A DNA stretch of 43,848 bases, taken from NCBI GenBank assembly GCA_937958695.1, contig CALGNK010000049.1, forward strand, positions 1-43,848, read 5' to 3'. This stretch comes from an uncultured bacterium. GTDB lineage: Bacteria > DUMJ01. A model generated the notes under the pieces. The model worked only from the letters and a program-made list of their open reading frames with translations, ran no database searches and was not told the DNA's origin. Each line of letters begins with the position of its first letter. The stretch's first letter is position 1. Position numbers and translations under genes: made by a program. Shown piece after piece: positions 1 through 43,848 of the stretch.

Positions 1-330
1 GTAAAGACTATTAATAGAGAAGAGATAGTTAATGAACCTAAGGTTACCCAGAAGGGGATAGAGGTTACTAAGGTATTAAGAGATAGAGAACCAGTTGAGC
101 AAGTAAAGACTATTAATAGAGAAGAGATAGTTCAAGAGATAGTTAATGAACCTAAGGTTATTCAGAAGGGGATAGAGGCTAGTAAGGTATTAAGAGATAG
201 AGAACCAGCTGAGCAAGTAAAGACTATTAATAGAGAAGAGATAGTTCAAGAGATAGGAAGGGAATTTAATGTTACTCAGAGGGGTACAGAGACTACTAAA
301 GTAATTCAAGATAGATTAGACATTTTAGAT
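1..330 (+). repeat. In-frame tandem repeats in fliK (34/38/38 residues)
   Basis: Three consecutive units start at 1, 103 and 217, each opening with the same GTAAAGACTATTAATAGAGA. Unit 1 is 102 nt. Unit 2 is 114 nt, with a 12-nt insertion (CAAGAGATAGTT) that duplicates neighbouring sequence. Unit 3 (217-330) opens identically but diverges after about 40 nt. Units 1 and 2 differ at only about five other bases. All changes keep the reading frame, so the protein repeats a block beginning VKTINREEIV and ending in VLRDREP-x-EQ. More units may lie upstream of the window. Confidence 0.93.
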
Positions 331-945
331 ATTTCTATTAAGGAAGGGAATTTGGAAGCAAATATAAAATCAGAGAAGGTTATTAATCTTGGAAATGAAG
401 GTTTATTTTCTTTTAAAAGAATGCCGAAAAATAATAGTTCTACTGAAGATAATAGTTTTCGTTTTACATACCTAAATACAAATCAGCGGGATTTATTATT
501 GTCACATCTATCATCAAAGCAGGATATAGAGTTTAGGGAAGAGATAGTTAAGTTAGTTTCTGCTAAAATAGAGGAGAAGGATACTGTAAAAGAGGCAATA
601 TTAAAGTTACATCCAGATATACCAGGAGAAATAAGAGTAAAGATACTATTGGAAGGTGAAAGGTTATATATCAGATTAGTAGTTTCAAATGATAACCTGA
701 AAAGTTTTGTTGAGAGTAATCTAGATAGTCTAAAAAAGAGTCTAATAGAAAAGGAGTTTAATTTAGGAGGTATAGATATATACATAATGGGGAATAATAG
801 TGGAAACATATTTTATGGAAAAGATAAAAATAATCAGGACCTTTATACGAACCTCTACTCTTATAGAAGGAAAAGAGAGATATTAAACAAATCGGAAGTG
901 TTGGTAGATAGTGTAAAAGAGGGTTTGATAGATATTAGATTATGA
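1..945 (+). CDS. fliK: Flagellar hook-length control protein FliK, 5' end outside the window
   Basis: FliK is the secreted ruler that measures hook length and makes FlhB switch export from hook to filament substrates. Frame 1 is open from the first base to the TGA at 943-945, so the gene starts upstream of the window. A TTG at 352 is not a credible start, because the same frame continues without a stop through the repeats before it. The last ~110 residues look like the Flg_hook C-terminal domain: a KLHPDIPGEIRVKI stretch matching the family's L-x-P-x-x-L/I-G-x-x-x-V pattern, followed by a charged helix. The upstream part is hydrophilic, rich in E, K, R and I, and contains three tandem repeats. 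flgD follows after 14 nt, the usual fliK-flgD order. The identity rests on the C-terminal domain plus this context. Confidence 0.85.
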   Translation, partial: VKTINREEIVNEPKVTQKGIEVTKVLRDREPVEQVKTINREEIVQEIVNEPKVIQKGIEASKVLRDREPAEQVKTINREEIVQEIGREFNVTQRGTETTKVIQDRLDILDISIKEGNLEANIKSEKVINLGNEGLFSFKRMPKNNSSTEDNSFRFTYLNTNQRDLLLSHLSSKQDIEFREEIVKLVSAKIEEKDTVKEAILKLHPDIPGEIRVKILLEGERLYIRLVVSNDNLKSFVESNLDSLKKSLIEKEFNLGGIDIYIMGNNSGNIFYGKDKNNQDLYTNLYSYRRKREILNKSEVLVDSVKEGLIDIRL

Positions 946-959
946 GGAGGTGATATAAA

Positions 960-1394
960 ATGGAGATTCCTCTTGTAAGAACTATAAGTAGGATATTAGA
1001 AAGTAGAGAAGCTATAACTGTTAATACTCCTACTCGAGCTAATACCAACAATATTAATTCTACGATAATAAATAGAGATGACTTTTTAGTATTACTCCTT
1101 GCTCAGTTAAAAAATCAGGATCCTCTTAATTCTTTGAGTGTAGAAGATTTTACCTCTCAGTTGGTTCAATTTTCGACTTTAGATACTATTTTACAGCAAT
1201 CTGAAAATATTAATCAATTACTAGATAAGGCATTGAGATTAGAGGCTTTAAATCTTCTTGGCAAGAAGGTAAGAGTTGGCGATAAGGTAGGGATAGTTTC
1301 GAAGATTACATTTGAAGAAGGATCGCCTAAGATATGGATAGATGGAGAATCTTATAATATGTCTCTTGTCTCAGAGGTGTTAACTAATGGTTAA
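960..1394 (+). CDS. flgD: Flagellar hook capping protein FlgD (short form)
   Basis: FlgD caps the growing hook and helps FlgE subunits polymerise outside the cell. The diagnostic N-terminal FlgD block is clear: FLVLLLAQLKNQDPLNSLS followed by EDFTSQLVQFSTLDTI, at about residues 42-80. At 144 residues this is the short form seen in many Gram-positives, lacking the Ig-like/Tudor insert of enterobacterial FlgD (about 230 residues). The ATG at 960 is preceded by an excellent Shine-Dalgarno sequence (GAGGAGGTGAT, just after the fliK stop). The last 8 nt overlap the next gene, so translation is probably coupled. Confidence 0.93.
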   Translation: MEIPLVRTISRILESREAITVNTPTRANTNNINSTIINRDDFLVLLLAQLKNQDPLNSLSVEDFTSQLVQFSTLDTILQQSENINQLLDKALRLEALNLLGKKVRVGDKVGIVSKITFEEGSPKIWIDGESYNMSLVSEVLTNG

Positions 1395-1755
1395 AAGGAT
1401 TGAGCCCTTTAGTCAACAAGGTGTAGGAAAGATAAGAGAAAGTTATACTAATAATACAGGCGTTAGTTTTAGAGAAGTATTCGAAGCTAAGCTAAAAACT
1501 AGTCAGATTAATCTATCTAAACATGCTCAAGAAAGGATATTGCTTAGAGGTATAGAAATAGGAGAGAAAGAGGTTGATGGTATAAATAAAGCTATTGATT
1601 TGGCAGGATCAAAAGGAGTAAGAGATTCTTTGGTTATAGTAAATGATAAGGCTTTTGTAGTAAATATTCCTACTAGGACTATCATAACTGCTATCGATAA
1701 GGAGGATTTGAAGAATAGAATATTTACCAATATAGATGGAGTGGTAATATTATAA
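1387..1755 (+). CDS. Flagellar operon protein, TIGR02530/DUF3766-like
   Basis: This is a 122-residue protein of the small family found between flgD and flgE in Gram-positive flagellar operons, often annotated only as 'flagellar operon protein'. Visible family features are an N-terminal SFREVFEAKL segment, a central SKHAQERILLRGI helix (around residues 46-60) and a C-terminal DKEDLKNRIFTNIDGVVIL end. No signal peptide or membrane segment is present. The start at 1387 overlaps flgD by 8 nt. The molecular role is not established. A link to hook assembly is inferred from position only. Confidence 0.8.
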   Translation: MVKRIEPFSQQGVGKIRESYTNNTGVSFREVFEAKLKTSQINLSKHAQERILLRGIEIGEKEVDGINKAIDLAGSKGVRDSLVIVNDKAFVVNIPTRTIITAIDKEDLKNRIFTNIDGVVIL

Positions 1756-1760
1756 AATTC

Positions 1761-1787
1761 GGGGCTGGACCTCTATGAGGGGGCCCT
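1761..1787 (+). other. GC-rich imperfect hairpin between the flagellar operon protein gene and flgE
   Basis: This short G/C-rich stretch stands out from its AT-rich surroundings and can fold as GGACCTC against GAGGGGGCC around a small TATGA-type loop. No T-tract follows, so it does not look like a standard Rho-independent terminator. It lies just upstream of the flgE ribosome binding site (AAGGAGGAG, 1792-1800). It could be an RNA-processing or stabilising element for the abundant hook message, or chance. Confidence 0.35.
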
Positions 1788-1810
1788 TAAAAAGGAGGAG
1801 TTATTAAACT

Positions 1811-3046
1811 ATGATGCGTTCACTGTTTGCTGGAGTGTCTGGATTAAGGAATCATCAGATCCGTATGGATGTTGTGGCTAATAATATAGCCAATGTAAAT
1901 ACTACCGCTTACAAGATGGCAAGAGTTACTTTTCAGGATCTGTTTTATCAAACACTGAGAGGGGCTTCTGCTCCGCAGGGAGACATTGGAGGCACTGATC
2001 CTATACAGGTTGGACTAGGGATGATTATAGGAGGTATTAATACCATACATACTCCAGGTAATTTCCAATATACGGGTAACCCTACTGACTTTGCTATACA
2101 GGGGGATGGATTTTTTATAGTTACTGATGGGGTCAAGAACTACTATACAAGAGATGGAGCTTTTAGCATAGGTTTAGATGGTAGCCTTGTAAATCCTAGC
2201 ACAGGCTATAAAGTTTTAGGCTGGAGAGCCAATAATCTTGGTGTTGTTGATAATAGTATGCCTGTCGAGCCTATAGTTATTCCGATGGGACAGCAGATGA
2301 TGGCTAAGGCAACTTCAAATGTGAAAGTTATTGGAAATTTAGATGCTCAGAGTGCTGTAGGGACGACATTTAGTACGCCAACAGTAATCTACGACTCACT
2401 TGGAGTTTCGCATACATTAATCTTTACTTTTGAAAAGACTAATACGAATGAATGGACTGTAACTGCATCTATAGATGGAAATGATATAATTGGTTGGTCA
2501 AGCACTATAGTATTTGATAATAATGGAGCATATAGCGCTTCTAGTTCTACTATAAATCCTCTTAATATTCCCGCAACTCTATTCAACCCTGGTGCTGCAA
2601 ATTTAAATATTACTCCTGATTTTTCTAATATTACTCAACTTGGTGGAAATACTAGTATAAGTGTATCCTACCAGGATGGTTATCCTATGGGCTCTCTTAT
2701 AGACTTTACTGTAAGTACTAATGGTATCATAACTGGTATCTACTCTAATGGCTTAAATCAAGTATTAGGACAGATAGCATTGGCAACTTTTGGTAATCCA
2801 GGTGGATTAACTAGAGTTGGGTCTAATCTATTTGAAGTATCAGTTAATTCTGGAGAACCCTTGATAGGAGCTCCTAATACAGGAAGTAGGGGAAGTCTAT
2901 ATATAGGAGCATTAGAGATGTCTAATGTAGACCTTGCTAGCGAATTTACCAATATGATAATTACTCAAAGAGGGTTTCAGGCAAACTCTAGAGTGATAAC
3001 TACCTCTGATGAGATGCTACAGGAGCTTGTAAATCTCAAGAGATGA
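1811..3046 (+). CDS. flgE: Flagellar hook protein FlgE
   Basis: FlgE is the structural subunit of the flagellar hook, exported by the type III apparatus. The 411-residue protein has the N-terminal flagellar-rod signature (SGLRNHQIRMDVVANNIAN, residues ~10-28), a TGNPTDFAIQGDGFFIV block near residue 80, and the C-terminal flg_bbr block (LEMSNVDLASEFTNMIITQR and the QANSRVITTSDEMLQ helix) used for coiled-coil packing. The long middle (~130-350) is the variable surface domain. Start 1811 fits the strong AAGGAGGAG site with a 10-nt spacer. A second ATG follows immediately at 1814. The stop overlaps the start of flbD. Confidence 0.95.
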   Translation: MMRSLFAGVSGLRNHQIRMDVVANNIANVNTTAYKMARVTFQDLFYQTLRGASAPQGDIGGTDPIQVGLGMIIGGINTIHTPGNFQYTGNPTDFAIQGDGFFIVTDGVKNYYTRDGAFSIGLDGSLVNPSTGYKVLGWRANNLGVVDNSMPVEPIVIPMGQQMMAKATSNVKVIGNLDAQSAVGTTFSTPTVIYDSLGVSHTLIFTFEKTNTNEWTVTASIDGNDIIGWSSTIVFDNNGAYSASSSTINPLNIPATLFNPGAANLNITPDFSNITQLGGNTSISVSYQDGYPMGSLIDFTVSTNGIITGIYSNGLNQVLGQIALATFGNPGGLTRVGSNLFEVSVNSGEPLIGAPNTGSRGSLYIGALEMSNVDLASEFTNMIITQRGFQANSRVITTSDEMLQELVNLKR

Positions 3047-3240
3047 TACAGGTTACTCGACTTAACAATACTAAGTTAGTTATAAATGCGGATTTGATAG
3101 AGATTATAGAAGCTCTACCTGATACTACTATTACCCTTACTACTGGGAAAAAGTTTGTAGTTAGGGAAAGTATTGAGGAGATTATAAGAAGGGTTATTAG
3201 TTACAAAAAGGCGATAAATGGAGTCTTAGAAGAATATTAG
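3043..3240 (+). CDS. flbD: FlbD family flagellar protein
   Basis: This 65-residue protein is typical of the small FlbD family (PF06289) that sits between flgE and motA in many Gram-positives and spirochaetes. Recognisable features are the opening MIQVTRLNNTKLVINADLIE and the central LPDTTITLTTGKKFVVRES, giving a compact beta-rich fold with a C-terminal helix. The ATG overlaps the flgE stop by 4 nt (ATGA), so it is translationally coupled. The biochemical function is not settled. It should not be confused with the Caulobacter response regulator of the same name. Confidence 0.88.
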   Translation: MIQVTRLNNTKLVINADLIEIIEALPDTTITLTTGKKFVVRESIEEIIRRVISYKKAINGVLEEY

Positions 3241-3251
3241 GGGGTAGTATA

Positions 3252-4058
3252 ATGGATATAGCAACTTTTTTAGGTATTCTAGGTGGTATATTGTTTATAA
3301 TATTTGGAATGACGAAGGGGGGTAGTATATCTACATTTATAGATCCCCCTTCTATGCTCATTACATTTGGTGGAACTATAATGGCTACAGTAACTAGTTT
3401 TAGGTTAGATCAGATTCTTACAACTATACAGGTTTTAAAAGTAGCATTCTTTGGTAAAGCTCCTAACTACGAAGGTATGATAAGGATACTGGTTAGCCTA
3501 GCAGAAAGGGCTAGAAGAGAAGGACTCCTAGCCCTTGACGAGGAGATATCTAATCTTGAAGACGACTTCTTAAAAAAGGGCATTCAACTTGTAGTAGACG
3601 GGGTGGATCCTGATTTAATAAGGAACATATTAGAGACAGAACTTTCGTTTATGGAGGAAAGACATAAGGTTGGAATAGGAATATTTGAGACTATAGCAGG
3701 TTTAGGTCCATCGTTCGGATTGTTAGGTACAGTTATTGGTCTTATAAGGATGTTGAGACAACTAAATGACCCTTCGACTATTGGTCCTTCTATGGCGTTA
3801 GCACTAGTAACTACGTTCTATGGTGCTTTTCTTGCGTATGTTATAGCGACACCTATAGCAAATAAGTTAAAATTAAAGAGCTCAGATGAATCGTTATTAA
3901 GAGCACTCCAAATAGAAGGAATCCTCTCCATTCAAGCGGGGGAAAATCCTAGGATACTAGAACAAAAGTTACATGTATTTCTTTCACCTAAATTAAGGAG
4001 AAAGGCCCAAGAAGAAAGGGAGGTAGAAGAGATATATGGCACCAAAGAAAAAGTCTGA
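3252..4058 (+). CDS. motA: Flagellar motor stator protein MotA
   Basis: MotA forms the pentameric ring of the stator ion channel around the MotB dimer and pushes on FliG. The 268-residue protein has the expected topology: two N-terminal membrane segments (about 4-22 and 32-50), a charged cytoplasmic loop (about 60-145) and two C-terminal membrane segments (about 150-170 and 185-205). Conserved features include GLGPSFGLLGTVIGLI, the DPSTIGPSMALALVTTFYG segment and the TPIANKL end of helix 4. The start has a moderate upstream GGGGGTAG. The 3' end overlaps motB by 23 nt. Confidence 0.95.
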   Translation: MDIATFLGILGGILFIIFGMTKGGSISTFIDPPSMLITFGGTIMATVTSFRLDQILTTIQVLKVAFFGKAPNYEGMIRILVSLAERARREGLLALDEEISNLEDDFLKKGIQLVVDGVDPDLIRNILETELSFMEERHKVGIGIFETIAGLGPSFGLLGTVIGLIRMLRQLNDPSTIGPSMALALVTTFYGAFLAYVIATPIANKLKLKSSDESLLRALQIEGILSIQAGENPRILEQKLHVFLSPKLRRKAQEEREVEEIYGTKEKV

Positions 4059-4785
4059 AAATCCGCCTCCTGGCGCTCCATTATGGATGACTTCTTATGG
4101 AGATATGGTAACGCAGATATTAATATTCTTTGTTATGCTATTTACATTTTCTAGTATAGATGCAGCTAGATTTAGAGAATTAGCCATCTCTCTTCAGTCA
4201 GCCTTCAAAGGAGGTACTAGTTTCTTAACTGGTGGGCAGAGTATTACAGTAGAGAGTATGGGTCCTACGAGAGCTAATTTAGCACAGCTTACAGAAGCTA
4301 TGCATCAGATTATGAATATAGTTGAAACCTCGGGGTTAAAGGGAGCAGTTGAAACAAGTATTAATGAGAGAGGATTGGTAATTAGTATAAAGGATTCGAC
4401 CTTTTTTGATTTAGGAAAGGCTGACCTAAAGCCTAAATCTAGACAAATTCTAGATAATATAGGAAAGGCATTAAAAGATCTTCCTAATCAGATAAGGATA
4501 GAGGGGCATACAGATAATCTCCCCATAAATACACCTCAATTTCCATCTAACTGGGAACTTTCTACCGCTAGGGCTACAACAGTTCTGAGATATCTAGTCG
4601 AAAATGTAAGATTACGCCCAGAGAAGATGTCTGCAGTAGGTTACGGTGAATTTAGACCACTCTTTCCCAATGATACGGAGGAACATAGGGCTAGAAATAG
4701 AAGAGTAGATATAGTTGTCCTTTCTGAGGAAGCTTCTATAGGAGAACCTCAAATAGTTCCTATAAAAGGAGAAGGTACTGAATGA
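4036..4785 (+). CDS. motB: Flagellar motor stator protein MotB
   Basis: MotB is the ion-carrying stator subunit that anchors to peptidoglycan. The 249-residue protein has a basic, Pro-rich N-terminus, one membrane helix (about 20-42) starting PLWMTSYGDMVTQ where Asp23 aligns with the essential ion-binding aspartate, a linker, and an OmpA-like peptidoglycan-binding domain (about 105-235) with EGHTDNLPI, NWELSTARA and RARNRRVDI. Whether it uses H+ or Na+ cannot be decided by eye. It overlaps motA (23 nt) and fliL (ATGA, 4 nt), indicating coupled synthesis. Confidence 0.95.
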   Translation: MAPKKKSENPPPGAPLWMTSYGDMVTQILIFFVMLFTFSSIDAARFRELAISLQSAFKGGTSFLTGGQSITVESMGPTRANLAQLTEAMHQIMNIVETSGLKGAVETSINERGLVISIKDSTFFDLGKADLKPKSRQILDNIGKALKDLPNQIRIEGHTDNLPINTPQFPSNWELSTARATTVLRYLVENVRLRPEKMSAVGYGEFRPLFPNDTEEHRARNRRVDIVVLSEEASIGEPQIVPIKGEGTE

Positions 4786-5198
4786 AGAAGTTAATAATTA
4801 TAATAGCTATTGGTGTAATTGTGCTGGTAGCTGGTGGAATTTTCGTGTTGAAATTTGTAACAGGTTCTAACAATCCAAAGGAGGAACAGCCTGTAATTGT
4901 TTCTTTAAATAAAGAAATTCTTACTAATTTAGCTAAAGAGGGTAGTAATATGTTTCATTACATTAAAGTCTCTGTATCTTTAGAGGTTGCCAATAATAAT
5001 GCTGTTAGACTTATAGAGGCAGAAATGCCTAAAATAAGGGATGAAATTATATCTGTATTTAATGGAACTAAAATAAATGAGTTTTCTACACCAACTGGCA
5101 TTGAGCAGGTAAAGATGCGTATTGTTCAGAGGATTAATCTGTTATTAAAAGCTAATTTGGTAAAAAGAGTCCTATTTACAGATATGGTGGTACAGTAG
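4782..5198 (+). CDS. fliL: Flagellar basal body-associated protein FliL
   Basis: FliL is a single-pass membrane protein that rings the stator and supports torque. The 138-residue protein has one N-terminal membrane helix (residues ~3-27) and a periplasmic SPFH-like FliL domain: a YIKVSVSLEVANN strand, an AEMPKIRDEIISVF helix, and a C-terminal VKRVLFTDMVVQ strand matching the family's V-x-x-V-x-F-T-x-x-V-x-Q ending. The start shares ATGA with the motB stop. Confidence 0.92.
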   Translation: MKKLIIIIAIGVIVLVAGGIFVLKFVTGSNNPKEEQPVIVSLNKEILTNLAKEGSNMFHYIKVSVSLEVANNNAVRLIEAEMPKIRDEIISVFNGTKINEFSTPTGIEQVKMRIVQRINLLLKANLVKRVLFTDMVVQ

Positions 5199-5206
5199 GT
5201 GATAGT

Positions 5207-6193
5207 ATGCCAGAGATACTTTCTCAAGAAGAGATAGATACCCTTTTATCTGCTCTGACATCAGGGCAGTTAAAGGTAGAGGAAATAAAGGAAGAGTCTA
5301 AAGAGAAAAAGGTAAAGCCCTATGATTTTAGAAGGCCTAGTAAATTTTCTAAAGATCAACTTAGAACCTTAGAAATGCTTCATGAAAGTTTTTCTAGGTC
5401 TCTATCTCTATATCTCTCAAGCAGGTTAAGAACAGTAGTCCACTGTAGTATAGCAGGAGCAGATCAGCTACCTTATGGTGAATATATTCAAAGTGTTCCA
5501 ATACCGTCTTTTATAGTCGTTTATACTATGGAATCTCTCAATGGAACCGCCTTATTAGAGATAGGCAATAACGTTATATTCAGTATGGTTGATAGATTGT
5601 TAGGTGGTCCGGGCAGAGGTATTAAGAAGAATAGGGAATTAACAGACATAGAGATGAGTATCGTTGAAGATATAGTAGATAGAATTTTAGAGTTATTAGG
5701 AGATGCATGGAGTTCTATAATAAGTACTTCACCAGTAAGGTCAGGCATAGAAACCAATCCTCAATTTATACAGCAGATTGTTCCATTATCTTCAGTGGTA
5801 GCTCTTATATCATTTTCTATCCAGATTGGAGATGGTGCCAGTGGTTTTATGAATCTTTGTATACCTAGTGAGATGTTAGAAGCAATATTGCCAAAGTTAA
5901 ATGCTAGACAGTGGTTTTCTAGAAGAGGTTCTAGACAGGAGGAGATAATTCAGAGGTTAAAGAGTAAGCTAGAGAATATAGAAGTTCCTATAGTTGTAGA
6001 ACTTGGGACGGCGGAGATTACCTTTGAAGAACTCCTTAATCTGAAAGTAGGGGATATAATAAAGTTAGACAAGTTAGTAATGGACCCTCTGTTAGTAAAA
6101 GTTGGAGACCAGCCTAAGTATTTAGGTAGACCTGGAAGGATCGGTAAGAATATAGGGGTAAAAATCCTGGGCAATGTGGTAAGAGGTGAGTAA
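5207..6193 (+). CDS. fliM: Flagellar motor switch protein FliM
   Basis: FliM is the C-ring switch subunit that binds CheY-P. The 328-residue protein begins with the CheY-P-binding motif (LSQEEIDTLLSAL, residues ~5-17) on a flexible linker. A CheC-like middle domain (about 45-230) carries YDFRRPSKFSKDQLRTLEM at its start, and the C-terminal FliN-like (SpoA) domain (about 255-325) contains VPIVVELGTAEITFEELLNL. It has the normal length and no missing block. The start follows a weak GGTGATAGT site 8 nt after fliL. The stop directly abuts fliY. Confidence 0.95.
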   Translation: MPEILSQEEIDTLLSALTSGQLKVEEIKEESKEKKVKPYDFRRPSKFSKDQLRTLEMLHESFSRSLSLYLSSRLRTVVHCSIAGADQLPYGEYIQSVPIPSFIVVYTMESLNGTALLEIGNNVIFSMVDRLLGGPGRGIKKNRELTDIEMSIVEDIVDRILELLGDAWSSIISTSPVRSGIETNPQFIQQIVPLSSVVALISFSIQIGDGASGFMNLCIPSEMLEAILPKLNARQWFSRRGSRQEEIIQRLKSKLENIEVPIVVELGTAEITFEELLNLKVGDIIKLDKLVMDPLLVKVGDQPKYLGRPGRIGKNIGVKILGNVVRGE

Positions 6194-7129
6194 ATGAAAA
6201 CATTAAAAAGTATAGAGGATATATGGTTTTCTGCTATGAAGGCTTCGGTTACTACTCTTTCTGCATTAGTGGGAAAGAATATCTTGATTTCGAATTTAGA
6301 GAAGCGTAGCATAGAAAAGATAGGTATGGAGATTTTAGGAAAATCATATGTGGTTATAAGTAGTGGTTTGAATGAGATAAGTAAACTTTTCTTCTTAATA
6401 GAAGATAAAGATGCGCTAGCTATAGCTACCTTTATGATGGGAGAAGAAAATATGATACAAGAGTTTAACGAACTTTCTCTAAGTGCCATCTCAGAGGCAT
6501 TTAGTCAGATGATTAGCGCCATGGCTCTTTCTCTATCTGAGATGATTGGAAAGAAGGTCCAGATAGAGACACCACAAGTCTTTCAACTAGATGACAATGT
6601 AAGAGAAATGATATTTAAGGATGAATTTATGGGATTTAAATATAGGCTCAATCTTGATAATGTTGATACTGTCTTATATCAGATATTGGAAAAGGATTCA
6701 GAAGAAAAATTCAAATCTGTATTATCCACAGAGGTCACATTATCTACAGAGGCTACAAGTAATAAGAAAGAGATTAATGAAAGTAAAGTATTAACAGTAG
6801 AGAATACATCTACGACCGTTCAGCCTGTAACCTTCCAACCTTTAAGTCCACCAAAGGAAAGGGAAGAAAAGATTGGTAATCTAGATTTACTAAAGGACGT
6901 TCCTATCCAGGTTTCTGTTGAGTTAGGTAGGACTAAGATGTTAATAAAGGATCTATTGTCATTATCTTCAGGTTCTATAATAGAATTAGATAAACTTGCA
7001 GGAGAACCTGTAGACATATTAGTAAATGGAAAACTTATAGCTAAAGGAGAAGTAGTTGTGATTGATGAAAATTTTGGTGTTCGTATTACTGAGATAATAA
7101 GTCCTGAAAAAAGATTGGAGGAGGAATAA
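6194..7129 (+). CDS. fliY: Flagellar motor switch protein FliY (CheC-like plus FliN domains)
   Basis: FliY replaces FliN in the switch of Gram-positives and relatives. The 311-residue protein has an N-terminal CheC-like region (~10-165), a low-complexity linker (~170-225) and a clear C-terminal FliN/SpoA domain (~230-305; [20 protein letters not shown]). By eye the CheC-like phosphatase motifs (E-x-x-N) look lost. Site 1 reads [15 protein letters not shown] where EIGNI would be expected, and site 2 reads [11 protein letters not shown] where EAMNQMMG is usual. The N-terminal EIDALL-type CheY-binding segment is also absent. It starts immediately after the fliM stop and overlaps cheY by 1 nt. 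Confidence 0.9.
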
Positions 7130-7491
7130 TGGGCAAAAAAATCCTAATAGTTGATGATGCTGCTTTTATGCGAATGATGTTAAAGAATATCTTAGCTCAG
7201 AATGGCTATGAGATAGCTGGGGAAGCGTCAAATGGACTCGAGGCAATAAATCTATATAAGGAACTCAAACCTGACCTGGTAACTATGGATATTACAATGC
7301 CTGAGATGGATGGAATTACAGCGGTAAGAGAGATAAAGAAGATCGACCCTGAAGCGAAGATTATAATGTGCAGTGCTATGGGTCAGCAAGCTATGGTCAT
7401 AGAGTCTATCCAGGCTGGAGCGAAAGATTTTGTAGTTAAGCCTTTCCAGCCGGACAGAGTCTTAGAAGCGGTAAAGAAGGTCTTGGGATGA
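7129..7491 (+). CDS. cheY: Chemotaxis response regulator CheY
   Basis: CheY is a single-domain receiver that, when phosphorylated by CheA, binds FliM to change motor behaviour. It has 120 residues. The acidic pair Asp9-Asp10, phosphoacceptor Asp54 (in LVTMDITMPEMDG), Ser82 and Lys104 (FVVKPF) are all present, so it should be active. Placement between fliY and fliO is the usual Gram-positive position. The start is a TAATG overlap with fliY, preceded by GGAGGAGG. Confidence 0.96.
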   Translation: MGKKILIVDDAAFMRMMLKNILAQNGYEIAGEASNGLEAINLYKELKPDLVTMDITMPEMDGITAVREIKKIDPEAKIIMCSAMGQQAMVIESIQAGAKDFVVKPFQPDRVLEAVKKVLG

Positions 7492-7498
7492 TTTATAG

Positions 7499-7741
7499 AT
7501 GGTGAGGTTTTTTCTTGCCTTTTCGCTAATACTTGTATGTCTAGCAGGTTTTTGGTGGTTTTTAAAAAACAGAAGAATTCCATGGGTAAAGCCTTCTACA
7601 AAAGATCTAAAGCATATAGAAGGACTCTACCTAGGGATGAGTATTTCTTTACATATTATAAAATATAAAAATAGACATTTTTTGATAGGATGCAGTCCAA
7701 ATAGTATAGTGCTTCTAAGAGAATTTGAAGATGAAGATTAA
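7499..7741 (+). CDS. fliO: Flagellar biosynthetic protein FliO (FliZ-like), short
   Basis: FliO is a small membrane protein that helps assemble the FliP ring of the export gate. This 80-residue version has one N-terminal membrane helix (about 3-22) and a short cytoplasmic domain with LGMSISLHIIKYKNRHFLIG, the usual FliO pattern of a hydrophobic strand followed by a G-rich turn and IVLL. Sequence similarity is weak, as is normal for this family. The position between cheY and fliP is the main support. An ATG at 7499 is followed at once by a GTG. Confidence 0.8.
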   Translation: MVRFFLAFSLILVCLAGFWWFLKNRRIPWVKPSTKDLKHIEGLYLGMSISLHIIKYKNRHFLIGCSPNSIVLLREFEDED

Positions 7742-8489
7742 TTTAAAAAGAATGGTCAATTTTTTGATAATTATAACCCTTCTTCTCTTCGTAGAGAAGA
7801 GTTCTATCGCCCAAGAATTACCCACACTTAAGCTTGAGGTAACACCTTCGGATAAGCCACAGGATATTGCAGGGACATTACAGCTTTTAGGAATAGTAAC
7901 AATATTAGCATTAGCCCCATCTATTGCAGTTATGGTAACCTCTTTTACTAGGATTATAGTAGTATTAAGTTTTTTAAGGTCTTCTTTAGGGACCCAACAG
8001 ATACCACCAGGACAGGTTATAACAGCCCTAGCCTTATTCTTAACATTTTTTACAATGTTCCCTACCTTTTCTCAGATAGAAAAGGTAAGTTGGCAGCCTT
8101 ATATTAAAGGAGAGATAACCTTTCAGAAAGCGATAGATAGAGGGGTAAAACCTCTTAGAGAATTTATGTTTAGGCAGACTAGAGAGAATGATTTGGCGTT
8201 GTTTGTGAAACTTGCCAAAATACCAAGACCCAATAGAAGAGAAGATGTCCCTACTTATGTGCTTATTCCTGCATTTATGGTTAGTGAACTCTCTACAGCT
8301 TTTCAGATGGGCTTTATGTTATACCTTCCATTTTTAGTTATTGATATGATTGTTGCTAGCATACTAATGGCTATGGGTATGCTTATGTTACCTCCAGTGA
8401 TGATCTCATTACCTTTTAAACTACTTCTATTCGTTCTTGTAGATGGATGGTCATTGGTTATGAATTCTTTAGTCCAAAGTTTTAGGTGA
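7731..8489 (+). CDS. fliP: Flagellar export gate protein FliP
   Basis: FliP forms, with FliQ and FliR, the core export channel. I place the start at ATG 7731 (252 residues). An in-frame TTG at 7725 would add two residues and is less likely. The N-terminus (about 8-26) looks like a cleavable signal sequence ending near SSIAQE, as in other FliP proteins. Family signatures are strong: SFTRIIVVLSFLRSSLGTQQ-type sequence around residues 73-95, QIPPGQVITALALFLTFF, and LPFLVIDMIVASILMAMGM near 200. It overlaps the end of fliO by 11 nt. Confidence 0.94.
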   Translation: MKINLKRMVNFLIIITLLLFVEKSSIAQELPTLKLEVTPSDKPQDIAGTLQLLGIVTILALAPSIAVMVTSFTRIIVVLSFLRSSLGTQQIPPGQVITALALFLTFFTMFPTFSQIEKVSWQPYIKGEITFQKAIDRGVKPLREFMFRQTRENDLALFVKLAKIPRPNRREDVPTYVLIPAFMVSELSTAFQMGFMLYLPFLVIDMIVASILMAMGMLMLPPVMISLPFKLLLFVLVDGWSLVMNSLVQSFR

Positions 8490-8494
8490 TATAG

Positions 8495-8764
8495 ATGACT
8501 TTGGGAGAAGCGATCTCCATTATAAAGCAATCATTAATAACCGTTATCATGGTGGGAGGCCCTGCATTAATAGCAAGTTTGGTAGTTGGTATACTTATTA
8601 GTCTTTTTCAGGCACTAACTCAGATACATGAGGCAACACTAGCCTTTGTCCCTAAGATCCTTGTTGTTTTCCTTATCCTAATAATACTAGGGGGATGGAT
8701 GCTTAATACTCTAGTAGACTTTAGTAGGGAAGTCTTTACCAAGATGAGTGGAGTTTTACCATGA
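8495..8764 (+). CDS. fliQ: Flagellar export gate protein FliQ
   Basis: This 89-residue protein has two membrane helices (about 15-37 and 53-75), as expected of FliQ. It contains the family blocks GPALIASLVVGILISLFQAL and TQIHEATLAFVPKI. It starts 5 nt after fliP and its stop overlaps the fliR start (ATGA), so FliP, FliQ and FliR are made together. Confidence 0.96.
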   Translation: MTLGEAISIIKQSLITVIMVGGPALIASLVVGILISLFQALTQIHEATLAFVPKILVVFLILIILGGWMLNTLVDFSREVFTKMSGVLP

Positions 8765-9528
8765 TTGGTATTTCAGCACTACAGACCATTAGCTTTTTGC
8801 TTATATTTCTTAGAGTATTTGCTATAGGTACGGTCTTCCAACCTTTTAGTATAAGAACTATACCAGTATCTATAAGATTACTCTTAGCTATTGCTATAAG
8901 TATTATCTTATTACAGCTTTATAGTTTAAGAGATTTACCAGATATGAGTACGTTGTTGGTTTTAGGAATTAAAGAAATTGTTGTTGGCCTTGTTATTGGA
9001 TTTCTTGCTAACATAGTCTTTTATATGCTTCAGATAGTAGGACAGATTATAGATTTTCAGGTAGGCTTAAGTCTTGCTAATATAATTAATCCTGCCTTTG
9101 ATATTCAGATGTCTCCTATAGGAGATCTATTGTTTGTCCTAGGAGTCTTTATCTTCCTAGTAAGCGGAGGATATTTACAAGTTATAGAAGCTTTTGCTTA
9201 CAGTTTTAATATTGTTCCTCTAGGTATGGTAAATTTAAGTAATTATGCATTTGGTGACGCATTTAAACTTCTTGGAAACTTTACTTTACATGTGGCATTA
9301 AGATTTTCAGCACCAATAATCAGTACTATTCTTCTGGTAGATGTGATGATTGGCATTATAGCTAGAACCGTCCCTCAGATTAACATATTTATAATCGGAT
9401 TACCTCTAAAAACGGGATTAGCTTTTCTGGCTTTGATAGTAATTATTGGTATTCTTCCAGACCTTATTAACAGAGAATTACCTTACTTGATAAAAGAACT
9501 GATATCTATAATGAAGGAGTTTAGATAG
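8761..9528 (+). CDS. fliR: Flagellar export gate protein FliR
   Basis: FliR is the single-copy closing subunit of the export gate. The 255-residue hydrophobic protein has about six membrane segments and the FliR blocks ALQTISFLLIFLRVFAIGTV at the start, KEIVVGLVIGFLANIVFYML, IIDFQVGLSLANIINP, and VPQINIFIIGLPLKTGLAFL. It is of normal length with no gap. It is translationally coupled to fliQ through ATGA. Confidence 0.95.
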   Translation: MIGISALQTISFLLIFLRVFAIGTVFQPFSIRTIPVSIRLLLAIAISIILLQLYSLRDLPDMSTLLVLGIKEIVVGLVIGFLANIVFYMLQIVGQIIDFQVGLSLANIINPAFDIQMSPIGDLLFVLGVFIFLVSGGYLQVIEAFAYSFNIVPLGMVNLSNYAFGDAFKLLGNFTLHVALRFSAPIISTILLVDVMIGIIARTVPQINIFIIGLPLKTGLAFLALIVIIGILPDLINRELPYLIKELISIMKEFR

Positions 9529-9530
9529 TT

Positions 9531-10589
9531 ATGCCTGATGGAGAAAGAACTGAGCAAGCGACTCCTCGACGGAGAGAAGAAGCAAGAAGAAAAGGACAGG
9601 TAGCTGTAAGTCACGAATTGCTCTCTGCTATAAGCTTTATATCTGGAATTATGATTATTTCCTCTCTCATTCCCACTTTTTATAGACAGTTTATTTTATT
9701 TTTTAGAAACTATATAAGAAGTATGTATGTCGGGGATATAACTATCCAAAAAACTCAAAAAATAATGATAGACTTAAGTTATCAGGTCTTTTTAATTCTC
9801 ATTCCAATTTTTGGGGTAATATTTGTAGTTATACTGTTAGTAGGGTTTGTCCAAACAGGTTTCCTATTTTCTTCTGAGGCTATAACTCCAAGATTGTCTA
9901 GAATAAATCCTTTGATGGGTATAAGAAGGGTCTTCTCAAAGAGAGCATTAGTAGATATCTTAAAGGCTTTAATAAAGATTATTATCCTTGGTTATCTAGG
10001 TTATTCATTTATTAGAGGAATAAGCCTAAATGCATTTTCTCTTTGGAAGACATCATTATTTAGCAGTTTAGAGTTCATAGTGAATAATATTACTAAATTT
10101 TCACAACAAGCAGGTATAATCCTATTGGCTATAGGTGTATTAGACTATATGTTTCAAAGAAGAGAATTTGAAGCTAGTATAAGGATGACTAGAGAAGAAT
10201 TGAAAGAAGAGCTAAAGGAGACTGAAGGAGATCCTCTTATAAGAAGTAGAATAAGACAGAAGCAGAGAGAGATGGCTATGAGAAGAATGATGCAAGAGCT
10301 AAAGAATGCTGATGTAGTTATAACTAACCCTACAGAATACGCTGTTGCTTTAAAATATGATGTAAAAAAGATGAACGCTCCAGTAGTGGTAGCCAAAGGA
10401 GCTAGACTTATGGCTGAACGCATAAAAAATGAAGCCAGAAGATGGAATATACCTATAGTTGTAAATCCTCCTCTTGCTCAGATGCTTTATAAATTGGTAG
10501 ATATAGGAGATGAAATTCCTCCTAGACTTTATCAGGCTGTAGCCGAAGTATTAGCATATGTGTATAGAAGACGTAGAAGGCTAGTGTAG
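9531..10589 (+). CDS. flhB: Flagellar export switch protein FlhB (NPTE cleavage-site variant)
   Basis: FlhB controls substrate specificity of the export apparatus and changes it after autocleavage and interaction with FliK. The 352-residue protein opens with ERTEQATPRRREEARRKGQV, has four membrane segments (about 30-50, 90-112, 140-165, 185-205), and a cytoplasmic domain. The self-cleavage site is Asn266-Pro267-Thr268-Glu269 within ITNPTEYAVALKYD. The common form is NPTH, so Glu replaces His. The scissile Asn-Pro bond is kept. The start at 9531 is 2 nt after fliR. flhA follows after 1 nt. Confidence 0.95.
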   Translation: MPDGERTEQATPRRREEARRKGQVAVSHELLSAISFISGIMIISSLIPTFYRQFILFFRNYIRSMYVGDITIQKTQKIMIDLSYQVFLILIPIFGVIFVVILLVGFVQTGFLFSSEAITPRLSRINPLMGIRRVFSKRALVDILKALIKIIILGYLGYSFIRGISLNAFSLWKTSLFSSLEFIVNNITKFSQQAGIILLAIGVLDYMFQRREFEASIRMTREELKEELKETEGDPLIRSRIRQKQREMAMRRMMQELKNADVVITNPTEYAVALKYDVKKMNAPVVVAKGARLMAERIKNEARRWNIPIVVNPPLAQMLYKLVDIGDEIPPRLYQAVAEVLAYVYRRRRRLV

Positions 10590-10590
10590 G

Positions 10591-12624
10591 ATGGAAGGAA
10601 TGCGACTAAGTAGAGTACTAAGATATAGTGATCTCTCCTTGGCATTAGGGATAATACTTATAGTTATAATGATGATGGTTCCTCTACCTTCATTTCTTCT
10701 AGATATTCTAATAACTCTTAATATAAGTTTTTCTCTATCATTACTCCTGATAAGCATATATGTAAAAGAGGCTATAGAGATTAGCACTTTTCCACCAATA
10801 CTTCTATTTGCCACTCTCTTTAGAGTAGCGCTAAGCATATCAGCAACTAGGCTTATTCTACTTAATGGATATGCTGGAGAGGTTATAAGCGCATTTGGAA
10901 GGTTTGTGGTTGGTGGAAATTACATAGTTGGTTTAGTAATATTTTTGATACTAGTCATTATTCAGTTTGTAGTGATTACAAATGGGGCTCAAAGAGTAGC
11001 AGAGGTAGCTGCTAGGTTCACATTGGATGCTATGCCTGGCAAGCAAATGAGTATAGATGCAGACTTAAATGCGGGGCTTATCACTGAAGAAGAGGCCAGG
11101 AATAGAAGGAGACAGATTGAACAAGAAGCGGATTTCTATGGGGCTATGGATGGGGCGAGTAAGTTTGTTAGAGGAGATGCTATAGCTGCGATAATAATAA
11201 CTGCGGTAAACTTCCTAGGTGGATGGATGATAGGAGTACTTCAAAGAGGTATGGACTTTAGAGGAGCATTAGAGGCTTATGCATTACTTACAGTAGGGAA
11301 TGGCCTTGTAAATCAGGTATCTGCACTACTAGTATCAACAGCTACAGGGTTAATTGTTACTAGAGGAGCGTCGGAGGAGAATCTTGGAGTAGACTTTTCT
11401 AAACAGATATTATCAAACAGTAAAGTGATGGGTATAATAGCAGGGGTCCTTTTGCTCCTAGGGTTAATCCCAGGTCTACCTAAATTCGTGTTATTCTTTT
11501 TTGCTGTGCTTATGGGGATTCTGTCTTATATACTTAATAGAACACCAATTAGAAAAGAGGTGAAAGAAGAAGAAATTTCTCCGCCTCAGAGTGTTGAGAC
11601 AGTTATTCCTATAGTATCGGTTGACCCTATGGAGATAGAAATAGGTTATGGACTGATTCCAATTGTAGATAAAACTCAGGGAGGAGAATTATCTGACAGA
11701 ATCACTATACTTAGAAAACAGGTAGCTCAAGAATTGGGTATAATAGTCCCTCCAATAAGGATAAGAGACAATATACAGTTGAGACCAAACAGTTATATAA
11801 TAAAAGTTAGAGGTATAGAAGTAGCAAAGGGGGAGGTATTGCCAGGATATGTAATGGTATTGAATCCTGAAGAGTTAAATATTGAAGGGGTAGAATTTAA
11901 GGAGCCGATATTTGGTTTACCAGCCAGATGGATTCCTATAGAGGCTAGAAGATTAGCAGAAAGTAAGGGTTATACTGTTATAGATTGTTCTGGTGTTATA
12001 GCAACTCATCTTACTGAGATAATAAAGAGATATGCAGATGAACTCTTAACTAGACAAGATGTACAGAGACTTCTAGATATAATAAGACAGGATTATCCAT
12101 CTGTTGTGGACGATGCCATTAGTCAATTGACATTGGGAGAAATACAAAGGATACTTCAAGCTTTACTGAAAGAGAGGGTTCCTTTAAGAGATTTAGTTTC
12201 TATTTTGGAAACCGCTTCTGATACAGCTAGAATCACAAAAGACTTAGAAGTAATAGTACAGAGGGTAAGGGAGAGATTAGGAAGAATGATAAGTAGGGAA
12301 TTAGCTACTCCTGAGGGAATATTACCAGTCATACTAATAGAACCTAAGACTGAAGAAAAACTAATCTCAAATCTCTTTAAGACAGACCAAGGAACTGTTC
12401 TATCTATAGACCCTAATTCCTGGCAGAAACTTATAGGTAAACTATCTACTTTAGTTGATGAAGGAGTAAAAAGAGGATTTCCGCCAGTTATAGTTACCGC
12501 TTCTCAGTTAAGACTTCCACTTAAGAAGCTTTTAGATAGGGCTATACCTCAGATATCAGTATTATCTTATAATGAGATAGATAACTCACTAAGTATAGAA
12601 AATATAGGAGTAATCTCGCTATGA
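10591..12624 (+). CDS. flhA: Flagellar export gate protein FlhA
   Basis: FlhA is the nonameric gate component that uses the proton motive force and docks export substrates. The 677-residue protein has an N-terminal membrane half (about 20-320) with the FHIPEP family signature region (TNGAQRVAEVAARFTLDAMP, DADLNAGLITEEEARNRR, DGASKFVRGDAIA), a linker, and the large cytoplasmic domain (about 345-677). ATG 10591 is preferred, with a second in-frame ATG at 10600. The 3' end overlaps flhF by 4 nt. Confidence 0.97.
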   Translation: MEGMRLSRVLRYSDLSLALGIILIVIMMMVPLPSFLLDILITLNISFSLSLLLISIYVKEAIEISTFPPILLFATLFRVALSISATRLILLNGYAGEVISAFGRFVVGGNYIVGLVIFLILVIIQFVVITNGAQRVAEVAARFTLDAMPGKQMSIDADLNAGLITEEEARNRRRQIEQEADFYGAMDGASKFVRGDAIAAIIITAVNFLGGWMIGVLQRGMDFRGALEAYALLTVGNGLVNQVSALLVSTATGLIVTRGASEENLGVDFSKQILSNSKVMGIIAGVLLLLGLIPGLPKFVLFFFAVLMGILSYILNRTPIRKEVKEEEISPPQSVETVIPIVSVDPMEIEIGYGLIPIVDKTQGGELSDRITILRKQVAQELGIIVPPIRIRDNIQLRPNSYIIKVRGIEVAKGEVLPGYVMVLNPEELNIEGVEFKEPIFGLPARWIPIEARRLAESKGYTVIDCSGVIATHLTEIIKRYADELLTRQDVQRLLDIIRQDYPSVVDDAISQLTLGEIQRILQALLKERVPLRDLVSILETASDTARITKDLEVIVQRVRERLGRMISRELATPEGILPVILIEPKTEEKLISNLFKTDQGTVLSIDPNSWQKLIGKLSTLVDEGVKRGFPPVIVTASQLRLPLKKLLDRAIPQISVLSYNEIDNSLSIENIGVISL

Positions 12625-13643
12625 TTGTAAAGAAGTTCTATGGTAGAACTGTTGAAGAGACGATAAAGAAAGTCAGAGAAAATTTAGGGGAAGATGCTAC
12701 TCTACTTTTGGTGCAAAAGGTCAAAAAGAAAGGACTTAAGGGGCTTTTTGGGGCTACTGAGATAGAAGTTACTGCGGCAAAGGAGATATCTTTTGAAATT
12801 CAGGAGAAAGTGATTCCTCCGCACAGAGAAGATGTTATATCAGAATTACCTGCTCTTTACAAGATTAAAAAGATCCTAAAAGAGGAAGAGGTAAATGATG
12901 AAATAATAAGCAATGTGATCTCTAGCTATATAGAAGCTGTAGGTGGTAATAAATTAAAATTACAAGAGTTAGATATGAATATATTTGAGTCCCTTATAAA
13001 GGGGCTTATAAAGACAGAGAAAGATCAGAATCCTATAGGGAAGTTTTGTGCTATTTTTATAGGACCACCTGGCGTGGGGAAAACCACTACTATATTAAAG
13101 TTAGCATCGTACTATGCTTTAGAAGAGAATAGGGATGTAGCTATAGTTACTACTGATATATACAGAAGTGGTGCTATAGAGCAACTTAAGATATATGGTA
13201 GAATATTAAATGTACCTATAGAAGTAGCATTTAATGCGCGAGAATTCGAGAGGATAATTCGCAAATTTGAGTCTAAAGACGTAGTTCTTATAGACAGTGC
13301 AGGAAGAAGTAAGAGAGATGTAGAGTATGTAGAGTTACTAAGGAAATTTATATACGTAATACCTGCTCAGAAACTTAAGACTTATTTAGTTATGAGTGCT
13401 GTAGATAATTTTAAATATATAAAGGAGATATATGAAACTTATAAGGTTCTATATCCAACGTCAGTTATAGTTAGTAAGCTTGATGAATCGGTTTCTTTGG
13501 GAAATCTGATAAACATACCAGTTTATACCAAACTTCCAATATCTTACGTAACAAACGGGCAGAATATACCTGGAGACATAGAGATAGCAAGAAATGATAA
13601 ATTAGCTAGTCTCTTTGTAAAAAAGGGAGTGAATTCTAGATGA
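12621..13643 (+). CDS. flhF: Flagellar placement GTPase FlhF (SRP family)
   Basis: FlhF is an SRP-type GTPase that sets flagellar position and number with FlhG. The 340-residue protein has a basic N-domain, then the G domain with P-loop GPPGVGKTT at residues 148-156, the TTDIYRSGAIEQLKIYG block, a DSAGRS switch (usually DTAGRS) and SKLDE. It overlaps flhA (ATGA) and flhG (ATGA). Pairing with flhG downstream fits their known antagonism, in which FlhG stimulates FlhF GTPase activity. Confidence 0.95.
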   Translation: MIVKKFYGRTVEETIKKVRENLGEDATLLLVQKVKKKGLKGLFGATEIEVTAAKEISFEIQEKVIPPHREDVISELPALYKIKKILKEEEVNDEIISNVISSYIEAVGGNKLKLQELDMNIFESLIKGLIKTEKDQNPIGKFCAIFIGPPGVGKTTTILKLASYYALEENRDVAIVTTDIYRSGAIEQLKIYGRILNVPIEVAFNAREFERIIRKFESKDVVLIDSAGRSKRDVEYVELLRKFIYVIPAQKLKTYLVMSAVDNFKYIKEIYETYKVLYPTSVIVSKLDESVSLGNLINIPVYTKLPISYVTNGQNIPGDIEIARNDKLASLFVKKGVNSR

Positions 13644-14449
13644 GTAGCGGAGCAAGGACCATCTCTTTCTTAAGCGGTAAGGGTGGAACAGGCAAGACTA
13701 ATATATGTGTAAACTTAGGTGTAGCGATACAGAAACTAGGTAAAAAAGTATTAATGATAGATGGAGATTTAGGCCTTGCTAATATAGAGGTAATATTGGG
13801 TTTAACGCCTAAATATACTCTTTATGATGTGCTCTATAGAGGTATGGATCTAGAATCTGTTGTGACTTATGGTCCAGAAGGAGTACTTATAATCCCCGGA
13901 GGCTCGGGAGCGTTAGAACTATCAAAAGTAGATGCTAATAGACAAAAGATACTAATGGAACAGCTGATAGACCTTGGAAGTAATTTAGACTATATCTTTA
14001 TAGATGGTGGAGCTGGAATACATCAGGATGTTTTGACATTTGCTTCAGGTAGCGATGAAATTATAATAGTTATGACTCCAGAACCAACATCCCTAGCTGA
14101 TGCTTATACACTAATAAAAGCAATAACTCTCTCTAGTGCCAATAAAGAGATAAAAATTATAGTCAATAGGGTAAAATCATCTAGTGAAGGTGAAGATACA
14201 GTAAATAGGTTGAATATCTTATTAGTAAGATTTTTAAGATTTTCTGTTATCTATTTAGGCCATATTCCTGATGATATCTGGGTAGAAAAAGCAGTAAAAG
14301 AACAGTTACCATTTATAACTAGATACCCCTTTTCAAAGGCATCTAGAGCGGTAAATGAAATCGCTTTGAAATTATTGGCGTTAGAAAAGAAAGGGACAGG
14401 TTTTAGAGGATTTTTCCGTAATATATTAGAAAGAATAAGTACAAGATGA
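13640..14449 (+). CDS. flhG: Flagellar number regulator FlhG/FleN (MinD-type ATPase)
   Basis: This 269-residue MinD/ParA-family ATPase has the deviant Walker A motif GKGGTGKT at residues 13-20 with signature Lys14. The next conserved blocks are MIDGDLGLANIEVILGL and FIDGGAGIHQDVLTF, and then TPEPTSLADAYTLIKA. It differs from MinD by its place after flhF and by TPEPTS typical of FleN/FlhG. The C-terminus is basic (FRNILERISTR), possibly membrane-associating. It is expected to limit flagellar number by acting on FlhF. It overlaps both neighbours by 4 nt. Confidence 0.94.
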   Translation: MSSGARTISFLSGKGGTGKTNICVNLGVAIQKLGKKVLMIDGDLGLANIEVILGLTPKYTLYDVLYRGMDLESVVTYGPEGVLIIPGGSGALELSKVDANRQKILMEQLIDLGSNLDYIFIDGGAGIHQDVLTFASGSDEIIIVMTPEPTSLADAYTLIKAITLSSANKEIKIIVNRVKSSSEGEDTVNRLNILLVRFLRFSVIYLGHIPDDIWVEKAVKEQLPFITRYPFSKASRAVNEIALKLLALEKKGTGFRGFFRNILERISTR

Positions 14450-15108
14450 AACATAAAGCATTTTTACCGAATAAAAAGGTTTCTATAAGAGTAATAGAAG
14501 GGGATTATCAGGGTTATTATAATAGTAGAATAGAAGGAATAAATGATGAAGAACTTCTCTTGGCATTGCCTTTCATAGGGACTGTTCCAGTTCCTATAAG
14601 GATAGGAGAAAGGATATCTGTCTATTCTGTTAGTGACGATGCGATATATAGAGTTGATGGAGAGATAATAAAAAGACAGTTAGAACCAGTCCCTCTTTTA
14701 CAGTTAAAGATAAGTAGCGATATAGTAAGGGTCCAGAGGAGAAGATATGTAAGGGTTCCAATAGTTCTTAATATACAGTATAAATTAAAAGATGTAGACA
14801 GAATCTATTATACTTATTCTAAGGATATTAGTGGCGGAGGAATAAGAGTTGTACTACCTGAACCTTTAAAGATCCATGATATAATTGAAATGAGGGTAGA
14901 ATTGCCATCACCAGAACTTCCTATCGATTGCGAAGGAGAGATTGTCTGGATTGATACACAAGAGATGATGGTCAATAAGAGAAGAGAAGAAATAATACAT
15001 GCAGGTGTAAGGTTTACTTTAATAGAAGAAAAGGAGAGAGAAAGGTTGATAAGATTTCTCTTTAATTATCAAAGGAATCTAATAAAAAAGGGATGGAAAA
15101 GTGGTTAA
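14446..15108 (+). CDS. YcgR-like PilZ-domain c-di-GMP receptor (flagellar brake)
   Basis: The 220-residue protein has a YcgR-type N-terminal domain (about 1-92) and a C-terminal PilZ domain (about 95-215). The c-di-GMP-binding residues are present: an R-x-x-x-R at Arg99-Arg103 and D-x-S-x-x-G at Asp127-Gly132 (DISGGG). Bacillus YpfA/DgrA and E. coli YcgR slow the motor by contacting MotA or FliG when bound to c-di-GMP. The same job is inferred here from operon position. An HD-GYP phosphodiesterase at 30266-31537 offers a possible source of control. It overlaps cheB by 8 nt. Confidence 0.9.
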   Translation: MKHKAFLPNKKVSIRVIEGDYQGYYNSRIEGINDEELLLALPFIGTVPVPIRIGERISVYSVSDDAIYRVDGEIIKRQLEPVPLLQLKISSDIVRVQRRRYVRVPIVLNIQYKLKDVDRIYYTYSKDISGGGIRVVLPEPLKIHDIIEMRVELPSPELPIDCEGEIVWIDTQEMMVNKRREEIIHAGVRFTLIEEKERERLIRFLFNYQRNLIKKGWKSG

Positions 15109-16117
15109 AGTTTTGATAGTGGATGATTCAGTTTTAATTAGGAGAATATTGAAGGATACTTTAGAGAGATCCTCTGAGATAGAAGTTGTAGGATTAGCTG
15201 AAAATGGAAAAGAAGCGATAGAAAAATTAAAAGTGTTAAATCCTGATGTAATAACACTTGATGTTGAAATGCCTCTCATGAATGGTCTCGAGACTTTAGA
15301 GAAGATAATGGCAATAAAACCGACCCCTGTAATTATGGTAAGTGCACTTACCACTAAGGATGCAGAAGTTACTATAGAGGCATTAATGAAAGGTGCGGTA
15401 GATTTTATTGCCAAGCCAAAGAATCTAATTGGAGAATTTGATTCTTTCTCTAAAGAACTTCAACTAAAGATTCTTAGCGTGGCAAAGTCAAAAGGAAAGA
15501 GTGTAAGAATTGCTGAAGTTCCTATTAAAGAGGTGAAGTCTCCTGGAAATCCTCCTAAAAATTTGATTATTATTGGGGCTAGTACTGGTGGGCCACAGGC
15601 ACTTTATCAGGTAATGTCTAAATTGGATACTTTTTATGATACTTCTATAGTTATAGTTCAGCATATGCCTCCCGGTTTTACAAAGTCACTAGCAGAAAGA
15701 CTTAATAGTGTATCAAAATATATAGTAAAAGAGGCAGAAGTAGGAGAACAACTTAGAAGTGGGGTGGCTTATATAGCACCTGGTGGATACCACCTTGTAT
15801 TAAATGGGGGAATATTTTCTCTTACCGAAGATCCTCCAGTTCTTGGTGTTAGACCTTCTGTTGATGTAACTATGCTTTCTTTGGTAAAGGTTTTTAAGAA
15901 TAATATTGTGGGAGTTTTACTAACTGGTATGGGAAGTGATGGTACAAGAGGTCTAGAAGAGATAAAGAAAAATGGAGGAAAAACTATAGCCCAAGATGAG
16001 AAAAGTTGTGTAGTTTTTGGAATGCCTAAGTCTGCTATAGAAAGAGGAGTAGTAGATGTTGTTGCTAGTTTAGAAGAGATTCCAATTGAGATTGGGAGGA
16101 TGGTGTCAGAATTATGA
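15101..16117 (+). CDS. cheB: Chemotaxis protein-glutamate methylesterase/deamidase CheB
   Basis: CheB removes methyl groups from chemoreceptors and deamidates them during adaptation. The 338-residue protein has an N-terminal receiver domain (Asp8, Asp9, phosphoacceptor Asp54, Lys near 104 in IAKPK), a linker and a C-terminal methylesterase domain with the catalytic triad Ser161 (GASTGGP), His188 (VQHMPPGFT) and Asp280 (GMGSDG). Translation starts at GTG 15101, inside the end of the PilZ gene. The 3' end overlaps cheR by 4 nt. Confidence 0.96.
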   Translation: MVKVLIVDDSVLIRRILKDTLERSSEIEVVGLAENGKEAIEKLKVLNPDVITLDVEMPLMNGLETLEKIMAIKPTPVIMVSALTTKDAEVTIEALMKGAVDFIAKPKNLIGEFDSFSKELQLKILSVAKSKGKSVRIAEVPIKEVKSPGNPPKNLIIIGASTGGPQALYQVMSKLDTFYDTSIVIVQHMPPGFTKSLAERLNSVSKYIVKEAEVGEQLRSGVAYIAPGGYHLVLNGGIFSLTEDPPVLGVRPSVDVTMLSLVKVFKNNIVGVLLTGMGSDGTRGLEEIKKNGGKTIAQDEKSCVVFGMPKSAIERGVVDVVASLEEIPIEIGRMVSEL

Positions 16118-16899
16118 TCTCACCAATAGATGACTACACTATTTTTAAAAGAAAGATAAAAGAATTAATCGGTCTAGATTTAGACGGATATAAAGATGAA
16201 CAGATAAAGCGTAGAATTAAGATTCTTATGGATAGGGTAAATGTGAATAACTTTTTAGCATTCTATAGAGCTATAGAGAAGGATCCGTTCTTAAGAAAGG
16301 ATTTTATAGATAAAGTTACTATAAATGTCTCGGAGTTTTTTAGAAATTTAGATCAGTTTGATATATTGAAAAATAGGGTCATTCCACAACTGAAAGACCA
16401 CTTTAAAAGACTCAACATATGGAGCGCAGGATGTTCATATGGGAATGAGCCATACTCTGTATCGATAATTCTAGATGAACTTGGGATTAGAGAGTTTAAT
16501 ATATTAGCTACCGATATAGATACGGAAGCTTTAAAGAAGGCAAAAGATGGTGTATATAAATTAGAAGAACTGAAAGGGGTATCTGAAGAAAGATTAAAGA
16601 AATATTTTACTAAAATCGATAATGAATCCTATAGAATAGTTGATAAAATTCGCCTTTCGGTTAGGTTTGAGTATCTAGACTTATTGAAGGATAAATACCC
16701 TCAAAATATGCATCTTATCCTTTGCCGTAATGTTATTATATACTTTACCCAAGAAGCTAAGGAAAGAGTATTTAGGAAACTATCGGAAAGCCTAGAAACT
16801 TATGGGATTTTATTTTTAGGTAATACAGAGAGGATATTTAACCCCCAGAATTATAAATTAAAACCGGTAGATCTATTCTTTTACAAGAAGGAGGCTTAA
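16114..16899 (+). CDS. cheR: Chemotaxis protein methyltransferase CheR
   Basis: CheR methylates receptor glutamates using S-adenosylmethionine. The 261-residue protein has the small helical N-terminal domain (~1-75; LDLDGYKDEQIKRRIKILMD), the SAM-binding segment IWSAGCSYGNEPYS (the family usually reads GCSTGEEPYS), ILATDIDTEALKKAKDGVY and the LILCRNVIIYF block that ends with HRLF-like positions. There is no C-terminal TPR. The start overlaps cheB. Together with cheB and cheD it forms the adaptation module. Confidence 0.95.
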   Translation: MISPIDDYTIFKRKIKELIGLDLDGYKDEQIKRRIKILMDRVNVNNFLAFYRAIEKDPFLRKDFIDKVTINVSEFFRNLDQFDILKNRVIPQLKDHFKRLNIWSAGCSYGNEPYSVSIILDELGIREFNILATDIDTEALKKAKDGVYKLEELKGVSEERLKKYFTKIDNESYRIVDKIRLSVRFEYLDLLKDKYPQNMHLILCRNVIIYFTQEAKERVFRKLSESLETYGILFLGNTERIFNPQNYKLKPVDLFFYKKEA

Positions 16900-16903
16900 A
16901 GAT

Positions 16904-18853
16904 ATGGATTATAAAGATTATTTGCCTATATTTTTGGATGAGTCTAGAGAGAACCTTGTGCAATTGAATAAACTTCTTTTAGAGCTAGAACCGGATCCTG
17001 ATAATAAGGAGCTTTTAAACGAGATATTTAGAATAGCACATACTATAAAAGGAATGTCTGCTACTATGGGGTTTAATAATATGGCAACATTAACACATAA
17101 CATGGAAAATATATTAGATGATTTAAGAAAGGGGAAACTTAAGGCAGATAGAGATATTATTAATCTTCTCTTCTTTAGCTTTGATGCATTAGAAAAGGGG
17201 TTAGAATTAATATCTACTTCCGGAACTGACGATTCTCCATTACTTAAAGAGGCAATTGAGCGTTTTAGCGGTAGAGAAAAGATCGTAGAGTCTAAACCTA
17301 TCCCTAAAGAAACAACTCCTTCTAGGATCATTTTGGATCAGTATAATATGCTTGTTATAAAAGATGCGATTCAGAAAGGTTTTAACGCTTACGAGATACA
17401 TGTAAAATTGAGAGAAAATACTGTACTTAAATCTGTGAGAGCTTATATGGTCTTTAAAGTCTTAGAAGAAAAAGGAGAAATTATATATTCTAAACCTTCT
17501 ACTACAGATTTAGAAAATGAGAAATTTGATTTAGATTTTACTGTGGTCTTTATAACAAAAGAGACAGAAGAGATTATTAAAAGATTGATTCTTCAGATAT
17601 CTGAAATCGACAGTGTAGATATAATTTCCATCCCTATAGAAGAGGGACTAGAAGCCCAGAGGGTAGAAAAAATATCTAAGCCGCAAGAAACTACGATAGA
17701 AAAGGAAGGATCAAGAACTCTATCTAAGATGGGACAAACTATAAGGATAGATGTTGAGAGATTAGATGAACTTATGAATCTAGTGGGTGAATTAGTTATT
17801 CAGAGGACTAGACTAGCTCAGATAAGAGAATTTGATAGCACTACAGATGAATTAGCTAGAATAACTAACGAATTACAGAATTTGGTAATGAAAGTAAGAA
17901 TGATCCCCATTGAACAAGTCTTTAATAGATTTCCCAGGATGGTAAGAGATTTATCTCAAGAGTCAGGTAAAAAGGTAAGACTTGAGATATACGGAGCAGA
18001 TACCGAGCTGGATAAAACTGTTGTTGATGCTATGGGAGATCCTCTTATGCATCTTATAAGGAACGCTATTGATCATGGTATAGAGTCTCCTGAGGAAAGA
18101 GTTAAACTAGGAAAGCCAGAAGAAGGATTAATAAAACTTTCTGCTTATCACGAAGGTAATAATATATACATAGAAGTAGAAGATGATGGTGGCGGAATAA
18201 ACGTAGATAAGGTAAAGAGAAAGGCTATAGAAAGAGGATTGGTAGCAGAAGAAACCGCTAATAGAATGAGCGAAGAAGACATATATAATCTACTCTTCAT
18301 TCCAGGCTTTAGCACATCCGAAAAAGTTACTGATATATCTGGGAGAGGTGTAGGAATGGATGTGGTAAAAAGAAGAGTAGAGGAACTGAATGGGACTATA
18401 AGGATTGAAAGTAAACTAGGAAAGGGAACTAAAGTTATAATTAGATTACCACTTACCTTAGCTATAATACAGTCCTTACTAGTGAAGGCTAGTGAAGAGA
18501 TCTTTGCAATACCTTTAAGTAATATAGAGGAGATAGTAAGACTAGAAGAATCGGACATAAAGACAGTAAAAAATGTAGAAGTCTTGTACTCACGTGGAAG
18601 AGTCATTCCTCTATATAGACTTTCGGAGGTTTTAGGGCTTACTAGTAAAAATATGTGTAACTTTGCCGTTATAGTAAGAACTGCAGGTAAACAGATAGGT
18701 ATAGCAGTAGATAGTTTAATAGGTGAGGAAGAGATTGTTATAAAATCTATTGATAAGATGGTGAATTTGAACAGGAATTTTGTAGGTGCTACCATCCTAG
18801 GTAATGGAAAAGTCGCTTTGATATTGGACGTAAATACATTAGCAAGTATGTGA
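16904..18853 (+). CDS. cheA: Chemotaxis sensor histidine kinase CheA
   Basis: CheA is the receptor-coupled kinase that phosphorylates CheY and CheB. The 649-residue protein has all five domains. P1 is an HPt domain with phospho-site His46 (IAHTIKGMSATMGF). A P2-like docking domain covers ~145-245. The P3 dimerisation hairpin is at ~280-330. The P4 ATPase has an N box (HLIRNAIDHGIESP, ~382), G1 (DDGGGI), F (FIPGFSTSE) and G2 (GRGVGMDVV) motifs. P5 is a CheW-like regulatory domain (~505-645). It has standard length and a good AAGGAGG site. No cheW or receptor gene is in the window. Confidence 0.97.
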   Translation: MDYKDYLPIFLDESRENLVQLNKLLLELEPDPDNKELLNEIFRIAHTIKGMSATMGFNNMATLTHNMENILDDLRKGKLKADRDIINLLFFSFDALEKGLELISTSGTDDSPLLKEAIERFSGREKIVESKPIPKETTPSRIILDQYNMLVIKDAIQKGFNAYEIHVKLRENTVLKSVRAYMVFKVLEEKGEIIYSKPSTTDLENEKFDLDFTVVFITKETEEIIKRLILQISEIDSVDIISIPIEEGLEAQRVEKISKPQETTIEKEGSRTLSKMGQTIRIDVERLDELMNLVGELVIQRTRLAQIREFDSTTDELARITNELQNLVMKVRMIPIEQVFNRFPRMVRDLSQESGKKVRLEIYGADTELDKTVVDAMGDPLMHLIRNAIDHGIESPEERVKLGKPEEGLIKLSAYHEGNNIYIEVEDDGGGINVDKVKRKAIERGLVAEETANRMSEEDIYNLLFIPGFSTSEKVTDISGRGVGMDVVKRRVEELNGTIRIESKLGKGTKVIIRLPLTLAIIQSLLVKASEEIFAIPLSNIEEIVRLEESDIKTVKNVEVLYSRGRVIPLYRLSEVLGLTSKNMCNFAVIVRTAGKQIGIAVDSLIGEEEIVIKSIDKMVNLNRNFVGATILGNGKVALILDVNTLASM

Positions 18854-18863
18854 GGAGGAAATA

Positions 18864-19466
18864 ATGAATTTAAACCCTATGCATCTAGATATACTGAAAG
18901 AACTAGGGAATATTGGAGCAGGTAATGCTGCCACTAGTCTTTCACAACTTCTTAACCAAAGAGTAGATATGAGTGTCCCTGAGGTGAAATTATTAAAATT
19001 GAGGGATGTCCCTTATTTATTAGGAGGTCCTGAGATACCTGTAGTAGGTATAACTGTTCTAGTGGAAGGTGATGGAGAAGGACAAATCTTGCTACTTTTT
19101 ACTAAAAGTAGTTCAGAGAAACTCGTAAAAAATATTATGGTGGGACTTTCTCAAGGCGAGATAGATGAAGAAATGAAACTTTCCGTTTTATTAGAGGTGG
19201 GTAACATTGTAAGTTCCACATTTCTCAATGCCCTTGCTAGTTTTACCAGTATGAAGTTTATACCTACTGTACCTGCAAGTGCTAGTGATATGGCTGGTGC
19301 ACTTTTAGATACAGTGTTAACTGTAGATACTACAGAGAATGACACAATTATTACAGTATTTACAGACTTCATTGTGCAGGGAGAGATGATAGAGGGATAT
19401 TTAGTCTTTGTGCCAAGTCCTTTGGCTTTAAATAAGATATTTAATTCTCTAGGAGTAAGTCTATAG
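18864..19466 (+). CDS. cheC: CheY-P phosphatase CheC
   Basis: CheC dephosphorylates CheY-P and is regulated by CheD. The 200-residue protein keeps both phosphatase motifs: Glu13/Asn16 in ELGNIGAGNA and Glu111/Asn114 in EVGNIVSSTF. In this operon the FliY motifs look lost, so CheC may be the main CheY-P phosphatase. ATG 18864 is well spaced from GAGGAGG. cheD follows after 2 nt, the usual CheC-CheD pairing. Confidence 0.95.
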   Translation: MNLNPMHLDILKELGNIGAGNAATSLSQLLNQRVDMSVPEVKLLKLRDVPYLLGGPEIPVVGITVLVEGDGEGQILLLFTKSSSEKLVKNIMVGLSQGEIDEEMKLSVLLEVGNIVSSTFLNALASFTSMKFIPTVPASASDMAGALLDTVLTVDTTENDTIITVFTDFIVQGEMIEGYLVFVPSPLALNKIFNSLGVSL

Positions 19467-19468
19467 AT

Positions 19469-19948
19469 ATGAATAGAGTAGTAGTTGGTATAGGAGAATG
19501 GTCTATCTTAAAATTAAATGGGGTATTAGTTTGTCTAGGTTTAGGCTCCTGTGTAGGGATAGCTCTTTATGATGCTAATAAGAAGATAGGCGGATTAGTT
19601 CATGTACTCTTACCTGCATCTCAGAATAATGATAACTCAAATCCAACTAAATTTGCTGATACTGGAATCCCGTTTCTCCTAGATGAGATGTTAAGATTGG
19701 GGGCAAATAGACAGTCCATTATTGCTAAAATAGCTGGTGGAAGCCAGATGTTTAATATAAGAGGTAGAGAAGACAAAATGAATATAGGGTTAAGAAATGT
19801 TGAAGTAGTTAAAGATACTCTTAAAAAACTAGAGGTTCCACTTTTAGGAGAGGATACGGGTGGAAGTTTTGGCCGTACTATGGAGTTTTTTGTTTCTAAT
19901 GGGATAGTAAAAGTCAAAACAATAGGAAGGGGAGAAAGAGAGCTCTAA
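19469..19948 (+). CDS. cheD: Chemoreceptor glutamine deamidase CheD
   Basis: CheD deamidates receptor glutamines and stimulates CheC. The 159-residue protein has the catalytic Cys28 (LGLGSCVGIALYD) and His45 (GLVHVLLP), plus the FADTGIPFLLDEM and KIAGGSQMFN blocks of the family. It lies between cheC and fliA. No oddity was noticed. Confidence 0.95.
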   Translation: MNRVVVGIGEWSILKLNGVLVCLGLGSCVGIALYDANKKIGGLVHVLLPASQNNDNSNPTKFADTGIPFLLDEMLRLGANRQSIIAKIAGGSQMFNIRGREDKMNIGLRNVEVVKDTLKKLEVPLLGEDTGGSFGRTMEFFVSNGIVKVKTIGRGEREL

Positions 19949-19950
19949 TT

Positions 19951-20637
19951 ATGAAACTTAATAGGAGGGAAAGAGAGGAATTTGCTTTAAGATACCTCCC
20001 TTTAGTAAAGTATATAGTTAGCCGATTTTATATAAAAGAGACAAGTATTATAACGAAAGAGGATTTATTTCATTGGGGAATTATTGGCTTGATGGAAGCA
20101 ATTGACCGTTTTGATGAGAATAAAGGAGTTAAGTTTGAAACTTATGCCATAAAGAGGATAGAAGGAGCAATAAAGGACGCTCTAAGGAGAGAAGACATAC
20201 TTACAAGAGGACAAAGAGAAAAGTATAAAAGATTAATAAATATTATTGATGCTTTAGAAGAGGAAGAGTTAGATGAAAGGACTATAGCTAGTAAACTTGG
20301 AATGGATTTAGATTCATATCAGGAGCTATTAGAAGAGATAAGTCCTATAGTTATCTCATCTATAGATGAACTGTTAGAAAATAGAGGAATCGAATTTTTT
20401 GATGAAAGAGAAGCTATAGAAGACCGAATATTGAATGAAGAGCTTTTAGAGAGCCTAAAAAAGGCTATAACAAGGTTAAATGATAGGGAAAAGCAGATAT
20501 TGAGTTTATATTACTATGAGGGATTGACACTAAAGCAGATCGGATTAGTTTTAGGTATAACTGAATCTAGAGTGTCTCAACTCCATACACAAATAATATT
20601 AAAGTTAAAAAGGATGATTAAGAGTGAATGGGAGTAA
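19951..20637 (+). CDS. fliA: Flagellar RNA polymerase sigma factor FliA/SigD (sigma-28)
   Basis: This is the sigma factor for late flagellar genes such as flagellin and receptors. The 228-residue protein shows region 2 (YLPLVKYIVSRFY, then EDLFHWGIIGLMEAIDRFDE and FETYAIKRIEGAIKDALRRE), region 3 (~95-130) and region 4 (LNDREKQILSLYYYEGLTLK with an ITESRVSQLHTQI helix-turn-helix). No FlgM anti-sigma gene is seen here. The 3' end overlaps the next gene by 14 nt. Being inside the operon, it would be made together with the basal body. Confidence 0.94.
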   Translation: MKLNRREREEFALRYLPLVKYIVSRFYIKETSIITKEDLFHWGIIGLMEAIDRFDENKGVKFETYAIKRIEGAIKDALRREDILTRGQREKYKRLINIIDALEEEELDERTIASKLGMDLDSYQELLEEISPIVISSIDELLENRGIEFFDEREAIEDRILNEELLESLKKAITRLNDREKQILSLYYYEGLTLKQIGLVLGITESRVSQLHTQIILKLKRMIKSEWE

Positions 20638-22012
20638 TCTCGAGAGGATAAAGATAAAAGTAAGTCCTGATAAGTTAAAGGCGTTTATTAGTATATCACC
20701 TTCAGAAGGTGGAGAAGTAATAACAGAAGAAGATGTTAGAAAAGCCTTAGACCATGCTAGAATAAAATTTGGTATCAAAGAAGAGATAATTCCTTCTATT
20801 GTTACTTTTTCATCTATTGAGGATATGCTTATAGCAGAGGGAATTCCGCCAGAGAATGGGGAGGATGCTAAGATTAGATATCTAGTATCTTTAGGAAGAA
20901 AGGAATTAATACCTAAAGAAAATCCTGACGGAACTGTAGATTTTAGAGAGATAGGATTTGTTGAAAATGTAAAGAAGGGTGATATATTAGCAGAGAAGAT
21001 CCCTCCTACAGAAGGTAAACCAGGAACTAATGTCTATGGGGAATCTATCCCTCCTAAAAAGGGTAGGGATCTAAGACTTCCAAAGGGGAAAAACACTGAG
21101 ATATCAGAGGATGGACTGAAATTAATAGCTTCTATCTCCGGGGTTCCAATTGGTTCTGAGGGCAACATATCGGTATCTCCTATATTAGAGATTCAAAGAG
21201 ATATTGACTTTTCTACTGGGAATATAGATTTTGTTGGTAGCGTCTTGGTCAAAGGGACTATAAGGAGTCACTTTAAGGTTAAGTGTGAAAATAATCTGGA
21301 GATTTGGGAAGATATTGAGAATGCGGATATAGAAGTCGGTGGAAATCTTATAGTAAGGAGAGGCATATATGGTGAGTATGGAAAGAAGATTATCGTTGGT
21401 GGTAATCTAATAGCTAGATTTATCAGAAATGTAGAAATAGAAGTTCGTGGAGATATAATAGTAGAACAGGGAATAATAGATAGTAACGTCAAATGTGGTG
21501 GAAGTATAAAAGTAACTTCTAATAAGGGTGTAATATCGGGAGGAAATATATGGGCTCTCAAGTCTATATATACTTCTCATCTGGGTTCTCCTTACGGGAC
21601 TAGAACGGTAGTAGTGGTAGGAAAGGATCCGTGGAAATCAGAAGAATTAGATAAATTTATAGCAGAAAGAGAAGATATTAGGAAGAAGCTAGAAGAGATA
21701 AACACTAACATAAAGTATATAGCTGGATATGGGAGAGAAGATAATCTTCCTGAGGCAAGACGTATCCAGCTTAATAAACTTAAAGAGATTCAGCGATTAT
21801 TACTTGAACAATTTAACTTGAGAGATGTGAGGATAAAAGAGTTAAATGATAAGATGTTGTATCTAGTAAAAGAAGCTAGAATCCAAGTTGCTGGGAAAGT
21901 TTATCCTGGTGTTAGAATATTGATTGGAGATGAAAGTTATACGATAGATGATGAGTTGCAGAGAGTATATTTTATATGTGATGAAGGGAGGGTTGAGTTC
22001 AGATCGATATGA
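20624..22012 (+). CDS. FapA/DUF342 family protein
   Basis: The 462-residue protein matches the FapA (DUF342) family, cytosolic beta-helix-like proteins often found beside fliA in Gram-positive flagellar operons. Visible features are an N-terminal AEGIPPENGEDAKIRYLV region, the KVKKGD-like VKKGDILAEKIPPTEGKPGT block, a long run of short glycine-spaced beta repeats (about 185-320; GSVLVKGTIRS, GGNLIVRRG, GGNLIARF, RGDIIVEQG, CGGSIKV), and a coiled-coil hairpin (about 340-420). Family members have been linked to polar localisation of flagellar and surface systems. The exact role here is unknown. Confidence 0.85.
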   Translation: MNGSNLERIKIKVSPDKLKAFISISPSEGGEVITEEDVRKALDHARIKFGIKEEIIPSIVTFSSIEDMLIAEGIPPENGEDAKIRYLVSLGRKELIPKENPDGTVDFREIGFVENVKKGDILAEKIPPTEGKPGTNVYGESIPPKKGRDLRLPKGKNTEISEDGLKLIASISGVPIGSEGNISVSPILEIQRDIDFSTGNIDFVGSVLVKGTIRSHFKVKCENNLEIWEDIENADIEVGGNLIVRRGIYGEYGKKIIVGGNLIARFIRNVEIEVRGDIIVEQGIIDSNVKCGGSIKVTSNKGVISGGNIWALKSIYTSHLGSPYGTRTVVVVGKDPWKSEELDKFIAEREDIRKKLEEINTNIKYIAGYGREDNLPEARRIQLNKLKEIQRLLLEQFNLRDVRIKELNDKMLYLVKEARIQVAGKVYPGVRILIGDESYTIDDELQRVYFICDEGRVEFRSI

Positions 22013-22314
22013 GGACTGGGGATATACAACCAATAATAATAAGAACTCAAGAACTTGAAAGGGTTAAAGAAACCCAGAGGCAAACCTCAGAAACTGTTCA
22101 AAGACAATTCCAAATGTATTTTAAACAAATAACTGAACAGCGACAGAATGAGGTAGAAAATTCTAAAGAGAGTAGTAAAAGTAAAGGTGTCGATGAAAAA
22201 GGGGAAAGAAAAGAGTCTAGAAAAGAACGTTCTAAAAGACAAGATAAGTCTAATAAAGATTTAGAAGATTTACATCAACCAGGTGTAGGAGAAAATATAG
22301 ATATTAAGATATAA
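22009..22314 (+). CDS. Small charged, probably disordered protein in the flagellar operon
   Basis: The 101-residue protein is very hydrophilic, with a Q/E/T-rich coiled-coil-like stretch (about 12-50), a K/E/S/R-rich tail (about 50-90), and an NIDIKI end. There is no signal or membrane segment. Proteins of similar composition and length, ending in an IDI-x-I/L motif, occur next to DUF342 genes in other Gram-positive flagellar clusters as far as I recall, but I know no function. The start overlaps the DUF342 stop (ATGA), which supports it being a real gene. Confidence 0.65.
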   Translation: MRTGDIQPIIIRTQELERVKETQRQTSETVQRQFQMYFKQITEQRQNEVENSKESSKSKGVDEKGERKESRKERSKRQDKSNKDLEDLHQPGVGENIDIKI

Positions 22315-22326
22315 AAGGAGGAATCA

Positions 22327-23019
22327 ATGCGTCCATTAAAAGAAATCCTTGGGCTTTCTGTATTAAGCCATTCCGGTAACTATTTAGGTAAGATAGAAGA
22401 TTTAGTGTTAGATAACAGAAAGATGATTGGGGTTGGTTTTCTAATAAAGGATAAGGAGTGGTATAAAGGAATAAAGTTTATACCTAAAGAGGAGATAGAA
22501 GCGATAGGAAGAGATACCATTATAATTTCGAATAACTTTCTTAAGAATGTTATTGAGTTACCCGAGATTATTGAAATTTTAGATAATGGTATAGAGTGGA
22601 GAGGGATCCCTGTATATACTACTAAAGGAGAAATTTTAGGTAAGGTTGAAGAGTTATTTCTAGATGAAGAGACTCTAGAGATTAGCGGGATAAAGATAAA
22701 AGATGAAGAGTTTATGATTGACCGAGATAGCTTAGTAGCCTTAGGACCTTCTGCGGTTTTAGTGAGATTAAAAGTAGACTTACAAGAAACTCTAAAGGAG
22801 GAGTCTACTCAAATACAAGAAGAGAGAGCTTTTGTAGAAGGAGGTGGATTTGAGGCAAAACAGAGCGCTTTTCTTATAGGTAAAAAATTAGCTAGAGATC
22901 TTATAGCAGATGACGGAACTTTAATTGCCTCTAAGGGTGATACGATTAATTGGCAGATTATTAGAAAGATGAGGAGTCTTAATAGAATGCAAGAATTGAT
23001 AAATTCTATAGAACAGTAA
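22327..23019 (+). CDS. Double PRC-barrel domain protein
   Basis: The 230-residue protein has two PRC-barrel-like domains, at about 1-75 (LSVLSHSGNYLGKIEDLVLD, then MIGVGFLIKDKEW) and about 80-155 (IPVYTTKGEILGKVEELFLD, then ISGIKIKDEEF). A C-terminal region (~170-230) holds a GKKLARDLIADDGTLIASKG block, like the turn in many 'SAF/biotinyl-like' extensions. PRC barrels occur in RimM and photosynthetic H subunits and often mediate RNA, ribosome or protein contacts. The start has a strong AAAGGAGG site. Its link to motility is positional only. Confidence 0.75.
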   Translation: MRPLKEILGLSVLSHSGNYLGKIEDLVLDNRKMIGVGFLIKDKEWYKGIKFIPKEEIEAIGRDTIIISNNFLKNVIELPEIIEILDNGIEWRGIPVYTTKGEILGKVEELFLDEETLEISGIKIKDEEFMIDRDSLVALGPSAVLVRLKVDLQETLKEESTQIQEERAFVEGGGFEAKQSAFLIGKKLARDLIADDGTLIASKGDTINWQIIRKMRSLNRMQELINSIEQ

Positions 23020-23020
23020 C

Positions 23021-23563
23021 ATGGATAATGAACTATTAGGATATATAACTACTAGGGTATTTGAGGGTCCTGCTTATTTAGGAGGAATATTAATAGTTGA
23101 TAAAAAGGGGATTCCTGTAGAATTTAAGTATGTAGAACCTATTAGGCCTTCTAAATTACAAACTCTTTTATATGGAAATACTATAGATAGGTATATTCGT
23201 GTAGAAAGTGTTGGTATACCCCTAGTAGATGCAGTAGAACGTAAACCCGTTATACTTTTTATAAGGGAGGAACCATTTCTAGAAGAATCCAAATGGACTT
23301 TTCCTATTATTTCTATAAGTAGATATAAAGGAGAGGTTTTGTCAAATATAGGAGAGTTTAAAGAACTAGAAAATGGAGAATATTTAATCAAGATAGATAC
23401 TAATCTCCCAGTTAGGGTAAAGATAGATAAAAAATTTAGAGAAAGATTACAAGAGTTAATTAATCTTTTGATAGAGGTAGGGCAAAACTTTGATATAATG
23501 GAACCATTTTCTAGGCTAGAAGAGGCTATAAGATTTATATGGAGAGAACAGAAAAAGTCTTAG
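23021..23563 (+). CDS. Uncharacterised conserved-looking protein, 180 aa
   Basis: I do not recognise this family with confidence. The 180-residue soluble protein has an ordered-looking N-terminus (YITTRVFEGPAYLGGILIVD, then GIPVEFKYVEPIRPSKLQT and LLYGNTIDRYI), suggesting a compact beta-alpha domain, then a helical C-terminus. There are no Cys residues and no membrane segment. It begins 1 nt after the PRC-barrel gene and overlaps the next ORF by 25 nt, so the three are almost certainly co-expressed. Codon use matches the neighbours. Confidence 0.65.
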   Translation: MDNELLGYITTRVFEGPAYLGGILIVDKKGIPVEFKYVEPIRPSKLQTLLYGNTIDRYIRVESVGIPLVDAVERKPVILFIREEPFLEESKWTFPIISISRYKGEVLSNIGEFKELENGEYLIKIDTNLPVRVKIDKKFRERLQELINLLIEVGQNFDIMEPFSRLEEAIRFIWREQKKS

Positions 23564-24102
23564 AAGAGATCTATAGAATTCTAGGTATAGATTTTGCTCC
23601 TATAATAGTAGATGTTCCTATATATAACACGGAAATTAAGTCTATAGATGTAAATTTAGTTGCTAGAATCTCTAAAGTCGAGATAGAGAGAATTTATGGT
23701 AAGCCAGTTAAAGTTACCATAGCTTTAGACAGAGAAGAGAAGATAAGGAGTAAAGTAAACAATGTTTTTGTTTATTTCCCTATAGGCATAGTTACTAATC
23801 TAAGTATTGTAAATAGTGTTTTTATTAGAAGATATCCAGGTTCTTGGAAAGATTTACCGGAGGAGACAAAGATAAAGCTACTGGCAGAGATTAAGAATAA
23901 ATTCCCCCAATATATTGAAGGAATAAAGATAATAGGGGTTTATAAGGATATTCCATTAGGAAGAATTAGGAACTTGCTTGTAGATGAAAAAACAGGAATA
24001 TTATCTTTTAATCTAAAAGAAGAATATATAGAGGAAAAGAGAGCTAATTTACTAGTATTTAGATTTTTGAAAGATGAAACTTTAAGGTCAATAGCATTCT
24101 AG
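23539..24102 (+). CDS. Uncharacterised protein, 187 aa, last gene of the flagellar operon
   Basis: I do not recognise this one. The 187-residue soluble protein has an N-terminal helix (residues 1-15), alternating hydrophobic strands, and a conserved-looking RRYPGSWKDLPEETKIKLLA segment near 97-117. It has no signal peptide, membrane segment or cysteine. The ATG at 23539 lies inside the previous gene, and no strong ribosome binding site is visible, implying coupled translation. The stop lies 2 nt from the stop of the convergent gene on the other strand. Confidence 0.6.
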   Translation: MERTEKVLEEIYRILGIDFAPIIVDVPIYNTEIKSIDVNLVARISKVEIERIYGKPVKVTIALDREEKIRSKVNNVFVYFPIGIVTNLSIVNSVFIRRYPGSWKDLPEETKIKLLAEIKNKFPQYIEGIKIIGVYKDIPLGRIRNLLVDEKTGILSFNLKEEYIEEKRANLLVFRFLKDETLRSIAF

Positions 24103-24104
24103 TG

Positions 24105-25070
24105 TCATAAAGAAGGATTGTATTCTAGGTCTTCCCACTTCCCACATCTTCCACCGAGTCGAGCTACCAGTTTACCTTCAATAAAGATATTTGTAATTTC
24201 ACAAAGATTTGAACACCCCTTACACTCAAATCCTCTAGTAGTTATGTCCTGGTCAACAATATCAAAACCCTTAAAGTTACTCTTTCTTATATTAGCCTCT
24301 TGCGCCAATAGTCCTGCTCCTATGGCTCCCATAAGTGAGAAGTATGGTGGAACTATAATCTCAGTTCCCAAGGCTCTTTCAAACGCAACTTTTATACCCT
24401 TATTAGCTGCGACTCCTCCCTGAAAGAGTATAGGAGGCAGTATCTCCTTTCCTCTTCCAACATTACTTAGATAATTTCTCACTAATGCCTCACACAAGCC
24501 AAATAATATATCCTCTCTTTTATGCCCCAATTGTTGTTTATGAATCATATCTGACTCCGCAAAAACAGTACATCTTCCAGCAATCCTCACTGGTTTCTGA
24601 GCCCTTAAAGCGACATCTCCAAACTCTTCTATAGGTATGCCAAGTCTCTGTGCTTGGTGATCAAGAAAAGAGCCGGTTCCTGCAGCACATACAGAATTCA
24701 TAGCAAAGTCGACTACTATGCCATCTCTTATGATAATAATCTTAGAATCTTGTCCTCCTATCTCTATTATTGTCTGTACTTTTGGGTTATAGTGTAAGCC
24801 TGCAACAGCATGGGCAGTGATCTCATTCTTTATAACATCAGCTCCTACTACTGCACCTATCAGAAATCTAGCGCTACCTGTGACCCCAACGCCATCTATC
24901 TTTAGGTCACTTCCAAACTGAGATTTTATCTTGAAAAATCCATCTTTGACTGCTTTTATCGGATCTCCAGCAGTTCTAAGATAGAGCCCTATTATGATAT
25001 TTCCTTTTTCGTCTATAATTGCTATGTCTGTACTTACAGAACCAACATCTATTCCTAGGAACTTCTTCAT
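24105..25070 (-). CDS. Acyl-CoA dehydratase activase (BadF/BadG/BcrA/BcrD ATPase family, COG1924)
   Basis: The 321-residue ASKHA-fold ATPase resembles HgdC, the [4Fe-4S] activator that drives an electron into 2-hydroxyacyl-CoA dehydratases. Motifs are the phosphate-1 loop GIDVGSVSTDIAII at residues 5-18, IIEIGGQDSKIIII with the adjacent SVCAAGTGSFLDHQAQRLGI segment, CTVFAESDMIHKQQ, and a second cysteine cluster near the end (FECKGCSNLCEI). Cys in CAAGTG and CTVFAE correspond to the HgdC cluster ligands. It overlaps the upstream COG3581 gene by 4 nt. No dehydratase subunits are in the window. Confidence 0.88.
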   Translation of the reverse strand: MKKFLGIDVGSVSTDIAIIDEKGNIIIGLYLRTAGDPIKAVKDGFFKIKSQFGSDLKIDGVGVTGSARFLIGAVVGADVIKNEITAHAVAGLHYNPKVQTIIEIGGQDSKIIIIRDGIVVDFAMNSVCAAGTGSFLDHQAQRLGIPIEEFGDVALRAQKPVRIAGRCTVFAESDMIHKQQLGHKREDILFGLCEALVRNYLSNVGRGKEILPPILFQGGVAANKGIKVAFERALGTEIIVPPYFSLMGAIGAGLLAQEANIRKSNFKGFDIVDQDITTRGFECKGCSNLCEITNIFIEGKLVARLGGRCGKWEDLEYNPSL

Positions 25071-26152
25071 ACCGCAATCCTCCGCCTCTTCTTGGTTTTT
25101 AACATGTCAATAAATGCCTCTATCCTAGTCGTTATACCAGCTAATCCTGTCTGTTCATCTATAGAAAGAGTTAATACTTGTATGTTATAGTCCTTACTTA
25201 CCTTTTCTAAAACTCCATCTGCCACTATCTCAGGCATACATGTAAATGGAGAAAGATGAATCACTCCGTCAAATCCCCTCTCTGCAAATTCTATTGTGTG
25301 AGCTATTGTTCTCTGTCCTTCACCTCCTACAGATCGTCTTATATATGGAAGAGCTACTCTAGTTCTTTCATCAATATCCTTACTTCTGAAAAGAGGTAAA
25401 TATATCCTAACAATATCCTCTATGTAAAATGCATTCTCAGCTAGAACTCCAAGTTCTCCTAGTCTTTTAGCTATTTCAAAATTTGTAAAGTGATCTAGTA
25501 CAACGTAAAACTCTCCAACTATACCTATCTTTACTAAATCTTTTAAACTATTCTTATCTATGATTTCATCCATAGTTTCCCTGTATTCTGATAATATTTG
25601 TCTTACCTTTAAAATATTATTAGCCTGATCTAGTCTTTTATGTGTCTCTCTTATTATATTGTCTACCTCTCCTTTATATCTCTCAAATGGCCTCGCTCTT
25701 CTAGATATCTTTTCTATCTCATCGATGGCTAAAACCTTTTCCCAGGCAAGACGGAGAACTTTCATCACCTTAATAATATTGCTTCTATTTGTTACCTTCT
25801 CTATACTTTTAAAAAGATTTATCCAACCATTAGAGAGGTCTAAAACAATCCAGTCTATATCATATCCTAAGTCTTTGAGTATACGCCTCTGGACCTCTGC
25901 ATAGTATCCAAAACGACACGGTCCTATTCCTCCCAACATAAGAATTGTATCAGCACCCTTTTCTATCGCCTCTATATAATTACCTAGAGTTATCTTTAAA
26001 GGAAGACATGCAAATTCAGGAGCATACTTTACTCCTATAGATAAAGTCCTATTTGTTGAGGGAGGAGGAGGAATCACCTCATGTCCAAAGTCTCTAAGGA
26101 AAGATTCAATTGCTATTCTAGCATCACCAAACGGGGGATAGGTTATCTTCAT
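25067..26152 (-). CDS. Acyl-CoA dehydratase activase-related protein (COG3581-like)
   Basis: The 361-residue protein resembles the COG3581 part of large CoA-dehydratase-activase-like proteins. Telltale blocks are YPPFGDARIAIESFL, PPPSTNRTLSIGVKYAPEFA with CLPLKITLGNYIEAIEKGAD next to it, and GGIGPCRFGYYAEVQ. Toward the C-terminus, HLSPFTCMPEIVAD and DEQTGLAGITTRIEAFIDML recall HgdB-type dehydratase subunits. Several conserved Cys (in FACLP, GPCRFG, FTCMPE) could bind an Fe-S cluster. In many bacteria this module is fused to COG1924 and COG3580. Here it is separate. Confidence 0.82.
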   Translation of the reverse strand: MKITYPPFGDARIAIESFLRDFGHEVIPPPPSTNRTLSIGVKYAPEFACLPLKITLGNYIEAIEKGADTILMLGGIGPCRFGYYAEVQRRILKDLGYDIDWIVLDLSNGWINLFKSIEKVTNRSNIIKVMKVLRLAWEKVLAIDEIEKISRRARPFERYKGEVDNIIRETHKRLDQANNILKVRQILSEYRETMDEIIDKNSLKDLVKIGIVGEFYVVLDHFTNFEIAKRLGELGVLAENAFYIEDIVRIYLPLFRSKDIDERTRVALPYIRRSVGGEGQRTIAHTIEFAERGFDGVIHLSPFTCMPEIVADGVLEKVSKDYNIQVLTLSIDEQTGLAGITTRIEAFIDMLKTKKRRRIAV

Positions 26153-26153
26153 A

Positions 26154-27101
26154 CTACTTCCTCCTGATTAACATATCTACAAAAGCCTCAAGTCTAGTAA
26201 TAAGTCCTAGTTCACTTGAATGTTCATCAACAGTAATAGTTATCTCTGGGAAATCAATAGGTTTTGTTAGATCTCTCTCTATTAACTCCCTTACAAGAGA
26301 GTCTGGACCACAGCCAAAAGCTACAACTATTATTATACCGTCTACAAGGCTCTTCCTTATAAAATATCTAGCAGTCCCATAAAGTTCTCTTCCAAATGTC
26401 CAAAAGAGCTTTTTAGGAAGTACATTAGCTTCTTTTAGTATGGTTTTCCAATCGACCATCTCCATAGATAGAACTTTTACTCCTAGACGATTTAATATCT
26501 TTATCATTCCACCACTTATAAATTCATCATATATTTCATAACAGTGTCCAACAATACCTATCCTTATCTTGAAGTTATCTTTTTCGTAATTCTTTCCGTC
26601 AAGTATTTCTAGGGGGGTAACTTCTCTTTTTAGTTTTTCATTGTAAGATTTAAGAGCCTTTAATCCTTCCATATATGCACTTAATATTTTTAGGCTATTT
26701 TTAGTAAAAAATCTTCCGAGTTCAAAGAATCCTTTAAAAAAACCGGTTAAAGAATTTCTCTTATCTATGGTTGGGTCTATAATAGGTGGTATATCTAGGT
26801 CTACACTCCTTATCATATCAGGTATCCCTATAAATTTAGGACACATATAGGTTCGGTATTCTAAACCAACTATCCTTGGTAGAAAAATGATGTCAACTTT
26901 ATCCTTTAGATCTAATATGTGTCCATATACTAACTTTATAGGTATGCATGCTTCGCTAACAGATTTCTCTATAGATAGGTCTACTATCTCCTTATTCGTT
27001 ATAGAAGAGGGGATGACTTCCAGACCTAAGGCTTCGAAGAAGGCCTTCCACATAGGATAGTATCTATAGAATAGTAGTATTCTTGGAATTCCAATCTTCA
27101 T
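26154..27101 (-). CDS. Acyl-CoA dehydratase activase-related protein (DUF2229/COG3580-like)
   Basis: The 315-residue protein opens with KIGIPRILLFYRYYPMWKAF, EALGLEVIPS and SEACIPIKLVYGHILDLKDK, which is the DUF2229 (COG3580) pattern. A later FGCGPDSLVRELIE and a C-terminal DEHSSELGLITRLEAFVDML echo its neighbour and HgdB-like proteins. Cys in SEACIP, TYMCPKF and FGCGPD are candidate cluster ligands. The stop and the next gene's start are separated by 1 nt. Substrate and partner enzyme are unknown. Confidence 0.82.
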   Translation of the reverse strand: MKIGIPRILLFYRYYPMWKAFFEALGLEVIPSSITNKEIVDLSIEKSVSEACIPIKLVYGHILDLKDKVDIIFLPRIVGLEYRTYMCPKFIGIPDMIRSVDLDIPPIIDPTIDKRNSLTGFFKGFFELGRFFTKNSLKILSAYMEGLKALKSYNEKLKREVTPLEILDGKNYEKDNFKIRIGIVGHCYEIYDEFISGGMIKILNRLGVKVLSMEMVDWKTILKEANVLPKKLFWTFGRELYGTARYFIRKSLVDGIIIVVAFGCGPDSLVRELIERDLTKPIDFPEITITVDEHSSELGLITRLEAFVDMLIRRK

Positions 27102-28057
27102 GGTATCAACTCTTTAGCTTGAACAGTATTAGATGATCCTTCTGAGTTAGTAAAAAGTAAGCTTATAAGTCTACTTGTCTTTTCTAAATCAGGATACCAA
27201 TAACCACCATTAGGCAAACCCGGTAATGTAGTTGTCTTTAATTGTATCGCACTTTTTTCTCGAGCAAAAAATGTTGCTAAGCTAACTATTTCAGATACAG
27301 GTAGATTTGTATGTACATACTTTGATAATTCTTGAATCAATGTAGGCATCTTGATAACCACATTTGGTTTTGTAACTTGTGATATTAATGCATAGAGAAA
27401 CTTCTGTTGTCTTTCAATCCTTCCTATATCTCCCATTGGATCGCTTCTAAACCTTACATATCCCTCTGCTTGTAACCCATTTAAACGTTGGTATCCCTTT
27501 TTAAGGTTTATATAGAGCCTACCCCAACTATCTTTGTACTTCATATCCTTCTCGACGTAAATTTCAACTCCACCGACGGCATCTACTAACTTTTTAAAGG
27601 CATCAGGGTCAAGAAGAATATAGTAGTCTATCTTTATTCCTAATAAATTCTCTATTACCTTTATAGCTAAGGGGATACCTCCAAAATGATAGGCAGAATT
27701 TATCTTATTTCTCCCATATCCTGGGATATCTACTATAGTATCCCTTGGGATAGAAATACCGTTTATTCTCTTACTGTTACAATCTACACGGAAGACCATA
27801 ATTGTATCAGTTCTACCACTGTCTAGACGTCTACCCCTATTATCATAGTCATAATCTCTTCCTAAAAGAACAATATTAAAGGAGGATGGTCCATAAAAGA
27901 TCTTATGTGTAAAAGTCATTATTTCTGACGGATTATTCACTATGTCTCTTATGTTTTTTCCGCTTTTATAGTATAAGAACAACCATCCTCCAATTACAGT
28001 AGTTATACAGACAGTAAATATTACACAAATAAAAATAAGAAGACGCTTCTTCAACAT
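27098..28057 (-). CDS. LytR-CpsA-Psr (LCP) family cell-wall polymer ligase
   Basis: LCP proteins transfer undecaprenyl-linked polymers onto peptidoglycan at the outer face of the membrane. The 319-residue protein has one N-terminal membrane anchor (about 5-28) and the LCP domain, with DSGRTDTIMVFRVD, ISIPRDTIVDIPGYGRNKI, NSAYHFGG and EGYVRFRSDPMGDIGRIERQ. The Asp and Arg residues that bind the pyrophosphate-lipid are present. Its presence suggests a monoderm-type envelope, but LCP proteins also occur elsewhere. It sits 8 nt after the EF-G-like gene and overlaps the COG3580 gene by 4 nt. Confidence 0.93.
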   Translation of the reverse strand: MLKKRLLIFICVIFTVCITTVIGGWLFLYYKSGKNIRDIVNNPSEIMTFTHKIFYGPSSFNIVLLGRDYDYDNRGRRLDSGRTDTIMVFRVDCNSKRINGISIPRDTIVDIPGYGRNKINSAYHFGGIPLAIKVIENLLGIKIDYYILLDPDAFKKLVDAVGGVEIYVEKDMKYKDSWGRLYINLKKGYQRLNGLQAEGYVRFRSDPMGDIGRIERQQKFLYALISQVTKPNVVIKMPTLIQELSKYVHTNLPVSEIVSLATFFAREKSAIQLKTTTLPGLPNGGYWYPDLEKTSRLISLLFTNSEGSSNTVQAKELIP

Positions 28058-28065
28058 ATCTAAAA

Positions 28066-30138
28066 TTAAGATTCTTCCTCTTTTTCTTTTTTACTATTGG
28101 CTATTATTTCTTCTGCTATTTTACTAGGGACTACATCGTAGTGAGAAAACTCTACTCTGTATTTTCCTCTTCCCTGTGTTATAGATTTAAGGTCTATAGA
28201 GTATCTAAGTATTTCAGCCATAGGAACATGTGCCTTTATTATTTGGTACTTACCTTGTGGTTCCATTCCAATAATCTTAGCTCTTTTACTATTCAGATCT
28301 GCTATACAATCTCCCATAAACTCCTCTGGAACTATAACTTCAAGATACATAATAGGCTCAAGTAAAACCGGGTTAGCCTCAGCTGCTCCCTTCTTTAATG
28401 CCATAGAACCAGCTATCTTAAATGCCATATCAGAAGAATCTACAGGATGATAAGATCCGTCTACTAGAGTAACTCTTATATCAACCAAAGGATATCCAGC
28501 CAAGACTCCTTCCTCCATAGCCTCCTTTATGCCTTTTTCAACGGAAGGTCTATAGTTCTGAGGAATAGCTCCTCCAAAGATCTTATCTATAAATTCGTAA
28601 CCTCCACCTCTAGGAAGAGGTTCTAGCTCTATCCAGCAGTCACCATACTGTCCTCTACCACCTGTCTGACGTTTATATTTACCCTGGACCTTCACCTTAG
28701 TAGTTATCGTTTCTCTATAAGGAATCTTTGGCAATTCAGTATCCACCTCAACACCAAATTTCCTCTTAATTCTCTCTAGTATTACCTCTATATGTAAGTC
28801 TCCAAGCCCAGAGACTATAGTCTGATGAGTCTCAGTATTGTAGTAACTTATAAAAGTAGGGTCCTCTTCCTGAAGTCTACTAAGCGCATTACTAAGTTTC
28901 TCCTCATCTCCTTTTGATTTTGGTATAACCGCTACAGAATATAACGGTTGTGGAAACTTTATTGGGGCATATCTTACAGGATAAGACTTGTCACATAAGG
29001 TATCTGAAGTTCCTAAGGATTGGACCTTTGCAACTACCCCTATATCGCCAGTGATTATCTCTCCTGTTGGTTCTTGGTTTTTCCCCTTTGGAAAGGCTAG
29101 ATGTCCTAATTTTTCCTCTACACCTTTAGTTATATTTAATAGTGTTGTATCTGACTTTAGTGTTCCTGTATAAACTTTGAATAGAGCCAACTTTCCGACA
29201 AAAGGATCTGCCGTAGTTTTAAAAACAAAAGCAGATGGAGGCTTTGAAGGGTCAACCTTAGTTATGTTGATTGTTCCATCTTCATTTAGAATCTCTATTT
29301 TACCTTCTTCAGGAGAGGGTAAAAGTTCTTTAATTGTATCTAATAGCTGGTGCACTCCTATATTTTTGAGGGCGGATCCACATAGTAGGGGAAAAGCTTT
29401 GCCTTCTTTTATGGCAATTCTCATTCCTCTTAAAATCTCTTCATCGGAAATGGTTTCACCTTCTAGATATTTTTGAAGCAATTCATCATCATTCTCTACC
29501 ACAGCTTCTATAAGATGTTCTCTTAGCTCTTCTACCCTATCTTCGTACTCTTCAGGTAGAGGAATCTCTTGATAATTATTACTAGAAAATTTATATGCCT
29601 TTCTGCTTAGAATATCAATTATACCTGAAAAGTTTGCCTGTTCTCCAAGAGGTAATTGTAAGGCAAAGATTTTATTAGACAATCTTTCTCTTAGATCGTT
29701 ATAAACTTTAGAAAAGTTTGCACCTTCTCTATCTAGTCTATTTAAGAAAACTATTCGAGGTTTCCCTTGCTCTTCGAGAATATCCCAGAGCATCTCTGTA
29801 TTGACCTGGATCCCTGAAGATGCACAGACAAGTATTACCGCACTTTCTGCTACCTTTATTCCAGATAGAACATCTCCAATAAAGTCTGAATATCCAGGGG
29901 TATCTATAACGTTTATTTTACATTCCTTCCAAGGTGTAGGAAAAACTTTCAGCATAATAGTAGTCTTTCTTTTTATCTCTTCCGGTTCAGAGTCTACATT
30001 GCTATTTCCAGCATCCACACTGCCTAGTCTATCTACTAACTTAGCGTTAAATAAAATAGCATCAGTAAGTGATGTTTTACCCACTCCGCCATGAGATAGT
30101 AAAACTACATTTCTAATCTTTCCTGTTTCTAATTTCAT
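28066..30138 (-). CDS. EF-G-like translational GTPase (FusA-related, second-type EF-G)
   Basis: The 690-residue protein has the full EF-G layout: G domain, domain II, and domains III-V (QTIVSGLGDLHIEVILERIK in III; GGRGQYGDCWIELEPLP and SSDMAFKIAGSMALKKGAAE in IV; the LEVIVPEEFMGDCIADL fold in V). The G domain deviates from ordinary EF-G. The P-loop is SHGGVGKTS (15-23). Switch II is DTPGY (79-83), where canonical EF-G has DTPGH, so the catalytic His is Tyr. The base-recognition motif is NRLD rather than NKxD. This matches EF-G-2/EF-G-like paralogues rather than fusA1, which usually sits with rpsL/rpsG/tuf. The start ATG has a good GGAGGGA. Confidence 0.92.
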   Translation of the reverse strand: MKLETGKIRNVVLLSHGGVGKTSLTDAILFNAKLVDRLGSVDAGNSNVDSEPEEIKRKTTIMLKVFPTPWKECKINVIDTPGYSDFIGDVLSGIKVAESAVILVCASSGIQVNTEMLWDILEEQGKPRIVFLNRLDREGANFSKVYNDLRERLSNKIFALQLPLGEQANFSGIIDILSRKAYKFSSNNYQEIPLPEEYEDRVEELREHLIEAVVENDDELLQKYLEGETISDEEILRGMRIAIKEGKAFPLLCGSALKNIGVHQLLDTIKELLPSPEEGKIEILNEDGTINITKVDPSKPPSAFVFKTTADPFVGKLALFKVYTGTLKSDTTLLNITKGVEEKLGHLAFPKGKNQEPTGEIITGDIGVVAKVQSLGTSDTLCDKSYPVRYAPIKFPQPLYSVAVIPKSKGDEEKLSNALSRLQEEDPTFISYYNTETHQTIVSGLGDLHIEVILERIKRKFGVEVDTELPKIPYRETITTKVKVQGKYKRQTGGRGQYGDCWIELEPLPRGGGYEFIDKIFGGAIPQNYRPSVEKGIKEAMEEGVLAGYPLVDIRVTLVDGSYHPVDSSDMAFKIAGSMALKKGAAEANPVLLEPIMYLEVIVPEEFMGDCIADLNSKRAKIIGMEPQGKYQIIKAHVPMAEILRYSIDLKSITQGRGKYRVEFSHYDVVPSKIAEEIIANSKKEKEEES

Positions 30139-30213
30139 CTGCTTCCCTCCAATACCGTTTTATAGTAAATAGTATTATTGTGAAATTAGGGTCTCTTACT
30201 TCTAATAATATTA

Positions 30214-30229
30214 CCATAGAATACTATGG
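30214..30229. other. Inverted repeat CCATAG-AATA-CTATGG between the HD-GYP and EF-G-like genes
   Basis: A perfect 6-bp dyad with a 4-nt centre lies in the 127-nt gap (30139-30265). On the minus strand it follows the HD-GYP stop and precedes a TAATATTATT stretch, so it could be a weak terminator for HD-GYP. It also lies about 75 nt upstream of the EF-G-like start, where an operator would sit. Apart from this dyad and the EF-G-like ribosome binding site I see only AT-rich sequence in this gap. Confidence 0.35.
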
Positions 30230-30265
30230 ATAGCCAAGTGCTTGTTTTTATATCTTTTCTTAGAT

Positions 30266-31537
30266 TTACTTTTCCTTCTCTATTTTTAAATCATTGTATA
30301 AACTTGAATTTTTTTCTAATACCCTAAATAAAGCTGAAACTACTTTAGGGTCTAATTGGGAATTTGCACTCTTAGAAAGTTCTATCTTAGCTTCTTCTAT
30401 CCCTTTCCTCTTTGAATAGGGTCTATCTGTAGTTATAGCATCGAAGGCATCTGCACAGGCTATTATACGACTTTCTATAGGAATGTATTCTCCTCTTAGA
30501 CCATCCGGATATCCATTCCCATTGTATCTTTCATGGTGGTGTCTTATCCAAAGAGGAACCTCCTTAAATCTAGATATTTCTTTAGATAAATCTTCTCCTA
30601 CTATTGGATGCTTGTAAATCTGCGTCCATTCTTCTTTGGTAAGTTTGTCTGGTTTATTTAGTATATTCAGAGAGAGTCCTATTTTACCTAGGTCATGTAG
30701 TAAGGCTGCGTTCCTTATCCTTTCTATCCTAGTTTCACTAAGTCCCATCTCTCGTGCTATATCTTCAGCTAACTGAGCTACCCTTAAGGAGTGGCTACTA
30801 GTGTAACTATCAAAGACGCCTAAAAGCTTTATAAGGGTAGATATAGCCTGATCATACGTTCTACTTACTTCACTAGCTAGGATAAAGAGATACCTAGCAA
30901 TAAATATAGGAACTATATATATTGGCATAACTACAGGACCCAATAACTTATAACTTTGTGCTATTACTAGAGCCAAAAAGAAGTGTAAAAGATATGTAAT
31001 AATAGATATATTTGAGATATAGTAGGCCAAAGTTCCTATAAATCTTCTCCCTTTATCTACAGAAACTACTAGGCTTAAAAGTGTAACATTGGAAAACCAG
31101 TAAACGAGTGCAATCGATAAGGCTACTAAAAAGTAACGCCATCCAAAATCAAGAGATGGGCCATTTAGAATTTCATATAGCAATCCAGCTAATCCGGCGC
31201 ATATTACTAGATTAGCTCTATTAAATATAAATTTCTTAGGCTCATGAAGTCTAAAATTAAACTCTTCAGGGCTTATAGAACCTAGTCCATTCAAAAGTAT
31301 GCCGATAGGAGCTCCAAATAAGAGTATTCCTGCATAAGAAAGCGTAAAACCCATAGAAAGAGCGATCTGTCTACCCGGTATTTCAACAGGAAAAGCCTCT
31401 AGTATTAAGGCTAAAGCCAAAAGTATAATCACGTCGGTTAAGCTTGCCCTGAAATGGTAAGATTTAATTATATATATAGATAAAGATATAGCAATGATAG
31501 AAAGTATATAGATAATTCTACCTGTCTCTTTCCTCAT
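30266..31537 (-). CDS. Membrane-anchored HD-GYP c-di-GMP phosphodiesterase
   Basis: HD-GYP enzymes hydrolyse c-di-GMP. The 423-residue protein has an N-terminal membrane domain of about six helices (residues ~8-220), resembling MASE-type sensory modules, and a C-terminal HD-GYP domain from ~228. The metal and signature residues are present: SSHSLRVAQLA, HDLGKIG, KHPIVGE, IRHHHERYNGNGYPDGL and ADAFDAITTDRPY. Both HD and GYP motifs are intact, so it should be active. It overlaps hpf by 4 nt (ATGA). It may set the c-di-GMP level read by the PilZ protein at 14446-15108, which is an inference. Confidence 0.92.
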   Translation of the reverse strand: MRKETGRIIYILSIIAISLSIYIIKSYHFRASLTDVIILLALALILEAFPVEIPGRQIALSMGFTLSYAGILLFGAPIGILLNGLGSISPEEFNFRLHEPKKFIFNRANLVICAGLAGLLYEILNGPSLDFGWRYFLVALSIALVYWFSNVTLLSLVVSVDKGRRFIGTLAYYISNISIITYLLHFFLALVIAQSYKLLGPVVMPIYIVPIFIARYLFILASEVSRTYDQAISTLIKLLGVFDSYTSSHSLRVAQLAEDIAREMGLSETRIERIRNAALLHDLGKIGLSLNILNKPDKLTKEEWTQIYKHPIVGEDLSKEISRFKEVPLWIRHHHERYNGNGYPDGLRGEYIPIESRIIACADAFDAITTDRPYSKRKGIEEAKIELSKSANSQLDPKVVSALFRVLEKNSSLYNDLKIEKEK

Positions 31538-32094
31538 AAGGTAACCTCTATGAGTCCATACCCTCCTTCTTTTCTAACATATACAACATTTATTTCTGAA
31601 GTATCTGCGTTTACAAAGATGAAGAAATCATGCCCGAGAAGTTCCATTTGGAGCAATGCCTCTTCTACTGACATAGGAGTAACATTCAATCTCTTTCTCC
31701 TTATAATCCTGTCAGATAGTGCCCCTTCTTCAGTCTCTTCTAGCTGAGTAGTCTCTTCTGGTAATTCGGATCTTTCACTTGATTTTGACCTACCTCTATC
31801 CAATAATTTACCTTTGAAAGTTTTTATCCTTCTTTCTAACTTATCTACCACTAGGTCTACAGATGCGTACATATCTGAGGTCGCCTCTTGGGCTCTTATT
31901 ATCTTACCATTTATCCTTGCTGTTACTTCTACCTTCTGAGTGGTGCCTGAACTTTTACTATTACTAGTACTAAGTACTACTTGAATATCAGAAATTCGAC
32001 TAAAAAATCTATCTAACTTACCTAGTTTCTTCCTTATATAGTTCTCCAAGGCATCAGTAACTTCTATATTTCTTCCCTTTATAACTATATCCAT
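31534..32094 (-). CDS. hpf: Long-form ribosome hibernation promoting factor HPF
   Basis: HPF binds the decoding centre of resting ribosomes, and its long form dimerises 70S into 100S. The 186-residue protein has the N-terminal S30AE domain (about 1-100; VIKGRNIEVTDALENYIRKK, IRAQEATSDMYASVDLVVDK and LERRIKTFKGKL) and, after a charged linker, the C-terminal dimerisation domain (about 128-186; VTPMSVEEALLQMELLGHDF and FIFVNADTSEINVVYVRKEG). ATG 32094 has an ideal AGGAGG. It starts only 24 nt after the RAMP-like gene, so both are probably on one transcript. The usual neighbour secA is absent. Confidence 0.95.
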   Translation of the reverse strand: MDIVIKGRNIEVTDALENYIRKKLGKLDRFFSRISDIQVVLSTSNSKSSGTTQKVEVTARINGKIIRAQEATSDMYASVDLVVDKLERRIKTFKGKLLDRGRSKSSERSELPEETTQLEETEEGALSDRIIRRKRLNVTPMSVEEALLQMELLGHDFFIFVNADTSEINVVYVRKEGGYGLIEVTL

Positions 32095-32118
32095 AAATAT
32101 CTCCTCCTGAAAATATTA

Positions 32119-33006
32119 TTAGGGAACATAATCCTTAATAGTCTCTTCTAAAACCAACTGGTAGTTCTTGTCTAATGCTTTCTCTAGAAGTTCTTTCTCT
32201 TGAGGCGTCAAATTCTCACCTATAATGTATATCGAGTGACCTTGCTTACCAGAAAAACTCCTAACAATAATCTTAGATTTGCCACCCATATAACCCATCA
32301 GTTTGCATACTGGACAAGGGATATCTCTAGGATTACATACAGTATTACTCCCAGGGTGTTTAATCTTAGTAATTTCCAACAGTTTTCTTCTTAATTCTCC
32401 TCTAAAGACATTAGATGAAACCTTCCTATCTATGTTTACTTTATAGTATGTCCTACTTATAAATGGACCTATATTAGCATATGCTCTTTTCCAACCACTC
32501 CAGTTTCTCTTTATACGACTAAAGATGCTCTGTATTAGTCTTACTAGAGATGGATTGTAATACTTTTCCTCTTTAAAAAGTTCGGAGAATTTTTCCTTTA
32601 AATTTTTAGGAATTCCATTAGGATTAACTATTATTATCTGGTTATATCCAAAACCTTGAGACGTATTTGCCCCTATTCCAGTATTTTGTAACGACTTTAA
32701 AGCAGCTAGGTATATATCTAAGTCTTTCTCATTGACTTCTAAAGAAAAATAGATATCGTTTTTGAAAAATTCCTGCCCTTTTATCTTCACTATATTAGGT
32801 TCTTCAGGAGTAACTCCGTCACTTACCCTAGGAGGGGATATTTGTCTATTCAAAGGTATAGCAAATCTAAGAGCTTCTGAATATATTTGGGTAGTCAATA
32901 TAATACTTGGTATATAAGGTTTATTCCTAAAGTCTCTAACTTGAGCTCCGGTGCCATACCCTATGTGGCAAGGATTTTTAAACTTCAAAATACAGCGTAA
33001 TTCCAT
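32119..33006 (-). CDS. Orphan RAMP-superfamily-like protein (Cas7/Csm3-like features), no CRISPR locus
   Basis: The 295-residue protein looks like a RAMP-fold RNA-binding protein. The N-terminal half has KFKNPCHIGYGTG, RDFRNKPYIPSI and the glycine-rich loop TGIGANTSQGFG (residues 109-120), in the order seen in Cas7-type proteins. The second half has NVFRGELRRKL (199-209), like the S-x-x-RG-x-LR helix of Csm3/Cmr proteins, and C-x6-C-x2-C (Cys224, 231, 234, followed by KLMGYMGG), like the CPxCxLFG metal-binding insert. I chose ATG 33006. An upstream TTG at 33024 would overlap the GGAGG site itself. No array, cas1/cas2 or Cas10 is present. Function is unknown. Family assignment by eye is moderate. 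Confidence 0.6.
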   Translation of the reverse strand: MELRCILKFKNPCHIGYGTGAQVRDFRNKPYIPSIILTTQIYSEALRFAIPLNRQISPPRVSDGVTPEEPNIVKIKGQEFFKNDIYFSLEVNEKDLDIYLAALKSLQNTGIGANTSQGFGYNQIIIVNPNGIPKNLKEKFSELFKEEKYYNPSLVRLIQSIFSRIKRNWSGWKRAYANIGPFISRTYYKVNIDRKVSSNVFRGELRRKLLEITKIKHPGSNTVCNPRDIPCPVCKLMGYMGGKSKIIVRSFSGKQGHSIYIIGENLTPQEKELLEKALDKNYQLVLEETIKDYVP

Positions 33007-33034
33007 TCCTATTTCTACCTCCAAGTTAAATTGT

Positions 33035-33054
33035 ATAAAGTTACTATACTTTAT
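33035..33054. other. Inverted repeat ATAAAGT-N6-ACTTTAT upstream of the RAMP-like gene
   Basis: A perfect 7-bp dyad with a 6-nt spacer lies between the -10-like element at 33065-33070 and the RAMP-like ribosome binding site. It could be an operator for a dimeric regulator or a small hairpin in the 5' leader. A protein bound here would sit at or just after the transcription start. Confidence 0.45.
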
Positions 33055-33064
33055 CCTAGTAGAA

Positions 33065-33073
33065 ATTATACCA
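33065..33073 (-). promoter_or_regulatory. Extended -10 promoter for the RAMP-hpf-HD-GYP transcript
   Basis: On the minus strand this reads TGGTATAAT, a perfect TATAAT with the TG-N extension that can replace a -35 box. It lies about 60 nt upstream of the RAMP-like ATG, leaving a leader of roughly 50 nt. No other promoter fits in the 24-nt gap before hpf. Confidence 0.55.
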
Positions 33074-33095
33074 TAACCCAGATGTGCTTACCACT

Positions 33096-33299
33096 TTACT
33101 CTTTTTTTTCTCTTTTTTCTTCTAAGGAGCTTTTTAGATCAGAGTAGCCAAATATAGCTAATATTACCCCAAGGATAATTAAGATTGGTGGAACTATAGC
33201 CATTAGTCCTTTTATAAAATAACCCCACCAAGCAGAGATGCCCCATATACCTAGAATAAGACACACTATACCACCTAGTATGACAAGAATTTTACTCAT
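33096..33299 (-). CDS. Small two-helix membrane protein, 67 aa
   Basis: The start is taken as ATG 33299, preceded by GGAGG with an 8-nt spacer. An in-frame GTG 9 nt upstream overlaps that site and is unlikely. The 67-residue product has two hydrophobic helices (about 3-20 and 27-49; SKILVILGGIVCLILGIWGI and IVPPILIILGVILAIFG) and a highly charged C-terminal tail (SSLEEKREKKE). Such proteins are common and mostly uncharacterised. It has its own promoter and may read through to the RAMP-like gene 90 nt downstream, as I see no terminator between them. Confidence 0.7.
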   Translation of the reverse strand: MSKILVILGGIVCLILGIWGISAWWGYFIKGLMAIVPPILIILGVILAIFGYSDLKSSLEEKREKKE

Positions 33300-33340
33300 A
33301 AATATCACCTCCGAGGATAAAAATTTTAAGATTCTTCTCT

Positions 33341-33349
33341 ATTATAGCA
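33341..33349 (-). promoter_or_regulatory. Extended -10 promoter for the small membrane protein gene
   Basis: The minus strand reads TGCTATAAT: a perfect -10 hexamer with the TG-N extension, about 42 nt before the ATG at 33299. No good -35 box is visible. It nearly abuts the divergent promoter at 33357-33385, so the two polymerase sites overlap. Confidence 0.55.
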
Positions 33350-33356
33350 TAAGCTG

Positions 33357-33385
33357 TTGACAAGTTTATAAAGCTCTAGTAGAAT
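33357..33385 (+). promoter_or_regulatory. Near-consensus sigma-70/SigA promoter for the binding-protein gene
   Basis: TTGACA (33357-33362) and TAGAAT (33380-33385) are separated by exactly 17 nt. This is a perfect -35 and a 5-of-6 -10. Transcription would start near 33392, about 30 nt before the TTG start of the gene. It is the strongest promoter I see in the window. Confidence 0.8.
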
Positions 33386-33422
33386 ATAGAACAAAACTAA
33401 ATCTTAATTGGAGGTGATATCT

Positions 33423-34571
33423 TTGAAGAGGGCTTTTTTGATGTTACTGGTAATTAGTTTAATCTTTACTGGCTTTACTTCGGCTTATGGAGCAGAAACT
33501 ATCAAGATAGGGCTTATTGCCCCTCTAACTGGCCCTATAGCAACATTTGGGCAATCTGTAGAAAAGGGGGTGAGGATGGCAGTAGATGAGATAAATGCTA
33601 AAGGTGGAGTGCTTGGTATGAAGATAGAGCTATTCGTAGAAGATAACCAAGCAAAAGCAGAAGAGTCTGCCAATATAGCACGTAAGTTTATAGAGCAGAA
33701 TAAAGTAGTTGCTATATTGGGTCCAGTCATCTCTAGCAATACATTGGCAGCTGCACCTATAGCTCAGCAGAGTAAGGTTCCTTTGCTGTCTCCAACTGCA
33801 ACTAACCCTAGAGTTACTCAAGTTGGTAACTATATCTTTAGAGCATGTTTTGTTGATGACTTTCAAGGGACGGTAATGGCAAGATTTGCAAGGACGGGCT
33901 TAGGTAAAAGATCAAATACAGCGGCTATTCTATATGAGAAAACTAGTGATTATAGTATAGGACTAGCTAAATATTTTAAGGAGACCTTTATAAACCTTGG
34001 AGGAAAGATTGTAGCCGAGGAGTCATTCAGCTCTGGAGACCAAGACTTTAGTGCGCAACTTACTAAGATAAAGGGTAAGAATCCAGATGTACTTTATGTT
34101 CCTTCTTACTATGATACTGCAGGACTTATAATAAAGCAGGCTAGAGAACTTGGTATAAATGTACCTATTCTTGGTGGTGACGGATTTGACTCTCCTCAAT
34201 TAGCAGAACTTGCAGGAAAGGAAAACTTGAAGAATTGCTATTTTAGCGGACACTTCTTCGCTGGTTCTAGTGCTCCTCAAGTAAAAACCTTTGTTGCCAA
34301 TTATAAGAAGAGATATAATGCGGTTCCAGATATGTTAGCTGCTTTGGGCTATGATGCGGCTTATATGTTAGCAGATGCTATAAAGAGAGCAGGTAAAGTA
34401 GATAGAGATGCTATAAGAGATGCTTTAGCTAATACAAAGAACTTGAAACTCGTAACAGGCACTATTACTCTTGATGAGAGCAGAAATCCTCAAAAGAGCG
34501 CAGTTATTATTGGATTTGACAGTAATGGTAATCAGGTATACAAAGCTACTGTAAATCCTCCTAGAAAGTAG
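33423..34571 (+). CDS. Branched-chain amino acid-type ABC transporter substrate-binding protein
   Basis: This is an extracytoplasmic binding protein of the LivJ/LivK family (Peripla_BP_6). I take TTG 33423 as start, because GGAGG at 33410-33414 is then spaced by 8 nt. An earlier in-frame TTG at 33408 overlaps the ribosome binding site. The 382-residue product begins with a signal peptide (KRAFLMLLVISLIFTGFTSA, processed near AYGA-E). The mature part starts TIKIGLIAPLTGPIATFGQS, with VEKGVRMAVDEINAKGG and ARKFIEQNKVVAILGPVISS following. There is no lipobox Cys, so it is either periplasmic or held in another way. The ligand could be Leu/Ile/Val, another amino acid or a small amide. A terminator follows. 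Confidence 0.93.
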   Translation: MKRAFLMLLVISLIFTGFTSAYGAETIKIGLIAPLTGPIATFGQSVEKGVRMAVDEINAKGGVLGMKIELFVEDNQAKAEESANIARKFIEQNKVVAILGPVISSNTLAAAPIAQQSKVPLLSPTATNPRVTQVGNYIFRACFVDDFQGTVMARFARTGLGKRSNTAAILYEKTSDYSIGLAKYFKETFINLGGKIVAEESFSSGDQDFSAQLTKIKGKNPDVLYVPSYYDTAGLIIKQARELGINVPILGGDGFDSPQLAELAGKENLKNCYFSGHFFAGSSAPQVKTFVANYKKRYNAVPDMLAALGYDAAYMLADAIKRAGKVDRDAIRDALANTKNLKLVTGTITLDESRNPQKSAVIIGFDSNGNQVYKATVNPPRK

Positions 34572-34580
34572 ATGCGATAG

Positions 34581-34619
34581 AAAAAAGGGGAGAGGTAATA
34601 ATTTCCCTCTCCCTTTTTT
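34581..34619 (+). terminator. Rho-independent terminator after the binding-protein gene
   Basis: The stem GGGAGAGG/CCTCTCCC is extended by A-T pairs, has a TAATAATTTC-type loop and ends in a TTTTTT run. It separates the binding protein from its permeases, and would be expected to make the binding protein in excess if it is leaky. Confidence 0.9.
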
Positions 34620-34630
34620 GTGTTTAAATA

Positions 34631-34639
34631 TGCTAAAAT
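34631..34639 (+). promoter_or_regulatory. Possible extended -10 for the permease genes
   Basis: TGCTAAAAT lies 26 nt before the livH ATG, just after the terminator. It has the TG-N extension and a 5-of-6 -10 but no -35. Read-through from 33357 is an alternative. Confidence 0.35.
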
Positions 34640-34664
34640 TATAAAATTATAAGGAATAAGAAGA

Positions 34665-35564
34665 ATGATAACCGAGATATTTCAACAAATTATAAATGGT
34701 ATAGCGTTAGGTAGTATATATGCACTTATAGCTTTGGGCTATACTATGGTCTATGGGATACTTAGACTTATAAATTTTGCCCATGGAGATATATATATGG
34801 TTGGGGCTTATGCTGGTTATTTTGCTATAACTTCTTTTAAGTGGGGTATATTTCCATCTTTTATATTTGCCATGCTAATATGTGCTATATTGGGAATGAG
34901 TATCGAGAGATTTGCCTATAGACCTTTAAGAATTAGAAATGCTCCACGTATAGCTGCTTTAACAACTGCTATAGGTGTTTCCTTCCTTCTAGAAAATTTA
35001 GGTATTATTTTTTGGACCCCAACTCCAAGAGCTTTTCCTCAAGTAATACCTTTAAAGATATATCAAGGGATATATGAAAGATTTGGAATAATAGTTAATA
35101 ATAGACAGTTAGTTATTATTTCTGTAGCTATAGCTCTTATGTTACTACTGCAGTTTATAGTAAATAAAACTAAGATTGGAATGGCAATGAGAGCTGTATC
35201 TTTTGATAGGGAAACCGCTTGGATGATGGGAGTAAATATAGACTATGTTATATCTTTTACATTTGCTATAGGCTCAATGTTAGCTGCAGCAGGAGGTGTG
35301 TTGGTAGGTATATATTTTAACAGGATAGATCCTCTTATGGGTGTTATGCCTGGTGTAAAGGCATTTGTAGCGGCAGTTCTTGGAGGTATAGGCATAATTC
35401 CAGGAGCTATGGTTGGAGGTTTCATCCTTGGTATAGCAGAGATACTTGTCTCAGCATTTATAGCCTCCTCTTACAGAGATGCTATAGCTTTTGCTATTTT
35501 AATCGTTATACTTCTAGTAAGGCCCTCTGGAATCTTTGGAGTTGCTACTAGGGAGAAGGTATAG
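34665..35564 (+). CDS. livH: Branched-chain amino acid-type ABC transporter permease LivH
   Basis: This is the inner-membrane permease subunit. The 299-residue hydrophobic protein carries LivH blocks: FQQIINGIALGSIYALIALG, YTMVYGILRLINFAHGDIYM, AFDREtAWMMG-like SFDRETAWMMGVN, and the loop to the ATPase near the C-terminal AAVLGGIGIIPGAMVGGFIL. There are about eight membrane segments. livM follows after 2 nt. Confidence 0.93.
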   Translation: MITEIFQQIINGIALGSIYALIALGYTMVYGILRLINFAHGDIYMVGAYAGYFAITSFKWGIFPSFIFAMLICAILGMSIERFAYRPLRIRNAPRIAALTTAIGVSFLLENLGIIFWTPTPRAFPQVIPLKIYQGIYERFGIIVNNRQLVIISVAIALMLLLQFIVNKTKIGMAMRAVSFDRETAWMMGVNIDYVISFTFAIGSMLAAAGGVLVGIYFNRIDPLMGVMPGVKAFVAAVLGGIGIIPGAMVGGFILGIAEILVSAFIASSYRDAIAFAILIVILLVRPSGIFGVATREKV

Positions 35565-35566
35565 AT

Positions 35567-36499
35567 ATGGAAAATCTAGAAAGATTTAGATATATATTTT
35601 TCATATTTGGATTAGTGATTATCTATTTGGTTAATATTATTTTACCTTATATCAACCCTTATTATTTTCAAATAATTATCTTTGCAGGTATTAATATTGT
35701 ACTAGCGGTCAGTCTAAATGTAATTAACGGCTTATGTGGGCAATTTTCATTGGGTCATGCTGGTTTTATGGCTGTAGGAGCTTATTTTTCCTCCTTCTTA
35801 ACTTTCTATTACAAAGTTCCATTCCCTTTAGCTCTTATAGCTGGGGGGGTGCTAGCAGGTTTAATAGGTCTTGGTGTAGGTGTGCCTACATTAAGATTAA
35901 GGGGAGATTACTTAGCTATAGCAACATTAGGTATGGGAGAAATAATAAGGGTGATATTATTTAACCTTGATATAGTTGGAGGAGCTAGAGGGTTTCCAGG
36001 TATTCCCAAATACACAAGTTTCTTCTGGGTATACCTAGTAGTTATGTTTGTTCTTGTAAGTTCTTATAGTCTATTAAAGAGTCCTCAAGGTAGAGCTATC
36101 CTCTCTATAAGAGAGGATGAGATAGCCTCTGAAGCTATGGGAGTAAATACTACTCGATTCAAGATATTTGCCTTTATCTTTGGCGCATTCTGGGCAGGTG
36201 TAGCTGGAGGATTATGGGCCCATTACCTTCAATTTCTTCATCCAAGTTCATTTACCTTTATGAAATCGGTAGAAGTGCTTGTAATGATAGTCTTAGGAGG
36301 ATTAGGAAGTATTAGTGGAGTAGCAATCTCTGCAGTTTTTCTTACCATTTTACCAGAACTTCTTAGATATGCGAAGGTATTGTTTAATACTACTGTGGAT
36401 CCTCGTATGGTTATATATTCTCTTTTACTTATCTTGACTATGCTATTGAGGCCTCAAGGTCTTTTAGGAGGTTATAGGAGGAAAGTTAAAGAACAATGA
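35567..36499 (+). CDS. livM: Branched-chain amino acid-type ABC transporter permease LivM
   Basis: This is the partner permease of LivH. The 310-residue protein has LivM blocks AVSLNVINGLCGQFSLGHAG with FMAVGAYFSSF next to it, VPTLRLRGDYLAIATLGMGE, SPQGRAILSIREDEIASEAM, and LVMIVLGGLGSISGVAISAV, which includes the EAA-like loop for the ATPase. There are about nine membrane segments. The stop overlaps livG by 4 nt. Confidence 0.93.
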   Translation: MENLERFRYIFFIFGLVIIYLVNIILPYINPYYFQIIIFAGINIVLAVSLNVINGLCGQFSLGHAGFMAVGAYFSSFLTFYYKVPFPLALIAGGVLAGLIGLGVGVPTLRLRGDYLAIATLGMGEIIRVILFNLDIVGGARGFPGIPKYTSFFWVYLVVMFVLVSSYSLLKSPQGRAILSIREDEIASEAMGVNTTRFKIFAFIFGAFWAGVAGGLWAHYLQFLHPSSFTFMKSVEVLVMIVLGGLGSISGVAISAVFLTILPELLRYAKVLFNTTVDPRMVIYSLLLILTMLLRPQGLLGGYRRKVKEQ

Positions 36500-37266
36500 G
36501 TCTTTTAAAATTGGAAGGTGTTACAGTAGCCTTTGGTGGTCTTTTAGCAGTATCAAACTTTGATCTTACAGTAGAGGACAAAGAACTTATAGGTTTAATA
36601 GGTCCAAATGGTGCAGGAAAGACGACGGTATTTAATGTAATTACCGGTTTTCACATCCCTATAAAGGGGAATATTACATTTAATAATATTGACATAACGG
36701 GTAAGTCTCCGAGTTACATAGCGAAATTAGGAATTTCAAGGACATTTCAGAATATAAGACTATTCTCTAATCTTTCTGTAATGGAAAATGTGATGATTGC
36801 AGCGCAGTTACACTATAATATACCCTATTTCCATACATTCTTTAGGACTTCTCTCTTCTATAAAGTAGAGAAAACTATAGAAGAAAAGGCACTTAAGTCG
36901 CTAGAATTAGTTGGACTTGAAAAAGTGAGAGATGAGATAGCTAAGAATCTTCCATATGGAGACCAAAGAAAGTTAGAAATAGCTAGAGCTATAGCTACAG
37001 AACCGAGGTTGATACTATTAGATGAACCAGCAGCTGGTATGAATCCAAAAGAGACCGATGAACTGATGGAAATGATAAAATTTTTAAGAGATGAGTTAAA
37101 TCTAACTATTATTCTCATAGAACATGATATGAGAGTGGTAATGAACATATGTGAAAGGGTTATAGTATTAAATTACGGAGAAATTATAGCTGAAGGTACA
37201 CCTGATGAAATAAAAACTAAACCTGAAGTATTAGAAGCCTATTTAGGTAGTACTGTAGTAGGATGA
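36496..37266 (+). CDS. livG: Branched-chain amino acid-type ABC transporter ATPase LivG
   Basis: The 256-residue ABC ATPase has Walker A GPNGAGKTT (~33-41), the LivG-typical ISRTFQNIRLFSNLSVMENV segment, signature LPYGDQRKLEIARA (in place of LSGGQ), Walker B RLILLDEPAAGMNP, and the H-loop IEHDM. RTFQN-x-RLF and PAAGMNP(K) mark it as LivG rather than LivF. The second ATPase (LivF) is not next to it. metK follows after 15 nt, so either LivF is encoded elsewhere or LivG works as a homodimer. Confidence 0.93.
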   Translation: MSLLKLEGVTVAFGGLLAVSNFDLTVEDKELIGLIGPNGAGKTTVFNVITGFHIPIKGNITFNNIDITGKSPSYIAKLGISRTFQNIRLFSNLSVMENVMIAAQLHYNIPYFHTFFRTSLFYKVEKTIEEKALKSLELVGLEKVRDEIAKNLPYGDQRKLEIARAIATEPRLILLDEPAAGMNPKETDELMEMIKFLRDELNLTIILIEHDMRVVMNICERVIVLNYGEIIAEGTPDEIKTKPEVLEAYLGSTVVG

Positions 37267-37281
37267 AATGGAGGTGCATAG

Positions 37282-38457
37282 GTGAGAAGATATATCAAAT
37301 ATTTTAATTCAGAATCGGTAACGGAAGGGCATCCTGATAAAATAGCAGATCAAATCTCTGATGCTATTCTAGATAGTTATTTAGAGAAGGACCCTGAATC
37401 TAGAGTTGCATGTGAAACATTGGCTACGCTTGGATTGATTCATGTTACTGGTGAGATATCTAGTAGAGCAGTAATAGATATAAACAAAGTGATAAGAAAT
37501 ACTATAAGAGAGATAGGATATATCGACTCTTCTTATGGGCTTGACGCTGATAGTTGTGGGATAATTGTTTCTCTTAAGGAGCAATCTCCCGATATAGCTA
37601 TAGGAGTTATAAAAGAAGGAGATATTGGTGCTGGTGATCAAGGACTAATGTTTGGTTATGCAACTAATGAGGCTATGGATATTATGGATAGCGCTTCCTA
37701 TATGCCAACACCAATAATATTAGCCCATCGTCTAGCATACAGATTAGCAGAAGTTAGGAAGTCTGGTTTTCTTCCATATCTAAGGCCAGACGGAAAAACT
37801 CAGGTTACTGTTGTCTATGATGGAGATAAGCCAGTAAGGGTAGATAGGGTAGTTATAGCTGCACAGCATAATCCAGATATAAGCATGGATAGACTTAGAG
37901 AAGAAATAATAGAACATGTGATAAAGTATGTGATTCCAAGAGAATGGCTAGATAGTGATACTAAATATTATATAAATGCTACTGGTAGATTTGTAATAGG
38001 AGGACCGGCAGGGGATGCTGGCCTTACCGGACGAAAGATTATAGTAGATACTTATGGTGGGATGGCTAGACATGGAGGAGGATGTTTCTCTGGTAAGGAT
38101 CCTACTAAGGTTGATAGGTCTGCTGCTTATATGGCTAGATATACAGCTAAAAATATTGTAGCTAGCGGATTAGCAGATAAATGTGAAGTTCAAGTAGCCT
38201 ATGTTATAGGAGTAAGTGAGCCTATATGCTTATATGTTGAAACTTTTGGTACAGAAAAAGTAGATCCAGAAAGATTAAATAAAGTAGTGAAAGAGCTTTT
38301 TGATTTTAGACCAAAGAAGATAATAGAAAACTTTAATCTGAGAAGGCCTATTTACAAAAAAGTAGCTGTTTATGGCCATTTTGGAAGGATAGACATAGAC
38401 TTACCTTGGGAGAAGCTTGATAAAGTAGATGATTTAAAGAATGCCTTTAATCTATGA
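37282..38457 (+). CDS. metK: S-adenosylmethionine synthetase MetK
   Basis: MetK makes S-adenosylmethionine from methionine and ATP. The 391-residue protein has the family blocks [20 protein letters not shown] (ATP/Mg binding), [32 protein letters not shown] with [18 protein letters not shown] following, and [12 protein letters not shown]. It starts at GTG 37282 after GGAGGTG, with spacing ~6. It is only 15 nt after livG and overlaps priA by 17 nt. No SAM riboswitch is visible in the short gap. Confidence 0.96.
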
Positions 38458-40369
38458 TGTCCTTATAGATAGGAATGCTCCGAAAGATCTGATATTCTCT
38501 TATTCCTCAGATAAAACTTTAAATATAGGAGATTATGTTGCAGTTTCATTAAGGGGTCATCTAGCTAAAGGTTATGTGATAGATAAAAGAGAAGTAACAT
38601 CTGCCCAGGACTATCTTAGAGTCTTGGGCAAAATATTTAATACTTCTTTAATTTTGCCGTATCTTTTAGATCTTGCCTATTGGATTTCTGATTATTATAT
38701 ATGTAACCTGTCTCAGGCATTATCTACTGTGATTCCCTCAGAGGTCAGAGAGGTAAAGGTCACATATGATAAAGATTTGAAGGTTAAAATTCCTAGACCA
38801 AGAAAAAGAAATCTAGAAAAAGGTTATGTAACTTATATAGAACTTTCTAGTTGTAATATTTCTCTTCCAGATAGCTTTTCTCGACTTTTAGTAAAACTTC
38901 CTATAGAAAAAAGACTTGATATTTATCTTAAACTTATAGAAAGAGAGATAATTAAAGGTAAAAAGGTAATCTTACTGTTTCCGGAATTAGACACTTTATT
39001 AGCAGTAGAAGACCTGTTTAGAAAAGTGTATAACGAAGGACTAGCCCTGATCCACAGCAGACAAAGTCCTGCAGTAAAAAACGAAGAATGGTGGCGTATA
39101 AGGAATAACAATATTAAATTAGTTTTAGGGAACAGATCGGCAGTATTTTCTCCAATTGAAAATCTTGGTTTGATTATTATCGATGAAGAAGAAAACGACA
39201 GTTACAAAGATGAGAGTAGGCCTCTGTATGATGCTAGGACAGTGGCTTATAAGATTCAGGAACTAGTAGGATGTAAACTTGTATTCGGGAGCAGTGCTCC
39301 TACGCTTGAGACTTACAAAGGGGTATTAGAGAGTAAGATAGATATCCTTACAGAAGAGGAAATTAAGGATCTAACTAATATAAGACTTGTAAATATGAAA
39401 GGAAAGAGAGGTTTTATAAGCAGAGAGCTTATACACCATTGTAAGGTCAGCCTGTCTAGAAAGAAACAGATAGTTATACTAATAAACAGAAAAGGTTATT
39501 TTACTCTAGGGATATGTAACGGATGTGGGAATATAATAAGATGCCCAAATTGCAATATAGCTTTGGTTTATTATAAAGATGAAGGGTTTGTATGTCATTA
39601 CTGTGGTTACAACGTAGAGAAGATAGAAAAATGCCCACAGTGTGGAAGTAAAGTGAGTTTATTTGGTTATGGAACTGAAAGAATATTAGAGATATTAAAA
39701 AAGATCCTTCCTAAAGCAAAAATCGCTAAAATGGATGCGGACCTTTCAGATAAAGAGATAGATAAGATGTGGCAGGAATTTACAGATGGAAATATAGATA
39801 TACTTGTAGGGACACAGATAATAGCCAAGGGTTTTCGTCTTCCTAATGTAGCATTAGCTGGAATACTGGCTCCTGACTTGGCTTTAAATCTACCTGATTT
39901 TAAAGTTAGTGAAAAGACATTTAGGCTTATATATAACCTAGCTGAACAGGCAAAAGGGGATAAGTATCTGGTAGTTCAGAGTATGCTTCCCAACTATTAT
40001 GCAATAAAATACGGAAACAAATTGGATTATCAAAGCTTTTATAAATACGAATTACAATTAAGAAGATCTCTTGGATATCCTCCATATAACCATATATTGA
40101 GAATAATAATCTCTGGGAAAAGGGAAGATGATGTAAAAACTATATCTATCTCATTAGCATCTGATATAAGAAGAAGACTTGGAATAGATTTCTCTGGGCC
40201 AGCTAAATGTCCTCTTTACAAGATAAAAGGAGTATTCCATTGGCATATCCTCTTAAAGGTAAAAGAAATAAATAAAGATTTATCAAAGGTTGTAAAAGAA
40301 CTTGTAGAAGCTTATAATTATAAAGATATAAACATAATGGTAGATGTAGACCCTGTATCTACAGTATAG
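38441..40369 (+). CDS. priA: PriA-like primosomal protein with degenerate helicase motifs
   Basis: PriA normally restarts stalled forks as an SF2 helicase. The 642-residue protein keeps the DNA-binding N-terminus, all eight zinc-ligand cysteines ([28 protein letters not shown]) and the [18 protein letters not shown] and LALNLPDF blocks. However, Walker A (usually GVTGSGKTEVY) aligns without a gap to [11 protein letters not shown] (152-162), with no GKT. Motif II is DEEE (248-251) instead of DEEH. Motif VI QVAGRAGR is LAEQAKG (500-506). ATP hydrolysis is probably lost, as reported for actinobacterial PriA. Gene context (metK, def, fmt) is standard. It overlaps metK by 17 nt. Confidence 0.88.
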
Positions 40370-40391
40370 TTATCTTAGGAGGGAATATATA

Positions 40392-40850
40392 ATGTCAGGA
40401 TTAGCTATAAGGGTTTATGGGGACCCAGTTCTTCGGCAGAGAGCTGTCCCTATAGAGAAGATAGATAGAAGAGTAAAAAGACTTGCTAAATATATGGAAG
40501 AAGCTATGGACAAAGCTAATGGAATTGGTTTAGCTGGGCCTCAAGTAGGCGTAAGTGAAAGGATTATTGTAGTAAAGGTAAAGTCTCTTATAGTAGTAAT
40601 AAATCCTATAATTGTATATATGGAGGGAGAAGAACTCGGAGAAGAGGGGTGTTTAAGTATTCCTAATGTTGTTGGGGACGTAAGTAGAGCTACAAAGGTT
40701 GTGGTAAGAGGATTAGACTTAAATAGCAGAGAGATAGAGATCGAGGCTAACAATCTCTCTGCTAGGGCATTTCAGCATGAGATAGATCACTTGGATGGAG
40801 TATTGTTTATAGATAGAGCTGTTTCTGTGAGGAAGGTGGAAAAATTTTAA
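40392..40850 (+). CDS. def: Peptide deformylase
   Basis: This enzyme removes the formyl group from nascent N-terminal methionine. The 152-residue metalloenzyme has motif 1 GIGLAGPQVG (usually GIGLAAPQVG, one Ala to Gly change), motif 2 EEGCLSIP with the metal Cys, and motif 3 FQHEIDHLDGVLF with the two metal His and the catalytic Glu. The ATG has a good TAGGAGGG. Its end overlaps the proposed start of fmt, its functional opposite. Confidence 0.96.
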   Translation: MSGLAIRVYGDPVLRQRAVPIEKIDRRVKRLAKYMEEAMDKANGIGLAGPQVGVSERIIVVKVKSLIVVINPIIVYMEGEELGEEGCLSIPNVVGDVSRATKVVVRGLDLNSREIEIEANNLSARAFQHEIDHLDGVLFIDRAVSVRKVEKF

Positions 40851-41755
40851 GAATAGTATTCTTTGGAACCCCCGAATTCTCTATACCATCTCTAGAAAGG
40901 CTAAAGGATAAGATAGCACTAGTTATAACTAAACCAGATAAACCTCAAGGTAGAGGCTTAAAATTAAAACCAACACCGATCAAAATGAAGGCACAAGAGT
41001 TAGATATACCTGTTCTTTCACCAGAAAAATTAATTGAGATAAAAGATAAGCTTAGTAACTTTGACCTTGGGGTGGTAGTTGCTTATGGTCTCATCATCCC
41101 TAAGAGAATAATTGAGCTCTTTCCAAAAGGCATCATAAATCTTCATCCATCTCTTCTTCCTAAGTATAGAGGTCCTGCACCTATACAATGGGCAATATTA
41201 AATGGAGAGAATGAGACCGGAGTAAGTATTATATACCTTACCGAAGAGCTAGATGCTGGAGATATTTTACTACAGGAAAAGGTCAAAATTCTTCCAGAGG
41301 ACAATGCAGAGACACTCTCTAACAGGTTAAGTATTATTGGTGCGGAGTTATTGGAAAGGGCTATAAGATTGATAGAGCTAGATAATGTAAATCCTATTCC
41401 TCAAGAGAAACTAGGCCAACCTACTTACGCTCCTAAAATTGAACCAGAAATGGGTAAGATAGACTGGGATACTAAGAATAGGGATATTGTAAATAAAATA
41501 AGAGCACTTGTTCCTTGGCCCAAGGCATATTTTTATCGAGACGGCATAAAGATCTGTATCTTAGAGGCAGAGGCATCATCAATAAATGGAGAGCCTGGGA
41601 AGATTATAGATATAGGGGAAAACGGTATATTAGTTGGAGCTCAAGATGGAAGTGTATGGTTAAAGAAGGTTCAACCAGAAAGTAGAAGGGCTATTAGTGG
41701 AATTGATCTTGCAAATGGTTACAGATTAAAAGTGGGAGAAGTAATAAGTAGATGA
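40844..41755 (+). CDS. fmt: Methionyl-tRNA formyltransferase, apparent ATT start
   Basis: Fmt formylates initiator Met-tRNA. An ATG exists only at 40985, but the same frame continues upstream and encodes the missing N-terminus: RIVFFGTPEFSIPSLERL and a TKPDKPQGRG motif, both essential family elements. The frame is open back to a TAG at 40814 and contains no ATG, GTG or TTG before the conserved start. The best fit is ATT at 40844 (ILRIVFFGTP), 4 nt after AAGGTGG, giving 303 residues, a normal length. Catalytic Asn/His (INLHPSLLPKYRGPAPIQWA) and Asp (LDAGDI) are present. It overlaps def by 7 nt and rsmB by 4 nt. Confidence 0.85.
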   Translation: MLRIVFFGTPEFSIPSLERLKDKIALVITKPDKPQGRGLKLKPTPIKMKAQELDIPVLSPEKLIEIKDKLSNFDLGVVVAYGLIIPKRIIELFPKGIINLHPSLLPKYRGPAPIQWAILNGENETGVSIIYLTEELDAGDILLQEKVKILPEDNAETLSNRLSIIGAELLERAIRLIELDNVNPIPQEKLGQPTYAPKIEPEMGKIDWDTKNRDIVNKIRALVPWPKAYFYRDGIKICILEAEASSINGEPGKIIDIGENGILVGAQDGSVWLKKVQPESRRAISGIDLANGYRLKVGEVISR

Positions 41756-43014
41756 GCGATATTTTAGAAGCCAAAGAACTGGCTTATAGGATTCTTCTAT
41801 TGGTAGAAGAGAAAGGTCTTTATGCTAATGCCATAATGAGAGAGAGATTAAATGATGTATCAAATAAATATCATCCTCTTATAACAGACATTGTTTATGG
41901 GGTTCTAAGAAGAAAGAATACATTGGATTGGTACATATCGAACTTTGTAAAGATAGATAGGTTAGATATAAAATTACTTACAATTCTCCGAATAGGAACC
42001 TATCAGCTTTTATATCATAGAATATCTAAGCCACCCGTAGTAAATGAAGCGGTGGAGATGGGGAAAATGCTAATAAGTAGAAAGGCTGGAAGTTTGATAA
42101 ATGCGGTTTTAAGAAAAATAGCAACTACTGAGATAAGGCCAACAGAAAAATCAATTATCTATTCTCATCCTGCTTGGCTTATAGATAAGTGGAAAAGAGA
42201 ATTGGGAGAAGAAGAAACTTTGAAATTATGTGAAAGAAATAATAATCCTATGCCATTTAGTTTTCGGGTAAATACCTTAAAGGCAAGCATAACCGAAATA
42301 GAGGGTATACTATCAAAAAATGGGGTAACTACTGAAAGGGGGAGATTTAGTAAGAGTTGTCTTACGCTGAAAGAAGGCAATTTAGATGTAATTTTAGCCC
42401 TTGAGGAGGAGGACAAAATATTCATACAAGCAGAGCCATCTATGGTCGTAGTAGAGATGCTTGACCCTAAACCTGGGATGAGGGTTCTTGATGGATGCTC
42501 TGGAATTGGTGGTAAGACTACATATATAGCAGAACTTATGAAAAACGAAGGTGAGATCATAGCGGTAGATAAGTCCAATACAAAATTGGAATTTCTCGAA
42601 AAGATAATAAAGAAGAGAGAAATATCTATAATTAGATGTATTAAGAGTCCTATAGAAAATCTGAGGATTGAAGATATTGGTTTTTTTGATAGAATATTAT
42701 TAGATGTTCCCTGTTCTGGATTAGGTACCCTTTCTCGTAGGCCAGAGATAAAATGGAGATTGAGACCACAAGATATTAGTGAACTATCTAAAATACAGCG
42801 AAGTATACTTAACAATGGCGCTAGGTTTCTAAAGCCTAATGGTATCCTAGTTTATAGTGCATGTACAATCTCTAGAGAAGAGACTTATGATATAATAAAA
42901 TCATTTATAAGTGAGAATAAAGAGTTTCGTATAATAGAAGAGAGACAAACTCTTCCACATATTGATGATGTGGAAGGTTTTTATATGGCAAAAATTCAAA
43001 GAAACTATGCGTAG
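41752..43014 (+). CDS. rsmB: 16S rRNA m5C967 methyltransferase RsmB
   Basis: RsmB methylates C967 of 16S rRNA with SAM. The 420-residue protein has an N-terminal NusB-like domain (about 1-130; ELAYRILLLVEEKGLYANAI, ITDIVYGVLRRKNTLDWYI) and a C-terminal Rossmann methyltransferase. Motif I is VLDGCSGIGGKTTYIAEL (the family more often has CAAPGGKT). The two cysteines are in DVPCSGLGTLSRRPEIKW (motif IV) and YSACTIS (motif VI). It is coupled to fmt (ATGA) and overlaps rlmN by 8 nt. Confidence 0.94.
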   Translation: MSDILEAKELAYRILLLVEEKGLYANAIMRERLNDVSNKYHPLITDIVYGVLRRKNTLDWYISNFVKIDRLDIKLLTILRIGTYQLLYHRISKPPVVNEAVEMGKMLISRKAGSLINAVLRKIATTEIRPTEKSIIYSHPAWLIDKWKRELGEEETLKLCERNNNPMPFSFRVNTLKASITEIEGILSKNGVTTERGRFSKSCLTLKEGNLDVILALEEEDKIFIQAEPSMVVVEMLDPKPGMRVLDGCSGIGGKTTYIAELMKNEGEIIAVDKSNTKLEFLEKIIKKREISIIRCIKSPIENLRIEDIGFFDRILLDVPCSGLGTLSRRPEIKWRLRPQDISELSKIQRSILNNGARFLKPNGILVYSACTISREETYDIIKSFISENKEFRIIEERQTLPHIDDVEGFYMAKIQRNYA

Positions 43015-43848
43015 TATACTTGAGATAAATGATGAAGAGCTAAAGAATATTCTTATAAGAGAGGGCTACGAACCATATAGGGTTCGTCAAATATTGGAAT
43101 GGATATATGACAAGGCGGTATTGGATTTTTATTCCATGAGCAATCTACCTAAAGAATTACGTAGCTTTCTCTCTAATAACTTCTCTATATTGCCATTTGA
43201 CCTTTTAACCTATGCTCAAGACGAAGAAACGGTAAAGTTCCTTTTTAAAACCGAAGATGGTCTTACCTTCGAGTCGGTTTTAATATTCCATCACAATAGA
43301 AGAACAGTATGTCTCTCCTCTCAGATAGGATGTCCTATACGGTGCAAATTTTGTGCAACAGGGGAATTCTTTTATAGAAATCTGACGTATGAAGAAATAA
43401 TAGGTCAGTATATCTTTGCTAAAAGCTATATAAGAAGAGATATTCGTAGCGTAGTATTTATGGGTATGGGAGAACCATTTTTGAACGAAGAAAATGTTTA
43501 TAGAACGATTGATACCTTAACTAGTAAAATGAAGATATCACCTAGGCATATAACAATCTCTACTTCAGGGATACCTCAAGGGATAAAGGATCTCTCCCGT
43601 AGAAATCCTAACGTTAGATTAGCTTTTTCTATATGGGCTCCAGATGAGGAGAAAAGAAAGCTTTTAGTACCGTTAGCAAATAGATATAAACTAAATGATA
43701 TATTGGAAAGCCTAAGAAAATATGTAAGTGTAACTGGGAATAGAATCTCAGTTGAGTATACGTTACTTAAAGGTATAAATGATAGTAGTAATGATGCTTA
43801 TAAGCTTGTAAATCTCTTTTCAGATATTCCCATATTTTTTAATGTAAT
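43007..43848 (+). CDS. rlmN: 23S rRNA/tRNA A2503 methyltransferase RlmN, 3' end cut by window
   Basis: RlmN is a radical-SAM enzyme that makes 2-methyladenosine at 23S rRNA A2503 and in some tRNAs. The frame from ATG 43007 is open to the window end (280 residues; full length is about 345). It starts with a small helical domain (YEPYRVRQILEWIYDKAVLD), then RTVCLSSQIGCPIRCKFCAT with the CxxxCxxC cluster ligands, SVVFMGMGEPFLNEENV, and ITISTSGIPQGIKDL. The region usually reading LAISLHAP is LAFSIWAP. Its second catalytic Cys lies beyond the window. The start overlaps rsmB, the usual Gram-positive order. Confidence 0.93.
   Translation, partial: MRSILEINDEELKNILIREGYEPYRVRQILEWIYDKAVLDFYSMSNLPKELRSFLSNNFSILPFDLLTYAQDEETVKFLFKTEDGLTFESVLIFHHNRRTVCLSSQIGCPIRCKFCATGEFFYRNLTYEEIIGQYIFAKSYIRRDIRSVVFMGMGEPFLNEENVYRTIDTLTSKMKISPRHITISTSGIPQGIKDLSRRNPNVRLAFSIWAPDEEKRKLLVPLANRYKLNDILESLRKYVSVTGNRISVEYTLLKGINDSSNDAYKLVNLFSDIPIFFNV

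Follow-up and report, generated by a model that had tools for sequence, protein, structure and literature searches.

Why should a protein that resembles the RNA-binding subunits of CRISPR effector complexes be encoded beside the hibernation gene hpf, outside any CRISPR-Cas locus? The gene in question lies in a contig of an uncultured bacterium, which we analyzed as a single window of 43,848 nucleotides. Below, G000 denotes the genome of this contig, while G001 and G002 denote the genomes of two sister species in the same genus; all three are drafts. The orphan protein is basic and its gene appears to start at an ATG at position 33006, from which residues are numbered. A longer version in the open reading frame listing, with a TTG start that overlaps the Shine-Dalgarno sequence, is probably wrong, because the ATG has its own upstream GGAGGT that is kept in a sister species. 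The four motifs quoted in the preliminary description (PYIP, TGIGANTSQGFG, FRGELR, and C-x6-C-x2-C-KLMG) all fall within this one minus-strand frame, from 33006 to 32119, with TGIGANTSQGFG corresponding to residues 109 to 120. Both GC content and GC3 of the gene match those of its neighbors. A PHROGs search with the protein returned no match, and an Rfam scan of the window returned no RNA family. Features of the locus are collected in Table 1, including a TATAAT that was not among the promoter matches listed by a consensus scan.

Table 1. Features of the orphan gene, its protein, and the adjacent genes, in window coordinates.
Feature	Position	Strand	Basis or remark
Possible -10 box of the operon, TATAAT	33065..33070	-	Shared by G000 and G002 in a diverged spacer; weak
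Shine-Dalgarno sequence of the orphan gene, GGAGGT	33017..33022	-	Identical in one sister species
Orphan double-RAMP protein gene	32119..33006	-	295 aa, basic, pI 9.6
Unit 1, residues 1-139, Csm3-like RRM with Gly loop	32590..33006	-	Profiles, alignment, model, PDB matches
CHIG after strand 1 (H14), at the LHIG position of Csm3	32959..32970	-	Csm3 alignment
PYIP, residues 30-33, preceding helix 1	32908..32919	-	Csm3 alignment
Gly-rich loop, GIGANTSQGFG	32647..32679	-	In register with the Csm3 Gly loop
Basic helical linker, residues 140-183, pI 10.1	32458..32589	-	AF2 helices (low confidence), composition, conservation
Unit 2, residues 184-295, Cas7/Csm3-like RRM with Cys knuckle	32122..32457	-	AF2, PDB match, hhalign
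FRGELR, residues 201-206, counterpart of GSSLKGxLR	32389..32406	-	hhalign and alignment
C-x6-C-x2-C-KLMG (C224, C231, C234), predicted metal knuckle	32293..32337	-	Aligns with the Cys knuckle of Csm3/III-D-like Cas7
hpf (long form)	31534..32094	-	Pfam S30AE and S30AE_C; 24 bp downstream of the RAMP gene
Membrane HD-domain (HD-GYP-like) protein	30266..31537	-	Pfam HD_5; 4-bp overlap with hpf
EF-G-like GTPase, next same-strand gene	28066..30138	-	Pfam EF-G domains; 128-bp gap

Profile searches indicated that the motifs claimed as typical of Cas7/Csm3/Cmr-type proteins are more than a chance resemblance. The protein passed the cut-off of the Pfam RAMPs family (PF03787; E = 1e-6, 29.8 bits against a cut-off of 22.1) and matched the PADLOC profile for Csm3 (E = 6.2e-10). 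Matches to narrower families were weaker. The NCBIfam Csm4 profile TIGR01903 covered residues 77 to 134 but failed its cut-off (5.9e-6, 25.8 bits against 55), and the Csm3 equivalog TIGR02582 was absent from the NCBIfam matches listed at E ≤ 10. Two Pfam Cas6 profiles stayed below threshold (16 bits against 23 and 13.2 bits against 25), the best matches to Cas7_IIId and Cas7_IIIg profiles were about 0.006 to 0.01, and the best PDB sequence match, a type VII Cas7, was not significant (E = 0.11). At the level of sequence, these results support a Cas7/Csm3-like member of the RAMP superfamily, and we file it no more narrowly than that because the Csm3 and Csm4 equivalog cut-offs were both failed.

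As read from the alignments, the protein is a tandem of two compact Cas7/Csm3-like units with complementary losses, because each of them matches the helix-1 region of Csm3. For that reason, we rejected a single RAMP with shuffled or permuted parts. The earlier impression of one RAMP unit split into two halves in an unusual order holds for the order of the motifs, but not as a single rearranged RAMP, since two units are present.

Unit 1 alone passed the Pfam RAMPs cut-off (2e-5, 25.6 bits) and matched the PADLOC Csm3 profile (2.6e-7). Against Csm3, it gave two collinear alignments (6e-4 and 0.009), whose pieces run from strand 1 to the PYIP helix and over the Gly loop, which precedes the last strand. 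Three parts of Csm3 are missing from the aligned unit: GSSLKG, which comes next after PYIP in Csm3; the whole Zn-knuckle region; and the segment that carries the catalytic Asp, where the Csm3 rows read GG-D-NP(V/I) and unit 1 has a 9-column gap. RNA cleavage by the Csm3 of Streptococcus thermophilus requires D33 (PMC5965380). Because the corresponding segment is absent, Csm3-like slicing by the orphan is unlikely. When AlphaFold was given only the two full-length sequences, residues 1 to 189 were modeled at a pLDDT below 50 and the N-terminal unit below 30. When unit 1 was folded from an alignment that included ten Csm3 rows, its model reached a pLDDT of 71 and a pTM of 0.72, and it had 35 PDB matches at E ≤ 1e-3, to chains from Csm or type VII complexes. 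These matches are supporting rather than independent evidence, because the Csm3 rows were built into the alignment used for folding.

For unit 2, the C-terminal part alone gave only a weak match to a Cas7 profile (0.006), and the assignment comes from profile-profile alignment and structure prediction. Using hhalign with families assembled from fetched loci, we aligned unit 2 to 23 Csm3 sequences (E = 3e-6, probability 88%); the aligned region spans the RG helix, the Cys knuckle, and the following strand. An unrelated HPF control scored 0.07 or worse in such comparisons (0.075 in that of unit 2). The Gly loop is absent from this unit. The cysteines of its knuckle are conserved in the sister species, and H217 is a possible fourth ligand of the predicted metal site. 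From only two sequences and with no RAMP helpers, AlphaFold predicted a β-α-β-β-α-β unit at a pLDDT of about 70 to 88. The top PDB structural match of this model was a type VII Cas7 chain (8yhe_A; E = 3.6e-3, probability 1.00). Thus, the ferredoxin-like RAMP fold on which the preliminary description had staked its reading is predicted for unit 2, with a Cas7 chain as its closest structure.

Unit 1 shares with Csm3, a member of the Cas7 group found in types III-A and III-D, the first strand with HIG, PYIP, and the Gly loop, and unit 2 shares the RG-LR helix, the Cys knuckle, and the strand after it. Unlike Csm3, the orphan would hold two units per chain, of about 110 to 139 amino acids each, with no catalytic-Asp segment, no GSSLKG in unit 1, and no Gly loop in unit 2, and it sits outside a cas10-csm operon, with hpf and an HD-domain gene as neighbors. 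Chains with more than one Cas7-like unit are known from the III-D Cas7 fusions, the III-E gRAMP, and the "double Cas7" Cmr1. The orphan resembles them in this respect, and its knuckle is III-D-like, but it is much shorter and lies outside any CRISPR locus. Type VII Cas7 proteins (8yhe and related) provided the best structural match for the unit 2 model, with a sequence match that was not significant. In the Csm4/Cas5 architecture, a RAMP unit with a Gly loop is followed by a second RRM with a degraded Gly loop (PMC3150331). The orphan likewise has a second domain after its Gly-loop unit, but this domain is Csm3-like with a Cys knuckle, and a Cas10 partner is not beside it. In topology, then, the orphan resembles Cas5/Csm4, while in sequence it resembles Csm3.

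The surroundings of the gene are those of the core chromosome, as judged from livJ/H/M/G, metK, and priA (read by sequence) and def, fmt, and rsmB (by Pfam) on the same contig. Pfam assigned the neighbors examined to hpf, HD-domain, EF-G-like, LCP, CoA-enzyme-activase, def, fmt, and rsmB genes. No Cas genes were among them, as the preliminary description had stated. The 24-bp spacing and the conserved Shine-Dalgarno sequence are best read as signs of a RAMP-hpf-HD operon that begins with the orphan, and the junction between the RAMP gene and hpf is identical in arrangement across the three species. HPF puts ribosomes to sleep, a state known as ribosome hibernation. Immediately upstream of the RAMP gene (33096-33299, minus strand) lies a gene for a 67-amino-acid membrane peptide, with a strongly similar counterpart in G002. 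Downstream of the LCP gene (24105-27101, minus strand), a three-gene cluster encodes DUF2229, HGD-D-like, and BcrAD/BadFG CoA-enzyme-activase proteins.

Within our genome set, the lineage consists of one genus, the next relatives being related only at the level of the same domain. G002 carries a complete copy of the orphan, 91% identical to that of G000 and directly upstream of hpf. In G001, the last 59 residues are preserved at a contig edge and are followed by hpf. Between the two full copies, substitutions avoid the motifs, and dN/dS was 0.049 (NG86) or 0.066 (YN00), next to NG86 values of 0.045 for the EF-G-like gene, 0.045 for metK, and 0.073 for hpf. The orphan is therefore under strong purifying selection, comparable to that on these three genes. 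A profile search of 383 genomes outside the genus recovered no homologue, nor did searches of three small phyla. No match was found in phages, plasmids, or viral contigs, and a phage or plasmid origin was rejected on this basis. Looking for the same gene beside hpf in other genomes, as the preliminary description had proposed, we found it in the two sister species but not beyond the genus, where 27 hpf loci, scanned with the profile over their fetched flanks of about 1.5 kb, contained no orphan. hpf itself was present in 315 of 386 sampled genomes; with the orphan in one genus, HPF does not need it. In a PF03787 search of 115 genomes, RAMPs occurred in 35, nearly always as at least two per genome. 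Vertical inheritance within the genus is the best reading of this distribution.

CRISPR-Cas systems were found elsewhere in all three genomes, with arrays looked for only near the fetched loci. In G000, a III-C operon contains every effector gene expected (cmr1, cmr6, cas10c/csx11, cmr4, cmr5, and cmr3), and a I-B-like locus, assigned from position and sequence features with Cas1 confirmed, carries cas6, cas8, cas7, cas5, cas3, cas4, and cas1. Its Cas6-like gene was recognized from position and a C-terminal Gly loop; PF10040 was unmatched in G000. With these loci in hand, we could dismiss the orphan both as a missing subunit of the type III system of its own genome and as a missing Cas6. Directly adjoining the III-C operon are an adenine methyltransferase and an HNH-type endonuclease gene, a restriction-modification-like pair (G000:C11, 7909-9313). 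G001 has a III-A system (cas10 and csm2 to csm5), and, at the end of another contig by cas1, CRISPR repeats GTTTGTAGCTAACCTATAAGGGATTGAAAT of 30 nt with a 67-nt period (G001:C143, 5673-5877). G002 has a III-B system, with cmr3 to cmr6 on one contig and another RAMP on a different contig. The III-A locus of G001 (C137, 1-6478) and the III-B locus of G002 (C135, 236-4733) occupy the same chromosomal place, with shared zinc-ribbon-type, radical-SAM-like, and etfB-like flanking genes, so the type III subtype has been swapped at one site.

These systems bear directly on the leading alternative, namely, that the orphan is an accessory subunit working in trans with the type III (or I-B) machinery, where it might cap a Csm/Cmr backbone or hold crRNA. 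Each of the three species has a type III system, and the closest family, Csm3, is itself a backbone subunit. However, the III-C operon already holds all its effector genes, and the orphan stays beside hpf throughout, 91% identical between its full copies, while the subtype changes from III-C to III-A to III-B. This constancy is our chief reason for thinking that the orphan is no component of those systems. The preliminary description had named membership in a distant type III locus of the same genome as the outcome that would count against it; the complete III-C set and the differing subtypes of the sister species both speak against such membership. Independence from the local Cas loci is accordingly supported, and we regard an in-trans role as unlikely. 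Somewhat less likely again is a Cas6-like endoribonuclease that would process cellular RNA through H14 of CHIG. This residue is present in both full copies, its location fits that of the Cas6 catalytic His just after strand 1 (PMC3150331), and Cas6 likewise has two RRMs. Yet a His at this position is also common in Csm3, the Cas6 profiles that fell below cut-off covered only the Gly-loop stretch, and the orphan carries its Gly loop in the first unit, whereas Cas6 has it in the second.

An antiviral or other defense protein that came to lie in the chromosome core by chance is improbable: the RAMP families in the 2011 classification were all CRISPR or CRISPR-like (PMC3150331), but the orphan evolves slowly, in the manner of a housekeeping gene, its position is fixed, and no other defense gene was among the Pfam-examined neighbors. 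Least credible of all is the idea that a type III locus was lost and left this gene behind to decay. Parts are indeed missing from each RAMP unit, but the frame is open in two species and its 3' end intact in the third, dN/dS is about 0.05, and the Shine-Dalgarno sequence is conserved. Purifying selection of this strength refutes the remnant reading in practice.

The explanation we favor, with a probability of about 0.5, is a domesticated RNA-binding protein of the Cas7/Csm3 family, probably with no Csm3-like slicing, that acts with HPF in hibernation or translation shut-down. Two RRM-type RAMP units and the basic helical linker would bind cellular RNA, perhaps a structured or single-stranded segment of rRNA, mRNA, or a small RNA. 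Contacts would be made by the linker and by unit 1 with its Gly loop, and the metal knuckle would hold unit 2. Probably lacking Csm3-type RNA slicing, the protein would join HPF in ribosome hibernation or in shutting down translation. We infer RNA binding from the fold, the basicity, and the Gly loop, and a part in hibernation from gene order, which is seen in one genus only. The adjacency to hpf in a single genus may instead be that of neighbors linked by descent.

A stronger proposition, which we hold more tentatively, is that domestication went to completion in this one-genus lineage: a CRISPR subunit of the Cas7 type would have become an RNA-binding protein of the translation or hibernation apparatus, encoded on the chromosome and with a non-CRISPR function. 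Among open-access papers, we found no precedent for stand-alone, orphan, or domesticated RAMPs. If true, a piece of a CRISPR effector would have become a housekeeping protein that binds RNA, which would be a rarity; descent from a pre-CRISPR RAMP is a less likely alternative origin. The orphan would also offer a small, testable protein for RAMP function outside a guide-RNA system.
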